From Arabidopsis thaliana (lineage: Eukaryota; Streptophyta; Magnoliopsida; Brassicales; Brassicaceae), in the NCBI RefSeq assembly GCF_000001735.4, contig NC_003071.7, positions 4,643,151 through 4,707,150 of the forward strand: 64,000 nt of DNA, read 5' to 3'. This document shows positions 1-64,000 of the stretch, one piece after another. The notes below the pieces were generated by a model. The model saw only the letters and a program-made list of their open reading frames with translations, was not told the origin of the DNA and ran no database searches. The translations under genes and the position numbers were made by a program. How positions within the stretch are numbered: the first letter of the stretch is position 1; every line of letters begins with the position of its first letter.

Positions 1-283
1 AAACTTTGATTCATACATAGTTGAAATTTACCAAAAAAAACTTAGATTCATACATACATAGTTGATTCATACAAACACCCACATACATAGTTGTACCTGC
101 TCGTTTCCAATTGTACCTAATTAGTAAATTCATACATAACCTTAAAAACTAAAAAACATCAAATCCGAATAATTATACCTAAAAACTTACAACAAGTGAA
201 TCTAAACACCAAACCTCAAAACACATCCAATCCGAACAATTGTACCTAAAAACTTACAACAAGTATATCTAAAAACCCAACCA
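1..283. repeat. AT-rich spacer with imperfect direct duplication
   Basis: No gene is visible here. A block at about 155-210 is repeated at about 221-278: both contain AATCCGAA, then ATTRTACCTAAAAACTTAC, then ACAAGT and ATCTAAA, offset by about 67 bases with a few substitutions. The motif CATACATAGTTG also recurs three times in the first 95 bases. Because the DUF1985 gene next door is on the minus strand, this is where its 3' end and any missing C-terminal protease domain would begin. Confidence 0.5.
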
Positions 284-2770
284 CTAAAGCCTCTTCTTTG
301 GGTCCTTCTCATCCTCTTCTTTCTTCTCCTTTTCCTTCTCCTTCTCATTCTCCTTCGTCTTCTCCTTCTCCTTCTTTTTTTTTTTTCTTTCTATTTTTGC
401 CTTTTCTTTCGTAAAATGCGAACTGACATTAATTGATGGCTTCACTAACCTTCTCGGTGGCAACACACAGCTTATTATAGTTCTTCGTCCTCATATTTCT
501 TTTCCTTCCTACAACTTCATCACCACAAGCCATCTCATCAGATTTATCGTCACTACTCTTCTCAAAGCCAGATCCCTCAAAAAAAAATGAACACGTTTCT
601 CTCCACCTGTCTTATTCTCACTAGTCGGCTCATTATTAATAACACTCTTCTCAAGACATGATGACTCATCACCACTCCTTAACTCACCATCAACACTTTT
701 CTTAACACACTCCTTAACTCATCATCAACACTCTTCTCAACAACACCTAACACATCATCTGTCCTCAAAATCTCATTAACAGTGTTCCCAAAACCCGGCT
801 TTGTCTCAACAACATCATCTCCAACCATTTCATCATCAACAGCCTTCTCACCAACATTTATCTCCTAGACAGCCTCTACTAGCTTCAACATACCATCTTT
901 TTTCAATGCCTCGTGACCACTCTCACCAACTGCTTTTTCACCACCTCCATCAAAACTGGTCTCCGCATCACCTCTATAATCACCTCCATCAAAACCGGTC
1001 TCACAATCACCTCTAAAATCACCTCCACCAAAACCAGTCTTACCATCTGTCTTTTCACCAGTTGCTTCCTCTTCTCTATCTTTTTCTTTTGTTTTGCTTG
1101 TCTCTGCATCCCTTTCAAGTTTATCCAATCTCAGATAGACATCTTGCATCGCATCTGCTACCTCTGTTTTCACTATTCTCTTTAGAAGAGAAGGTAACAA
1201 CAACTCCGACTCCTCTTTCATTTCTTCAATTGGTGGAACATTTTGTTGCGTCTCCTCCATTTGTTCAGCAGCTGGGACCTGTACATCTCCATATCCTCGA
1301 GAATCTACATACAACTTTTAAATATCTTTCCACCAAATTTTCTTATGTTCTACATCCAGACGCTCATTCCATGCATCAGCAATAGGGTCCATTGTGGCTT
1401 CATCATCAAATGGCCCCACAATGTCAAGCAAAAGAGCTTCCTCACCCGCTGATGGTTGTAGATTACTAATGATGTCCAACAAAGAACAAGAAAACAGAGG
1501 TTACCACATGTTTTACTAATCCAAAATACTATTGATTACCTAACTAGTTCTTACCTATGTTGTTCCAAGCGCTTTGTTTACTTCTTGAAGTTGAAAATCT
1601 GTCATTCCATTATCTTCAAATTTCTTTTTCATATCAATGGACATCCATCCTTTGCGCCTATTACATTTTTTTGAAATTGTTTAGACATCTCAGGAATGCA
1701 TTCAAACGCCAAAACCTATACACATTTTACACAGTAATATATCTTAAATCATTCAAAACAGATATACTAATTATTGAAGAAGAAAAACAAAATTTTACCT
1801 TCAGAGGAATGATGAACCCTGGAAACAAATAGTCAATTCCCACTTTCCCATCTAATCGCTTCTTCATCAAGTGAACGATCTTTTCCATAGTGTCTTCAAA
1901 AGTATTTTGCCCGCTAGGAAACTTTTTTACCTATTCCAAGTCATTCACTATCTTCAGAATAAATGAATGTATGCTACCAAACCTTCTCCTCCCTCTTACT
2001 ATCGCGCATAAAAAGAGTAAGACAGCCACCCGCAACTGATCTCCATCACACTCATCTTCCATTGACTTCAGCATATCTTCCACATCCTTCACATTTACAA
2101 CTTGTGTTCCATAAACCTTCTCCACAAAGTCAAAGCTACCAAAATTCCTTGTTTTAAAGTCTAATTCAAATTGATGAAAATCTAAACCAGTAATTAGAGC
2201 ATGTTCTCTAAGCGAGTAGCATATTGGAACGTCATTCACCACAAACCAGCAAACCCTCTTCTTCTGTGTCGAAGCAGTCTGCATAAGGAGCATCAACATA
2301 CCATGCACCTTATTTTTACTATGCCTATCCATGTGCCATATATGCTTGAATTGCTTGTTCGTTCTAAACCATTTCTTTTTATTCTCCTTGAGCATACTTC
2401 CTATGATAGCAAACGTGTTACCAATGGTACACCTTGTAGAAATTTTCAGAATCTTTTCATACCCGTCAGGAGTAAAGAATAAACTCATCCAAATCTATTT
2501 CTATTTCCTGCAATACTAACACACAAAAATTTAGTCCCACAACATAGTTGTAAATATTGATACTCTATTGTACTTATAAAAATCAAACATGAATATTACT
2601 TACCTCATGATCAGAGGCATCATTAGTCCCCCTCATCTTCCAAGTCATTGTCCATTGCAACTACTATCTCTAAATGGAGTGGATCAGATAGCTTTTGTCT
2701 ATTATCACTTCTAAGATAGGCATATACTTCACTTCTAGAAGTAGGTTCTCCTCCTCTACGAGTAACAACT
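284..2770 (-). pseudogene. DUF1985-domain gene remnant (KI-MULE type)
   Basis: Degenerate multi-exon gene. The best part is at 1931-2488 (185 codons), whose middle reads CYSLREHALITGLDF, the hallmark of plant DUF1985. After an in-frame TAG at 1931-1933 the similarity continues (FPSGQNTFEDTMEKIVHLM to about 1800) and, after an intron, with AFECIPEMSKQF at about 1700. An upstream piece at 2625-2770 reads SEVYAYLRSDNRQKL. Downstream, 865-1470 encodes an acidic, glycine-rich region preceded by DPIADAWNERLD, and 284-466 encodes a Lys/Glu-rich tail. DUF1985 proteins are usually carried by Mutator-like KAONASHI elements, where the domain precedes a C-terminal Ulp1-like cysteine protease. No protease is present, so it is lost or lies left of the window. 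Stops and frame breaks make this a pseudogene. The family call is good; exon borders are approximate. Confidence 0.72.
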
Positions 2771-2858
2771 ATAGTAATTAGTACTTGCAACAACAAATCC
2801 AAAATACAAATTCAATATCAAACATTTAAAATACTTGTCATCTTTTGTTTTAGACATA

Positions 2859-4302
2859 CACTACAAAAAAAGTCTACATTGATAGCATAACGACATAGCA
2901 CAGATTACTCAACTGCTATTGAAGATTAATTGTAATTTTTATTTTCATATATATCATTTTATATACGCTAGGATAGAGTTTGCTGATATAGCATTTTATT
3001 AACGCTAATGTATAATTTTATTAAACGGGAAACTAAAATACCTTATTCCGCTAGAAATTTAGCCAAAATTTAGTCTTTCGTGTAATAAATTCTAAAATAA
3101 TATATTCTGCCTACATTATAAAAATTTAGTCTTGGTTTTGTTTCTTGTAGACTAATTAGTACTAACATACATTACATGGTTTTGGATTTTATTGTTTGTT
3201 GGCTTATACAAAAGATTCTTAGGTCAAAGAGGAGCGAACATAGATAATTAAAAGATGAATGATAGTGAAGGTAAGTCATTTTCTTGGAAACTGTTTCCCG
3301 AATTTGCTTGGCTGGTTGGGAAGATATGTATATCTTATTGTTTTAGCTGCATTGATTTCACTTATGTGGTTCTTCACTTTTATTTTCACAATTATCAGAA
3401 GTTCCTGATCTAAGTAAATGGTTTTCGAGTTATGTCTATGAATCACCAATGCTGGATACAAGTGATGGTCTTAACTTTTCTTTTTTTGGAGAAAGTAAAG
3501 GTATAAATAATATGGAATTAGTCTCTTCTGAGGGTAAAGATATGTCTCAGTCACATGTTACGTTTGCATGTGAGTAAAGATGTTTGTTTGCTAATAAAGT
3601 GATTCGATAAGTTTTGTAGTAGGAAGCATGAATCTTCCTTGTTTTCTTTCATGTACCAGAAATTACAGATGTCGTTGAGGACAGTGACAAAGATGAAGAC
3701 TGCAACATTTGGAGAAAATATACGGAAGAGTTTAGTAGTCTTTTTCGAAAACCTATGAGAAAGAAAGAGAGTACAACAACAACGTATGAAGCTGAGCTAA
3801 CTTCCTTGAGGAACCGAGTCCAATATCTAGAAAACGAAATAAGGATTTTGCATGATCTCATCAATCGTTTTCAAGTTCTCCAATTGCAAAAGTAGTATAT
3901 AGAATTAAAGATATTAGTTGTACATGTTTGAGACTCGTGTTATGTATAAATTAATGTTTGATCTTTTGGAAATTTAATATATATATTGAATATTTTCCAA
4001 ATTAAACAGATTCCACCAAATGTTTGTAGAGTAATACAACTGCATAAAATAAGAGTCATAAAACTGAATATTATAGCACTGAAAAAATGATAGATCATAG
4101 CATGGATGTATCGTCATATAAAAATAAATAAAAGCGTTCAAGAAAGTGCTATTGTATGTGAATCTATCGTAGCATTTAAAAAAATGCTAATGTATGGGTC
4201 ATACTTACGATGCATGCCGATGTTATAACATTTGTGAATTCGCTATATTATATGTATGATAGCAAATATTTCGCGCTAACAATGTCAATATTTCTTGTAG
4301 TG
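2859..4302. mobile_element. Non-autonomous CACTA (En/Spm) element, 1.44 kb
   Basis: The element starts CACTACAAAAAAAG and ends TTTCTTGTAGTG, the inverted ends of plant CACTA elements. It is flanked on both sides by ATA (2856-2858 and 4303-4305), a 3-bp target duplication as expected for the superfamily. Both ends hold many subterminal copies of AGCATTT/AACGCTA-like words, the usual TNPA-type binding repeats. No transposase is present. The interior carries a small spliced reading frame. The element sits upstream of the DUF1985 gene, probably in its first intron. The same terminal words recur in the CACTA element that begins at 48103, so that family could have supplied transposase. Confidence 0.9.
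3255..3895 (+). CDS. Three-exon ORF carried inside the CACTA element
   Basis: Predicted exons 3255-3270, 3399-3569 and 3669-3895 sum to 414 nt, exactly 138 codons including TAG, with GT...AG borders (donors GTAAGTC and GTGAGTA; acceptors ATTATCAG and AATTACAG). The 137-residue product begins MNDSEEVPDLSKWFSSYVY, has an acidic middle (EDSDKDEDC) and ends in a heptad-rich coiled coil (LRNRVQYLENEIRILHDLI). I do not recognise the family. Codon choice and intact splicing suggest a host gene fragment captured by the transposon rather than transposase. The alternative acceptor at 3658-3659 would give an immediate stop, which is why the downstream AG was chosen. Whether it is expressed cannot be judged from sequence. 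Confidence 0.5.
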
Positions 4303-4305
4303 ATA

Positions 4306-5453
<1,148 letters not shown>

Positions 5454-5459
5454 AATTCT

Positions 5460-6868
5460 ATTTGATTTTCAAATTTTCTGATTTGCAAAGTCACCCTTCA
5501 AGCTTGTTATTAGATTCCCATATCATCCACATCGCTATTCTCTATGAAAACTGTGAGTATAAAATCCATTTTGTTCTTCATCTTTATAATCAATTTTGTA
5601 GTCATCTCTTTCACTGGTTAATTCTGTATGTTGTTCACTCTCCAAACAAGACTGTGACGGACATTAATATGAGGAGCTCCTCACTCTCGAAATATGAATC
5701 TAAATACTCTCCTAAAATCTGACTTACTCTCATACACTTAATGAAATTTTAAAATCCATGTTTACCCTTACCCAACAAACCAAACCGATCACGGTTTACT
5801 CTCTTAATCGATGCAATCCCATTTATTTAATTCAAAAATTAAAAACAAAAACAACCAATTTAAAACATACCTCTCTTTATCTTCATCGAGACAAAATCGA
5901 TCCCCTTTGCAGCCATCGTCGAATCCTTCGTCGTCGAATCCAATCGACCAAGCTCATCTTTGTTCTTCGTGTATTATTCAAAGTGAGCTTTACCATTCTC
6001 TTCTTATACTCTTCACATCTTAATTCATCTACTCTTGTGTTGTTGTGTTTGTACTTTGGAGATTTCAGCTAGATTTGATAGGTTTGAAATTGGTGTTGAA
6101 ATCTAAAAGAGAAGTACTTTTGATAAACGGGTCGGTTAAAATTAAAATTTAACTGAAATTAAAGTCAAAATGGGTTAATTAACGGGTAATTTTACAAATC
6201 GGGTCATATGATTTCAAATCTATTAATCCTTCTCATCTTTTCAATTAAAAAGAATTTTTAAATAACCCAAAAACAAACAAATCGTAACTAATACACGATT
6301 ATGGTATCAATTAATAACAATCCCTACTAAAATGGTAACTAACTTTATTTAGTTACCTTTAACAACTTTATTTTTTCATGAATATTGTTTGCGGGATCCG
6401 GTAATATTCTCTAATTTACTTGGTTAAAGATACTAAAATCTACATAATCTCCAATCATATCCTAACTTACTACCTTAAATATTCTCTAAACTACATGTTC
6501 TACAAAATAGTCAATTATATTCCGTATTGATTAACTATATATTTCCTACATTACTAAGGTGATGTACACATTATTGACCCAATAATTTAGATTCTATTAT
6601 CCTTGACTAACTAAATATATTCTCAAAATCATTATTTAGTAATATGCTTCCAAGATACCATTCCTAATATACGAAATCTACAATATATGGCAACTAAACA
6701 TATGAATTCATATTAAAATTTTGAAAATAATGCTAACATGATAATCTTAATATTTTTCATATGCAATTTCGGTAAGATATGATTACAATATTAACTAATA
6801 TACGCTACAAACTAACCTTATCTAACCTTATTCGCATACAAATGCTTACAGAATATGCTTATTATAAA
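5460..6868. other. AT-rich intergenic stretch, no gene seen
   Basis: Short open frames occur, but none shows a recognisable domain or consistent codon use. A CT-rich leader-like segment at 5870-6070 contains an acceptor-like GATTTCAG, which could belong to a lost gene. I see no transposon ends until 6869. Confidence 0.5.
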
Positions 6869-7061
6869 GGGAATGTGACACGTTTAGGCACTTTTAGAGA
6901 ATCTTATTCCTTTTGAGGCACTTATAAGGGAGAGAACACTTTTTCCATTATTTAACTTCTTTTAAGACATTTTTACTCCTAATTTAACCAAACACTTTTA
7001 TTTGAAATTTACACAAGTTAAAGACTTTCTCTCTTCCACGATCCTTATGCAAATAAGGAAA

Positions 7062-7062
<1 letters not shown>

Positions 7063-7088
<26 letters not shown>
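7063..7088. repeat. (CT)13 tract inside the MITE
   Basis: A run of 13 CT dinucleotides. It is the inverted counterpart of the longer GA run at 7162-7270. Confidence 0.97.
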
Positions 7089-7092
<4 letters not shown>

Positions 7093-7159
7093 AATCGATA
7101 AGAGGAATCAAGCGTAGAAGTTATGGAGACGTGGAGAGAGAGACACTACAAATTATAGA

Positions 7160-7274
<115 letters not shown>

Positions 7275-7550
7275 AGAGAACGTGGGTTAAGAGAGTATTT
7301 TAGTTAAGAGGTATTTTAGTAAAAACAACATTGAGAAAGTGTCTACTCCTTAAGTGCCTAAACACGGAAATAATTTGGAAAAAGTGTCTAAGAGTGTAAT
7401 ATTCTCTTATAAACCCTAAAATAAGATCTAACCAGAAAAACTATATATATATATATATCCTTTACTATTCTATCTGACCATAAACACTACCATATAGCTC
7501 CATAACCATTTCTATCTAAATCGCTTCTATACAAACTTACATCAAACAAA

Positions 7551-7860
7551 ATGGCCTATAACACTGCCACTGCTTTCACCAGCTTTTGGGAGATATATTT
7601 GTAAGTTCTCATATTATAATACTTTCCAGTTCTAATTTACCTAACTGAAGCAGACGAGAAAGTATGCATCAATTTACTTTTATGATGATTGTTCTGATTT
7701 TTAGCTTTCACTAAATAATTAATGATTCAAGAGAGATTTTTTTTGTCTTAACAGTTTATTACCATCCAATGATGAAATTCTAGAAAAAGAAATTCATGAA
7801 TATTCTGGAAATATGATTATTCCAGCTTCTATTGTCTCTGGTGACCATTTCATACTACAA
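7551..7860 (+). pseudogene. Possible fragment of an RPA1-like/DUF223 gene
   Basis: ATG at 7551 starts a short exon ending at 7600 (donor GTAAGTTC). An acceptor at 7751-7754 joins in frame to read LLPSNDEILEKEIHEYSG and then ASIVSGDHF. The end resembles the SSSIVSGDQ segment of the better preserved RPA1-like pseudogene at 28007-28225, where the same spot precedes an intron. A TATA-like run lies at about 7441-7459. If the homology is right, its last exon is at 11200-11545 and the material between is inserted DNA. Similarity is short, so the call is tentative. Confidence 0.33.
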
Positions 7861-7873
7861 AAATCAATACAAA

Positions 7874-7905
7874 CTAGATATTGACCCGCGGTACACCGCA
7901 GTGTA
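7874..7905 (-). mobile_element. Helitron 3' terminus, minus strand
   Basis: Read on the minus strand this is GCGGTGTACCGC (a perfect small hairpin), then GGGTCAATATCTAG, then T. Helitrons end in a GC-rich hairpin about ten bases before a terminal CTRR and insert between A and T; all three features are met. The 5' end, expected to the right, was not identified. Confidence 0.55.
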
Positions 7906-8529
7906 TATATTTGTTAAAAAATTATATATAATTTTATAAGAATTATTATTTGTATATGAATAATATATTTAAAATTTTATAATTTTTATCGATGTAAAGT
8001 TTGAGTATATCATGTTTATTTTTTTTATATCTGTTGTATATTAGTTTATTATGCTAAAATTCAGTATTTTTTTGCTTTGTGATTTGCCTTTTTCTTTTGT
8101 GGTTTGTGTTGTGTGTAAACTGTTAATTAATATTGTACATTTAATTTGTTATATTTATTTTAATTAAAAAAAGGAGAAATATAAGTAGCATCTTAATTTG
8201 ACTATATGTATTTCCAAAAAATGTTTATATAGAAAGATGATTCATTGTTTAAAACGTCTAGTACGTGAGCTAATCACGCAAACTTTATTGCTTAAATATA
8301 TTGACTATTATGAATGTGATATTGTGTGGTGATAATTTGTTTATATAGGACAAGTTGTATATGCCGATTGATATTTATCATATATTTGAATTGAGAATTT
8401 TAATTGACATGAATGCAGATCGTTGAGTATGGAAACTGTCTATAAAAACTTTGTGTCGTTGGAGTTATGCGATTCAAGTGTTATTGGAGTTAATTCAAGT
8501 AATCAATGCAATTAAACTAATTGTAAGTT

Positions 8530-9720
8530 TTTAGTTCTAAATCTACATATACATTTTTGGGGACAATTTGTGTCGAAAAATCCTTTTTCAATTTCGACAT
8601 TGTATGTTTAGTCCCTACAAAATCAATCAGACAAGATATATTCTTTAGGACAATGACCAAATTTTTGATTAACAATTAAGATATTGCACTAACTACTTGC
8701 ATAAACTCAGATATTGTTAACTACTACCCTAATAAATTGCACAAATCAATTCCTAAAACTCTACGGAATTAATGAATGACTATTTCCTAATTAGCCAAAT
8801 TCGGAAATCAATCCTAACTAACCATACCTAAAATTATTTGATTTTAAAACGATTTTAGTTTTAAATGTCATCAAATCTTACCAAAATTTATTCTTGTAGC
8901 AACCCGCCCCGTGGGACCTGCACACGTGGCCACTCTCTGCCATGTGGCATCCTGCTGGCTCTGCGGCGCATCGACCCTAACCTCTCTCCTTAGGCCACCA
9001 AAGCCCTGGGCCACCAGAGGTTAGGGTCGGTGCGCTGCAGAGCCAGCAGGATGCCACGTGGTAGAGAGTGGCCACGTGTGCGGGTCCCACGGGGCGGGTT
9101 GTTACAATTTTTCTCTAATTACTTTCAACAATAAATCCGGTAATCAAAATACATTTTCAGAATAGTCTTGATTCATACTCAAGCATCTTCCTAAGATAGA
9201 TTTTCCTACCTAATTCGAGATTTTCCTAAATAAAATTTAAACTACATTTAATCACTGAATTTATAACAAACAAATGTTTCCACAGCAAATTGTTTCCTAT
9301 TATAATGCTAGAGATTATATTACATTTAGCATTTGTTTCCTAACAAAATTGAACCATATTAATTAAATATTCAATCCAACTAATCAAATAAGAAATTTCT
9401 CATAACTCAAAGATTTTATCAATATTTGATTAAGCATCTACGTAGCATATTCTTAGTTTGTGACAATTTAAAGATTTTCAAAGATATCAAATACCTACTC
9501 ATTAATATTTTTTATATTTTCTAATCAAAACCCTATTAATATAACAAAAAACTATAAATACTCAACCACCTAAACACAAAACACCAATACCATTTTGATC
9601 TATAGCAAAAGCTCCAAAACCCTACCAACACCAATGACCGCGTCATTTGCTTATTTGAGGGATTGTCAATGTAAGCAAGACACTGCTACCCTCATACGTG
9701 ACAAAGAAAAAATGTTAAGA
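8530..9720 (+). other. Diverged copy of the RPA1-like gene's 5' region
   Basis: This matches 25680-26660 along most of its length. Shared words in the same order include ACATTTTT, TAGTCCYTACAAA, TTAATCAGACAAGATAT-like, GAAATTAATGAATG and TATTTCCTAATTA. Both copies end at an ATG with related first residues: MTASFAYLRD at 9633 here and MATTFAYLKD at 26618. The reading frame here is lost after a few dozen codons. The copy is interrupted by the hairpin at 8894-9107. A captured promoter plus start codon on a Helitron is a reasonable explanation. Confidence 0.5.
8894..9107. mobile_element. 214-bp GC-rich foldback palindrome
   Basis: The left arm (about 92 bases from TTGTAGCAACCCGCCCC) is complementary to the right arm ending GGGGCGGGTTGTTACAA, with about six mismatches and a loop of about 30 bases. 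The block is strongly GC-rich against AT-rich flanks, and no target duplication is obvious. It looks like a MITE or foldback insertion in the duplicated RPA promoter. A transcript would form a very stable hairpin and could feed small-RNA production. Confidence 0.85.
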
Positions 9721-9864
9721 TTATCAAATTTCATCAAGTGCTTTATATATATATATATGTATTAATACCAAAGTTAGGGTTAGACAATTCAAATGTTTTT
9801 AGACTTCTTGCAAATACAAAACTAATCATGTTTTTTTTTTGAGATTCTAATCATCAAATTGACA

Positions 9865-9899
<35 letters not shown>

Positions 9900-11028
9900 T
9901 TACAGCTTAAGGTATGATATGTAAAGAAAATATTGATCTTGGGTTTCTAATATAATTAGTAATACTATCTAAATATGATTTTATATTCTGTTTTATTGAC
10001 TCTTTTTCTTTATTATAGCTTCAGGGAATGATGAGAATGTATATTTTTTTGAAGACCGAACAAGTTTGACTCATGTTAGGAACAAATTTGACACAATAGT
10101 TTGCTTCCTCTAAAAGAACAAGATCACAAGGTACGAATGTTTTATTTGTTGTGCTCCAAACGAAAATTCAAGAGTTTTTCTTTGTTTTATTTGATGTGTC
10201 TATAATTTTGCCAATAAATTTGATCAACAATGATTTAATTGAGATAGTGTATTGGTGTTTGGTATATATATATTGAAAGTAGAAAAGTAACAAAAATATT
10301 TGAGGTAATAATCTCCAACTTTTAAATCGACTCGAATGATATGTTTTAAATAAAAATGTTTGGTGAAATATGGACAAAAAATCAATAATCAAAGATTCTT
10401 AAATTTAACACAATATTTACTAATCAAAGATCATTACCTCAAATATTTTTAATAAAACTTTACAAATTATCTTAGGATTCCCCCATATATCCAAGGTAGA
10501 ATCTTAGATTTAACAATCAAAGTACAACTATATAATCTTTAACACTAAACAAAACAAATAATAGTAGCATTTAACAAATAAAATTTTAATTTTAATATTT
10601 TAGTTAGAAAAAATTTCTTTTTATTGGTATATTAAAAATCAACATTATTGAATATTAAAATAAGAGTTAAGTTTTTTGATGCCTCTAATGTTCATATTCT
10701 TTAACACATCTAAATATCTAATTGTAATACAAAGTTATTAAATTACATGTGTTCTACAGGCTAAATTTAAAAACACAAAAAATTTAAATTATGTAATTTA
10801 AATACAAAAATTTATGAATAAAACATATTATATTACCTTATAGTGTATCACGGGTCAAATCCTAGAAGATAAAATTATATTAAGCTTATTAATATCATAA
10901 ACTTACGACTTAATAAAAACCATATATAATCTTATCGAAAACTTTATTACTTAACACAAACACCAATACACATTATACATGATAAATTCTTCATTTATAA
11001 AAATAAAAAATAAACAAAAAGTACTAAA
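9721..11028. other. AT-rich spacer, probable Helitron interior
   Basis: No reading frame with recognisable content. It contains short (TA)n runs at about 9745-9757 and 9869-9894. A weaker Helitron-end-like segment (CACGGGTCAAATCCTAG) is at 10849-10865 but lacks a convincing hairpin. Confidence 0.45.
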
Positions 11029-11057
11029 CCCGTGGTGTACCACCGGTCACATTCTAG
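11029..11057 (+). mobile_element. Helitron 3' terminus, plus strand
   Basis: CCCGTGGTGTACCACCGG forms a hairpin (GTGGTGTACCAC perfect), followed by TCACATTCTAG and then T. This is the canonical Helitron 3' arrangement. The 5' end is not identified; it should lie to the left. Confidence 0.6.
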
Positions 11058-11199
11058 TTATTTGTATGAGATTAAATTGGTAAGGACTAAGTAAATAGGT
11101 GACGGATTTTTGGCCAAAAACCCTACCAAAAATGAATATTTACTATTATATTGTACTTAATTCAATAACCTAATAACGAATTATTATTATTTTGTCTAG

Positions 11200-11545
11200 T
11201 CAAAAGACTATCGGATTAACTACTCCTTCATCTAACAGTGTCTATGCATCTAATATTGGTGAATCTCTTGAACAGAACAGTCATCCACTACCAAGACGTT
11301 ACTTGGAAAAAATTGATGAAGAAAATGATAAGAAGGCTTTTGCTCTTATATTTGAAAATTCAAATATCATCGATGATGAAAAGAAGGAAGATGTGAACAT
11401 TAAAATGGAAAATATGACTCAAGCAGAAGAGAGTGGATTGCTACCGTGGTTTGGAATTTTCATTTGGTGTTCTGTTGCTTTGATCCATTTTATTTTATTT
11501 ATAATACTTAGTCTTGCAAAATTTTACTTTGATCGAGAAATCTAA
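11200..11545 (+). pseudogene. Terminal exon of RPA1-like gene fragment with a TM-like tail
   Basis: A good acceptor (TTTTGTCTAG) precedes an open frame to TAA at 11545. It includes TTPSSNSVYASN, which resembles TTPSSKRVYAREL at 28346-28390 in the RPA1-like pseudogene, then an acidic linker (IDEENDKKAF, NIIDDEKKEDVNI). It ends in a hydrophobic stretch (LLPWFGIFIWCSVALIH and on) that would be a membrane segment, which is not a feature of RPA proteins. There is no ATG at the start, so it is an exon rather than a gene. The hydrophobic end may come from a fusion with unrelated sequence. Confidence 0.38.
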
Positions 11546-13180
11546 AATCTAACTAAAAAACACAAGCTAACTGTTACATGGTTCTTCAACGAAGCCATGT
11601 AAGAGATCGTCTTTTGTAATGCAGATTGCAAACAGATCCCTCTTGCCTCTTTTATAACTCCTTCCTAGAATCAAGACCACACCTTCTTTTTTAATGCAGA
11701 TTCTCATGGGCGATTTGGAAAATCTTATCAAAACGTAGCAACTTCAACTCTCTAAGAAATTGGGAATCTCTCTTTGGCCAATTAAGGAATTACAAAGCTC
11801 AAACATGCTTCCTAGAAACAGATCCCGTTTGCTTATTGCTTGGAAGTCTCCATCTATTTGGTCTGGACTGAACGCCATCACCGTCGCCTCCATTGAAACA
11901 GAACCTTATCGGTGGACACAATTATTATAAAAGATGATCTCTTGATTCGAAATCGTATTGCAAATCTTCAGGAAAGAAATCTAACACATGCCTCTGTTAT
12001 GCTTCAACAATTTTTCTCCTCTTAATTGCATGTCTCTGTTTTTTTCGATGTTTCAATTAACGTTTGTTCTTCTTGTCAACAACTCAGTTAACGAGAGAGA
12101 TGTCACAAATTGGGCTTCAGTTTTAGTTTCCCCCATTAGCCCATATTGAGCTGTTTTATTAGTTGCAGATTAACTACCCTAGGCCTTGATAGCTTTGTAT
12201 CATTTTATTTCTCATAGTCATACTACACTCTTTGTATCGACTATTTTATTTCTCATAGTCATACTACACTCTTTGTATCGACTGCCAGTCAAGAGAATCG
12301 TAATTACATGAATCATTTAAGATAGATTAGTGTTAAATAACATAAAAACAAAAAAGCCGATGCAAATCTTTATTTCACTCATTACCTAATTGTCTTATTC
12401 TAAAATAAACATGTAACTCATTGGAATGCAAATATTCCTATGATCAAACTCTATGTTGTTATATTACTAAACAATATTCCTATTAATTTTATAGTTATGC
12501 ACTTCCAAAAAAGGAAAACACTATTGTGCTACTAAATAATAATTACTACGATGGATTTTAGTTGTAAACATTTGTCATTTCTCTCTATTGTTCCCTATCA
12601 TGAATATTTATATGTACACTACATCATTCGTTCTACTAAAATTCTAAAAAATATTAAAATCCACATTATAACACTATATGGATAAAAACATTCCCTTACG
12701 GTAGACAGCGGATCTGAACATGGTTGTCATGATTGATGAAGCCATACCAATGACTTTCTTAAGGATCTTACAAAGGCACTTATTTTGAAAATTTATATTT
12801 GAAAAAGTCAAACCCTAAAAAGTAAGAATCAATTATATACAGCTACAATTTAAATACATTAACTAACTAAACTATATCAACATTCATTACCAATACAATT
12901 TTTACGCAATCGTTTATTTTTAAAACATATATATTATGATTAAATATAAGTATATAAAAATATAATACACATTATTACATAATATCAGTATGTAATTTTG
13001 CTACCGTCCATACGATTTGAAACTATACACCTCCTAATTCGTAATCACAACTGTTTTTGTTCTTTTTTAAAATATGTCAATATATATTGCATTGCGGTAT
13101 TTTCAAAATACGTCTCGTTATCAAAATACATACACACATACAATTATCCATCACATAATACTGAAAATTTTGACATTCCT
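11546..13180. other. Intergenic, probable Helitron interior
   Basis: No gene recognised. 11600-11900 has repeated CAGATCCC and TTGGAAATC-like words suggesting decayed duplicated sequence. The rest is AT-rich. The segment ends at the Helitron terminus at 13208. Confidence 0.4.
12202..12283. repeat. Perfect 41-bp tandem duplication
   Basis: The 41 bases at 12202-12242 (start ATTTTATTTCTCATAG, end TTTGTATCGACT) are repeated without change at 12243-12283. Identity of the copies indicates a recent duplication in otherwise decayed DNA. Confidence 0.95.
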
Positions 13181-13208
13181 CCGCGATGTAGCGCGGGTAC
13201 AAACCTAG
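13181..13208 (+). mobile_element. Helitron 3' terminus, plus strand
   Basis: CCGCGATGTAGCGCGG gives a CCGCG/CGCGG stem, followed by GTACAAACCTAG and then T. This fits a Helitron 3' end with CTAG terminus inserted between A and T. It lies just left of the MURA remnant. Confidence 0.55.
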
Positions 13209-13389
13209 TTAATGGACATTATGTTGGTAACTATGTATTTCGGGTCCATTCTGACATTTGAATATATTGTAATGGTTGATTGTAGTTAATCTTAGGTAGA
13301 TTAGTGTTTTTGGTCCGAGAATCAATTTGCTAGAATAGGAAAATCTAGGTATCACTGAGAAACGTGGTATAATTGTTCGAAGTAGTATA

Positions 13390-14634
13390 TCTGATACAAA
13401 TGGTATTTATGAGATAACAGCTAATGATTTTTTTTTCAAGAGAATGAGCAACCTTCCAATAAACATATATTTTGATTATGATGGATATTATTCAAAAACT
13501 GGAGAACCATATATTAATGAAATCCAAAAGTAGTTGGTTTGTATGGTATATCGTTTAGGACATCATCAATGGAGGAGATAACTTATTCATAGTTAGTGGA
13601 TAAGATATGCATGAAGATTAAGATAGATGAATCTACGATAAAGCTGTTCTTGAGTTACATTCCATCAGAAGTTAAAATTCTTACATATTTATATATTAGG
13701 GATGATGATGATGTATATGTTTATCTAACCATGTTGGATGAAGAGAAAACTAGAAGTGTCTTGCATGTAGAAGTCGGTAATGACTTGGAAATGGTTCAAT
13801 TAAACGAGCAAAAATCGAGAGTACAAGAAAAATGTTCAGTTGGTGTGAATTATTTTGAAGAGAATTTTAGTAGTACAGATAATGATGATAGAGCTAATGT
13901 TGGTGCTATAACTCTTTACGCAAATGAGCCACTAAGAGAACAACTTCATGAGACTTTGGAGCCACTAGAAATTGTTGCTATTAGAGATGTAGATAATGGT
14001 ATTGATAGTAATGTGGATATGAGTAAGGAAAATGATGGTATTCGTAAATATGTTTAGAAACCACGTGTTAGCCAAAATGCTAAGTTTAAACCTCCATGGG
14101 AAGATGATCTTGATCTCGTTATAGGTCAAGAATTTAAAAACATGCATGATGTGAAATATTTAGTTGAGACAAGAGCAAATAAGAATTGTTTTGGTCTGCC
14201 TTTACAAAACTCAGATACGAAGCGGTATGTGGCAACATGTGTTGAAGAATGGTATGTACGATATTTGAAGGCTAAGCATTCAACTTGCTTCTCTATTCGA
14301 ACATATAAGAAGTTGCTTACATGTGTATAGTCGAGTACTGCTACATGCATCAAAAGAAGAGGTACTACATGTTTAGTTGCATCCGTATTGCATGAAGATT
14401 ATCCATGTCAATAAAAGACCCCAAGTCCTGAAAGTCTCATTAGTCTTGTTCAGGAAAAATATGGTACAAAAGTGTCATACTCGATTGCTAATAGGGAAAA
14501 AAAACTACATCTTAGTGATATTCGTGCCAGTCCAGATGAGAGTTTCAAGATGGTTTATCAATATTTGCATATGTTTGAGAAGGTGGATCATGGCACAAAA
14601 ACTAGTGTGGTATTTGATGAAGAAAAAAGGTTAC
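13390..14634 (+). pseudogene. MURA (Mutator-like) transposase N-terminal fragment
   Basis: Reading through several stops, the order matches the N-terminal half of plant MuDR transposases. A PB1-like segment comes first (LSYIPSEVKILTYLYIRDD at 13641-13700, DVYVYLTMLDEEKTRSVLH), then an acidic linker. The MuDR DNA-binding domain follows from about 14083 (FKPPWEDDLDLVIGQEF, VETRANKNCFG, SFKMVYQYLHMFEKV). An in-frame TAG lies at 14055-14057 and another at 14328-14330. The catalytic MULE DDE and SWIM zinc finger are absent because the sequence breaks at about 14634 into a pyrimidine-rich block. Confidence 0.82.
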
Positions 14635-15122
14635 CTATTTGTACCTATTCTCCACCTTTTCCCTCTTCTCAATTGACTCTTTCTCTTTATCTTCAGCCAA
14701 CTCTCTTTATCTTTAGCCAAACCACTTGATTCTTTCCTTTCTCTACATCTTCTCCAATCTCATTCTCTTCCAACTCTTTTTCTTTTCCTTTCTATACATC
14801 TTCTTCAATCTCATACTCTTCCAACTCTTTTTCTTTCTCATTCTATTTTTTTCTCTCCATCTTCTTTAGTATCAGACTCATTTTCTCTCTCTGCCTTTCC
14901 ATCTTCATCGATATCAGACTCATTCTCTTTCTCTGCCTCTCCATCTTCTTCGATCACATCCTCCTCTAATTTAGGCTCATTTTCTTTGTTTCACCTGCAT
15001 CTTCTTCGAACTCATTCTCTTCCAACTCAGTCTCATCTCCTTCCTCTTCATCTCCCTCTCCAATTCATTCTCTTCCAACTCATTATCTTTCTCTTTCTCT
15101 CTATGTTTGTTCTCACCTTCTT
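14635..15122. repeat. Pyrimidine-rich degenerate repeat
   Basis: CT-rich block made of approximate repeats of TCTCCATCTTCTTCGATC / TCAGACTCATTCTC units. On the minus strand it would encode an acidic low-complexity protein (EDGEAEKENESDIDEDG). That resembles the charged tail of the DUF1985 gene, so it may be a remnant of a similar gene. No start or domain is visible. Confidence 0.55.
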
Positions 15123-15330
15123 TACTTATACATTATTTTAATATCTTCACTATTCTCTGAAACTGCCTCGACCACACTATAACTAACATTGCATTATAAA
15201 GCTTTTCAAAAAATATTTACTTGTTTTCATGAATGATAAGCTTTGTCCAACCATCAACAATCACAGTATTTTTGGTTAAGTTTTTTTGATAAAAATGTGT
15301 AACAATTTTCTTGGAAAGCAAGTTAGTCTG

Positions 15331-17627
15331 ATGGTCGAGAATCGAGATCTTGATATTGGTACTGCACCATGTACGTATAACACAAGGACTAAAATCTTCT
15401 TATGGATTATTTACTGACTGATTTTATGAACCGCTTCAGTTATTTTTTGTGTCTTTGTGTAGATGCAGTCAAGAATTTTCTCGGTCAAGATCCTGAAGGA
15501 GCTCATCTCATGGTGAAACTAGCGAGTACACCTTGTAAATCTCTCTACAGATATATCTAAAGTTCAATAATGTTTTTGAAAATTGGGTTTATTTTGTTTG
15601 ATAACTCTTTGCATTATGTAGCTGATAGGTCAGAGATGAGTCCTTCAAGCTTGGCAACGTTGGCATTGGATGATACACATGGTCTAACAAGTCATAAAAA
15701 CACATATGGTACTAGATTCATGCTCGAAAACTCGATTTCTTGCACTTTTGACATCTAAGAATTTCCTTGTGTTTTTCTCCTTCGTAGTAAACAAGTTGCA
15801 GATTCCTAATGATCAGCAAAATCAATTTCATTCTTATCAATGGTCTACTACAACTAATCATATACCTTGTAAAGAACAGACTCAAACCATTCTCTCTTCT
15901 GAATATTGAGTTTGTTTTGTTTGATATCTATTGCATTGTACAGCAGGTCATGATTGCAGCTGGCAAAACTTGGTTTCTTTCACTTTTGACTTCTAAAGCT
16001 TCCTTTGGTTTCTCTGTCTTGTAGTAAACCAGTTGCCGATTCCAATTGGTCAGCAAAATCATCTTCCTCAAAACCAATGGTCTACACCAAATCATCAAGC
16101 TTCTAAAGAAGAGATTCAATCTTTCTCTCTTAATCTATCATTTGTTTATCACTTTTACTTGAGCATTTTTTATGAATGGCTCAACTTTCATTCTCCATAG
16201 GTACTCGTGGAGCTCCTACCGTTCAACCAGCAGCTAATGATCAAACCTTTTTCTCCATAGGTACCCATCTAGGAGCTCCTACCGTTCCACCAGGAGCTAA
16301 TGATCACTGGTTTCCTTATAGTGATCCTGCGTGTAAAAAAGACTTAGTCTTTCTCTCTTAATCTATCATTTGTTTAACACTTCTACTTGAGCATTTTAAT
16401 GAATTACACTACTTTCTTTCTCCATAGGTACCAATTCTGGAGCTTCTGCCGTTCCACCAGCAGATAATGGTCAATGGTTGCCATATACAGATCCTACGTG
16501 TAAAGAAAACACTCAACCTTTATCCCTCATAGTTTAAACCCTTTTACATTGAATTACTCTTTCTTTCTTTTTTCTCCATAGATAACTATACTGTTGTATA
16601 TTCAACCGGTGCACCAGCAGCCACTGCTCAATGGCCAACATCTAATGATTTCCTTCCCATAGATACTCGAGCTCCAACTTTTGCAAAAGCACCTACTGCG
16701 GCATTTGACCATTTTGCAAATGGTTTTGGAGAAGATATTAATAATAGCAGCCCAAATTTCCAGCCGATGGATCCTTCAACAGCAAAACTACTAACACAAC
16801 TCGACCACCTGCAACAAGACCCATATGGACAATACCAACTGCCACTGCAGGTTCTAAAAAAACCCTCACTAGAAGAGCTGCGAAAACTTCCATATGAAGT
16901 AAACAACGTGCTGCGATATGATGGAAACAACAACGGGATGCAAGGAGTACTAATGAAACCCGAAAAGCCGCCACAAGACCTATATGGACAATGCCAACCG
17001 CAACCACAGATCCAACGAAACTTTTCAGTACAAGAGCTGCAAAAACTTCAATATGAAGCAAACAACAACGGGTTGCAATATGATGCACACAACAACGGGC
17101 TGCAAGGAGGACTAACGCAACCCGAGAAGCCACTACAAGACCTATATGGAAAATGCCAACAGAATCTCTCAGTAGAAGATCTGCTACCTCTTGAATATGA
17201 AGCAAACAACAACGGACTGCAAGGAGGACTAACACAACCCGAGAAGCCATTACAAGACCTATATGGAGAATGCCAACAAAATCTCTCAGTAGAAGATCTG
17301 CTAACTCTTGAATATGAAGCAAACAACAACAAACTGCTAGGAGTACCAACGCAACCCGAGAAGCCACTACAAGACCTATATGGAGAATGCCAACAGAATC
17401 TCTCAGTAGAAGATCTGCTACCTCTTGAATATGAAGCAAACAACAACGGACTACAAGGAGGACTAACGCAACCCGAGAAGCCACTACAAGACCTATATGG
17501 AGAATGCCAACATAATCTCTCAATAGAAGATCTGCTACCTCTTGAATATGAAGCAAACAACAACGGACTGCAAGGAGGACTAACACAACCCGAGAAGCCA
17601 CTACAAGACCTATATGGAGAATGCTAA
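15331..17627 (+). CDS. Repeat-rich protein gene with duplicated phase-1 exons
   Basis: An exon series can be read in one frame, each beginning and ending in phase 1 (T|..., donors GTAAAG/GTACGT, acceptors CTCCATAG or TTCGTAG). Exons start at about 15331, 15463, 15622, 15788, 16025, 16201, 16429 and 16582. Neighbouring exons are clear duplicates: NFLGKQ/NFLGQD, then VNKLQIPNDQQNQ/VNQLPIPIGQQNH, then GAPTVPPGANDHWF/GASAVPPADNGQWL. The last exon encodes 39-residue repeats rich in Asn, Gln and Leu (SVEDLLPLEYEANNNG, PEKPLQDLYGEC) and ends at TAA 17625-17627. Without that TAA the frame stays open to TGA 17739-17741. I do not recognise the family. A Gln/Pro-rich C-terminal region of a transcription factor is possible, but no DNA-binding domain is present. 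The true 5' end is unknown. Confidence 0.55.
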
Positions 17628-17741
17628 CAGAATTTCTCAGTAGAAGATCTGCTAACTCTTGAATATGAAGCAAACAATAACGGCCTGCTAGGAGTAATAC
17701 CGCAACAACATCGTTATCATCAGGAAAAAGAGACGATCTGA
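17157..17741 (+). repeat. Five 117-bp coding tandem repeats
   Basis: Units begin at 17157, 17274, 17391, 17508 and 17625 with a period of exactly 117 bases (39 codons). Each starts CAACAGAATCTCTCAGTAG or a close variant. The fifth starts TAACAG, a C-to-T change that turns the first codon of the unit into a stop. Upstream partial units (from about 16860 and 16990) are more diverged, so the array seems to have grown at its 3' side. Confidence 0.95.
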
Positions 17742-17993
17742 CGCGCTAATTCACAGAGGAAGTAGTACTTCTTGAAAAACTCTGGACTCTCTTTCTGAAG
17801 CTGCTCCCATACTAATAAAGAAACAAAATCAAATTCCTTATAAACAAGCACAGAATCACATCAAAGCAGAGATTATAAAATACAAACTTGGTTTGGTGAG
17901 ATGGTGACTAATCTTGTGATTGTCCTCCACATATGTCTCCGTTTCTTCCAAACTCATGTACTTGTAAATGCATGTCTCAATTAAGTTCTTAAC
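17720..17993 (-). CDS. A_thal_3526-type plant-specific small protein
   Basis: Two minus-strand exons splice cleanly. 17993-17888 encodes VKNLIETCIYKYMSLEETE followed by TYVEDNHKISHHL, and 17811-17720 encodes WEQLQKESPEFFKKYYFL, ending LARQIVSFS and TGA. Joined at CCAA|TATGG they give the order of the plant-specific family annotated as TIGR01589: an NLIE...YM helix, then W..L..E.PEFF..Y. Borders are GTTTGT and TTATTAG, and GTTTCAG upstream. The first exon, expected at 18000-18110, is not resolved. The family is found in many land plants and has no firm function. The gene faces the repeat gene tail-to-tail. Confidence 0.62.
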
Positions 17994-18059
17994 CTGAAAC
18001 AGAACAAACAACAATCGCATGATATAAGACAGAGTAGGTAACACAAAAAACTTCACAGA

Positions 18060-19503
18060 TTCATGAACGTTTTAGAGATTTGGTGTAGAAAGTATCAATA
18101 CGTTGTCTATGGTCTCAGAAACATTACTACCGGCGATCTCGCTCCCACCGGCAGCGACCAGCGCAATTCAGATCCTCTATTCGCCGCCTCAGACCAACCG
18201 TACCTTCTCCATCCTCTACCCAAACGAGCCTCAACTAGGGTTTCAGTTATTGAGCCTTTTCCCATCCTTGAGCCCATTACCTTTCTACCGGCCCACTCCC
18301 AATTGCAATGGCCCAACTTTCTCTTTTGATTGGCCCAGGTCTGTTCTTTATTCCCCTTTACCAATTTCAGTCTGATTGTTGCTCTGTTTCTCTGTTCTGT
18401 GTGGCCAAGGCGTCCACCAGAGAGGTGTAGCATTTTCGATGTTTTGGTTTTGTGTATGTCGTGTTAAAACCTTCGCGTCAATCTCACTTTTGGCCTTGTT
18501 CTTTGAAAAGATTTACTTGTTGATCTCCTTTTGGCAAGGTAACTTTTGTCCTGGATATTCTCGGGTTTCTTACCTTAAGCCGTCAACCGACCTTAAGCCC
18601 ATTACAACCTCCGTTACCTCATCGTGTCGGATCATGCTCTCATATAGAGCTACTCGAACTTTCCTTTGCGATCCCGAATTGTATTCACAGCCTCTGTTCA
18701 GAATTGGAAATATTGGGTTTAACCACCACTCCAAAAGCCTCGGATTGAAGAAGACCGACTTTCACTGGAGTTTGTTCAATCCTTCATCTCCATTCCCTCT
18801 CAATCTGAAGTTTCATCAAGTGCTAACCAACGACTTTAAGGATCCTCTTCATGAAAATCGACGATGGAAGAAGAGCGGCATTATGATCCCGCCTCCAAGG
18901 AGCGGTGATTCCCGACACTTCTTCAAATCGTCATCTCTGCTGCGCCTATTTATCGAACCCTTCCTTTTGCTATTGTTTTTTAGCATCTTCAGAGATCTCC
19001 CTATTGAATTTACAAGATTGCAGAAGAAGGGCATTATGATCCCGCATCAAACGAGCGGTGATTACCCAACCTTCTCCAAACTCTGTTCTTCGATCCTAAT
19101 GGTTTTTGAACTCAAGAGCATACCCGAATTTATCTATATCTATCAGGATATTCAACCCTTTGTCCCAATGTCCTCGCTGCGTTTTGCGTCGACGAACACA
19201 GAGGTACAGGACTCTTTCTCAACGTCATTTTATCATTGTTTGATAGTGACTATCTCATAATTCTCCGACTTGTTCGTGGACGTGTCTTTGACACACTTTG
19301 AAGTCGTTTGTGGTATGTGGCTTGTTTGCCTCTGTCTCCGACTCTCATCGGCCTATCCAATCTACTTATCGACCTATGTAGCTAGATTATGTTTTTCTAA
19401 GATCTTTGTAACCCTTTTCATCCTTGCAGACTTTGTAAACTTGCCCTTTTGGAATATGATTGAATGAATACATGTCTTGTTTGACAAAAAAAAAAAAAAA
19501 AAA
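18060..19503 (+). mobile_element. Poly(A)-ended retroposed segment, possible LINE or processed sequence
   Basis: The segment ends in 18 consecutive A at 19486-19503 after TTGAATGAATACATGTC, as LINE, SINE or processed retroposons do. A 294-codon open frame (18376-19260) shows no domain I know. Two blocks within it are related: GGCATTATGATCCCGC at about 18879 and 19030, each followed by a GAGCGGTGATT-like word. 18060-18340 is GC-rich and may contain the first exon or promoter of the minus-strand small gene. The left boundary and a target duplication were not found, so the retroposon call rests mainly on the A tail. Confidence 0.35.
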
Positions 19504-19746
19504 TCTATAAATTTATGAATATATATTATGTAAAACTTAGTAAAATATGATTTTAGTATTGTTTTTCTTCAATTTATATTAATTTTTTGTAAAATTCAAT
19601 TCTAATACTTTTACTACGTATAAATGTTTTTTTTTTTTTTTTTCTAAACCTAATAATGGTTATCTACTTGTAATAGATTTTTAGAAAAATTATTGATTGT
19701 ATAGAGAAACTACCTTTTAGATCAAATTTTTGTAAACAATTACAAA

Positions 19747-19860
19747 CTTTGTAAAATCTCTCCATAAATTAATAATTAATAATTTATCGATAAATTAATA
19801 CCTCTCTAAATTAATAAATTTTCTTGGTCCCGACATTATTAATTTATAGAGGTTTTACTG
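19747..19860. mobile_element. Emigrant-like MITE (pogo type)
   Basis: It ends ATTAATTTATAGAGGTTTTACTG followed by TA, the inverted form of the Emigrant terminus CAGTAAAACCTCTATAAAT. The left end is a decayed version of the same (GTAAAATCTCTCCATAAAT). TA target duplications and the internal ATTAATAAATTTT palindromic words fit the family, which is mobilised by Lemi1-type pogo transposases. Confidence 0.7.
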
Positions 19861-19862
19861 TA

Positions 19863-20496
19863 TTTGTAAAATCTCTCTATAAATTAATAATGTTGGGACC
19901 ATGAGATTTTATTAATTTATAGATATTAATTTATAGAAATATTTAATCAAAATACAACACTATATTCTTTCAGAATATAATAAAAGTCAATAGCATACTC
20001 GATTATCCGGGTGAAAATGAAGCATACTCAAAGAGTTTTGAGAAGAAATTGTGATTTCTGTCTATAATGTTGGTGAATAAATTGAAGACGATAATGTGAA
20101 ACTTTTGGAAATAGTGACACGTAAGGAAGCAATTATCGCGCCTAGAACTCTTCACAACTTTTTGATACATATCGAGAAGACAACACCAGAAGTTTTTGAT
20201 GCAACAAAGAAAATTAGAGATGGACTTTAACAAGATTCAAATTTTAAGAAAAGACAAACAACGCTAGATTCATATTATATTAAATTATCTTAAAGTATGC
20301 TTAAAATTTGTGGTTATTAATTTATGATATTATTGGGACCATATTGTTACATAGAGATTTCAAAAAAAAATATTATCTTATTATCTTATCGATATTTTTG
20401 GTTAATTTTTACATTGACCCGACTTGGGACCGGCATAATTTATTAATTTATCGTGTTTATTAATTGATCGAGTATTAATTTATAGTGTTTCTACTG
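19863..20496 (+). mobile_element. Internally deleted Lemi1/pogo element with transposase remnant
   Basis: The left end TTTGTAAAATCTCTCTATAA and right end TTATAGTGTTTCTACTG, each next to TA, are degenerate pogo inverted repeats, with GTTGGGACC/ATTGGGACC subterminal copies. At 20105-20292 the plus strand reads LEIVTRKEAIIAPRTLHNF then IEKTTPEVFDATKKIRDGL, a stop, and NFKKRQTTLDSYYIKLS. This matches the C-terminal end of plant pogo-like transposases. The helix-turn-helix and catalytic parts are deleted. Confidence 0.75.
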
Positions 20497-21193
20497 TATA
20501 AGCCCTAATGTCTTTATTGAACCGGGATAAACCGGTCCGTTTGGGTCACTCAATTCACATGTTTTGGATGGTTATCTGTCGTTTTCTATCCGGTTTTATC
20601 TAGATCACTATGTTTGTTGACGGTACTACTCTCAAGCCATTATCTCATAGACACAAAATCAATAACTTAAACAAATCATAAGATAACTCACTAGATTGTT
20701 TTATTTACTCTTGAAGAAGAAACATAAACAAAATTGGGAATGTACTTTTCAATATCATCTACACATATCTCCTCAAATACAAGTGAACCTAAACCACTAT
20801 GCTAACTGAACTATTTAAGTGATTTTACCAAGGGAAACCAATTATATACACTCTAATACTCCCCCTCAAGATCCTTTTATCTTGGATTTGAAAACTCCAT
20901 GAAAATTGGGAAAGGTTTAAACCATAAAATCAACTGAAATCACAATGTCCTCTGGCGGTCTTGTTAGTGATCTAAAGACAAATGTGCTTCAATGACCAGA
21001 ATCATCTACATGCTTTTGCCTTAAGACTAACAAGACTACCATCACCATGTAGCAACAAAAATAATCTACAACTTTTGATTCCAATAAAGAATAACTTCAA
21101 CAGATTTGGCTTCTTCATTGTATAACAAATGGACATCTTCATACACTTGTGCATGAAATAGTCAACATAATGAGGTATATATGTGAATCTAAG

Positions 21194-24118
21194 AAGCACG
21201 GGGACGGCTAAAAGGTGACGTATCCCGTATCGGAAACGTTTTAGATCGGGGACGTTTCTCAAACTTGGGGACGATAGCAGCTTTTGGGGACGGCGCCGAA
21301 CCGTTTGAGGGACGTTTCAGAAATGTTTCTACCCCAAAAAAGAAAATATAACTTTTTTTTCTTCTATAAATTATAAAAGAAAAGGAAAATATATTCTTAA
21401 ACTTTGTGTAATTAGGGTTTAAGAAACGTTTAATCTCCCTTAATATACAAGAGCCCGTTGTTTTTTTTTTCATCTAAACTAAATCTTCTCGACTTCTCTC
21501 CTTTCACACCCTCTGGAAAGTAGATTTCTATAAAAGGTATATCATGACTCATCTCTAAGTTTTTAATATGATTAAAATCTCTTTTTAATACAAGTTATTA
21601 GTCGAGTACGGTTGGTTGACTAACAAATAGCGACGTGATGCTTAAGAGATTAAGAAATTTGTTTAATCTTTGTTTGACAAATAGCTTTGGTTGGACTGTT
21701 TCATATCGGTCGAATACAGATTATGGAATCGTCTTAATAATTTGCTTTTCATATTGCTTGCAGCCGATATCATGGCTTCTGAAAATAATGATGATGATAT
21801 TGGTGGTGGGTCTAATGAAAGTGGTGAAGCTCCATTATGGACTTACATGACCAAGAAAACAAAACAAGGAGCAAAAGGAAGATCTTGGTCTTTTAAGTGT
21901 AACATATGTGGTGAAACCAAGAGCGGCTCTTATTCGAGAGTGAGAGCAAATTTGCTTGGAATAAAAAATGCGGGTATTGCTCCTTGTAAGAAAGTAACTA
22001 GGTGTGAAAGGCTCAATATGCAAAGGTTAGAAGACGAGTTTGAGAAGAAGAAAAGCGAGTCTGGAGCTAGAGCGGTTCCTTTGCCTTGGGAAACAAGTTC
22101 TGTAGCTTCTTCTGCCTTTAAGAAGAGAAAGTCTAGCATCTCCCCTCTTGAAAGAGCATTTGGTATTGAGGTCAGAGATCAGTTGGATCAGGAAATTGCA
22201 AGAATGTTTTACACAGGAGGACTACCATTTAATCTTGCAGGAAATCCGCATTATCAAAGGTCCTTTCAGTTTGCTACTGACAACAAAATTGATGATTATG
22301 TGCTTCCTGGTTATAATAAGCTGCGAACAACTTTGTTACACAAAGAGAGAGATCATGTTGAGCAGTTACTAGAACCAGTTAAGTTATCATGGAAAGAAAA
22401 AGGGGTGAGTATTGTGTCAGATGGTTGGAGTGATCCTACGAGAAAACCTTTGATCAATTTCTTTGCTACTTCTGAAAATGGTCCTTTGTTTCTCAAGGCC
22501 GTGAATTGTTTTGGTGAAGTGAAAGATAAATTCTTCATTTCTGATTTGATGAAAGATGTTTTGAATGAAGTGGGTCATCAAAACGTTGCGCAAATCATCA
22601 CTGTTAATGCAACAAATTGTAAGGCGGCCGGAGAGATTATTGAGTGCACGTATCCTCATATCTATTGGACTCCATGTGTTGTGCATACCCATAATCTTGT
22701 TTTAAAGAATATTTGTGCAGCAAAGAATGTGGAAGGGGATGCAATTGGATAACAGAAGTTCATGAAGATGCGCTCGCAATAAAACATTTCATCATGAACC
22801 AAAACATGAGACTGTCAATTTTCAGTAAGTTCTCTCCTCTCAAGTTGCTTTCGGTCCTCGATACTCGTTTTGCTTCCATTATTGTGATGCTTAAGAGATT
22901 AAAGCTTATCAAAAGAGGCCTTCAAGCTATGATCATAAGTGAGGAGTGGTCTACTTATAAAGAGGATAGTTGGGGGAAAGCAATGTTGGTTAAAGAGAAG
23001 ATTGTGAATGATGAATGGTGGGAAAAAGTGTTTTATATAATTGATTTCACAAGACCCATATATGACATGTTTAGATTCTGTGACACTGACAAGGAATGTC
23101 TTCACTTGGTATATGAGATGTTGGATTCCATGATTGAGAAGGTGAAGTTTGAGATCTTCAAGAAATAAAAACGTCCAATGACTGTACATAGTGACTTCTA
23201 TGATGTTGTTTATGAGATCTTAGTGGCTCGGTGGACGAAGAATAATACTCCTTTACATTGTCTACCTCACCCTTTAAATCGTAGGTAAAACTAAAACTAT
23301 ATATTTTATTTTTTATTTTAATTTCCTTGCAAACATATAATATATTGTATAGTTGCAGATTTTATAGTGATGCATGGCTAAGTGAGGATCTTAAGAGAAA
23401 AGCTCCTCATAGAGATACTGAAATCTCTCATGCAAGAATTAAGTGTTTTCGAAGATGTTTCCTAATGCTGATGAGCATAGAAGAGTTCTGGATAAGTATG
23501 CATTATTCTCGATGAGGAGTGGTGTTTTTGCAGATTTATCATGCATTGTAGCGATGAGTACTATGGAACCTAAGATTTGGTAGGCTAACTTTGGTGCTGA
23601 AACTCCATATCTCCAGACTTTGGCTTTGAAGATACTTTGTCAACCTAGTTCATCTTCTTGTGCTGAGCACAATTGGAGTACTTACAACTTCATTCATTCA
23701 CTTAGAAGAAATAAGTTAAATCCAAGCCGAGCTGAAGATTTGGTGTACATCCACAACAATCTACGTCTTTTATCAAGAAATTGTGGTCAATATGAAGAAG
23801 AAAAAATCAAGATGTGGGATGTTGGTGGAGATACATATGATACTAGGGAGGATCTCGGCTTCTTGGAGTTTGCGGCTCTTTCATTAGATGAGCCTTAATT
23901 TGAAAATGAATTGATCAATGAGTAGCTTATTTTTATTATTCTTTAATATTTTATACTCAAATTTCTTTTATGTTAGGATTTATGAGTTACTTTCTTTATA
24001 CTATGGATCTATCGATATTTTTAATACTATTGTTATTGTCGTCCCGATGCCGTCCGCGTATCCACAAATTTTAAATATGCCGTTTTTCGTCCCCGTCCCC
24101 GTACCCGTCTCGGTGCAG
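21194..24118 (+). mobile_element. hAT transposon
   Basis: The left end AAGCACGGGGACGGC and right end CGTACCCGTCTCGGTGCAG are inverted repeats. Both ends are rich in GGGGACG/CGTCCCC words that act as subterminal repeats. The element contains a hAT transposase gene and interrupts the copia-like element. I could not define a clean 8-bp target duplication, perhaps because the outermost bases have changed. Confidence 0.8.
21772..23898 (+). pseudogene. hAT transposase (BED finger, DUF659, dimerisation domain)
   Basis: ATG at 21772 follows an acceptor (TTGCTTGCAG). A BED-type zinc finger reads KCNICGETKSGSYSRVRANL near residue 43. A DUF659 catalytic region includes VSIVSDGWSDPTRKPLINF and CVVHTHNLVLKNIC. 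The C-terminal hAT dimerisation segment reads CAEHNWSTYNFIHSLRRNKL and EDLVYIHNNLRLL. The frame is broken near 22713-22752, with stops at 23166-23168 and around 23515-23582. It carried out cut-and-paste transposition when intact and would now be inactive. Confidence 0.88.
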
Positions 24119-25629
24119 CATAACCAGTTCAAAAACATCACTATTAACTCCCACTGTCTTGAAACAAATGTTGATGAAGCATATCTTTTTAGCTCATTCT
24201 CTGAAACCTTGAAACCAACAATTACCTTGCCATAAAACAGCCAAAATCAATTGTGGCAATGGTGAGTTGCATATCAATAGAGATCATACAAAACCAAAGA
24301 AACTGAATCATAATTGTCTAGACATAGAGGCTTAATTGACAAAACATAGTAGCCCTTGTAGTAACATGAGAGCCTTCAATATGAGCAGCTACATGAGCAG
24401 GTATCACTCACAAAATTTCAAAGTTCATCAACCTCATAAACTTTGTCTCACAAACGAAGGGAGACTGAATGCATATATCCATGACAATTAGCTTCAAAGA
24501 AGTCAAATCAGCTTTTATCGATTCCATATGAAAAAATCTCTTAAATTTTTCTAACTTTAGCTCTCCTATCGATGAACATATCTACATATCAAATATCTCA
24601 AAAAGCAAAGTCAGAAAACATGGACTAACCACATTAAATTGCAAATCTGGTGGTCGCAGCAGAAATCAGAACGAAAACATTGGCTCAATCAACAAATTTC
24701 AACCATGGATATAGTCCACATAAATTGCCATCGACAAAAATCTCTCCTGGTGGAGCCATAGACTCAACAAAACTAAGAAATGGTTCCATCACAATAGTAA
24801 TCATAAAACAAGTGCAAACGACATCAATACACAGTGATAAACCAATGAAACATGTGGATCAATTAAAATCATATCAACAAGCTTCTTGCAGCGGAACAAA
24901 CATGATCTAGAGCGTCAACAACTGTGAAACAACCATATAAATTCAACAAAATCGACGTAGTACTAGATCCATAAAAGAATAAAAACAGACAAAATGGAGC
25001 ATAAATCTGGCGGAATAACCAGAAGCAAATTCAAAAGATAGAAGACGATCCGAGATGATGATACGCTTCAAACAAACGAATAAGAACTCAAATCTAAGAA
25101 ACCAAGCTAACAAATAAAGGGATTAAAGCTTGATTCAAAGAAAATGGAGCTCGCTTCGAGGAGATCATGCTCGATAAGAAATCTGAATCAATAGTGAAAT
25201 AGATGAAACCAAATCGAAATTGATGAATCGATCGGTGATAAAAGTTCTTCAAGCTCGAGATCAGTTGACAATCAATAGAACCGAAAGAAAAGAGATGAAT
25301 CGGCCATTGAAATCGATCAATCGAGGAAAGAGAAGAACAAAGATCAATCGTTATTATAAAACGAACTGATCGAAGAGGGAAAAAAAATCTGAATCGCAAG
25401 TTTGAATTAAAATCCGAAGAACATGTTCGATCGCTTTGATGAATCGATGAAGATCAGCGGAAGTTGAATGAAGAATTTAATATTTGCTCTGATACCATAT
25501 TAGCTTTTCTCCATTCAAATATAAAATGAGATACAAATTAAGGTTAAATACAAGTGAAACTAAACTACTATGCTCACCGAACTATACAAGAAATTAAACC
25601 AAGGTTAACAAGCTATATACACTCTAATA

Positions 25630-26617
25630 GGGAGAAACACGAATAGAACTTTTATTTCGTGGACATATGGACCGAGGTTAAAGATTAGCCTCTATCTGAT
25701 ATCTATATATACATTTTTAGTAAGGATTTTGGGTTGAAAAATCTTTTATCAATTTCCTAATTGTATGATTAGTCCTTACAAATTTAATCAGACAAGATAT
25801 TTTCATTAGAACAATCAACAAATTTATCGTCCAAAATTCAAATATTGCATTAAATCCTTACTAAAAAATCGATATTATTAAGTAGCACTTAAAAATATTG
25901 CATAAGCACACCCTTAAAACTCGACGAAATTAATGAATGCTTATTTCCTAATTATTAATTTCGATAATCAATCATAACTAACCATATCTTTAGTTACTTA
26001 TCAGTTACATAATAAATTCAGTGATTAGAGATGCATTTATTTTGGTTACCCCAAACAAACACACAATATACTAGCTGAACTTAAATTTGCAATACCTAAA
26101 TATATTTTGAGAAGATACTTCATTCATACTCAATCATCTTCCTAATATAGATATTGTGTTATAAATCTTTACCAACTAATATATTCTCCATCTAATTTAA
26201 ATGTAAGACAATCTTACCTTCCAAAGATATTTTAGGATTTGAATCGCATCATCAACTGCCGCCATTCCTAATTCCGAGCAATTCAGTTTCATGTTTCAAA
26301 CATAGCACAATTAAAATTTTCAAATGGTTATGTTATGCCGTTAAAATGTCGCCAGAAAAAATCACATTAGCTAGAATATCTCCAAAATTTTGCTTGAGAA
26401 TCAAAGCAAAATCTAAATACTCATGCATATTCCTCTTTTAAAACCATTCCAAATTGTCTGTTTCTATTGAGCTGCGCTTAGAATCTTTTATACGGTGTGA
26501 AAATTTAGGTTTACTAACTTAGTGCACCCACTATAAATAAGGTTGCTCATTTCATCATCACCAACACATCAAACTAGCTATACATTTCTCTACTTCTACA
26601 ACTTTGTTATTTGAGAA
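25630..26617 (+). promoter_or_regulatory. 5' region of the RPA1-like pseudogene
   Basis: AT-rich sequence homologous to 8530-9640. A CTATAAATAAGG box at about 26530 sits about 85 bases upstream of the ATG, in a plausible core-promoter position. It is followed by ACACATCAAACTAGC, resembling a short 5' leader. No other gene is seen. Confidence 0.4.
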
Positions 26618-28669
26618 ATGGCAACTACTTTCGCTTACCTCAAAGACATTAGGCCTTAGAAAAACACATCGAGGGTCCAGGTCAAGATCCTTCACTCCTG
26701 GAATAAGTACTCACGCAACACCAGTGAAACCATTGAGATGGTCATCTCCGATCAATATGTAAGATTTATTATTAGTAGCTATTTCCATTTATGTATTGCA
26801 TTCCAGCTAACATATATTGTTACTATATTGATCATAAGGGAAAAAAATGCATGCTACTGTGAAGAAGGAATTGGTTTCTAAGTTTGTTCACAAGCTTATT
26901 GTTGGAGAATGAATATTAATAGAGACTTTTGGTCTTACCTATGCGTCTGGCCAGTTTCGTCCCACAAACCATCTTTACAAGATGGGGTTTCAGGCTAGAA
27001 CTGAGGTGATGGGTTGTGAGTCTATCTCTGATACCAACTTTCTGTCTTTGGCTAAGTTTTCCAAAATCCAGAGTGGTGAGCTTAACCCTCATATTTTGGT
27101 TGGTGAGTGGTTTAGTTTCTATATAATATGATTGATCTTTTTTCTTCTAAGCGCTATCATCAAAAGAGGAACTTATGTTTTACGAATAAGCAGGTGTGAA
27201 AAGTTTATCCAACTCTTTTGATGCATCTCAAGTTCATGTCAATCCTGAATTCCTTGATGTTGAAGCTTTCGGTCAATCGTAAATGCTTCTTCTGACAACA
27301 CATGATATTTTTGATTTGCCTTTTTAATGTGCTATTGACCTAAAGTTTGACTTGTGCAGTCTACCAGCTGATAGTACTATTTGCATTTTTCGTGCAAGTC
27401 CCACGGTTTGAAATGGTGGCGGTTAAAAAGATTGATTACAATGAGTTTTCAAGGAATAACATTGCAGATCAGATCAACTCAATGCAGGTTTGTTTTAAAT
27501 TTTCACTTTGTTTCTTCAACACAATAAGACTATAACTAATATCATATCAAATTTTATATAGGTTGGCAAAGTTAGAGTTATTGGCACAATCTATGTAATA
27601 GATACAGATTGGGCTTGGTATTACATCAGCTGTAAGACATGTAATAAGAAGGTCAATCATATACATGCTGGTGTTAATGGTGTTAACAACAAGAGGAAGA
27701 AGCCTAGATTCTGGTGTGACACATGAAAGTCTGTTGTCACAAATGCGGTATCTAGGTAAATATGATTAAAAAAATATTTATAGAGTAAGCTATTACATTC
27801 AACTCAGTCATGATTTATGCAAAGGTTATGGATAACATTGGTGAAGCCAAATTGCTATTGTTTGATTCAATTTGCTCTGAGATCGTTGGCGAGTCTACAA
27901 CCTTTGTACTTAATGGATCTGTTGATGAGGTATGTTTTTGTTATTAGTTAGGTACTTGTTGTAAAGTGATATATAGCTAACTTTAAATCTATATTATATT
28001 ACCCTGTTGCAGATTGAGGATCCACATAACCTTCCTAATCCTGTAAAGAATCTGATTGGAAAGACATTTCTTTTTTTGGTGTGGGTCGAGAAAGAGAATA
28101 TCTTCGATGGAAAAGAAATCTACAAGGTTTCAAAGGTGCTTTTAAATGATGGACTACTCGAAGAACAATTATTAGAGGATTCTGCTGAACATGTGAACTC
28201 GTCATCAATTGTTAGTGGCGATCAGGTAATGTACTCATCTATATGCACAATTCTATTTCAGAATCTAATTTTTAAATATAATGGTTTGTAATTTTTTATA
28301 TTTTGCAGGTGTCACTCATGTTAGAGAATGGTAATGGTACGCCAGACTCTACTACTCCATCTTCAAAGCGTGTGTACGCTCGAGAATTGAGTGGCTCTCT
28401 AAAGGTTCTTTAAGTTCGAAGAAGATGTGTGTTGTACCATTAGACTTGGAAAATTCTATCTCAGAGAATGAAGACCAAGGTATTGCCGTGGATGTGGAAG
28501 TGGTTGATTCCAAAGAAGCACTATTCCAAGCCAAGAAAGCAATAATTGTTGCAGTTGATAAAGATAAGAAAAAACTCAAAGTTGAAGATGTCGACGTGGT
28601 GAAGCAAGAAGTTAAGAAGGATAATTCATGGAACATGGTCAAGGTTAGGGTCAAAGTTGAGAAGAAGTA
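26618..28669 (+). pseudogene. RPA1-like (OB-fold, DUF223 / Rep_fac-A C) gene, Helitron-associated
   Basis: An eight-exon structure can be followed: 26618-26757 (MATTFAYLKD, then a TAG), 26839-27101 (VKKELVSKFVHKLIVGE, GQFRPTNHLYKMGFQA), 27193-27280, about 27359-27487, about 27562-27756, about 27810-27930, 28013-28225, and 28309 onward. The fifth exon holds the zinc-ribbon-type segment WAWYYISCKTCNKKVNHI, characteristic of the RPA large-subunit C-terminal DNA-binding fold. The tail (28425-28669) is acidic and lysine-rich. RPA binds single-stranded DNA, and plant Helitrons often carry such genes beside the Rep-helicase. Stops after IRP, at VGE and after CDT, plus a frame change around 28410, make it a pseudogene. 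Confidence 0.82.
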
Positions 28670-28671
28670 GT

Positions 28672-29478
28672 TCTACTTATCTCTATTTATTAAAAACAGC
28701 GGTTTCTTGAACACTTTGTGGCTTTTTGCTCTGTTTTTTTGTTAGGTTTTAATGTTTTGAAGTTAAGACATCTTTTTTCTAAGTTCTTCGATTTCATGTT
28801 GTGAATTATGTTTCAGCTTTTTAATAATTAAGTTTATCTATTAAAGATTCTATTAAGCAATTAGTTTTTACTCTTTCTAATTCAAAATCATAGATATATA
28901 ATCCAAGCTGCCACTCATGAATAACTTAAGAGTCCAAATGAAACTTACCAATGACTCTGCAACATCATGTCTTCCACTTTTAACAGACCTTTAATGCACC
29001 ACTTGAATGTATTCCTGTAACAGAGTAAAATTTTTTTTTGTGTTATTGTATATTACTATCTTATATAGAGATATATACAATTTGTAACTTATATATAGAG
29101 TGTATATATGTACCTAACTAATAAAGTTTTATTTTGATATAGAGATTTATATTACTATAAATTGATCTATATATTCACTCACAATGATTAAACCTATAAC
29201 TTGCTAGATATTAGGTAATTGTTGCTGTTGAAATCATTAGATATATGGTCCAAGACGTTTAAACTTGGAATATAATTATACGCCAACATCATTTTTCGAT
29301 AATCATACTATATTTTTTATTATTATTTTTAACCTTGAAACGATTTATATTTCCCTTTTTAAATAAACTGCCATCATTGCATCTTTTGAGATATTACTCA
29401 CCTTATATGTATATATATATATATACACTTAACCATTGTTTTTCTCCTAAACCTAAAAATTCTCTTGTGGGTAACTTA
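28672..29478. other. AT-rich spacer between RPA-like pseudogenes
   Basis: No coding signal. Contains TATATATATATATAC at about 29410, which may be the TATA region of the next DUF223-type gene, whose ATG is at 29479. Confidence 0.5.
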
Positions 29479-29995
29479 TGGCGCCTATTCACAAACTCAT
29501 AGATTTGAATGTGAACTCGACTCATTGGAGTGTTTACGTGAAACTCCTATGTATCTGGGATCATCCTCCAACATTTTATGATGATGTTATAACAATGATT
29601 TTGGTTGATGAAAAGATTTTTATGATATGAAGTAGAGTTCTTTATCATCGATTCTTTCTTAATGTGCATGTGGATTCTTCTACCAGTTTTTATCTGCTCT
29701 GATCTTTGGTTTTTCCTTGGGCTACTTAGCAACATCACAGAATCACTGCTACCGTTCCAAAAGATAACTATCTTTACAATTTTAGGCGTGTTCTCAAAGA
29801 GGGTTTCTGGTATCACATCTCTTATTTTTGTGTCATTTGCTCCACCAACACAGTCAAATATTCTTGGAACCCTCTACATATCAAGTTTAAGTGGGATACC
29901 TCCGTTTGGCCTATGTCAGAAATAAAGAAATATGATTGTATAGACTTTATTTTCCCTATTTACCTTGAGTTTGTAGGGAACTATATATGCGTGTT
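29479..29995 (+). pseudogene. Second DUF223/RPA1-like gene start
   Basis: ATG at 29479 begins MAPIHKLIDLNVNSTHWSV then KLLCIWDHPPTFYDD, the first OB-fold strand pattern of plant DUF223 proteins. After frame breaks the homology continues: TATVPKDNYLYNFRRVLKEG at about 29735-29795, then WYHISYF and KYSWNPLHIKFKWDTSVWP to about 29925. This corresponds to the same segments as exons 1-2 of the gene at 26618. Several stops. Probably a neighbouring RPA-like gene of the same Helitron family. Confidence 0.65.
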
Positions 29996-30943
29996 CAGGA
30001 CGTTACTGGTAAGTTTGTAGGGAACTATACATCATGTTTTCTTATTTGTTTATATTGTCAATGTATTTGATTGTCTACAACGTATAAATAGATTAACATT
30101 TTCTTTTTTACTAATACTATTGGTGGTGTTCCTATTGGTTATGTTCATCTTAGATCAGCCTTCAACAGAGTTTTCAAAGATATCACTAATTTGCCATTCT
30201 GTTGTGATGATAATAATGAAGCAACTACTTCTACTCAGCATTTTGGGTTTGCAAATTCTATACCATATTTATATGGAAACGTCATTTTCAACCTTAACAG
30301 GATCCATCTTTTATATTTTATCAGCTTTTACAAGACATCAAGAGGCTGCCAAAGTTATTTACTAAAACTTTGACTAATGACAGGTTCATTAGAAAGATCA
30401 TGACTTACCTCGATGTACAAAGAAAACTCGCGGCAACATCAAACAAAATCTACCATTCCATTTTATGACCTCCCCACAAACAAACTCCACGGATCTCCCC
30501 GATATAGAGATGCATCGATGACACCAGCTACTACATATACGAGGAACACATGTTAGTTACTGAATATGTTGGTTTTAGTTCTATATCTTTATGTATTGTA
30601 GAACTTTGATAAATATAATCATGACTAATCTAAAACTAAATTTTTCATTTCTTACAAGGAAAGAACTTAGTCATCCTTATTCATGTAGAAGCAACCAAAA
30701 ACAAACAACATGATCATCAACATAGTTTTCTCATATACAAAATTGACAACCAGACTTCGAGAAAGCATCAACATCTGCTACTAATCCGAGTAAGAAAATA
30801 TTTATTTGACTTGATTGTTCCAGCTTCAAAAATCATTGTCTTAAGTAAAATATTTATTGTTTGTTATTTATATAAATCATTGTCTTAAGTTTATGTTAGT
30901 TATTGAAATGTCAACCCAAATTTGCTTGACTTGATTGTTCCAG
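29996..30943 (+). other. Decayed sequence between DUF223 and Helitron Rep fragments
   Basis: Short open frames only. One at 30120-30370 reads GVPIGYVHLRSAFNRVFKDI in an alternative frame but matches nothing I recognise. This interval should hold the rest of the second RPA-like gene and the 5' end of the Helitron replication gene. Confidence 0.35.
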
Positions 30944-32534
30944 CTTTATCTTGATCACGGTGGTCCTACTTACATGTGTAAGTATTGTTGTGCTTTGATA
31001 TGGTTGATAGATGTATTAGAAAAACATTAACCAAAAACAGAACCTGTTTTCGAGCTTTGTTGTGGACAAGGAAGTGTCAAACTGCCACTATTCAAGGAGT
31101 CTCCAAAGCTTATCAAGGACCTTCTCTCAGGAAAGCATGTATGATATAACCCGATTTTTACTGATTTTATCCAAGTTTTAGGTATAGGATTTTGAGTTTT
31201 TGTGTTATTTCTCGAGTCTTTTTAGTTTCTTTTCAGGTATTTTATGCAATGGGACAACAATGGAGATAAGGAGACATTTTGGAGCAAAAGCTAAGGAAAA
31301 GGAAGATAAGGACGATTTTGGTTCTGGAATTAGCGAGGAGTGTCGATCGACACACTCTTGGTGTCGATCGACACCAGTTTCGGCCCAGCAAAAACCCTAG
31401 ACGCTTTCGAGTTTACAAGAGCTCAAGTTTGCCCTAGAAGATTTCATTATTTGCATTATTAGTCCGTGGACGTTTTTAGGGTCTATATATATTGTTTTTA
31501 GACCTAAGTTTCTTTTATCAAGTCTTTTATCAAGCTTTTGCAAAACCATGTTACTGAGAGACATAAGCTATTCATCGATTGTTTTCAGAGTTTCATTCAG
31601 ATCTTAATACAGTGAAGAGATCCCTTCTTTCCCCTTCTCTATTTACTGTGTTTATGCTTTCACACTTGAATATGTTGTTTGCTTCATTCAATATGTGTGA
31701 GTAGTTTGCTTGTTAGGAATAGGGTTTCTCATTAGGGATTCATATGGTTTAGTAGATTGCCCTCTTTGCTAGGTTATCTGTAGAATTCTTCATCTTAAAT
31801 TATGCTTAATGCTAGATCTAGAGTAATTAACTAGATCTTGAATCCAGACAATAGATATGCCCACCATAGGTATCTGTAGTTGGATATATTATTTGATGAG
31901 TCTGGTTTATAGGTGTGTAATAGAAATCGGCCTATCTACTAAGATGAACAATTGAACTCGTTAAGAATGCATATTTAGGTTGATAGTTTCTCGGCTTCTC
32001 CGGTTATTATTAGCTATAGATATAGGGAGTTTCGCGGCACGCCCACTTGTTATTCCATAATTCGAGTTTGAGTTTAAGAATGGTTCGATAACAACCTAGC
32101 TTTCATTAGATCTACTAACCAATAGTTTCCTGAGAATAACCTGTTCCTAGCTCTTTATTAAATCGTTCACAACACAATCAATCTGCTGTCTTTTTACTTT
32201 GTTCTCTTTTATTTTTAATATTACCCTGCTAGCTTAATCTCGATATTTAACTCATTGTTTGAACAAAAGAACTCCGTGAATTTGATCCTAAAATACTGCA
32301 TTTGATCTCTTATTTGAGAGAGTAGTTCTAGGTAATTTGAACCATATCAATGTACTCTCTAGAGAAAATGTAAGAATTTTTAATATGGTTTTTGTAATGA
32401 CCTCTCTTGGTGGCAAGGTAGATAAGTATATGCCTAAAGGTAGAGGGCAAGCGATGTTTCATTTGCAAGGTGGAAATTACCATTTGATTGTTAGTTAAAA
32501 ACCTAATGACGGAGATTACACAAAGTTTAAAACC
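30944..32534 (+). pseudogene. Helitron Rep/helicase, N-terminal fragment split by a solo LTR
   Basis: After an acceptor (GATTGTTCCAG) the frame reads YLDHGGPTYMCKYC and FELCCGQGSVKLPLF then KDLLSGKH up to 31141. It resumes after the solo LTR with RENVRIFNMVFAMTSLGGKV, MPKGRGQAMFHLQG and YHLIV to about 32534. This is the Helitron_like_N region that precedes the HUH nuclease in plant Helitrons. Stops are present. The HUH motif with its histidine pair is missing: the next recognised piece starts at 40789. Helitrons move by rolling-circle replication; this copy cannot. Confidence 0.85.
31142..32349 (+). mobile_element. Solo LTR, Athila-like (family B), 1208 bp
   Basis: Starts TGATATAACCC and ends ACCATATCA. 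It is flanked on both sides by ATGTA (31137-31141 and 32350-32354), a perfect 5-bp target duplication, so the element was reduced to one LTR by recombination. The first 300 bases match the outer end of the minus-strand LTR ending at 40786. It contains two copies of the palindrome GTGTCGATCGACAC (about 31341-31376). It sits inside the Helitron replication gene. Confidence 0.92.
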
Positions 32535-33155
32535 TACTGAGGGCAATTTGAGCTATATCACAGGGTGCAGTCTTATTTCAGAGATACAATCGGTCATGCA
32601 ACAGAGAACTAACAACCTGGGCATTGAACTTACTTCACTAAATTTACGTGCTCAAAGGTTTGAAATCATCATTATCCCCTATGCAAATGAGCAATCCTAA
32701 ATGTAAACACTCTATATACAATCCTAAAACGAAATGCATCTACATGACACTCTCTTTTTTGTGAAATCATTTTCTGAAAAAAATTCAAATTTTTATAGTT
32801 TTTTCTATGCCTTATATGATGCAAAATTTGAAATAAGAAAAGAGAACACAATGTCAAACATGTCTTGAACCCTCCTCCAAACTTAAATTACACAGTCTCT
32901 TGTGTAATAAAAATCTGAAAGAGAATTCAAGACCAAAACACATAACAAACAAAGAGAATAAAAAGCTATGGTATAGACAATGGTGGTGGTGGTGTTACCT
33001 CAGTAATTAGGTGAAGTAGACGGAGACGAAATCGTCCATACTCTCTTGAGTATAAGCAAGGACTGATGGTGAGGCGGGAGGGTTTTGCTTGTCCTGTCCG
33101 ATCGAGTAGTTGGTCGAGCGTGTGGATGCTCTTCTCTCCCTACTCCTTGGCTCTC

Positions 33156-34857
33156 TCAACTCGGAGATACTTCCCGAGGCTCAAATAATGAAGCTCGAGG
33201 TTGATTGATCCTTTCGGCCCTCCTTGCAGCCGAGCTCGTGGAACCGCTTCTTCTTACTTCGGGAGTGGGAGACGGGGGCCTTGGCTTGTTCAGGAAGTCT
33301 TTTATTTTAGCAGCCATACCCTTCAGCGACTTCTTCATGGTTTTCATCTTCTTTTTGAAACCCTTCATTGTTTTGCTGTGAAGATTCCCAAGCTCTTCAA
33401 GCACACCGAGCTTCTTGTGAACTTCCTCTATCTCATCTCTACCTTGATCAGCACCTTCTTCAGAGTGAGCTTGCTCAAACTCGTTGGTCTCTTTCTCAGG
33501 TTGTTCGCTATGTTGCTCGAATTTGACTTGTTGCTCAAACTCAGTAGGATAATACTCTTGGTGCTCATAGTCAGCTTGAGTATACTCTTGTTCCTCTTCT
33601 CTAGCTCCTCCAATGTCAATGTTCAGGGCTGAGGGAGATGGCATGAAGTTACTGTTGCGCCTTGTCCTAACTGATGTTCGGTTCTCGCAAGGTAAGGGTA
33701 ACAAAGAAGGTCCAAACTCCGGATGGTTGAACTTGAAGATGTAGTGATCCGACGGAGTCTTCTTGTCAAGATAATCCTTTCCCCTGAGATAATCGAGGTC
33801 GAGGTACTTAGGGTGCACATCAGGGGTTCCCAAGTGTATCCCCGCCAGCTACTAGGATTGGTGTTCAGAGACCACCAACACAAAAACTTCCCCGAATCCC
33901 CGATCGATGGATGGTTGTAGCATACTCTCTATAGCTCATTAGGTGGTCTAAAAGAACAACAGTCAGCTAAGTGTCTGCTCTGTCACCCGCCATCTTCGTT
34001 CCATCCTTGGTCTCTCTCAGAATGAAGACTAAAGCTTGATCGATAATGCATAGCTCTCCTTCACCAACAAATCCGGTAGTCTAATTTGGAAAGAGAGTGT
34101 TGGCGATGCATTGGTGGAGGTACCTTATCACGAGACTTTGAATCGAATGACTCTTTCTCTTGGTGGGCAAGTAGGGCTTTGGACGGCGATTTTTGCACAA
34201 AGAGAGAGTAGCTCGTCTTGGTCATAGTCTTGGCGGATTCCCAAAAATAGTATCAAGGTGGCTGATATCTAGGGCATACTTGACACCTTTAACCTTGAAA
34301 GTGATGTAACCGAGACCTCCTCTTTCTTCCTTCTCCGAATCATCAACATGAAAGTGAACCTTGAGGATTGCAAGGAGTTGGCAGCTCTCCTCTTTAAATC
34401 CCCCAAATTGGCAGCACATAAACGTTGCAAGATTGGCCAATTCCATTAGGTATTCCACATCCCTACCAAGCTCTTGCATCGTTTCCTTATGAGGGTATCT
34501 AGTTCCCTCAAACTTCAATTCCTTCAAGAATTGATAGTACTCGCTTGGGGTTGGTTCTCTCTTCCTTCTTGGACGGTTTCTTCTCCCCACAGGGGCTGGT
34601 GCATCATCCCTGATGATCTCAACCTCTTCTTCAGAAACCGCTTCTTCAGCCTCAAGAATCCTCTTGCCCGTAGCTACTTCTTCTCTTTGCATGGTTTAGC
34701 GACTAGAGCTCCCCCCTTGAATCGAGCTTGACCTTTGAGCATGGAGAGCTTGGCGAATTTGGCGTTTAGTCATGCCACTCATGTCAATCGCCGCAACTTC
34801 TTTGTTATAAATAGAGGATCTTCTAGCCCGAGATGAACTCTTTCTTCTTGAATCCAT
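33156..34857 (-). pseudogene. ATHILA ORF-1 protein (env-position gene)
   Basis: The minus-strand start at 34857 reads MDSRRKSSSRARRSSIYN, a basic N-terminus like a nuclear signal. After an in-frame TAA near 34696 the frame continues (TGKRILEAEEAVSEEEVEI, then SEYYQFLKELKFEGTRYP, LGYITFKVKGVKYALDISH) to about 34222. In shifted frames the similarity goes on as VIRYLHQCIANTLF, GEGELCIIDQAL, LLDHLMSYREYAT, and in 33833-33156 as HYIFKFNHPEFGPSLLPL followed by a charged coiled-coil tail (HKKLGVLEELGNLHSKTMKG). This order is that of the ATHILA ORF-1 family found 3' of pol in Athila elements. Its role is unknown. Frame breaks make it non-functional. Confidence 0.83.
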
Positions 34858-35645
34858 GGATTTTGGTGGTGAGCTTCTACAGGAAAATCAAGAACAACTC
34901 TCCAAGAGGTATCAAAGTGGAAAGGATTTTGTTATTTGGTGATGGAGTTTTGAGCTTAAAAACCGGTTGAATATTTGAGGATGGATTTGGGAATGATCGA
35001 GTAACTTTGGTGAGGTATGGTGAAGATGAGAACGAATTCTTTAGGAGTGAAAGGGAGAGTTTGTAACGAAGTTTGGTGCGAGATAGAAAGGAATGTCGAA
35101 ATGAGAGGATGAAAGAGAGAGACTGTTTTAAGGATGGTTTTGCGATTTCAATGAGTGGAGGAGGATGGTTTTTTGTTTCTTTTTGAAGGGATAGAAAAGC
35201 GAGTTGTAAATAATGCGGGGCATGGGTAAATGGTTTGTCCATCGAGTAGTGAAATAAAGGGGGAACAAGTGGGGTCACGCGACTTATGCCTTGGTCTCCA
35301 AATAATTTAAGCTCGAGTAAATGGTCGAGCATCCTTTTGAAATGCACAATACTCGATCAAACGATGGAGAATGCTTTGCTTTTGATCACTCGATCAAACG
35401 GTGGGGATGATTTCTCTCATTTGGTCATTCAATCCAATGGCTGAGAACACTCCTCTTCATTTTACTCGATCATTGGTTGAGATTGTTCGTGACTTGGTTT
35501 GAATTTACTCGACCATTGACTTCCTCAGAGTCAATGAAATAAACCTGACACACTTAAACGAAAACATCAAAAATAACAAGGAAATAGAAAGTTATATACA
35601 TAGGTAAACATGTGACTTCCTCCCAAGTGAGCTTGTTTTAAGTCA

Positions 35646-37006
35646 CTAAGCTTGACTCTTACAAAGCTTAGTCAAAAAAAGGTTGAAAGGAGGAACTGAG
35701 AAGTCCTCATCTTTAGTGGTTGAATCTTCAATGCTTGAACCATACACTCCATCCTCTCTTGACATATGTAATGATGAGTACTCATTTGATTTTTCTTCAA
35801 AATAAACTTCTTTATGATCAGTAGAGTAGTCTTCTTCTTCTGAACCAGGTTCTTTTGACCAATGCTCAATTTCAAAACCGGGGTAACTTTTAACCATTTC
35901 TTGAAGTTCCAAGATTGCATGGTTCAGTTCTTTCATCTTGTAGGTTAACTTCCCAATGGTATCCTCTTAAGCTTGGTACTCTATCCTGAGTTCCAGAAGT
36001 TCTCTAGTAATAGAGTCAAGTGTCAAGTGTTCTTCCTTAGCAGAGGGTTTACGGGGCAGTTTAGGCACTCCTGGAGAATAAGTCGGAATATGGATTCCCT
36101 CCTCTCTCAACAACTCATCCTCTAAGTTTCTTTCCTCAACATAAACTCTTTTCTGATCATCTCGTGCAAACTCTTATGTTGTGAACTCATTTTCCTCTTT
36201 GATAGCTAGTGTAGTGGCCATCTTATCTGGGTCAATGTTCATTGAATACTTATTAACTCTTTTTTCAAAAGCCCATAGTTGATCTTTTAGCTTCATTACT
36301 CTTGAAGACAACCCCTCTATGATTTTACTTTTCCATTTAAATATTTTTCTCATCTCCTGCCAGTCATCCTCCGAAGGGTCTTTAGTCTGAGCTAACCTTT
36401 CTATTGCTCTCTTCTTGTGGTCAAAATTTGTCTATAGCTTGCTCAGTTGAGAAGTATAGTTAAATCTTGATGGGATTCCAGCTTATGTTTCTTCATCAAC
36501 ATCCATATCCTGGATCCCAAAATTCTGACATCCTGTTGTTGATATCCCTGAAGCTTTGCTGATGTCAAATTTCATCTTGATGTCTTTTTGTGGTTCAGAT
36601 TTATCTTTCCATTCTTGACATCTATGACTTCTCCTGTTGAGGCTAAGAAAGGTCTTCCTAGTATCAGGGGATCCTTTCCCTCTTCATCCTTATCCAACAC
36701 TACAAAGTCTATAGGTGTCTCAACATTTCCTATTCTGACAGGAAGATCTTCTATTAAACCATGGGGGTGTGCAACAGAACCATCAGCTAAGAGTGAAGCT
36801 AGGTTTCAGAACTTGTATTCCATGATCCCTAGCCTTTTAGTTGTAAAGAGAGGCATAAGGCTAACAAATGCTCCTAAATTACAAAGGCACCTATCGAATG
36901 TCAATGGTCCTAGGGAGGATGGCAGAGTGAATGAACTAGGATCATATAGCTTTTCTTGGATGACTTTCTTCTTGTAAGTTTCTTGAGTGATAAAACTACT
37001 AATCAT
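35646..37006 (-). pseudogene. Athila aspartic protease and post-protease region
   Basis: At 37006-36806 the frame reads KKKVIQEKLYDPSSFTLPSS then CLCNLGAFVSLMP, where retropepsins of this group have DLGAS: the catalytic Asp is Asn here. [19 protein letters not shown] follows at about 36690-36640. 36600-35646 is a glutamate-rich coiled-coil segment ending SVPPFNLFLTKLCK. The plus-strand element has the same order at 51330-52456, with the Asp intact. No reverse transcriptase follows. Confidence 0.8.
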
Positions 37007-37805
37007 CTCATGATTCTGATCCTACTTGGGTTTTTCTACTTTGAAATTCTTCTCAGAATGGTGAGTACCAATCAAAGGTGTGTGCTCTATAGTCCAGCTG
37101 AATTGCTGGATGGCAGGTGCAGCAATTTGAGTTGAATACCCCCCTTCTTGAATCATATTGTCCTCAGTATTGGGAGTCTAATGACTTGGTGTAGACTCAT
37201 CTTCTTGTTGGATGGTGATAGCATTAGCAGTAGCATAGTCCTTAGGATTCTGAACTACTTTTCTTGGAAGTTGTTCTGGATGCTTCGGAGAAGAGGTGGA
37301 TACAAACTGACTCTCCACATACTTGAATTTGGAATTCAAAGCTTCAAACTTGACATTAGATCGTTGTAAGAACAATATATCTTGTTGTGTAGTTCAGCTA
37401 TCGTCTTGTGAAAAGCCATAGCTCCAGTAGCTTGTCCTTGAATGATCTGTTGAATAAGTAGCTTGATTTCAGGATCTTATGCTGTCGGTGCTTGTTGTGG
37501 TTGTTGAGTGAACCCTGGTGGTGGATTCTGCTGTTGGTATCCTCCATTGTACTGCTGTTTATGGACATAACCTTGGTTATACTGAACAAATGGCTTAGAC
37601 TGATTCTATTGTGGTGGATACACTTGATCTTGGGAGTTAGCTACATTAGTGCTTCTGTAGGAGAGGTTTGGATTGGGCTTGTAATTGATGTAGCCCTTGT
37701 TGAACCTTCCTTGGTTCTGAATGTAGCAGAGCTCTTCAGGTTGATCATTCCCCCTTCTTACATTTGGAAATACTCTTCATTAGTGATGTACTGTATCTGC
37801 TTCTT

Positions 37806-38717
37806 CTAAGCTAACAACAGTTTGTCTAGCTTTTCATTCAGGACCTTGATATCCTTCCTCTGTCTATCTTCAGATTCTCCAGTTCCTCTCACTGAGCGAT
37901 CATAGTCTTCATTGTAGCACCCATCAGATTGTGTTAGATTTTCGACTAACTCCCATCCTTCTACTACATCCTTGTTCAAGAAGTTTACATTTGAGGGTGT
38001 GTCGAGTAGCATTCTAATCTTTGGTAAAGCTCCTCTGTAAAGTGTACTCAATAATGAAGCTTTCTTAAAACTGTGATGGGGGCACTGCGTTGTGTAGCTT
38101 TTAAACCTCTCCCAAGCTTCACAGAAAGTTTCATTGTTTTTCTGGGTGAAGCCCGAGATCTCGTTCCTCAATCTAGCTGTGCAAGCATTAAAGAAGAACT
38201 TGACAAGAAAAGCTTTCTTACAATCATCCCATGAGTTGATGGACTCTAGAGGCAGAGTCTTTTCCCAATGGTGTGCCTTGTCTCCCAAAGAGAAGGGAAA
38301 TAGTCTGAGCTTTAACCCATCTTAAGTGACACCAGTGACCTTGGTGAGACTACATAGTCTATCTAAGCTATCAAGATTGTCTAGGGGATCTTCCATAGGC
38401 AAGCCATGAAATTTATTTCCTTGGATCATGGAGATGAGACCACTCTTGATTTCAAAGTTGTTGTTCTGAACTGGTGGTGGCACTATCCCTTGTCTTTAGT
38501 GTTGATTTCTTGGGGCATCACCAGCACCAATGTTTCTTGGTTGTTCAATATTAGGTTGGTTTTGTATATCAACTAGTCTGTTCAGTTGATCCATAGCAAC
38601 TGGTCTTTGTTGATCATAGTCTGCTTTTGCTTTGGTTTCTTGTAACTCACGAGTTATTCTGTCAATTCTGTCTTTGAAAGGTAGTAGGTGTGCAGAACCT
38701 TTGGACCGAGTTTGCAT
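37806..38717 (-). pseudogene. Athila gag
   Basis: The start MQTRSKGSAHLLPFKDRID lies at 38717, about 120 bases inside the primer site. After stops around 38496 and 38320 the capsid part is open (38288-37806): [59 protein letters not shown]. This is the retrotransposon gag domain that forms the particle shell. A zinc knuckle is not evident in the decayed region to the left. Broken by at least two stops. Confidence 0.85.
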
Positions 38718-38861
38718 GCACAAAGAGTAGTACTTATACCACAAAAACAAGCAGACAAAAAGATGAGTTAGTAACTTGAGTAATGTAAAAGAACTTGATC
38801 TTAACTTTTTCTGATATCTTGAATGTAACAATGCAACAATGAATTGGCAACTGCGCCAAAT

Positions 38862-40786
38862 TGATAACTAGGTTTTTACGCCTAGCTATATGTTGAAGTG
38901 TGGTGTGTTCAGTTCAATTCCCCTTAAACACAAACATGTCCTTGCTGCTATAGGGGTTGTCAATCCAGTCCACTGTTATTGCTAGCAATCAAGATATGTA
39001 AAGAAGCAACTAAGTCAAGCCAAATTATAATAATCCTGGGTTTCTAGTAACAATCCTAAATCAAGATTCAAACAACTAAAATGATAATTTAAGTGCCCTA
39101 CTCGATCATTGGGTCTAGTATAACCATCATATGACAAATTTAAGAACAAAAATACAATAACAAGTAGCTTAACAAGTGAATGAAATAACAGGTAAATAAA
39201 AGTGCAATCAGGGGGTGAATACAAATAAATCTAAGAAGAATATAAGTTCTAAGGATGGATTCATTGATAAGGGCAACTCTAGGGTTCATCAGGTGGCTAA
39301 CATGCGAAAGACAAATACCCTAGACGATAGATTCATAACCAGATCAATCCACTCTCGTGACAGAGATCCTCATAACCTTACTACTTCCTAATCTCAACTC
39401 TCGTTGATGAAACATAGCAAGGTAGGCTTAAGCAACAATATACAAAAGTCAATAAAAAGTCTAAACATCCAACCTCTTGGGCTAGAATCTACAAATCTCT
39501 TGGAATTCGTAAATTAGGCATCCATTTGAACGTCTTTTGGACGTTGGATATCTAGGGTCGAATTCTAACATTAGCTAGTGAAAAACGCATAGGGGCCAAC
39601 GAATCCAGAAGGGATCCAACCTAATCTTAACCACCTGACTAACCTGGAGATTACCCTAATCTAATCCATCCTCAAGAACCCTAATCACTACTCAAGCAAC
39701 ATAACTAAGAACACAAACCCAGAAATTACTGAAATCATACCAAAATGTAGATCTAAACAAGATAAACAACTTTATCCAAAAACGATTTGAACGATCAACA
39801 AGTCTTGTGGAATGGGTTGCCCTTGATCGAGTAACTGGTCGAGTAGAGGATCGAGTAGGGGGTCGAGTAGTTTCTGCTGCCTCCTCTGTACCTGCCTGGA
39901 TCGAGTAACTGGTTGAGTGATATGCTATGCTGCTTCCCTCCTGGTTTGATAGAGTAGAGGGTTGAGATTCCTTGTAAGCTCCTTCTACACCTGAAAACAC
40001 ACCAAAACATGCAATATGTATGCAAGATGATCCTAAATACATAAGTGTGCAAAATAAGTTAAATGTGATGCAAAATGATATAAAACAATGAGTGATCACT
40101 AAGCTAAATAATGATAAATACATGCCTAGAATGAGTAAAATACAGTGTTAATTACTCTAGAACTAGCATTAAGAATAATTAAAGATGAAGCATTCTACAG
40201 ATAACCTATCCAGGGGAAGGGGGGGGATCTACTAAACCATATGAATCCCTAATGAGGAACCCTAAACCTAACAAGTGGATTACTCAGAGATGATCAAAGA
40301 AACACAAGTCATAATCAGAATAGGAAATCAATAGTCAATAGGTCTCTAAAGGGAGTCTCCACAGGCTTTTGCTCCCAAAAATAAAAGAGATAAGGGGAAT
40401 AGCTTCTCCAAACTTAGGTCTAAACAATGACCTTTAAAACTATATATATGACCTAAAAACGTGATGAGCCTTCTTTAGAAATAAGGGAAAGTTCTGGGCC
40501 GAATATAGAAATCTTCAAAACTTCAATAAGTTGCGCCTTCAAATAAATTGCGCCTTCAAATTGCCGTCAGGTATTGGTGTCGCTCGACACCTACGCGCTT
40601 GTTAGTCTCTGGATTTCTTTGGCAACATAAATTCTCTGTTTTCCTCCAGAATGCTCCATTATCTCCAAATGAATCCTAAACATGTAAAGACCTGAAAAGG
40701 ACTAGAAAAGACTCTACAAATAACAAATAGACTCTAAAACCTATACCTAAAACATAACTAAAACCGGTAAAAATAGGGTTATATCA
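38862..40786 (-). repeat. 5' LTR of the minus-strand Athila element, 1925 bp
   Basis: Read on the minus strand it starts TGATATAACCCTATTTTTAC and ends CTAGTTATCA, followed after two bases by the primer-binding site. Its outer 300 bases match the solo LTR at 31142, and its inner 900 bases match 46721-47622. It carries a GGTGTCGCTCGACACC palindrome near 40575 and a cluster of GATCGAGTA words at 39825-39960. Confidence 0.85.
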
Positions 40787-40788
40787 AT

Positions 40789-41470
40789 AATGTTCATATC
40801 AATGTGGAATGGTGTAACCAAAATGGCTCCATAAAATATCTATTTAAGTATATCAACAAAGGACCAGACAAAGTTTTCTTTATTGTTGAGCCTGTTAAGC
40901 AGACTACAGGTGGGGAGTCCAAAACTCCTGGGCAAGAACAAGGTTCAACTGAGAAGAAGAACGAGATAAAAGATTGGTTCGATTGCAAGTTAGCTAATTA
41001 CTTTGTAATTTAGTTAATAAATTCTTTTGGTATAACATTGAATCACTAATTCATGTCAACCAGCATAAATTATTTGCAGATACGTTTCAGCATCCGAAAC
41101 TATTTGGAGGATATTTAAATATCCAATTCAACATAGATCAACTCCTGTTTAGAAATTATCTTCTCATTTAGAAGCAAAACAACCAGCTTATTTTGATCTA
41201 CATGCTAATATTGAAGATGTTCTAGAACGATTAGCTAATGAAGACTCTCAGTTTATGGCTTGTCTCACTTTGAATAGAAAAAATGCGGTTGGAAGGAATG
41301 GTAAGCGTGCCAGATATTGTTTATATGCTCAAATTCCTGCCTATTTCACATGGGATAAAGAAATTAAGGCGTTTAAAAAGAGATCCAACCGTTTTTCTTT
41401 GGGTCGTATTCACTATATTCCAAGGAAAATGGAAGATGAATACTTTTTTAGAGTTCTGCTAAACATTGCA
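40789..41470 (+). pseudogene. Helitron Rep (Y2) to helicase-start fragment
   Basis: The frame reads NVHINVEWCNQNGSIKYLF followed by KYINKGPDK, the conserved Y2 tyrosine region of the Helitron HUH nuclease. Later come ETIWRIFKYPIQHR, LERLANEDSQFMACL, YCLYAQIPAYFTWDK and FSLGRIHYIPRKMEDEYFF, the linker before the Pif1-type helicase. Stops at 41011-41013 and near 41152 break it. The helicase itself is not in the window because a CACTA element begins at 41471. This is the same gene as the fragment at 30944-32534. Confidence 0.87.
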
Positions 41471-41525
41471 TGCTACAAGAAAACAGACATTTTACGATAG
41501 ATATTTGCAAAAGAAAAGTTTCCTC

Positions 41526-41820
41526 GCAAATTTGCGACAATATGGCAAGTATATTGCTAGGCGCTCCGCCACTATCGTAAAATTGTCGCAAATTTGCAAT
41601 GGACACGGTCGTCGCCAATTTGCGATGAACCTTCGTGAAATGGCAATGAATTATGTTCTTTGCAGCTCCGTAGCAAATTTGCAACGAACTTACGACGAAT
41701 GTTTTCATAGCATGATTTACGACGGAATTGCAAGGAATAGTTAGGTACACACGTTTAAAATAAAAATTGGTAGGTAGGTGGCAAGTGGATTGGTAGGTGC
41801 AAGTTCCTCGCAAATTGCTT
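41526..41820. repeat. Subterminal GCAAATTTGC palindromes
   Basis: GCAAATTTGC occurs at 41526-41535, 41588-41597 and 41673-41682, with variants GCCAATTTGC at 41614-41623 and GCAAATTGC near 41811. Such regularly placed palindromes near a CACTA end are expected to bind the element-encoded TNPA-like protein. Confidence 0.8.
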
Positions 41821-41941
41821 GGAATTCCTTCGCAATGTTTTTTGTTTTTTCTCTATAAATATCAAATGTTAGTTGATAGAAAATCACAACTCAAAAAAAC
41901 AAAAAAAAAAACACAAACAAACACAAAAAAAAAAATAAGAT

Positions 41942-43915
41942 ATGGAAAAAAAAATGTTTTGAAGTGGTGGAGAACATGATATATATTCATTGCGACAATG
42001 GATGTATAATCATAGAGACCCAGTTACCGGTGATGTCACGAAGGAGTTTACCGATGGATTGCGAGGTTTCATGTACCAAGCAACAAATGTAAGTGTTTCA
42101 ACGATAAATATTTGGAATTTAATAAGTGAAGAAGCATCTATATAATAGAGGATTTATGCCAAACTCTTTTTTATGGTTGCGTCATGGGGAAGGTTGTAGA
42201 GATAGTGCGGACCGTAGTAATATGAATTATGGTGTTGTTGAACCTATTGATTATTATAAAAATTATGGTCATCATCAAGAATTTGATCAAGGGTATAACC
42301 ATGAAAATAGATTTCATGATATGGTTACAGATGCATTTCACGAAAGTACTGCTGCATTTAGTGAAAATATTATTGTAGAAACCAACGTAGATGCACAACG
42401 CTTTTATGATATGTTAGATGCTGCTAATCAACCCATCTACGAGAGATGTAGAGAAGGGCAATCTAAGTTATCTTTGGCATCTAGGATGATGACAATTACA
42501 GCTGATAATAACTTAAGTGAAAATTGCAAGGATTCTTGGGCTGAACTTATTAAAGAATATTTACAAGCAGATAATATATCGGCTGAGAGTTACTATGAAA
42601 TACAGAAGTTGGTTTCAAGTCTTGGGTTACCATCAGAAATGATTGATGTATGCATTGACTGTTGCATGATTTTCTGGAAAGATGATGAAAATCTGCAAGA
42701 ATGTCAGTTTTGTGAGAAGCCGAGATATCAGCCTACTGGAGGAAGGACGCGAGTACCATATAAACGTATGTGGTACTTGTCAATAACAGATAGATTGAAA
42801 CGCTTATACCAATCAGAAAGAACTGCAGCGAAAATGAGATGGCATGCTGAACATTCAACAGTAAATGGTGAAGTTACTCACCCATCTGATGCATAGGCGT
42901 GGAAACACTTTCAAACGATATATTCAAACTTTGCTAGTGAGTGTAGAAATGTGTATGTCTGGGAGGCAATATTTTTTATGGCCGGTTATCGTGACACCAT
43001 ACAATCTTCCTCCAGATATGTGTATGCAAAGCGAATTTCTGTTCTTAAGTATTCTAGTGCCAGGCCCTAAGCATCCGAAGCGAGCACTCGATGTCTTCTT
43101 GCAACCGTTGATTCATGAGCTGAAGAATTTGTGGTACGAAGATGTCCTGATGTTTGATTACTCGAGTAAGCAGAATTTCAATATGCTAGCAATGCTAATG
43201 TCGACGATTAGTGACTTTCCTGCATATGGAATGTTATTTGGGTGGACAACACATGGAAGATTATCGTGTCCATGTTGTATGGATCGGACTGAAGCGTTTA
43301 AGCTAAAGCATGGGCGGAAATCATGTTGGTTTGATTGTCATCGTCAGTATCTTTCCATGCATCATCCGTATCGGAAAAACAAAAAATTAATTAGGAAGAA
43401 TAAAATTGTGCGTCTTCCCCCACCAGTTTATCTTTCTAGAAATGATTTGTTTGAAAATATCGATTATTATGGTGCTTAGGAAACATGTAAACGTGGGTGT
43501 AACTGGCACACTCCGGCGAATATGCCTGACAGATATAGAAGTGCCCACAATTGGCACAAACAGAGTATCTTCTGGCAACTCCCATATTGAAAAAATCTCC
43601 TCTTGCGCCATCACCTTGATGTGATGCACATCGAGAAAAATTTCTTCGATAATTTCATGATTACGCTTCTGAATGTGCAGGGAAAAACTAAAGATAGCAT
43701 GATAACAAGGTTCGATTTGGTAGAGATATGCAACAGATCGGACTTGCATATAACACGAGATGGAAAATTACCGGTTCCGAAGTTTCGATTGACTCCAGAG
43801 GGAAAAAAGCGTTGTTCAAATGGGTTACATCTGAAGTGAAGTTTTCAGATAGATATGTGTCAAGAAAATTAAGATGTGTAGAGCAACGCCAAAAGTTCTC
43901 GGGTATGAAGAGCCA
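41942..43915 (+). pseudogene. TNP2 transposase (Transpos_assoc plus tnp2 domain)
   Basis: Starts near ATG 41942 and reads RQWMYNHRDPVTGDVTKEF then GLRGFM, the transposase-associated domain; a one-base loss near 42126 shifts the frame. 42126-42896 continues with KKHLYNRGFMPNSFLWLRHG and the tnp2 N-terminus (LVSSLGLPSEMIDVCIDCC, ECQFCEKPRYQP). After a small deletion near 42955, 42960-43479 has WPVIVTPYNLPPDMCMQSE, ILVPGPKHPKRALDVFLQP and GRLSCPCCMDRTEAF. The rest to 43915 includes HHLDVMHIEKNFFDN. It would have made the DDE-type transposase of En/Spm elements. Multiple lesions and truncation by the LTR at 43916. Confidence 0.9.
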
Positions 43916-46720
43916 TGATATGTCTATAATTTGCATGTTTTACACATTCTTTTATCACCATTTTGAGTCTAGTTTCATCCATCTTTCATAACATTCATCA
44001 TTATTTTTGTACATTTTGCATCTTTAGTCGAGTCTAGGACTAGATCACCAGTAACAGAGAGGGAAGCAGTCAGCTCAGCAGTCCATCAAGACACTTTTAC
44101 TCGATCGCAGAGGAGAGGAAGCAGTCCATTCCTGACAATTCTACTCGATCGCAGAGGCGACCAGGCAATCCACTTTGCTAGTCCACCAGTATACTCGATC
44201 GCGGAGGAGAAGAACCAGTCCATCCTGATAGCTCACACACATCCTCGATCACAAAGGCCAAGAAGCAGCCCAGACCATTCTGTCTACCAACCTACTCGAC
44301 CACCACCTCGACCCTTTGATCAATCCGCATTCAACCAGACAACCTGAGGAAGAAAAAAGAAGAGAAGAGAAGGCCCAATCGAAGCCCACTTTGAAGCCCA
44401 TTAGGAAGCCTGCTTTGAGCCGACACTCTTGATCATATCGTCCATGGGCCGTTTAGTGGGCTCGAAGCCCGCTTTCTTATCCTTATCGTTTTTTAGTATA
44501 AATAAGCCTCTAAGGGTTTTGCCCTAGACACCCGGAGACTTACAAACCCTTTTACAGAGATTTTCTGCAACTTATTCAGAGTCGCTTTTGATTCCTTCAA
44601 CTTTGTATTTTGATTTTTCTTCTAAGTTATTCAGATTTTGCTTTCATTTGCTTGTTCATCTTTGTTTCATTCCCTTTAATCTTTTAGGTATGCAATCTTC
44701 AGTCGTTTCTATATTATTGTCTTTAAGCATGTTGTCTGAGGAGTGATTAGGATTTCTGAGGATGGGATAGAGTAGTTGTGGAACCCTTGGTCGAATCTGT
44801 TGGTTAAGTGTAGATTTATTGAATCCCTTATGGATTAGTTGTGTTTACAGCTTATTCCTTTCTGATCAACTGGAATCCGATCCCAGACATTCCAGCGCTC
44901 AAAAGGCGTTTAATGGAACGTTGGATCTACTAATTCCATTGATAATCGTCTTTATCCCAAGGGATTGACCGTTTAGAACAGTTATTGGCTTTAACAGTCA
45001 GTTCTTATTGCCTGCTTAGTTAGAGATCGCTAATGGGAATTAGGTCAGTGTCTAGCTATGCTTGAGGATTTCTATCACGCGAATGGATTAATCTGTTGTT
45101 GAACCTGTTATTGAACCTGTTGTCTAGGGATAGCTTAATTGAGATTTGTTAATCTACTGAATTGATTAGGGAGACCACACTATTCGATTACCCCATCCTT
45201 AGGAGTTTCTCATCTAATTGATTTCTCTGTTTACTTACCTTCTTCATTCACTTGCTATTGAATTTTAGTATTTTCCTGTTTTCAACCATTCTACTCGATC
45301 ACACCCTGCTATTAACAATGAGACTGTGTGATAGAGTAAACTGGTCCATTTATGCACTTTCACTCGAATAGGTGTGAGGAAACCAATCTGATACTGAACT
45401 CGGAGAAATTCCACTTCATGGTCAGAGAAGGAATTGTCTTGGGGCACAAAATCTCAAAGAAGGGGGTACAAGTTAATAAGGCTAAGGTCGATGTTATGAT
45501 GCAATTACAGCCACCAAAGACTGGGAAGGACATCAGGAGTTTTCTTGGGCATGCAGGCTTTTACAGAAGATTCATCAAAGACTTCTCCAAGCTCGCTAGA
45601 CCACTCACTAGACTGTTGTGCAAAGAAGCAGAATTCATATTTGAAGAAGAATGTCTAACAGCTTTTAAGTCAACCAAGGAAGCTTTGGTCTCTGCTCCGA
45701 TAGTCCAAGCTCCTAACAGGGACTATCCATTTGAAATCATGTGTGATGATTCAGACTACGCTGTAGGAGCAGTTCTAGGGCAGAAGATTGACAGGAAGCT
45801 ACATGTTATCTATTATGCCAGCGGAACTATGGATGATACACAAGTAAGGTATGCAACCACTGAGAAAGAATTACTCGCTGTGGTATTCGCATTCGAGAAA
45901 TTTAGAAGCTACTTGGTGGGTTCTAAGGTGACAGTCTACACTGATCATGCTGCTCTGAGGCATATATATGCGAAGAAGGATACCAAACCCAGGCTGTTGA
46001 GATGGATCTTATTGCTCCAAGAGTTTGACATGGAGATAGTTGATAAGAAGGGAATTGAAAATGGTGTAGCTGACCATCTGTCTAGGATGAGAATTGAAGA
46101 CGAGGTACCTATTGACGACTCCATGCCAGAAGAACAGCTAATGGCGATTCAACAACTTAACGAGAGTGCTCAAATTAATAAATCACTCGATCAAGTATGT
46201 GCAGTAGAAGACAAGCTTATGTGGTATGCTGATCACGTCAAATACTTGTTTGGTGGTGAAGAGCCTCCGAATCTGTCAAGCTATGAGAAGAAGAAGTTCT
46301 TCAAGGACATTAACCATTTCTAATGGGACGAATCTTATCTCTACACACTCTGTAAAGATAAGATCTACAGGCGATGCGTCTCATAAGAAGAAACCGAAGG
46401 CATCCTACTGTATTGCCACGGGTCTGCCTATGGTGGCCACTTTGCAACTTTCAAGACAGTGTCAAAAATCCTGCAAGCAGGTTTATGGTGGCCGATAATG
46501 TTTAAGGATGCTCAGGAATTTGTCTCAAAATGTGAATCATGTCAGAGAAGAGGGAACATCAGCAGAAGGAATGAGATGCCTCAAAATTCGATCTTGGAAG
46601 TTGAAATTTTTGATGTGTGGGGAATTGATTTCATGGGTCCATTTCCATCTTCTTATGGAAACAAGTACATACTGGTAGCAGTGGACTATGTGTCAAAGTG
46701 GGTGGAAGCGATAGCCAGTC
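43916..46720 (+). mobile_element. Ty3 (Athila/Tat group, family A) element fragment
   Basis: The LTR starts TGATATGTCTATAATTTGC, the same as the LTRs at 50332 and 54783, and aligns with them to about 45270. At about 45371 the sequence jumps into reverse transcriptase, so the rest of the LTR, gag, protease and the front of reverse transcriptase are deleted. It ends at 46720 where an opposite-orientation LTR fragment begins within integrase. It interrupts the TNP2 gene of the CACTA element. Confidence 0.82.
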
Positions 46721-46728
46721 TGATAAGC
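45371..46728 (+). pseudogene. Reverse transcriptase end, RNase H and integrase start
   Basis: The order is: RT thumb/connection ([39 protein letters not shown]), RNase H ([38 protein letters not shown]), the integrase zinc region ([29 protein letters not shown]), and the first part of the integrase core ([30 protein letters not shown]). Stops at 46321-46323 and near 46384 are the main lesions. The typical YxDD catalytic part of RT is upstream of the deletion and absent. Good match to Ty3/Athila pol. Confidence 0.92.
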
Positions 46729-47622
46729 ATGTTTTTTAGGCCTGCTTATGTTGAATGTGTGATTCAGTTCAATTCCCCTAAAACACAAACATGTCGATGC
46801 TATATAGGGGGTGTCAATCCAGTCCACTGTATTGCTAGCAATTAAGATGTGTACAGAAGCAACTAAGTCAAGCCAGATTATGATGATGGTGGGTTTCTAG
46901 TAACAATCCTAGGTCAGGATTCAAACAAGTAAAAATGAGAACTTTAAGAGCCGTACTCGATCATTGGGTCGAGTAGAACCAACAGGTGACAAAATTAAGA
47001 ACTAAAATACAATCAATAGGGGATACAAATAGGAGATACAAATAACAGGTAAATAAAAGTGCAATCAACAGGGGATACAAATAAATCTAATAGAAGTCCT
47101 AAAGATGGATTCATTGATAAGGGCAACTCTAGGGTTCATCAAATGGCTAATAGGCGAAAGGGAGGTACCCTTGACGATAGATTCAAAAACCGGGTCAATC
47201 CACTCTCATGAAAGAGACCCCCATAACTCTACCACTTCCTAATCTCTACTCTCATTTATGAAACATAGCAGAGCAGGGTTTAAGAAACGATCTACCAAAA
47301 CCAATAAGCAGACAAGCAAATCTCTTGGTCGAGTCTACAAATCTCTGGAATTCGTAGATCAGACATCCATTTGAACGTCTTTTGGACGCTGGACGTCTAT
47401 GATCGAATCTCCACATTAGCCAGCGAAAACCGCATAGGGGCCAAGCGAATCCAGCAAAGTACTAACCTAAACACTAACCACCTAACTAACCTAGAGATTA
47501 CCCTAATCTAATCCATCCTCAAGAACCCTAATCACTACTCAAGCAACATTCTAAAGAACACAAACCCAAAAATTACTAAAATCATACCAAAATGTAGATC
47601 TAAACAAGCTAAACAACTTTAC
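46721..47622 (-). repeat. Family B LTR fragment, minus strand
   Basis: Starts TGATAAGCATG and runs colinear with 38862-39770: shared GTCAATCCAGTCCACTG, AAGCAACTAAGTCAAGCCA and GAACGTCTTTTGGACG. It is therefore the inner half of a minus-strand Athila LTR. It stops around 47622 where a plus-strand fragment of the same family begins. No target duplication can be read. Confidence 0.78.
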
Positions 47623-48102
47623 CGAAGTCTTCCTTATTTGAAAGTAGTCCCTACACGTTTTTAGTCACGAATATACCTAATTGTTTGGTCAGTATTAGAC
47701 CTAAGTTTTGTTTTTAGAGATTGTTACACATTTTGAGAGAAGAATCCAATCCTTTTAGAGAGGATTTTGAACTCCTTTACTTTTATTATTAATTCATCAA
47801 TGCAAACTGTTGAGATTATGATTTGTGTTTCTATTATCATGTCTGAGTAATCACCTTGTTGGGTTTAGGGAGTCTCAATAGAGATTTACATGGATTAGTA
47901 GATCGAAAACGCCTTAGGATTATTCTTAGAGTTCTTCATCTTGATTATTCTTATTGCTAGTTTTAGATTGATCACCTAGAACTTGACATTAGATAATAAG
48001 TATGCCCGCCATAGGTACTTGTTATTAGAACTATCAAAGATGAACCTAGGCATTTAAGAAATAACATGTAGACTCATAGAAGGGCTATGGTTTAGATACT
48101 AG
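47623..48102 (+). repeat. Family B LTR fragment, plus strand
   Basis: Matches about 31435-31930 of the solo LTR in the same orientation (CACGTTTTTAG, TTAGACCTAAGTTT, TACATGGATTAGTAGAT, GCCATAGGTACT). It is cut at 48103 by the CACTA terminus, so it is the insertion site of that element. With the previous fragment it forms a tail-joined pair of opposite LTR pieces covering different parts of the LTR. Confidence 0.7.
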
Positions 48103-50331
48103 TACTACAAGAAAAACAGTTATTATTAGCGTACGGAAAACGCTATCAATTAATACGATAGCTGTTTAAGAAACGCTCTATCATCAGCCGCGATAAAAGG
48201 TCAGACACATAATATAGTGGTTTTAATGTCTGCTATGGTTTGATTTACATTAATAGCGTTTATTTAGGGTCTATTAAAACATATACAATAGCATTTGTCT
48301 GATGCTATTAATTCGTATATAACAGCATTTTGTAATTGCATTAATATATTTTAAGATTGCGTTGGCTAAATGTTATTTTTCTTTAGTTATTATAAAATTT
48401 GTAATTTGTTTTGAAATTTATCACTGTTTTGATTCAAACTGAAAACAAATATTATTAGAAAACAATATCTCAAACAAACTTCACCTCAAAGAAAACAACA
48501 TCTTAACAATATCTTAGAACAATATTTCCACGTTCTTAAACACATCTTAATTTCAGCAAACAACACATCTCAAAGCTAACAACAATATCACATAAATCTA
48601 AGTCTATCATTTGGCCAAGCGACTGTAGTTCCCAAAGCATCACCAACAAAATGAACCTCTGAATTTGGTCTCCACACTTTCGCACTTCCGATCTTTAAAA
48701 CTTGTACCCATACCTTGCTAGCATCAGGTCCTAAAGGGACGAAATGTACCTTATCTTCCGGATTAGTTGAACATATTCTGCCTTCTGCAACGATTTCTCC
48801 AGAGCCATTGCAATCTAACAACAAGCGCTTTCTTTGGTCATTTGACTTTGTGGTTTTGGCCATGCTGCAACTTGCACTCTGCCACTCACAACTTGCACTT
48901 TAAAAGGATGTTCAACAAAAACAATAACAAAAATATTTAACCATTACGGGAACAGAAGTGTTACCGCAGGTGATGATTCTTTAGGTGATAGGGTAGATGG
49001 GTTACTATACCCTATCCTCTGAATAGGCCATGGGATAAGCTCATGAAGTGCATCACCCATCAATATCATTTCACTAGTAGGTCTCCACAAATAAGCATCT
49101 TTATGAAAAATCTTGTCAACTTTAACGAGTGCAGCATTGGGACCTAGAGGAATATTGTTGGCAAGCAGTTCTTTTGGATCAGATGAAATCAAATGGCCCT
49201 CAGCAACTATTAGATCCTCCACATTCCAATCAAAGATGAGGATTCTATCAGGTGGTGCCTATGTCATGAATAAGTTATCTCTTTAGAATAAGATCAAGCA
49301 TAAAATTCAACTTAGTTAATAATAAGATAAAAAAAATGATTACCGATGACCCAGCAGTGTGATTCTCAGTTGGAGAGTTCACAGCATTGTCCACAATGAT
49401 TTTATTAGATGGCCATGGAATTTTAGTGCCCATAGCATTTCCAAGTGAGAAAATTGTTGCTGTTGGCCTCCAGACTGGTGCATCTTCTTTTGATACAAAG
49501 TTGACAATAACAACGGCTGCATTTTTAAGCGGAATGCGACCAATCTTGTATGTTCGTTCAGCCGAGCAAAACTCTCCTTCCCCGACAATGATATCTTCAT
49601 TTGAACACCAATCCAGTAGTTGACATCTAGTTACAACTTTGCTTGTCTCCGATATAGAAACATCATCAGACTATTCTCACAAGAAGACAAAGAATTAGTA
49701 ATAACATACAAATTAGCTTGCTCAATCAATCACATGAGTGAAAATTAACTAACCTTATTTCCTTTAGCTAAGCCACACACTTCATTTTGCAAATCATTTA
49801 TCCTGTTGATCAATATCGCTTGTTGTGCTTCAAGCTTTTGTACATGAGCGTCTCTAGCTTGAAGGAACGCTCGCTTGGTAGCAGTAACCCCTCTGCCCAT
49901 TCCTCTCACTCTTCCTTACTTGCCTTTTCCTAACACTTGACTTACAGCATCGTTGCTAATGCTAATAGTATCTGAAGATGCCATTTCACTATCAATATAT
50001 TTGATTTGTTCCTGATACAGTTATTTCAAAACAATTAGAATAACATAGATAATCTAATCAAAGCGATTCTACATTATTTGTTCTTGATGATCCCATTTCA
50101 CTTACAATAGTATCTGCAAATTCATGTCTAACAGGTCGCCCATCTGAATGAGTATGTCTTGCTACCCATATTTTACTCCTAGTCACTTTACTAAGCTCAG
50201 AACTCTTGATCCTCTACAAGCAGCAAACATTGTTTAATATTTGAAATAACCAAATATAAATTGTAAATCACACGTACCATCTCATGACCAAGTCTCATCA
50301 TTCCTTTTCTGCTGGTGGTGTGTAGAATTTG

Positions 50332-51172
50332 TGATATGTCTATAATTTGCATGATTTAGGCATTCATTCTTCACCACTTTGTCATTGTTTCATCCACATT
50401 TCATCTCATTAGGAGTCGTTTTAATGTGTTTTACATACTTAGGACGATTTTGCATTAGGATTGCATGTGCACGGCATATTTGGTTATTTTCAGGTACTTT
50501 GGATGCTTTTGGAGTTCAAACAGAGGAAAAACAGAACCTGAAGTCAGAATGCCCAATGACGCCTTCAGCAAAAGTACTCTATCGCAGCCTCGGAGCCCTA
50601 CCAGGGCAAATCACTCTATCGCAACCTCGGAGAAGCAAGCAGCTCAGTTTCACTCAATCGCGAAGCCGGAGGAATCACCCCATCAGAACCACTCGATCAC
50701 CACTCGATCACCAGGAAGCCTATCTGCTCATTCTGCACTCAACCAGACAAGCTGAGAACAAAGAAGAGAAGAGAAGCCGAAGAAACCACTCGATCACCAC
50801 CTTATGACATCCACTCGATCGCACTCGATCACAGGGTCGCTGGACCATTCAATCTCGACTTCACTGCATCTCACTCGATCGCAAGACGGAGCCCCTGAAG
50901 CCCAGTTTGATCAATGACAAACTCGATCACTAGGAAGCTCATTTCTGCCGGTCAGATGCCAATGACATATTCGGTCGCAGGATCATGACGTGAAGATTCG
51001 CTATATATTTAGTTTCATTATTTGTTTCATTTCTCGCTTATATAAACTGCCTCTTAGGGTTTTCCCTAGAGCATCCGATATTATTCGCTATTATCCATTA
51101 TTATCTCGCTTTTACATTTTCGCAACTTTGATAGCCGCAGTGTTTCTCCTGCGACTTTGTAGTTTCGCTTCC
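50332..51172 (+). repeat. 5' LTR, truncated (family A)
   Basis: Nearly identical to 54783-55622 over about 840 bases, then diverges after TTGTAGTTTCGCTT. The last 770 or so bases of the LTR are missing. 51173-51251 is filler DNA of unknown origin. The high identity of the two LTRs suggests a young insertion. Confidence 0.9.
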
Positions 51173-51251
51173 ATTCCCTGGTCGTTTCAAGAAAGTTCTG
51201 GTTGCAAAATACAGAGCCCTCCTATAAAAACACATAAAGGATATCCCTTTA

Positions 51252-52456
51252 GTGGACTGTCTCGCGTTAATACCTGACGAGCACAAGTACGTGAAAGACC
51301 TGATTACAGAAAGGATCAAAGAAGTCCAAGGAATGGTGGTGTTAAGTCATGAGTGCAGTGCAATCACTCAGAAGAAGATTGTTCAAGAAAAGTTGGAAGA
51401 TCCAGGATCTTTTACTCTACCATGCTCTATTAGGCAATTGACTTTCAACAATTGTCTATGTGATCTAGGAGCCTCAGTCAGCTTAATGCCACTCTCTGTT
51501 GTAAAGAAGCTGGGATTCGTTCAAAACAAGCCTTGTGATCTAACCTTGATTCTTGCTGATAGGACTTCAAAGAGACCTTTTGGCCTTTTAGAGGATGTGC
51601 CAGTAATGATTAATAGAGTAGAGGCGCCTACTGATTTTGTTGTGCTTGAGATGGATGAAGAATCTAAGGATCCTCTGATCTTAGGAAGACCTTTCTTGGC
51701 TTCAGTTGGAGCAGTAATAGATGTTAAGCAAGGAAAAATTAATCTTAATCTGGGAGAGGATGTCAAAATGAAGTTTGACATCAGGGACGCTATGAAGAAG
51801 CCAACAATAGAAGGACAAACCTTCTTAGTTGAGGAAATGGATCAGCTAGGTAATGAACTGCTAGAGGAGATTGTTGACAGAGATCACCTTCAAACTACTT
51901 TAACCAAAAGTAGTGAAGCTGGATTTCTCTCCAGTGAGACCTTGAGCTATGAGATGTCATTAGACTCACACAACGAAGTACCAGGATCAGAGATCTTTAA
52001 GGTGTCATTGCGTTAGAAACAGAGGATGTTACATTGGACGAGGAAGGCTCAACTGATACTCGACTAGTGTCAAGCGTGAGGGCATCAAATGATTGGTTAG
52101 AACTCAAGGAGAGGTCAAAATGGCACGACAGAGCTATAAGAGAGCTAACACACACTGTGAAAGAGCCGAAGGATCAAGTCAAAGAGCTCCATGGGAAAGC
52201 CAACCAAGCTCCACTCGACATCAAGGACGTCCCAAATGATGAAGTTATTCCTATGGTTAGAAAAGAAGGATGTGAATTCACATCAAAACAGTCTAGAAAA
52301 GACGACTATCCAGATGATGAAAAAGGAGCTTACCAAGAAAGGGTCATTGAGTACTCAATTACAGACTTGTCACGAGAGCATGCTGAATTTGATGTTGTAT
52401 CTACTAAGGAAGGAGAGGAGACGTCAATTCTACTCTATCACCCTCCTTTAGCCTAA
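51252..52456 (+). pseudogene. Athila protease and coiled-coil post-protease region
   Basis: 51252-52016 is one open frame: [19 protein letters not shown], then [19 protein letters not shown] with the catalytic Asp in DLGAS, then [19 protein letters not shown] and [17 protein letters not shown] stop at 52014-52016 is followed closely by 52034-52456, a charged coiled-coil segment (ELTHTVKEPKDQVKELHGK). The order is the same as in the minus-strand element. This protease would cleave the gag polyprotein; here gag is gone, and no polymerase follows. Confidence 0.85.
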
Positions 52457-54782
52457 TGAGTGTGAGGAGTCAAGCTAGAGACTTAAAACAAGCTCACTTG
52501 GGAGGAAGTCTCATGCCTATCCTTGTATATAGTTTTTATTTTTGTTACTTTTGATTTGTTTTGGTTTTGTTTTTGATTCTCAGGAAATGAATAACAGCTG
52601 GGGCAACAACAGGGATGCAACCGAGTGTTCAAATAAAACATTTCAAATTTTGGATGAATTACTCTATCGCAAGACGAGAGTAAAAGCTCGAGAGTGCGAT
52701 CTAGTGGTTTTGGGACAACATCTTTCTCAACGACACCACTCGATCGCAACATGGCAATGGTGTAATCAAGTGGTCTCCTAGTGGAATTCCCAAACCACTC
52801 AATCACAAGGAGAAGTGAAAACGCCCGACATGACTTCAATGACAACCCGCCTGAAGACATGTCATCCAGCCACCATGACATTGCTCCGCCAAGGCAATTC
52901 ACCTATAAACATAGGGACCCCACCGTTCCGCAAGTTCCCCGTCTCATGAGCCAATGGAAAACAAGAGGAGGAAGAGTGCTAGAACTGTACATTCATCAAG
53001 CAAAGGCCGGATAATGTCGGGCTGGAGAACACATGAGTGTCATGCTCTACAACCTGCTCGGGTTGCGATCGAGCTTAATGACGAGGAGATGGCGGAGCCA
53101 CATCAAGAACCGGCCATGCCTGCGGAGTACACTCAAGCGAATATGGATGGCTACATCTCCAGGCCATTCTACTGAGGTAAAACACCAAAACCCTTTGTAA
53201 ATACCGCTTTTGTTTTTGTTTCTGTGTTTATCTTGAATTCTTTCACAAATTTTGATTACACAAGGGACTGTGTAATTTAAGTTTGGGGGAGGGTTCAAGA
53301 CGTATTTGACTTATTTTTTTGTGAATATCATTTCAGTCTGCATATCATCTAAGTCATAGAAAAAAACAAAAAAATTTGAAATTTTTTGAAAATGAATTCC
53401 ACAAAAACAGAGTGATCATTTAGTTGCATTACATTTAGAATCGAGTCTAGAGTGTTTCATATACGATTGTTGCATATGCATAGGGGAGAATGAGGAAATA
53501 GCCTTGTAAGCATGATGATTCACTAAAATGAGTTATTAGTTCTCTAAGGCATTTGAATGACTTTGAAGTAAAACCGCACCATGTTCTATAGAAACCACTC
53601 GATGCATGTCATGACACCTTTCCCTGTCAATTTGAACTTGAATCTGACTTATAATTATCATGTTTGCATCGTTTTTGAACTCGTGGATAGAATACATATC
53701 TGGATTTTCTTTCACTTATTCACCACTCTTGTTAATCCAAGTAGCTGCTTCTATTATTGGAGTAGTTTCCCCACCCTTAACCAGCCCTTCTTTCAAGCCA
53801 TGTTATTTTGTGAGAGCATGAGGCCTTTTTTCAGGATTGAGCTTGGTAGAACGTGTTAGGTTGGAGCCGACAAGAGTAGTATCTCATGTGGTTCCAATCC
53901 GCGTTTTCGGACTTGGTAGGAGTAGGTGGGAACTTATTTGGGGATTGAGATTGAGTGTGAAAAGGAAAAAAAAAAAAAAAAATGGGTTAGAGTCTTTAGG
54001 AGAAGGAAGCTGAAAATTATATTGTGGTCTAGTGAATGTTTGGGAAGCCTAGAATTGTTAAGATATGCTCTAAAAAAAATAGATGGCAACAAAAACAGAA
54101 AAATAAAAAAAAAATGATAAGAGCCATAAGAGTTTAAGAAAAACCCAATTCACTAGACTAGACTCATAGAGTTTAAGAAAAGCGTCTCCTTAAGAACAAG
54201 AGCCAAAGAAAAGAAAAGGAAACATTGATCCAAGAAAAAAATCGAAACATGCCTTTAGTGCAAAAGGGTAGACTTAGGATCATCATTGGGTTTAGAGATA
54301 GGACCATCTACTTGTTATTCACGGTTTATGTCATTGGGTAGATAGGGTGCTATTCTTGTATGCATAGGTTGGCACTTACCTTTAGCATTCTTCTAAAGCT
54401 CAGTCCTTTTTCATTGAGAGTCCCCTGCTATTAAAATCTGAACCACTAAAAAGGGACCATCTTTGTCTCATAACCTGTCATTAGCCAAATGAGTTCACTA
54501 GCGATGCATATCTTGATTCATGTTTTTGAACTTAATGAATGTTAAAGGGATTGGTTGATCTTGACGCATTGTGCATTTGAGTGTAGGTTTGGATCATAAC
54601 AGAGCATGGCTAAAGTTTTTAAGTAGAAGTTGATCACCTCGCATCTTAGAACTGTTAGCTGGTACATTGATCTTAATTGTCATATCTCATGCTTTGGTTC
54701 TGAATCCCCAACTTCAAACCTCTCCTTCCGCTTATGTCTTCTTGTTTGCTTGAGGGCAAGCAAAGACTAAGTTTGGGGGAGT
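52457..54782 (+). other. Athila 3' internal region, mostly non-coding
   Basis: 52587-53175 contains broken frames with basic C-terminal segments in the position of ORF-1, but too decayed to call. GTTTGGGGGAGGGTTCAAGAC at 53281 matches the minus-strand element's 3' region. 53940-54240 has A-rich runs. The region ends in the polypurine tract at 54769-54781. Confidence 0.55.
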
Positions 54783-56427
54783 TGATATGTCTATAATTTG
54801 CATGATTTAGGCATTCATTCTTCACCATTTTGTCATTGTTTCATCCACATTTCATCTCATTAGGAGTCGTTTTAGTGTGTTTTACATACTTAGGACGATT
54901 TTGCATTAGGATTGCATGTGCATGGCATATTTGGTTGTTTTCAGGTACTTTGGATGCTTTTGGAGTTCAAACAGAGGAAAAACAGAACCTGAAGTCAGAA
55001 TGCCCAATGACGCCTTCAGCAAAAGTACTCTATTGCAGCCTCGAAGCCCTGCCAGGGCAAATCACTCTATCGCAACCTCGGAGAAGCAAGCAGCTCAGTT
55101 TCACTCAATCGCGAAGCCGGAGGAATCACCCCATCAGAACCACTCGATCACCACTCGATCACCAGGAAGCCTATCTGCTCATTATGCACTCAACCAGACA
55201 AGCTGAGAACAAAGAAGAGAAGAGAAGCCGAAGAAACCACTCGATCACCACCTCATGACATCCACTCGATCGCACTCGATCACAGGGTCGCTGGACCATT
55301 CAATCTCGAATTCACTGCATCTCACTCGATCGCAAGACGGAGCCCCTGAAGCCCAGTTTGATCAATAACATACTCGATCACTAGGAAGCTTATTTCTGCC
55401 CGTCAGATGCCAATGACATATTCGGTCGCAGGATCATGACGTGAAGATTTGCTATATATTTAGTTTCCTTATTTGTTTCATTTCTCGCTTATATAAACTG
55501 CCTCTTAGGGTTTTCCCTAGGGCATCCGTTATTATCCGCTATTATCCATTATTATCTCGCTTTTACATTTTCGCAACTTTGATAGCCGCAGTGTTTCTCC
55601 TGCGACTTTGTAGTTTCGCTTTCAAGTATTTGATATTCAGTTTTCGTTTAAGTCTTTCGTCATTTCTGTTATCATGTTTTCAGTTGTTGCTTTGTTATTG
55701 TCTTTGATTATGTCTGAGTAGTGAACTGTATTTCTGAGGATGTGATAGAATAGTTGTGGTTTACTTGGTCGTTTTAGGTGGTTGAGTTTAGAGTTCTAGA
55801 ATCCCTTCTGGATTAGTTGCGCTTATTGCTTATTTCACTAGCTAATGTGGAGTATGAGTCCAGACGTCCAGCGCTCAGAAGGCATTTAATGGGCGTTGGA
55901 TCCTATTAATTCCAGAGATATCTGACTCTACCCCAAGGGATTAGCTGTAGAGAGGGTATTAACTTTAACATGTTGATTCGGTAATGCCTGCTTAGTTAGA
56001 GATCGCTAAAGGGATTTAGGTCAGTGTCTAGCTTTGCTTGAGGATTTCTATCACGAGAGTGAATTAATCTGTTGTTGAACTTGTTGTCTAGGGATAGCTT
56101 CTGTGAAGTTTTGTCAACCGCCTGAATAGATTAAGTAGACCACACTATTCGATTACCACATCCTTAGGAATCGTTTATCCATTTGCCTGTTATCATTTCT
56201 GCTTTGTCATTCACTTGCCTGCTATTGCCATTTCTGCTTTTAGTTTCATTTCATTTCTGTTATTGCATATTAGGACTGTTAGAACCAACCAACTTTCTGC
56301 TTGGCTTGACTTAGAGTTTTCTGATCATATCTCATCTGTTTGCATCACACCGGATTGGATTGACATCCTAAAATACTACAACGACAAGATAGTGTTTTAG
56401 GATTAATTGAGTAAAATCCTACTATCA
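54783..56427 (+). repeat. 3' LTR, full length 1645 bp (family A)
   Basis: TG at 54783 directly after the polypurine tract, CA at 56427. Within 55020-55390 there is a dense set of ACTCGATC(G/A)C words and one-base variants (ACTCTATCGCA, ACTCAATCGCG). A TATATAAACTGCCTC box at about 55490 could be the core promoter. Confidence 0.93.
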
Positions 56428-57344
56428 ATTTGTGCCTTCCTCAGTTCTCTAAACTTGTCACTTTTAGCCTACAGAATGCAATCCTATTTATCAGTGCGTT
56501 AAAAAAAATCAGAAAGACACATGACTATAGAACAAAATCTAAACCTATACAACCTTAAATTATGCGCTAGTCTTATTCTTCATCCAATTTTTCCATGCTG
56601 CAACAGATTGGATGTTCTTTGGTTTCAAACTTTGTAATTGTGTCTTGCCCATCTTTCGTACTTTAGTTAAAAGCTTGGACTTGGAAGACCGCCACAAACA
56701 ATCCATGTGCTTAAACACAGAATCTTTTTGCTATCCATCATTTAAATTGAACCTTGCCTGTAATATTTTTCAAATGCAAACATTACTTTATAATAACTTA
56801 AGATGGAATACTCTATAAACAAAAGATGAAGTACCTTAATCTCCTCCCAAAGTCTGTCTTTGGTTTGATCATCAAGTTTCCTCCAATCATCTAGGAGTAC
56901 AGGTACATGCTCCCTGACTAGAGGACCAAGAAACGATGAAAGTGTTACAGACCCTTTCCCAACAGGTTCACCTAAAGCAGTGAATTCAACATCAACTTTA
57001 TCATCATGGTGTTTTGCAACTCCACGCATCTTTGTTGGTCTTCTGATTTTCCTTGATTTGACATTTGCTTCTTGTGTTTCATCTGCTACAGTTGATGGCT
57101 GGATAGTTTATTGATCGACATTTTCCCCTGGAATATGATTAGTACTGTCTTCTTCAGCTTGCTCTAATGTCACAGGGCTAATTCCTTGTTTCCTTTTACT
57201 GCGCATGTTGTTGCTTGCATCTACTGTAGGGAGCCTTGTCGTACACCTGAAACAAAACTCTGTATATTATTCAAAGCTTTATCAGACAGAATAACTTGCC
57301 TACCCTTTAACTTGTTGCAAAACTCTATCACTCCATTACTATAA

Positions 57345-60300
57345 CTCCTTCACAATCATTTCTAACATAAAAACTCTCATCATCAGAAGATTGGTTCCCT
57401 AAATCTTCTACTTCAGGAACAGAATAAGGTGCAACAAACTCCTCTTTTGTTTCTAACTCGTGATACCCTCTAGGAGGTGCCCTCATAACTACAGACTAAG
57501 CTGATGAATCATCTTCTTTAGAGTAGAAAACCTGTTTCGCTTGTGATGCCAAAATATATGGATCTTCTCTATACCCAGATTGGTTAACATTCACATTCAC
57601 TAGTGTAAAACCTTCATCTTCTCTTACACCATTTCCTTTGTTGGCCCACTTACACTTGAATATTGGAACCTGAAACATATGATAATCCAACAAGATTATC
57701 TCTTGGATAACTCCATAGAACACAACCATGCTTGCGATATGCCTAGTATCTCTGGCACTAGATCTACACATGCTGAAAGCTTCATATGTGACGCCACTGT
57801 TTTGAGTCTTACGCATTACATCCTCAGTGTGAAAGCGGTGCCCATTAATGACATATCCTTTATAGGACTGAGCTATATGCCTTGGTCCATGAGCCAACTA
57901 TCTCAACTTAGTTGAATGCTCGTGGGAATTACTAGGTATCTAATGACACATCAGTAAAAAATACCAAGTTAGACTTATGCATTTCTAACTAAGTTAGTAT
58001 CTGATTCAATACATAGAAAAATAGAATTATCAATAACCTTGTTCTTTTATCCACAATGAGAATCTGGCTGTGTGAAATTTCCACAGAAGAGTCTCATTTT
58101 TTCCACATCGGATATCATTAGCTTGCAATTCTTCCATATGCATCCTAACAATCAAAAGATATCAAGTTAATTTCATATACTTCACAATCGATTTAGTAAA
58201 AGTTCTCAAAGGTGAACTTACTCTACATATGGATTCATCACTGCCATGTTCATTAAAACATATCGATGGGCTATCTCTCGTTCTTTATCAGTAAGAATAA
58301 CTTGCCTACCTTTTTGCAATGGTCTGCCTTCAAGAATGGTTGCAGATAACTCAACATCTTCATTTCGGTTTACATTCTCTTGAACTGGTACAGAATTCTG
58401 TAAGAACTCTAAGCAGAATGCAATACATTCACCTGCCATATATCCTTCAGCCATACACGCTTCTGGTCTTGCATAGTTCTTTACATATGACTTAAGCGTT
58501 TTCATGTACCTATTGGTCAAGTTTGCAATCTGTTAGACCACTGCAAGAGTATCTAAATTGATGAATTATTAAAAGTTATCAGAATTTAAAAATAGAGTAC
58601 CTTTCAAAGGGGTACATCCATCTGAAATGGACCGGTCCACCCAAACGTGTCTCCCTTGCTAGATGTAAGGGTAGATGAAACATTATATCAAAAAGAGATG
58701 GAGGAAAATATCTCTCTAGTTCGCACAGTGTCTCTACACACTCATCCTCTAATGATATTAGCTTCTCAGGGTCAAGAACTCCTACCACAATCTTCTAAAG
58801 AAACTGCACAATCTAGTCACTACAAGCCTAGGTCCACTTGGAAGCAAGCCTCGCAAAGCAAATGGTAGGAGGTTTTGCAGAAGCACATGGTGATCGTGAT
58901 ATTTTAATCCATCTATTATGGGAGGATCAACGAACACAGAGTTTGCAAGATTTGCACAATAACCATCAGGTCCTTTGAACAAACTCAGCCTCTTGCAAAA
59001 TCTCTTTTTCTCTTCTTTTGACAGCCAACAAGTAGCTAGAGGTAAGTAAGATTTCTTCCCTTTCATCTGAATGTGTAAGTTCCCTCGGATCCCCATATCT
59101 TCCAAATCTTTTCTGGCCTTTAATCCATATTTTGACTTAGGAGATTGCATCAAAATAGACAATATAGCATCAGAGACATTCTTCTCCACATGCATAACGT
59201 CAATGTTGTGCCTAACCGGCATATCCTGATACACAAGTTAGACGACTAAGTTAGAAATCTAGTTACAAATATAATTAAAACTGGAGTTATGATATAGATA
59301 ATTTATACATTACACATACCTTCCAATAAGCTAACTCGAAGAGAATGGACTTTTTCTTCCACCTCCAAGTACCATTGTCTTCATCATTATCATCATCTGA
59401 AATCACCTCATCGTCACAGACAATTGTTCTTTTTTGTTTGCTGTTTTTCCCTAAAGGTTTCCCAAACTCATTTCTGAAGTCCTTAAGTAACTCATATATT
59501 TCAACTCCACTTTGAATTCTGCTAGCAAACCCTTCTTCTAATGTGTTGTCAAAACATTTCTTTCTTCTTCCATACGGATGCACAGGCCTCAGCCTCTTTC
59601 TATTGCCTAAATACACATGTTTTCGACTAAATTTCAACCACCTAAAATGTTAGATATGACTTGAATTGGATTGGGCCCTTAACTTTAGGCCCAATCAGTT
59701 TAGGGTTAATTAGGGTTTCTTTTGTATAAGTACTCTTCTTAACCTAACCTCCATGTATTCTGATTTCTGTAATTCTCCAGTAATAAAATCTGTCTCTTTG
59801 CCCGTGGATGTAGCCATCAGAAAGTGTTGGTGAACCACGTTAAATCTGTGTCGTCGTGTTCTTTACGTTTTTGTTATCTTGCTCACATCTGTTATAACAT
59901 AAAAGGTGTATCTTTTCCACACACAACACACGCTTGTTTCCCTTTCACTTTACACCCAGCTAATGTCCCCAAAGCTGGATAATCAGTGATACTCCACAGC
60001 AACATTGCCTTCAGTGTAAAATTCTCTTTTAGAAATGAGTCATAAACGATAATACCTTCATTCCACAGATCATTAAGATCATCTATCAAAGGTGCTAGAT
60101 AGACGTCAATATTGTTGCTTGGTGCAGTTGGCCCCAGAATCAATAACGTCAACATTATATTCTCTGACTTCATACACTTTGTTGGCTCCATGTTGTAGTT
60201 GACCAATAGAACTGGTGATGTGCTATACTTGATATTCTGGATCAAGAATGGATTCATTCCATTTGTTGAAAGTCCGAGGCGCAGGTTTCTTGGATCAGAG

Positions 60301-60705
60301 GAGAACTCTGGCCATTTGTTATTCACAGTGGCCCAAGTTATTGAGTCAACCGAATGACGCATTCTTCCATCCGAACTAGCATTGTCTGAATGCCAACGCA
60401 CCTCTTCAGCTATCCTTTTGGATCTAAACATCCGCCTAAATCTGTCTTTGATTGGAAAGTATCTAAGTACTTTAGCTGGGATCCCTTTCTTTTCCTCACT
60501 ACTATGTTTATCCCTTTCCCATCTTGAAACACTACACCGTGGACAGCTTTCCATGTCCTTGTATTCCTTCCGGTAAAGAATGTAGTCATTCTTACAAGCA
60601 TGAATCATATCATATCCAAAACCAAACATCTTCAAGAAACTCTTCATCTCATTTGTTGATCTCGGGAGAACATTATCCGTTGGAAGCATGGAATTTTGTG
60701 CAGTT
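57345..60705 (-). pseudogene. TNP2 transposase with DUF4218 and DUF4216
   Basis: From right to left: tnp2 domain (NVLPRSTNEMKSFLKMFGF, HACKNDYILYRKEYKDMES, LRLGLSTNGMNPF, LTLLILGPTAPSNNIDVYL, VKGKQACVVCGKDT) at 60705-59905. After the solo LTR come LKFSRKHVYLGNRKRLRP and PVRHNIDVMHVEKNVSDAI. DUF4218 follows (CVETLCELERYFPPSLFDI, PVHFRWMYPFERY, CMAEGYMAGECIAFCLEF) at 58780-58218. DUF4216 (SVTYEAFSMCRSSARD-like, VVFYGVIQEIILLDYHMFQ, PIFKCKW) is at 57897-57496, and an acidic tail runs to about 57345. These are the standard parts of a plant CACTA transposase. The N-terminal domain is outside or deleted by the copia insertion. Several introns are plausible, and some frame breaks are real. Confidence 0.9.
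59648..59899 (+). mobile_element. Solo copia-type LTR, 252 bp
   Basis: TGTTAGATATGACTTGAATTG to CATCTGTTATAACA, flanked by TAAAA on both sides (59643-59647 and 59900-59904), a perfect 5-bp duplication. It lies within the TNP2 coding region. The same LTR, with an internal deletion, ends the copia element at the right edge of the window. Confidence 0.95.
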
Positions 60706-60942
60706 TGAGATCCATGCAAAATTCGTGTCAGAGCACAAGGTTTCCTTTTCTGCGTTTCGTGCGATTTTCGGGTTGAAAAAAGTTTGTGTAGATCTGTGTA
60801 GAAGAAGGTTCGTGCAAAATCCATGTAGAAGAAGTATTGTGCAGAATCAGGTTCTAGGAATTCCGCGTTTGTAATCTGTGAGAAGATGTCTGCGATAAAT
60901 GTGAAGATCGACAAGATTTCTGGGAGAAGCAGTTTCAGTTTC

Positions 60943-61175
60943 AGGTCCAAGGTAGGGCATCTGGTCTAGTGGACATCTGGCTCGGTGGGTGTTTTGGTCC
61001 AGTGGACCTTCAGGCCTATGATAGGCAGCAAATCCATGTTGAGCATCTGGCCCGTGTTAGATAGATGGCCCTTGTTGGGCATCTTGTCTGTATTGGATAT
61101 CTGGCCCTTATGGGGCATCTGGTTTGTCTCGGACATGTGGTATATGTTGGGCATCTGGCCTGATATGTATCAGGC
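60943..61175 (+). repeat. Hairpin array A (in gag position)
   Basis: Short inverted words follow each other at about 20-base spacing with CATCTGG linkers: GGTCTagtGGAC, GGTCCagtGGACC, GGCCTatgATAGGC, GGCCCttgttGGGC, GGCCCttatgGGGC (loops in lower case). Some units are decayed. It begins right after the first 20 codons of gag. Confidence 0.7.
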
Positions 61176-61299
61176 ACCTGAATCAATTACAGATGATCAA
61201 GCTTGTGATCAGGCAGGTAGTGGCAGCAATGGACTAGGAAAAAGAAAGAAGAACGTAAACATAAAGCTGTTTTCTATGGGTCCCAAGTCAGGTGATAAC

Positions 61300-62422
61300 T
61301 GTAATTACTGGAAATACTATTGTTTTTGAGAAACAATATGATTTTGTTGTTGTAACAGAAGATGACACTAACTCTGAAGAGGATTTTGCTCTATTTAACG
61401 ATGGAAACACACATATGTCTAATGTGTGGGTTCTTGATATTGGAGTGTCTAACCATATGTGTCCAAGGAGAGAGTGGTTCTCAATATATACAGAAGTAGA
61501 AGACGGTTGCGTGAAGATTGCACACAATTTTATAAGCTATGTTGTTGGAATCAGCTTAATAAAGATCAGGACACATGATGGTAGCCTCTACACATTGAAC
61601 GATGTCAGACATGTTCCGTTAGTGGAGAATAATTTGATATCAGTGAGTCTATTTGATAGCAGAGGTTTCAAATTTTCTGTTGGAGGCAGAATTCAGAAAG
61701 TCTGTGAAGGGTCTGATGTGAATATGGAGGGTGTCAAACGTGGTACCTTGTACATCATACAAGGGTTTACAGTGATAGGTTTAAGAAACAGTGCATCTGA
61801 AGAGTTTTACAAGAATAGGAGTGAGCTTGGTCATATGAGTGAAAGAGGGGTACAAATTCTGTGTGGCCAGAAAAGGCTGCAGATATACAATGGTCTGAAA
61901 AGTTATTCATCAGAGTTCATGATGTTATGTAAGGAAAAAGAGGTTTCTCGACATCACACAGTCAGAGATACACCAGAACAGGATTGTGTAGCTGAATAGG
62001 TGAATCAGACATTGTTGGAGAGAGCAGGGTGTATGCTTTCAAGTGCTGGTTTGGAAAGAAGATTTTGGGCTGCAACAGCCATAGATAGTGATAGTTTTGA
62101 CAAACAGGTGGAGCTAAAAGTTGATCAACAAGAGGATTTGAAGCAGCAACACGAAGAAAATCTAGAACTATACATAGAAGTTTGTCTGACAGAACCTACC
62201 CAAACAGAATCTACACCATCAGAGAGTATACCATACAATATCGTTCTAAACCGTACGAGGAGGATAGATGTTCGACCACCTCTGAGATACGGTTTAGAAG
62301 ATACAACTGAGTATGCATTACAGTTTGGAGAAGAGGTGGATACTAACGTGTCATCTAGTCATCACAAGCGGTTAGTCGCCAAGGAGGGTGATCTGACTGC
62401 TGAAGGGACATCAGGCCTCTGA
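61300..62422 (+). pseudogene. Copia protease, GAG-pre-integrase and integrase remnants
   Basis: WVLDIGVSNHMCPRREWF at 61429-61482 corresponds to the copia protease active site, where DSGAS is normal; the Ser-Gly-Ala part is changed to IGV. Then comes LNDVRHVPLVENNLISVSL, and a GAG-pre-integrase-like segment RGTLYIIQGFTVIG with SELGHMSERGVQIL. The integrase core is mostly deleted; only its end is left: HHTVRDTPEQDCVAE, a TAG at 61997-61999, and NQTLLERAGCMLSSAGLERR to about 62070. The linker before reverse transcriptase follows (RRIDVRPPLRYGLEDTTEY). The catalytic integrase residues cannot all be found. Inactive. Confidence 0.82.
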
Positions 62423-62990
62423 GAGGCATCAAGCTCCAGGTGGAGCAGCAGGTCCCTCAAGGGATGTCAGGCCTCTGAGAGGCATCAGGCTCCTGACGGA
62501 GCAGCAGGTCCCTAAAGGGACGTCAGGCATCAGGCTTTTGCCGGAGCAGCAGGTCCCTCGAGGGACGTCAAGCCTCTTAGAGGCATCAGGCTCCTGACAA
62601 AGCAGCAGGTCCCTTGAGCGACAACAGGCCTCTGAGAGGTATTAAACCCCTGATGGGGTAGCAGGTCTCAAGCGAGACATCAGTCTTTTTTAAAAGAGGC
62701 ATAAGACCCCTGATGGTGGAGACATTTCCGTACAAGACATCAGGTCTCTAAAAGTGAATCTGGCTCTTTATTGAGCATCTTTCCCATTGGAGCATTCTAG
62801 CCTGTGAACAGGCATGTGGCTCAGGATGGAGAAATCTGGCTTGTGACAAAGAATCTGGTCTCCAAAAGACATTATGGCTGTTTGAGAAGCAGCAGACTCC
62901 TGACTGGAGCAATCTGGCCTTTGAGAGGCATTCTGGTTGCTGAAGCAAAAGGCTCATGAATGGAGCAAGAAGCAGCACGCTCTTCATATA
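62404..62990 (+). repeat. Hairpin array B (in reverse transcriptase position)
   Basis: A run of mini-palindromes: GCCTCtgaGAGGC, GCTCCaggtGGAGC, GTCCCtcaaGGGAT, GCCTCtgaGAGGC, GCTCCtgacGGAGC, GTCCCtaaaGGGAC, GTCCCtcgaGGGAC, GCCTCttaGAGGC, ACCCCtgatGGGGT, GTCTCaagcGAGAC, GCCTGtgaACAGGC and others, separated by ATCAGG or AGCAGG. Three stem types rotate in the first 250 bases; units become irregular after about 62760. It starts just after the linker that normally precedes reverse transcriptase and ends before RNase H. Confidence 0.9.
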
Positions 62991-63029
62991 TGGAGCTGAA
63001 AAGCAACTCTGCAGGCAACTGTGCCGCTG

Positions 63030-63345
63030 TCAACAACAGAAGCAGAGTACATGGCTTTGACAGACGTTCCTAAAGAGGGTATTTGGCTGAAAGGATTGGT
63101 CAGTGATACGGGTTTGCATTAAGATTAGGCTACAGTGTACTGTGACAGTTTGAGTGCGATTTGTTTAGCCAAGGATCAGGTCCATCATGAGAGGACCAAG
63201 CATATTGATGTGAGATATCATTTTCTGAGAAATGAGAAGAGGATTCAAGTGAAGAAGGTAGTGACTGCTGATAACCCTACAGATATGTTCACTAAGCCGG
63301 TTTCCTCAGAACAAGTTTAAACATTGTTTAGACTTGCTGAATATC
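63030..63345 (+). pseudogene. Copia RNase H C-terminal remnant
   Basis: Reads VPLSTTEAEYMALTDVPKEG then WLKGLVSDTGLH, a TAA, and DSLSAICLAKDQVHHERTK with HIDVRYHFLR, EKRIQVKKVVTADNPTDMF and TKPVSSEQV to 63317. This is the conserved end of copia pol with the T(T/E)AEY and D(S/N)..A motifs of RNase H. The rest of RNase H and all of reverse transcriptase are missing, replaced by array B. Confidence 0.88.
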
Positions 63346-63358
63346 TCAAGCTGTTAAT

Positions 63359-63800
63359 CGCCCTGAAGGGCGAACAGGCCCCTGATGGGGTGCTAGGTCC
63401 GTGGAGGGACATCTGGCCTCTGAAGAGGCATTCGGCTCTCGATAGAGCATCCGATTCGGTAGAGCATCTGGCTCAACAGAGCATCTAGCTCTACAACGCC
63501 TCTAGCTTCTGATGAAGCGTTTGGCTTGTCAGAGTAACAGACATCTGTCTCAATGGAGTATATGGCTTCTGGAGAAGGATCTGGATCAATAGAGCATTCG
63601 GCCTCTATAGAAGCATCTGGCTCTGTTGAGCATCCGGTTTCTGCAGAAGCATCTGGCTCAGTGGAGCATCCGACTTCTGAAGAAGCATCTGGCCTCTGAC
63701 GAGGCATCATGCTCTAGGTGGAGCAGTTTGGCTCGATAGAGCATCTGGCTTCTGAAGAAGCATCTGGCCTCTAACGAGTCATAAGGCTCCAAGTGGAGCC
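63359..63800 (+). repeat. Hairpin array C (before the 3' LTR)
   Basis: About 20 units. Examples: CGCCCTgaAGGGCG, GGCCCCtgatGGGGT, GGCCTCtgaaGAGGC, GGCTCtcgataGAGC, GGCTCtgttGAGC, GGCTCagtgGAGC, GACTTCtgaaGAAGC, GGCCTCtgacGAGGC, GGCTTCtgaaGAAGC, GGCTCCaagtGGAGCC, joined by ATCTGG, ATCCGG or ATCAGG. Unit length is mostly 18-21 bases. It starts about 40 bases after the pol stop and ends 7 bases before the LTR, so it covers the place of the polypurine tract. On the minus strand it is an open frame of 7-residue repeats. Confidence 0.93.
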
Positions 63801-63807
63801 AACAAAG

Positions 63808-64000
63808 TGTTAATTAGGGTTTCTTTTGTATAAGTACTATTCTTAACCTAACCTCCATGTATTCTGATTTCTGTAATTCTCCAGTAATAAAATCTGTCTC
63901 TTTGCCCGTGGATGTAGCCAACAAAAAGTGTTGGTGAACCACGTTAAATCAGTGTCGTGTTCTTTATATTTTTGTTATCTTGCTCACATCTGTTATAACA
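63808..64000 (+). repeat. 3' LTR of the copia element, internally deleted
   Basis: Matches the solo LTR at 59648-59899 from TTAATTAGGGTTTC to the end TGTTATAACA. It begins TGTTAATTAGGG, so about 56 bases near the 5' end are missing by a join at a TTA repeat. The last base of the window coincides with the LTR end. Confidence 0.9.

Follow-up and report, generated by a model that had tools for sequence, protein, structure and literature searches.

Arrays of short hairpins in a decayed Ty1/copia copy of Arabidopsis thaliana and a hairpin at the pol stop codon of related elements

The nearest described feature that we found to the hairpin arrays reported here is the RM box of Sireviruses. In the accessible text of Bousios et al. 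(2010, PMC2829016), RM boxes are short palindromes present in many copies, which lie in the LTRs and before env, the env-bearing members carrying them also in the linker downstream of pol. Each element has a single consensus, with a CGG-CCG core in all but one, and according to the authors the boxes are absent from non-Sirevirus copia elements. The same text describes an inverted repeat around the junction of the polypurine tract and the 3′ LTR in copia elements. A. thaliana has, in addition, the SIRC repeats, presented in the available part of PMC10342631 as short repeats with diverse spacers that are frequent in pericentromeres and mobile elements.

Neither arrays of covarying hairpins nor a hairpin at the stop codon of copia elements was found described in the titles and abstract openings searched, subscription papers being mostly outside this coverage. 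Satellite-like tandem repeats were reportedly found by Macas et al. in 2009 in the 3′ UTRs of plant LTR retrotransposons. The RNA stability element of Rous sarcoma virus is a structured RNA directly after the gag stop codon, which protects from nonsense-mediated decay.

The DNA studied (the window) is a stretch of 64,000 nucleotides of A. thaliana (contig NC_003071.7, positions 4,643,151 to 4,707,150). A preliminary description, made from the letters alone, had reported long arrays of small hairpins with varied stems and constant linkers over 62404..63800. The arrays are real, but the segment ~63,006-63,354 is RNase H coding sequence, and the first array begins already at ~62,366. The retroelement setting envisaged there was borne out: the arrays sit in a Ty1/copia copy, in the linker type of sequence that leads from the pol stop to the polypurine tract. 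DNA search of the genome revealed at least two relatives, L014 (C3:14.86 Mb) and L015 (C2:4.11 Mb), which together with the window makes at least three copies.

L014 is 5.2 kb long, with LTRs of ~250 bp that are 93.2% alike; at 7e-9 substitutions per site per year this divergence corresponds to ~5 million years. The RVT_2 domain, by which Ty1/copia elements were recognized, was matched in its pol part (E 1.4e-65). L015 has two LTR matches, and the window copy has a truncated 3′ LTR and a separate upstream LTR. Target-site duplications of 5 bp were read around L015 (TCTCC) and around the window LTR at 59,648 (TAAAA); none was evident at L014. In both relatives the array lies between the pol stop and the LTR. 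The L014 pol stop directly abuts the hairpin TCGCCC-tgaa-GGGCGA, which is followed by a run of hairpins over ~350 nt. The longest sense frame in the L014 linker has 56 aa, on which ground the array was rejected as protein-coding sequence. An antisense frame, open for 168 aa, crosses the array (L014:4893-5399, minus strand). By reading, an inverted repeat flanks the AAGGTGGAG polypurine tract in L014, L020, L029 and L032, as published for copia elements.

The decayed window copy spans ~60,691-64,000 and adjoins CACTA tnp2 sequence (Transposase_21). Its segments, all on the plus strand, begin with the 5′ UTR and gag start (60691..60945, 90.7% to L014:789-1045); the first ~46 bp after the LTR, including the primer-binding site, appear to be missing. 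Most of gag is replaced by hairpin-like repeats with CATCTGG linkers (60950..61190), a weak signal taken alone. Then come a remnant comprising the gag end, Pol_BBD and integrase coding sequence, the last identified by reading (61169..62078, 71% and 78% to L014; Pol_BBD on 61,292-61,999, E 3.2e-22), and a remnant of the coding region just before RT (62079..62374), with short matches to L014:3105-3128, 3225-3298 and 3330-3393. The place of RT is taken by array A (62366..63005), whose first part is a degenerate duplicate of the region around the pol stop. The decayed RNase H end of pol follows (62994..63354, 81.5% DNA identity); 62,997-63,314 has 83% protein identity to L014 RNase H and contains three internal stops. 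The pol stop codon site, a TAA at 63355..63357 by alignment with L014 and L015, adjoins the hairpin TCGCCC-tgaa-GGGCGA and starts array B (63355..63805), beyond which lies the 3′ LTR (63806..64000, 90% to L014 LTR positions 57-250), devoid of its first ~55 bp and of the preceding polypurine tract. The window copy is a recombinant, in which array A stands in the place of RT and array B is the true 3′ linker.

Upstream of the copy there is a solo LTR of the same copia family (59648..59899, plus strand, 252 bp, 92.5% to the L014 5′ LTR), bracketed by directly read TAAAA target-site duplications, its host being a CACTA tnp2 transposon. It is followed by a CACTA tnp2 fragment (59900..60693, no strand assigned) that duplicates the downstream flank (59,702-60,693 vs L016:457-1445, 96.6%); Transposase_21 was matched on the minus-strand frame 59,892-60,950. 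About 800 bp of CACTA flank occurs in duplicate, to the left and to the right of the copia copy (96.6%; window 59648-60693 region, L016:457-1445). The duplicated flank and the solo LTR fit a tandem duplication followed by LTR-LTR recombination. Elsewhere in the window, at 16814-17706, tandem repeats of 117 bp and 162 bp overlap open frames.

Array A repeats the L014 triplet of stems GTCCC, GCCTC and GCTCC with spacings of 45 and 56. Both the codons that precede RT in L014 and the pol end of L015 and of array B contain AAGCTGTT. The left junction of array A in the window reads CAAGCGGTTAGTCGCC; on the right, the array sequence has a terminal GGAGC and abuts AGCTGGAAAGC, which belongs to RNase H. 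Such an arrangement would be consistent with a switch of template from one RNA of the element to another, one of the two already carrying a deletion. Template switching had been proposed as a possible process by which the arrays were made or maintained. Junctions at short shared sequences are compatible with it as the means of moving an array into the coding region, but an origin of the arrays anew by reverse transcription is not supported: L015 keeps the hairpin order of L014 with one block missing, and array B has the first five hairpins in common with them. The varied array was therefore inherited, and the copies differ largely through blocks gained or lost.

Hairpin content was compared with 100 dinucleotide shuffles. 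Array A (62,400-63,005) contains 22 non-overlapping hairpins with stems of at least 4 bp, as against 11.9 ± 2.4 (maximum 17) in the shuffles, and array B (63,355-63,805) contains 20, as against 8.2 ± 2.0 (maximum 13). Both arrays thus have about twice the hairpin content of the shuffles. The stems are short, since those of at least 6 bp number none in array A (shuffles 1.5) and three in array B (shuffles 0.9). In the stretch 60,950-61,190 there are six stems of at least 4 bp vs 3.7 in shuffles, which alone is not significant. Folding of the transcript, suggested as a check, was predicted to be more stable than in shuffles for part of array A (z -5.8) and part of array B (z -4.1). Measured against shuffles, folding of L014 is better for the antisense strand, with z -3.36, while the sense strand reaches z -1.96 and is equalled by 2 of 200 shuffles, so there is no preference for the sense strand. 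Among 30 units, T-G intermediates number 8 and C-A intermediates 7, nearly the same, and there is no sign of wobble tolerance in a sense RNA. Missing strand and wobble bias is as expected for decayed DNA. Searches against Rfam gave no match in L014, L015, L021 and L024, and only mir-596 in window 60,600-64,000 (26.5 bits vs a gathering score of 80); a known RNA family at gathering score was thereby dropped as a candidate for these sequences.

Covariation was tested on units excised by linker sequence alone, blind to pairing, from a pool of window arrays A and B, the 5′ stretch and the copies L014 and L015; the right arms were then permuted. In 35 distinct units with 12-nt cores, 93 of 140 arm positions were paired vs 54.6 after permutation, a value reached by 0 of 10,000 permutations, and at two stricter linker cut-offs the observed value was reached by 1 and 0 of 10,000; because the units are related to each other, these counts should not be read as strict probabilities. 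Most of the pairs in this class are C-G or T-A. Units with 10-nt cores (GGCTC...GAGC) did not covary (2,469 to 4,580 of 10,000 permutations reached the observed value) and are copies of one palindrome. A looser, first segmentation gave 94 of 148 paired positions vs 65.9 in the pool (0 of 5,000 permutations) and a weak signal in the five arrays taken singly (24 to 414 of 5,000 permutations reached the observed value); complete 4-bp arms numbered 6 vs 1.7 after permutation (maximum 8). The proposal that both stem halves change together beyond shuffled controls is therefore upheld for the units with 5-bp stems and 12-nt cores, and falls for the GGCTC/GAGC units. The test named as its refutation, reduction of the arrays to one satellite palindrome, divides along the same line, failing for the 12-nt-core class and succeeding for the 10-nt-core class.

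An ordinary minisatellite whose palindromic consensus has since decayed would account for the 10-nt-core units, which have one sequence and no covariation, for the weak covariation in single arrays and for the periods of 56, 45, 36 and 19 with which Tandem Repeats Finder calls the arrays. It would not produce the covariation of the pooled 12-nt-core units, with 0 or 1 of 10,000 permutations, nor that of a second group of tandem hairpins described below, and we consider it the least credible explanation of all. The tandem repeat calls also separate the arrays from SIRC repeats, which in the available text (PMC10342631) are direct repeats of 10-29 bp with tandem repeats excluded: direct repeats of at least 10 bp free of tandem repetition are not what is seen here, where the linkers measure ~7 bp and Tandem Repeats Finder recognizes the arrays. 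The repeats of Macas et al., compared by title alone, are similar in being tandem and located in 3′ non-coding sequence, and differ from the short hairpins with covarying arms found here.

The likeness to RM boxes is closer, as far as the accessible text of PMC2829016 goes: the arrays, too, belong to a Ty1/copia element and consist of many copies of short palindromic boxes in the linker. The preliminary statement that no retroelement system of this kind had been described was accordingly too strong, although the published boxes follow one consensus per element, whereas the stems here vary within one array; L014 also differs with its 5.2 kb. No CGG-CCG boxes, with gaps of 0-8, were present in seven stretches. 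In place of the several linker polypurine tracts of Sireviruses, one of GGTGGAG type was found in L014 and none was matched in L015, and the env-like linker frame that some Sireviruses have is lacking in L014, whose sense frames reach 56 aa at most.

If the arrays worked as Sirevirus boxes may do, the palindromes would be dyad-symmetric DNA sites for a transcription-regulating protein. Both strands are equally palindromic, and the available part of PMC2829016 gives as many as 32 palindromic boxes for Sireviruses, distributed over LTR and linker. A single sequence-specific protein is, however, hard to reconcile with stems that vary from unit to unit in one array, CGG..CCG dyads were missing from the seven stretches tested, and the units occupy the far 3′ end of the transcript instead of the LTR promoter. 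We regard binding sites as very unlikely. The published inverted repeat at the tract junction (PMC2829016, in the text available) resembles the arrays as pairing at a copia 3′ end, and by reading L014 has one; that repeat spans the tract, whereas the hairpins begin at the pol stop, which precedes the tract by 74-536 nt in the loci with a tract match.

Pol 3′ ends were read for 140 of 150 RNase H matches (L017-L046, L054-L163), the other 10 being partial matches. The stop analysis kept 121 of the 140, in 74 clusters; dropped were those with no stop within 75 nt of the match end, those with short downstream sequence and the frame-shifted window copy L019, which is included in the 122 used for tract distances. 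A stop hairpin was defined as a perfect stem of at least 5 bp starting between -8 and +9 of the pol stop codon. Such a hairpin, which is absent from the preliminary description and is the more interesting part of the results, was present in 15 of the 20 closest non-redundant families, all from one genome (14 of 19 without the window family), vs a mean of 2.2 and a maximum of 8 in 500 shuffles. Eighteen bins of the same size downstream of the stop had a mean of 2.7 and a maximum of 5 of the 20 families. Where the polypurine tract directly follows the stop, only 2 of 31 control families had the hairpin (shuffles 3.1). It was not found in L022, L030, L031, L037 and L046. Coding bins just upstream of the stop are hairpin-rich as well (7 and 9 of 20), perhaps through common A-L-x-x-L codons. 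At the homologous site, between the ...LKL.. stop and a conserved GCCGAAGGTTAA-like sequence, the stems are unrelated across families and still complementary: AAGACT/AGTCTT, GGCGA/TCGCC, AGTGAC/GTCACT, CAAGT/ACTTG. Predicted folding over the 74 clusters gave z -1.36 in coding sequence at -40 and modest values of -0.65 to -0.89 around the stop.

A broader rule, by which the stop hairpin would be general in copia elements lacking a tract at the stop (30 of 43 clusters, against a mean of 8.9 and a maximum of 13 in 20 shuffles), was dropped in favour of the 20 families alone, because in L058, L068, L076, L087, L116 and their kin the stop seemingly, by reading, lies inside the 3′ LTR. L065, L072, L079 and L101 are a separate type: a long hairpin begins at the stop TAA or beside it, and by reading its right arm extends exactly as far as the polypurine tract. 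In another copia family (L068, L087, L142) AT-rich hairpins were read in the 3′ LTR region that follows the pol stop. Their loop cores are similar (TAG-gagttat-CTA with variants) and their outer stems varied (ATTATTAG/CTAATAAT, TCATTAG/CTAATGA, GATTTAG/CTAAATC). Bacterial assemblies yielded 18 copia loci (L164-L181, many in one Trichormus assembly), probably eukaryotic, that is host, contamination; 17 had a near stop and 4, two of them from one contig, a stop hairpin of at least 5 bp. Viral contigs contained no relatives by protein, alignment or pattern.

Hairpins are also tandem in a second group of eight loci (L020, L021, L024, L084, L028, L031, L043, L056), mostly ~28 bp apart, with up to five perfect ones; L028 has only one besides the stop hairpin. 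Stems include CTGAGT/ACTCAG, CTGAAC/GTTCAG, TCAAGT/ACTTGA and TTGAGT/ACTCAA. With a loop pattern picked after the hairpins were seen and with many off-register sites counted, 177 of 462 positions were paired vs 125.2 (0 of 10,000 permutations). The unit was found at 17 sites with up to two mismatches, the reversed-pattern control at none. In 29 loci scanned, the distance from stop to tract was 74-79 nt in 14 (mostly with one hairpin), 103-113 nt in 4, 147-208 nt in 6 loci of the tandem group and 536 nt in L014; L018, L022 and L025 had no tract match and L019 is frame-shifted. The near-constant spacing of 74-79 nt in 14 of 29 copia loci is an observation in itself. The distance rises with hairpin number, and since it varies, the anchor of the hairpins is the stop codon rather than the polypurine tract. 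Anchoring at the stop codon points to termination or to the beginning of the 3′ UTR.

At the decayed loci the elements no longer maintain pairing. Compared by reading over their first six hairpins, L014, L015 and array B show five changes without compensation, a single wobble and a single compensated pair; the arms at these fixed, decayed loci now drift independently, and no ongoing maintenance of the kind suggested was seen. The same changes weigh on the idea that pairing needs no function: in replication or reverse transcription the new strand would fold back and one arm would serve as template for the other, which would keep the arms complementary as their sequences drift. Quasipalindrome template-switch mutation of this kind has been described for E. 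coli (PMC7202029, in the part available), and it would explain complete stem turnover between conserved flanks, the lack of strand preference and the block duplications. With one compensated change against five uncompensated and one wobble, such correction is not active at fixed loci, and it gives no reason for the place of the hairpins, which 15 of 20 families have at the pol stop. Correction confined to reverse transcription may, like selection, be compatible with the data. We consider functionless correction rather unlikely, although it deserves to be taken seriously.

We favour, with some reserve, the reading that the arrays are the expanded 3′ linker of an old Ty1/copia family, grown from a stop-codon hairpin, and that the co-changing arms reflect a role of the RNA; the window arrays are probably an extreme expansion of the stop-codon hairpin common in the clade. 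The starting state would be the single hairpin at the pol stop that relatives have, which the window lineage may have multiplied through block duplication. While the elements were active, both arms would have changed together because the stem-loop mattered in the element RNA. An array would also have been spliced into pol of the now dead window copy, the simplest route being a template switch from one packaged RNA to another. The hairpin might act as ribosomes reach the stop codon, or on the genomic RNA. It could shield a message with a long 3′ UTR from decay after termination; the Rous sarcoma virus element may offer a functional parallel here, being one long retroviral structure to which no relation is shown. 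Alternatively, the last ribosome could be delayed, so that the polyprotein is held near, or meets, its own RNA. More tentatively, and with less conviction than we attach to the expanded linker, the polyprotein gene of a group of plant copia elements may end in a freely changing, multiplying stem-loop in which pairing is kept, an undescribed RNA element of translation termination that would serve either as a decay shield or to let the RNA capture the polyprotein being translated from it.

The results suggest an overlooked RNA structure in this copia group, many relatives carrying at least one hairpin at the end of their last gene. If so, a structural RNA element would have been missed in the copia elements of the model plant because conservation extends to its pairing and to its location at the stop codon, and not to its sequence. 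It would then provide a test of how RNA is protected or packaged by copia elements, and an example of total turnover of stem sequence. The arrays themselves record how a non-coding part of a retroelement can invade its own coding region.
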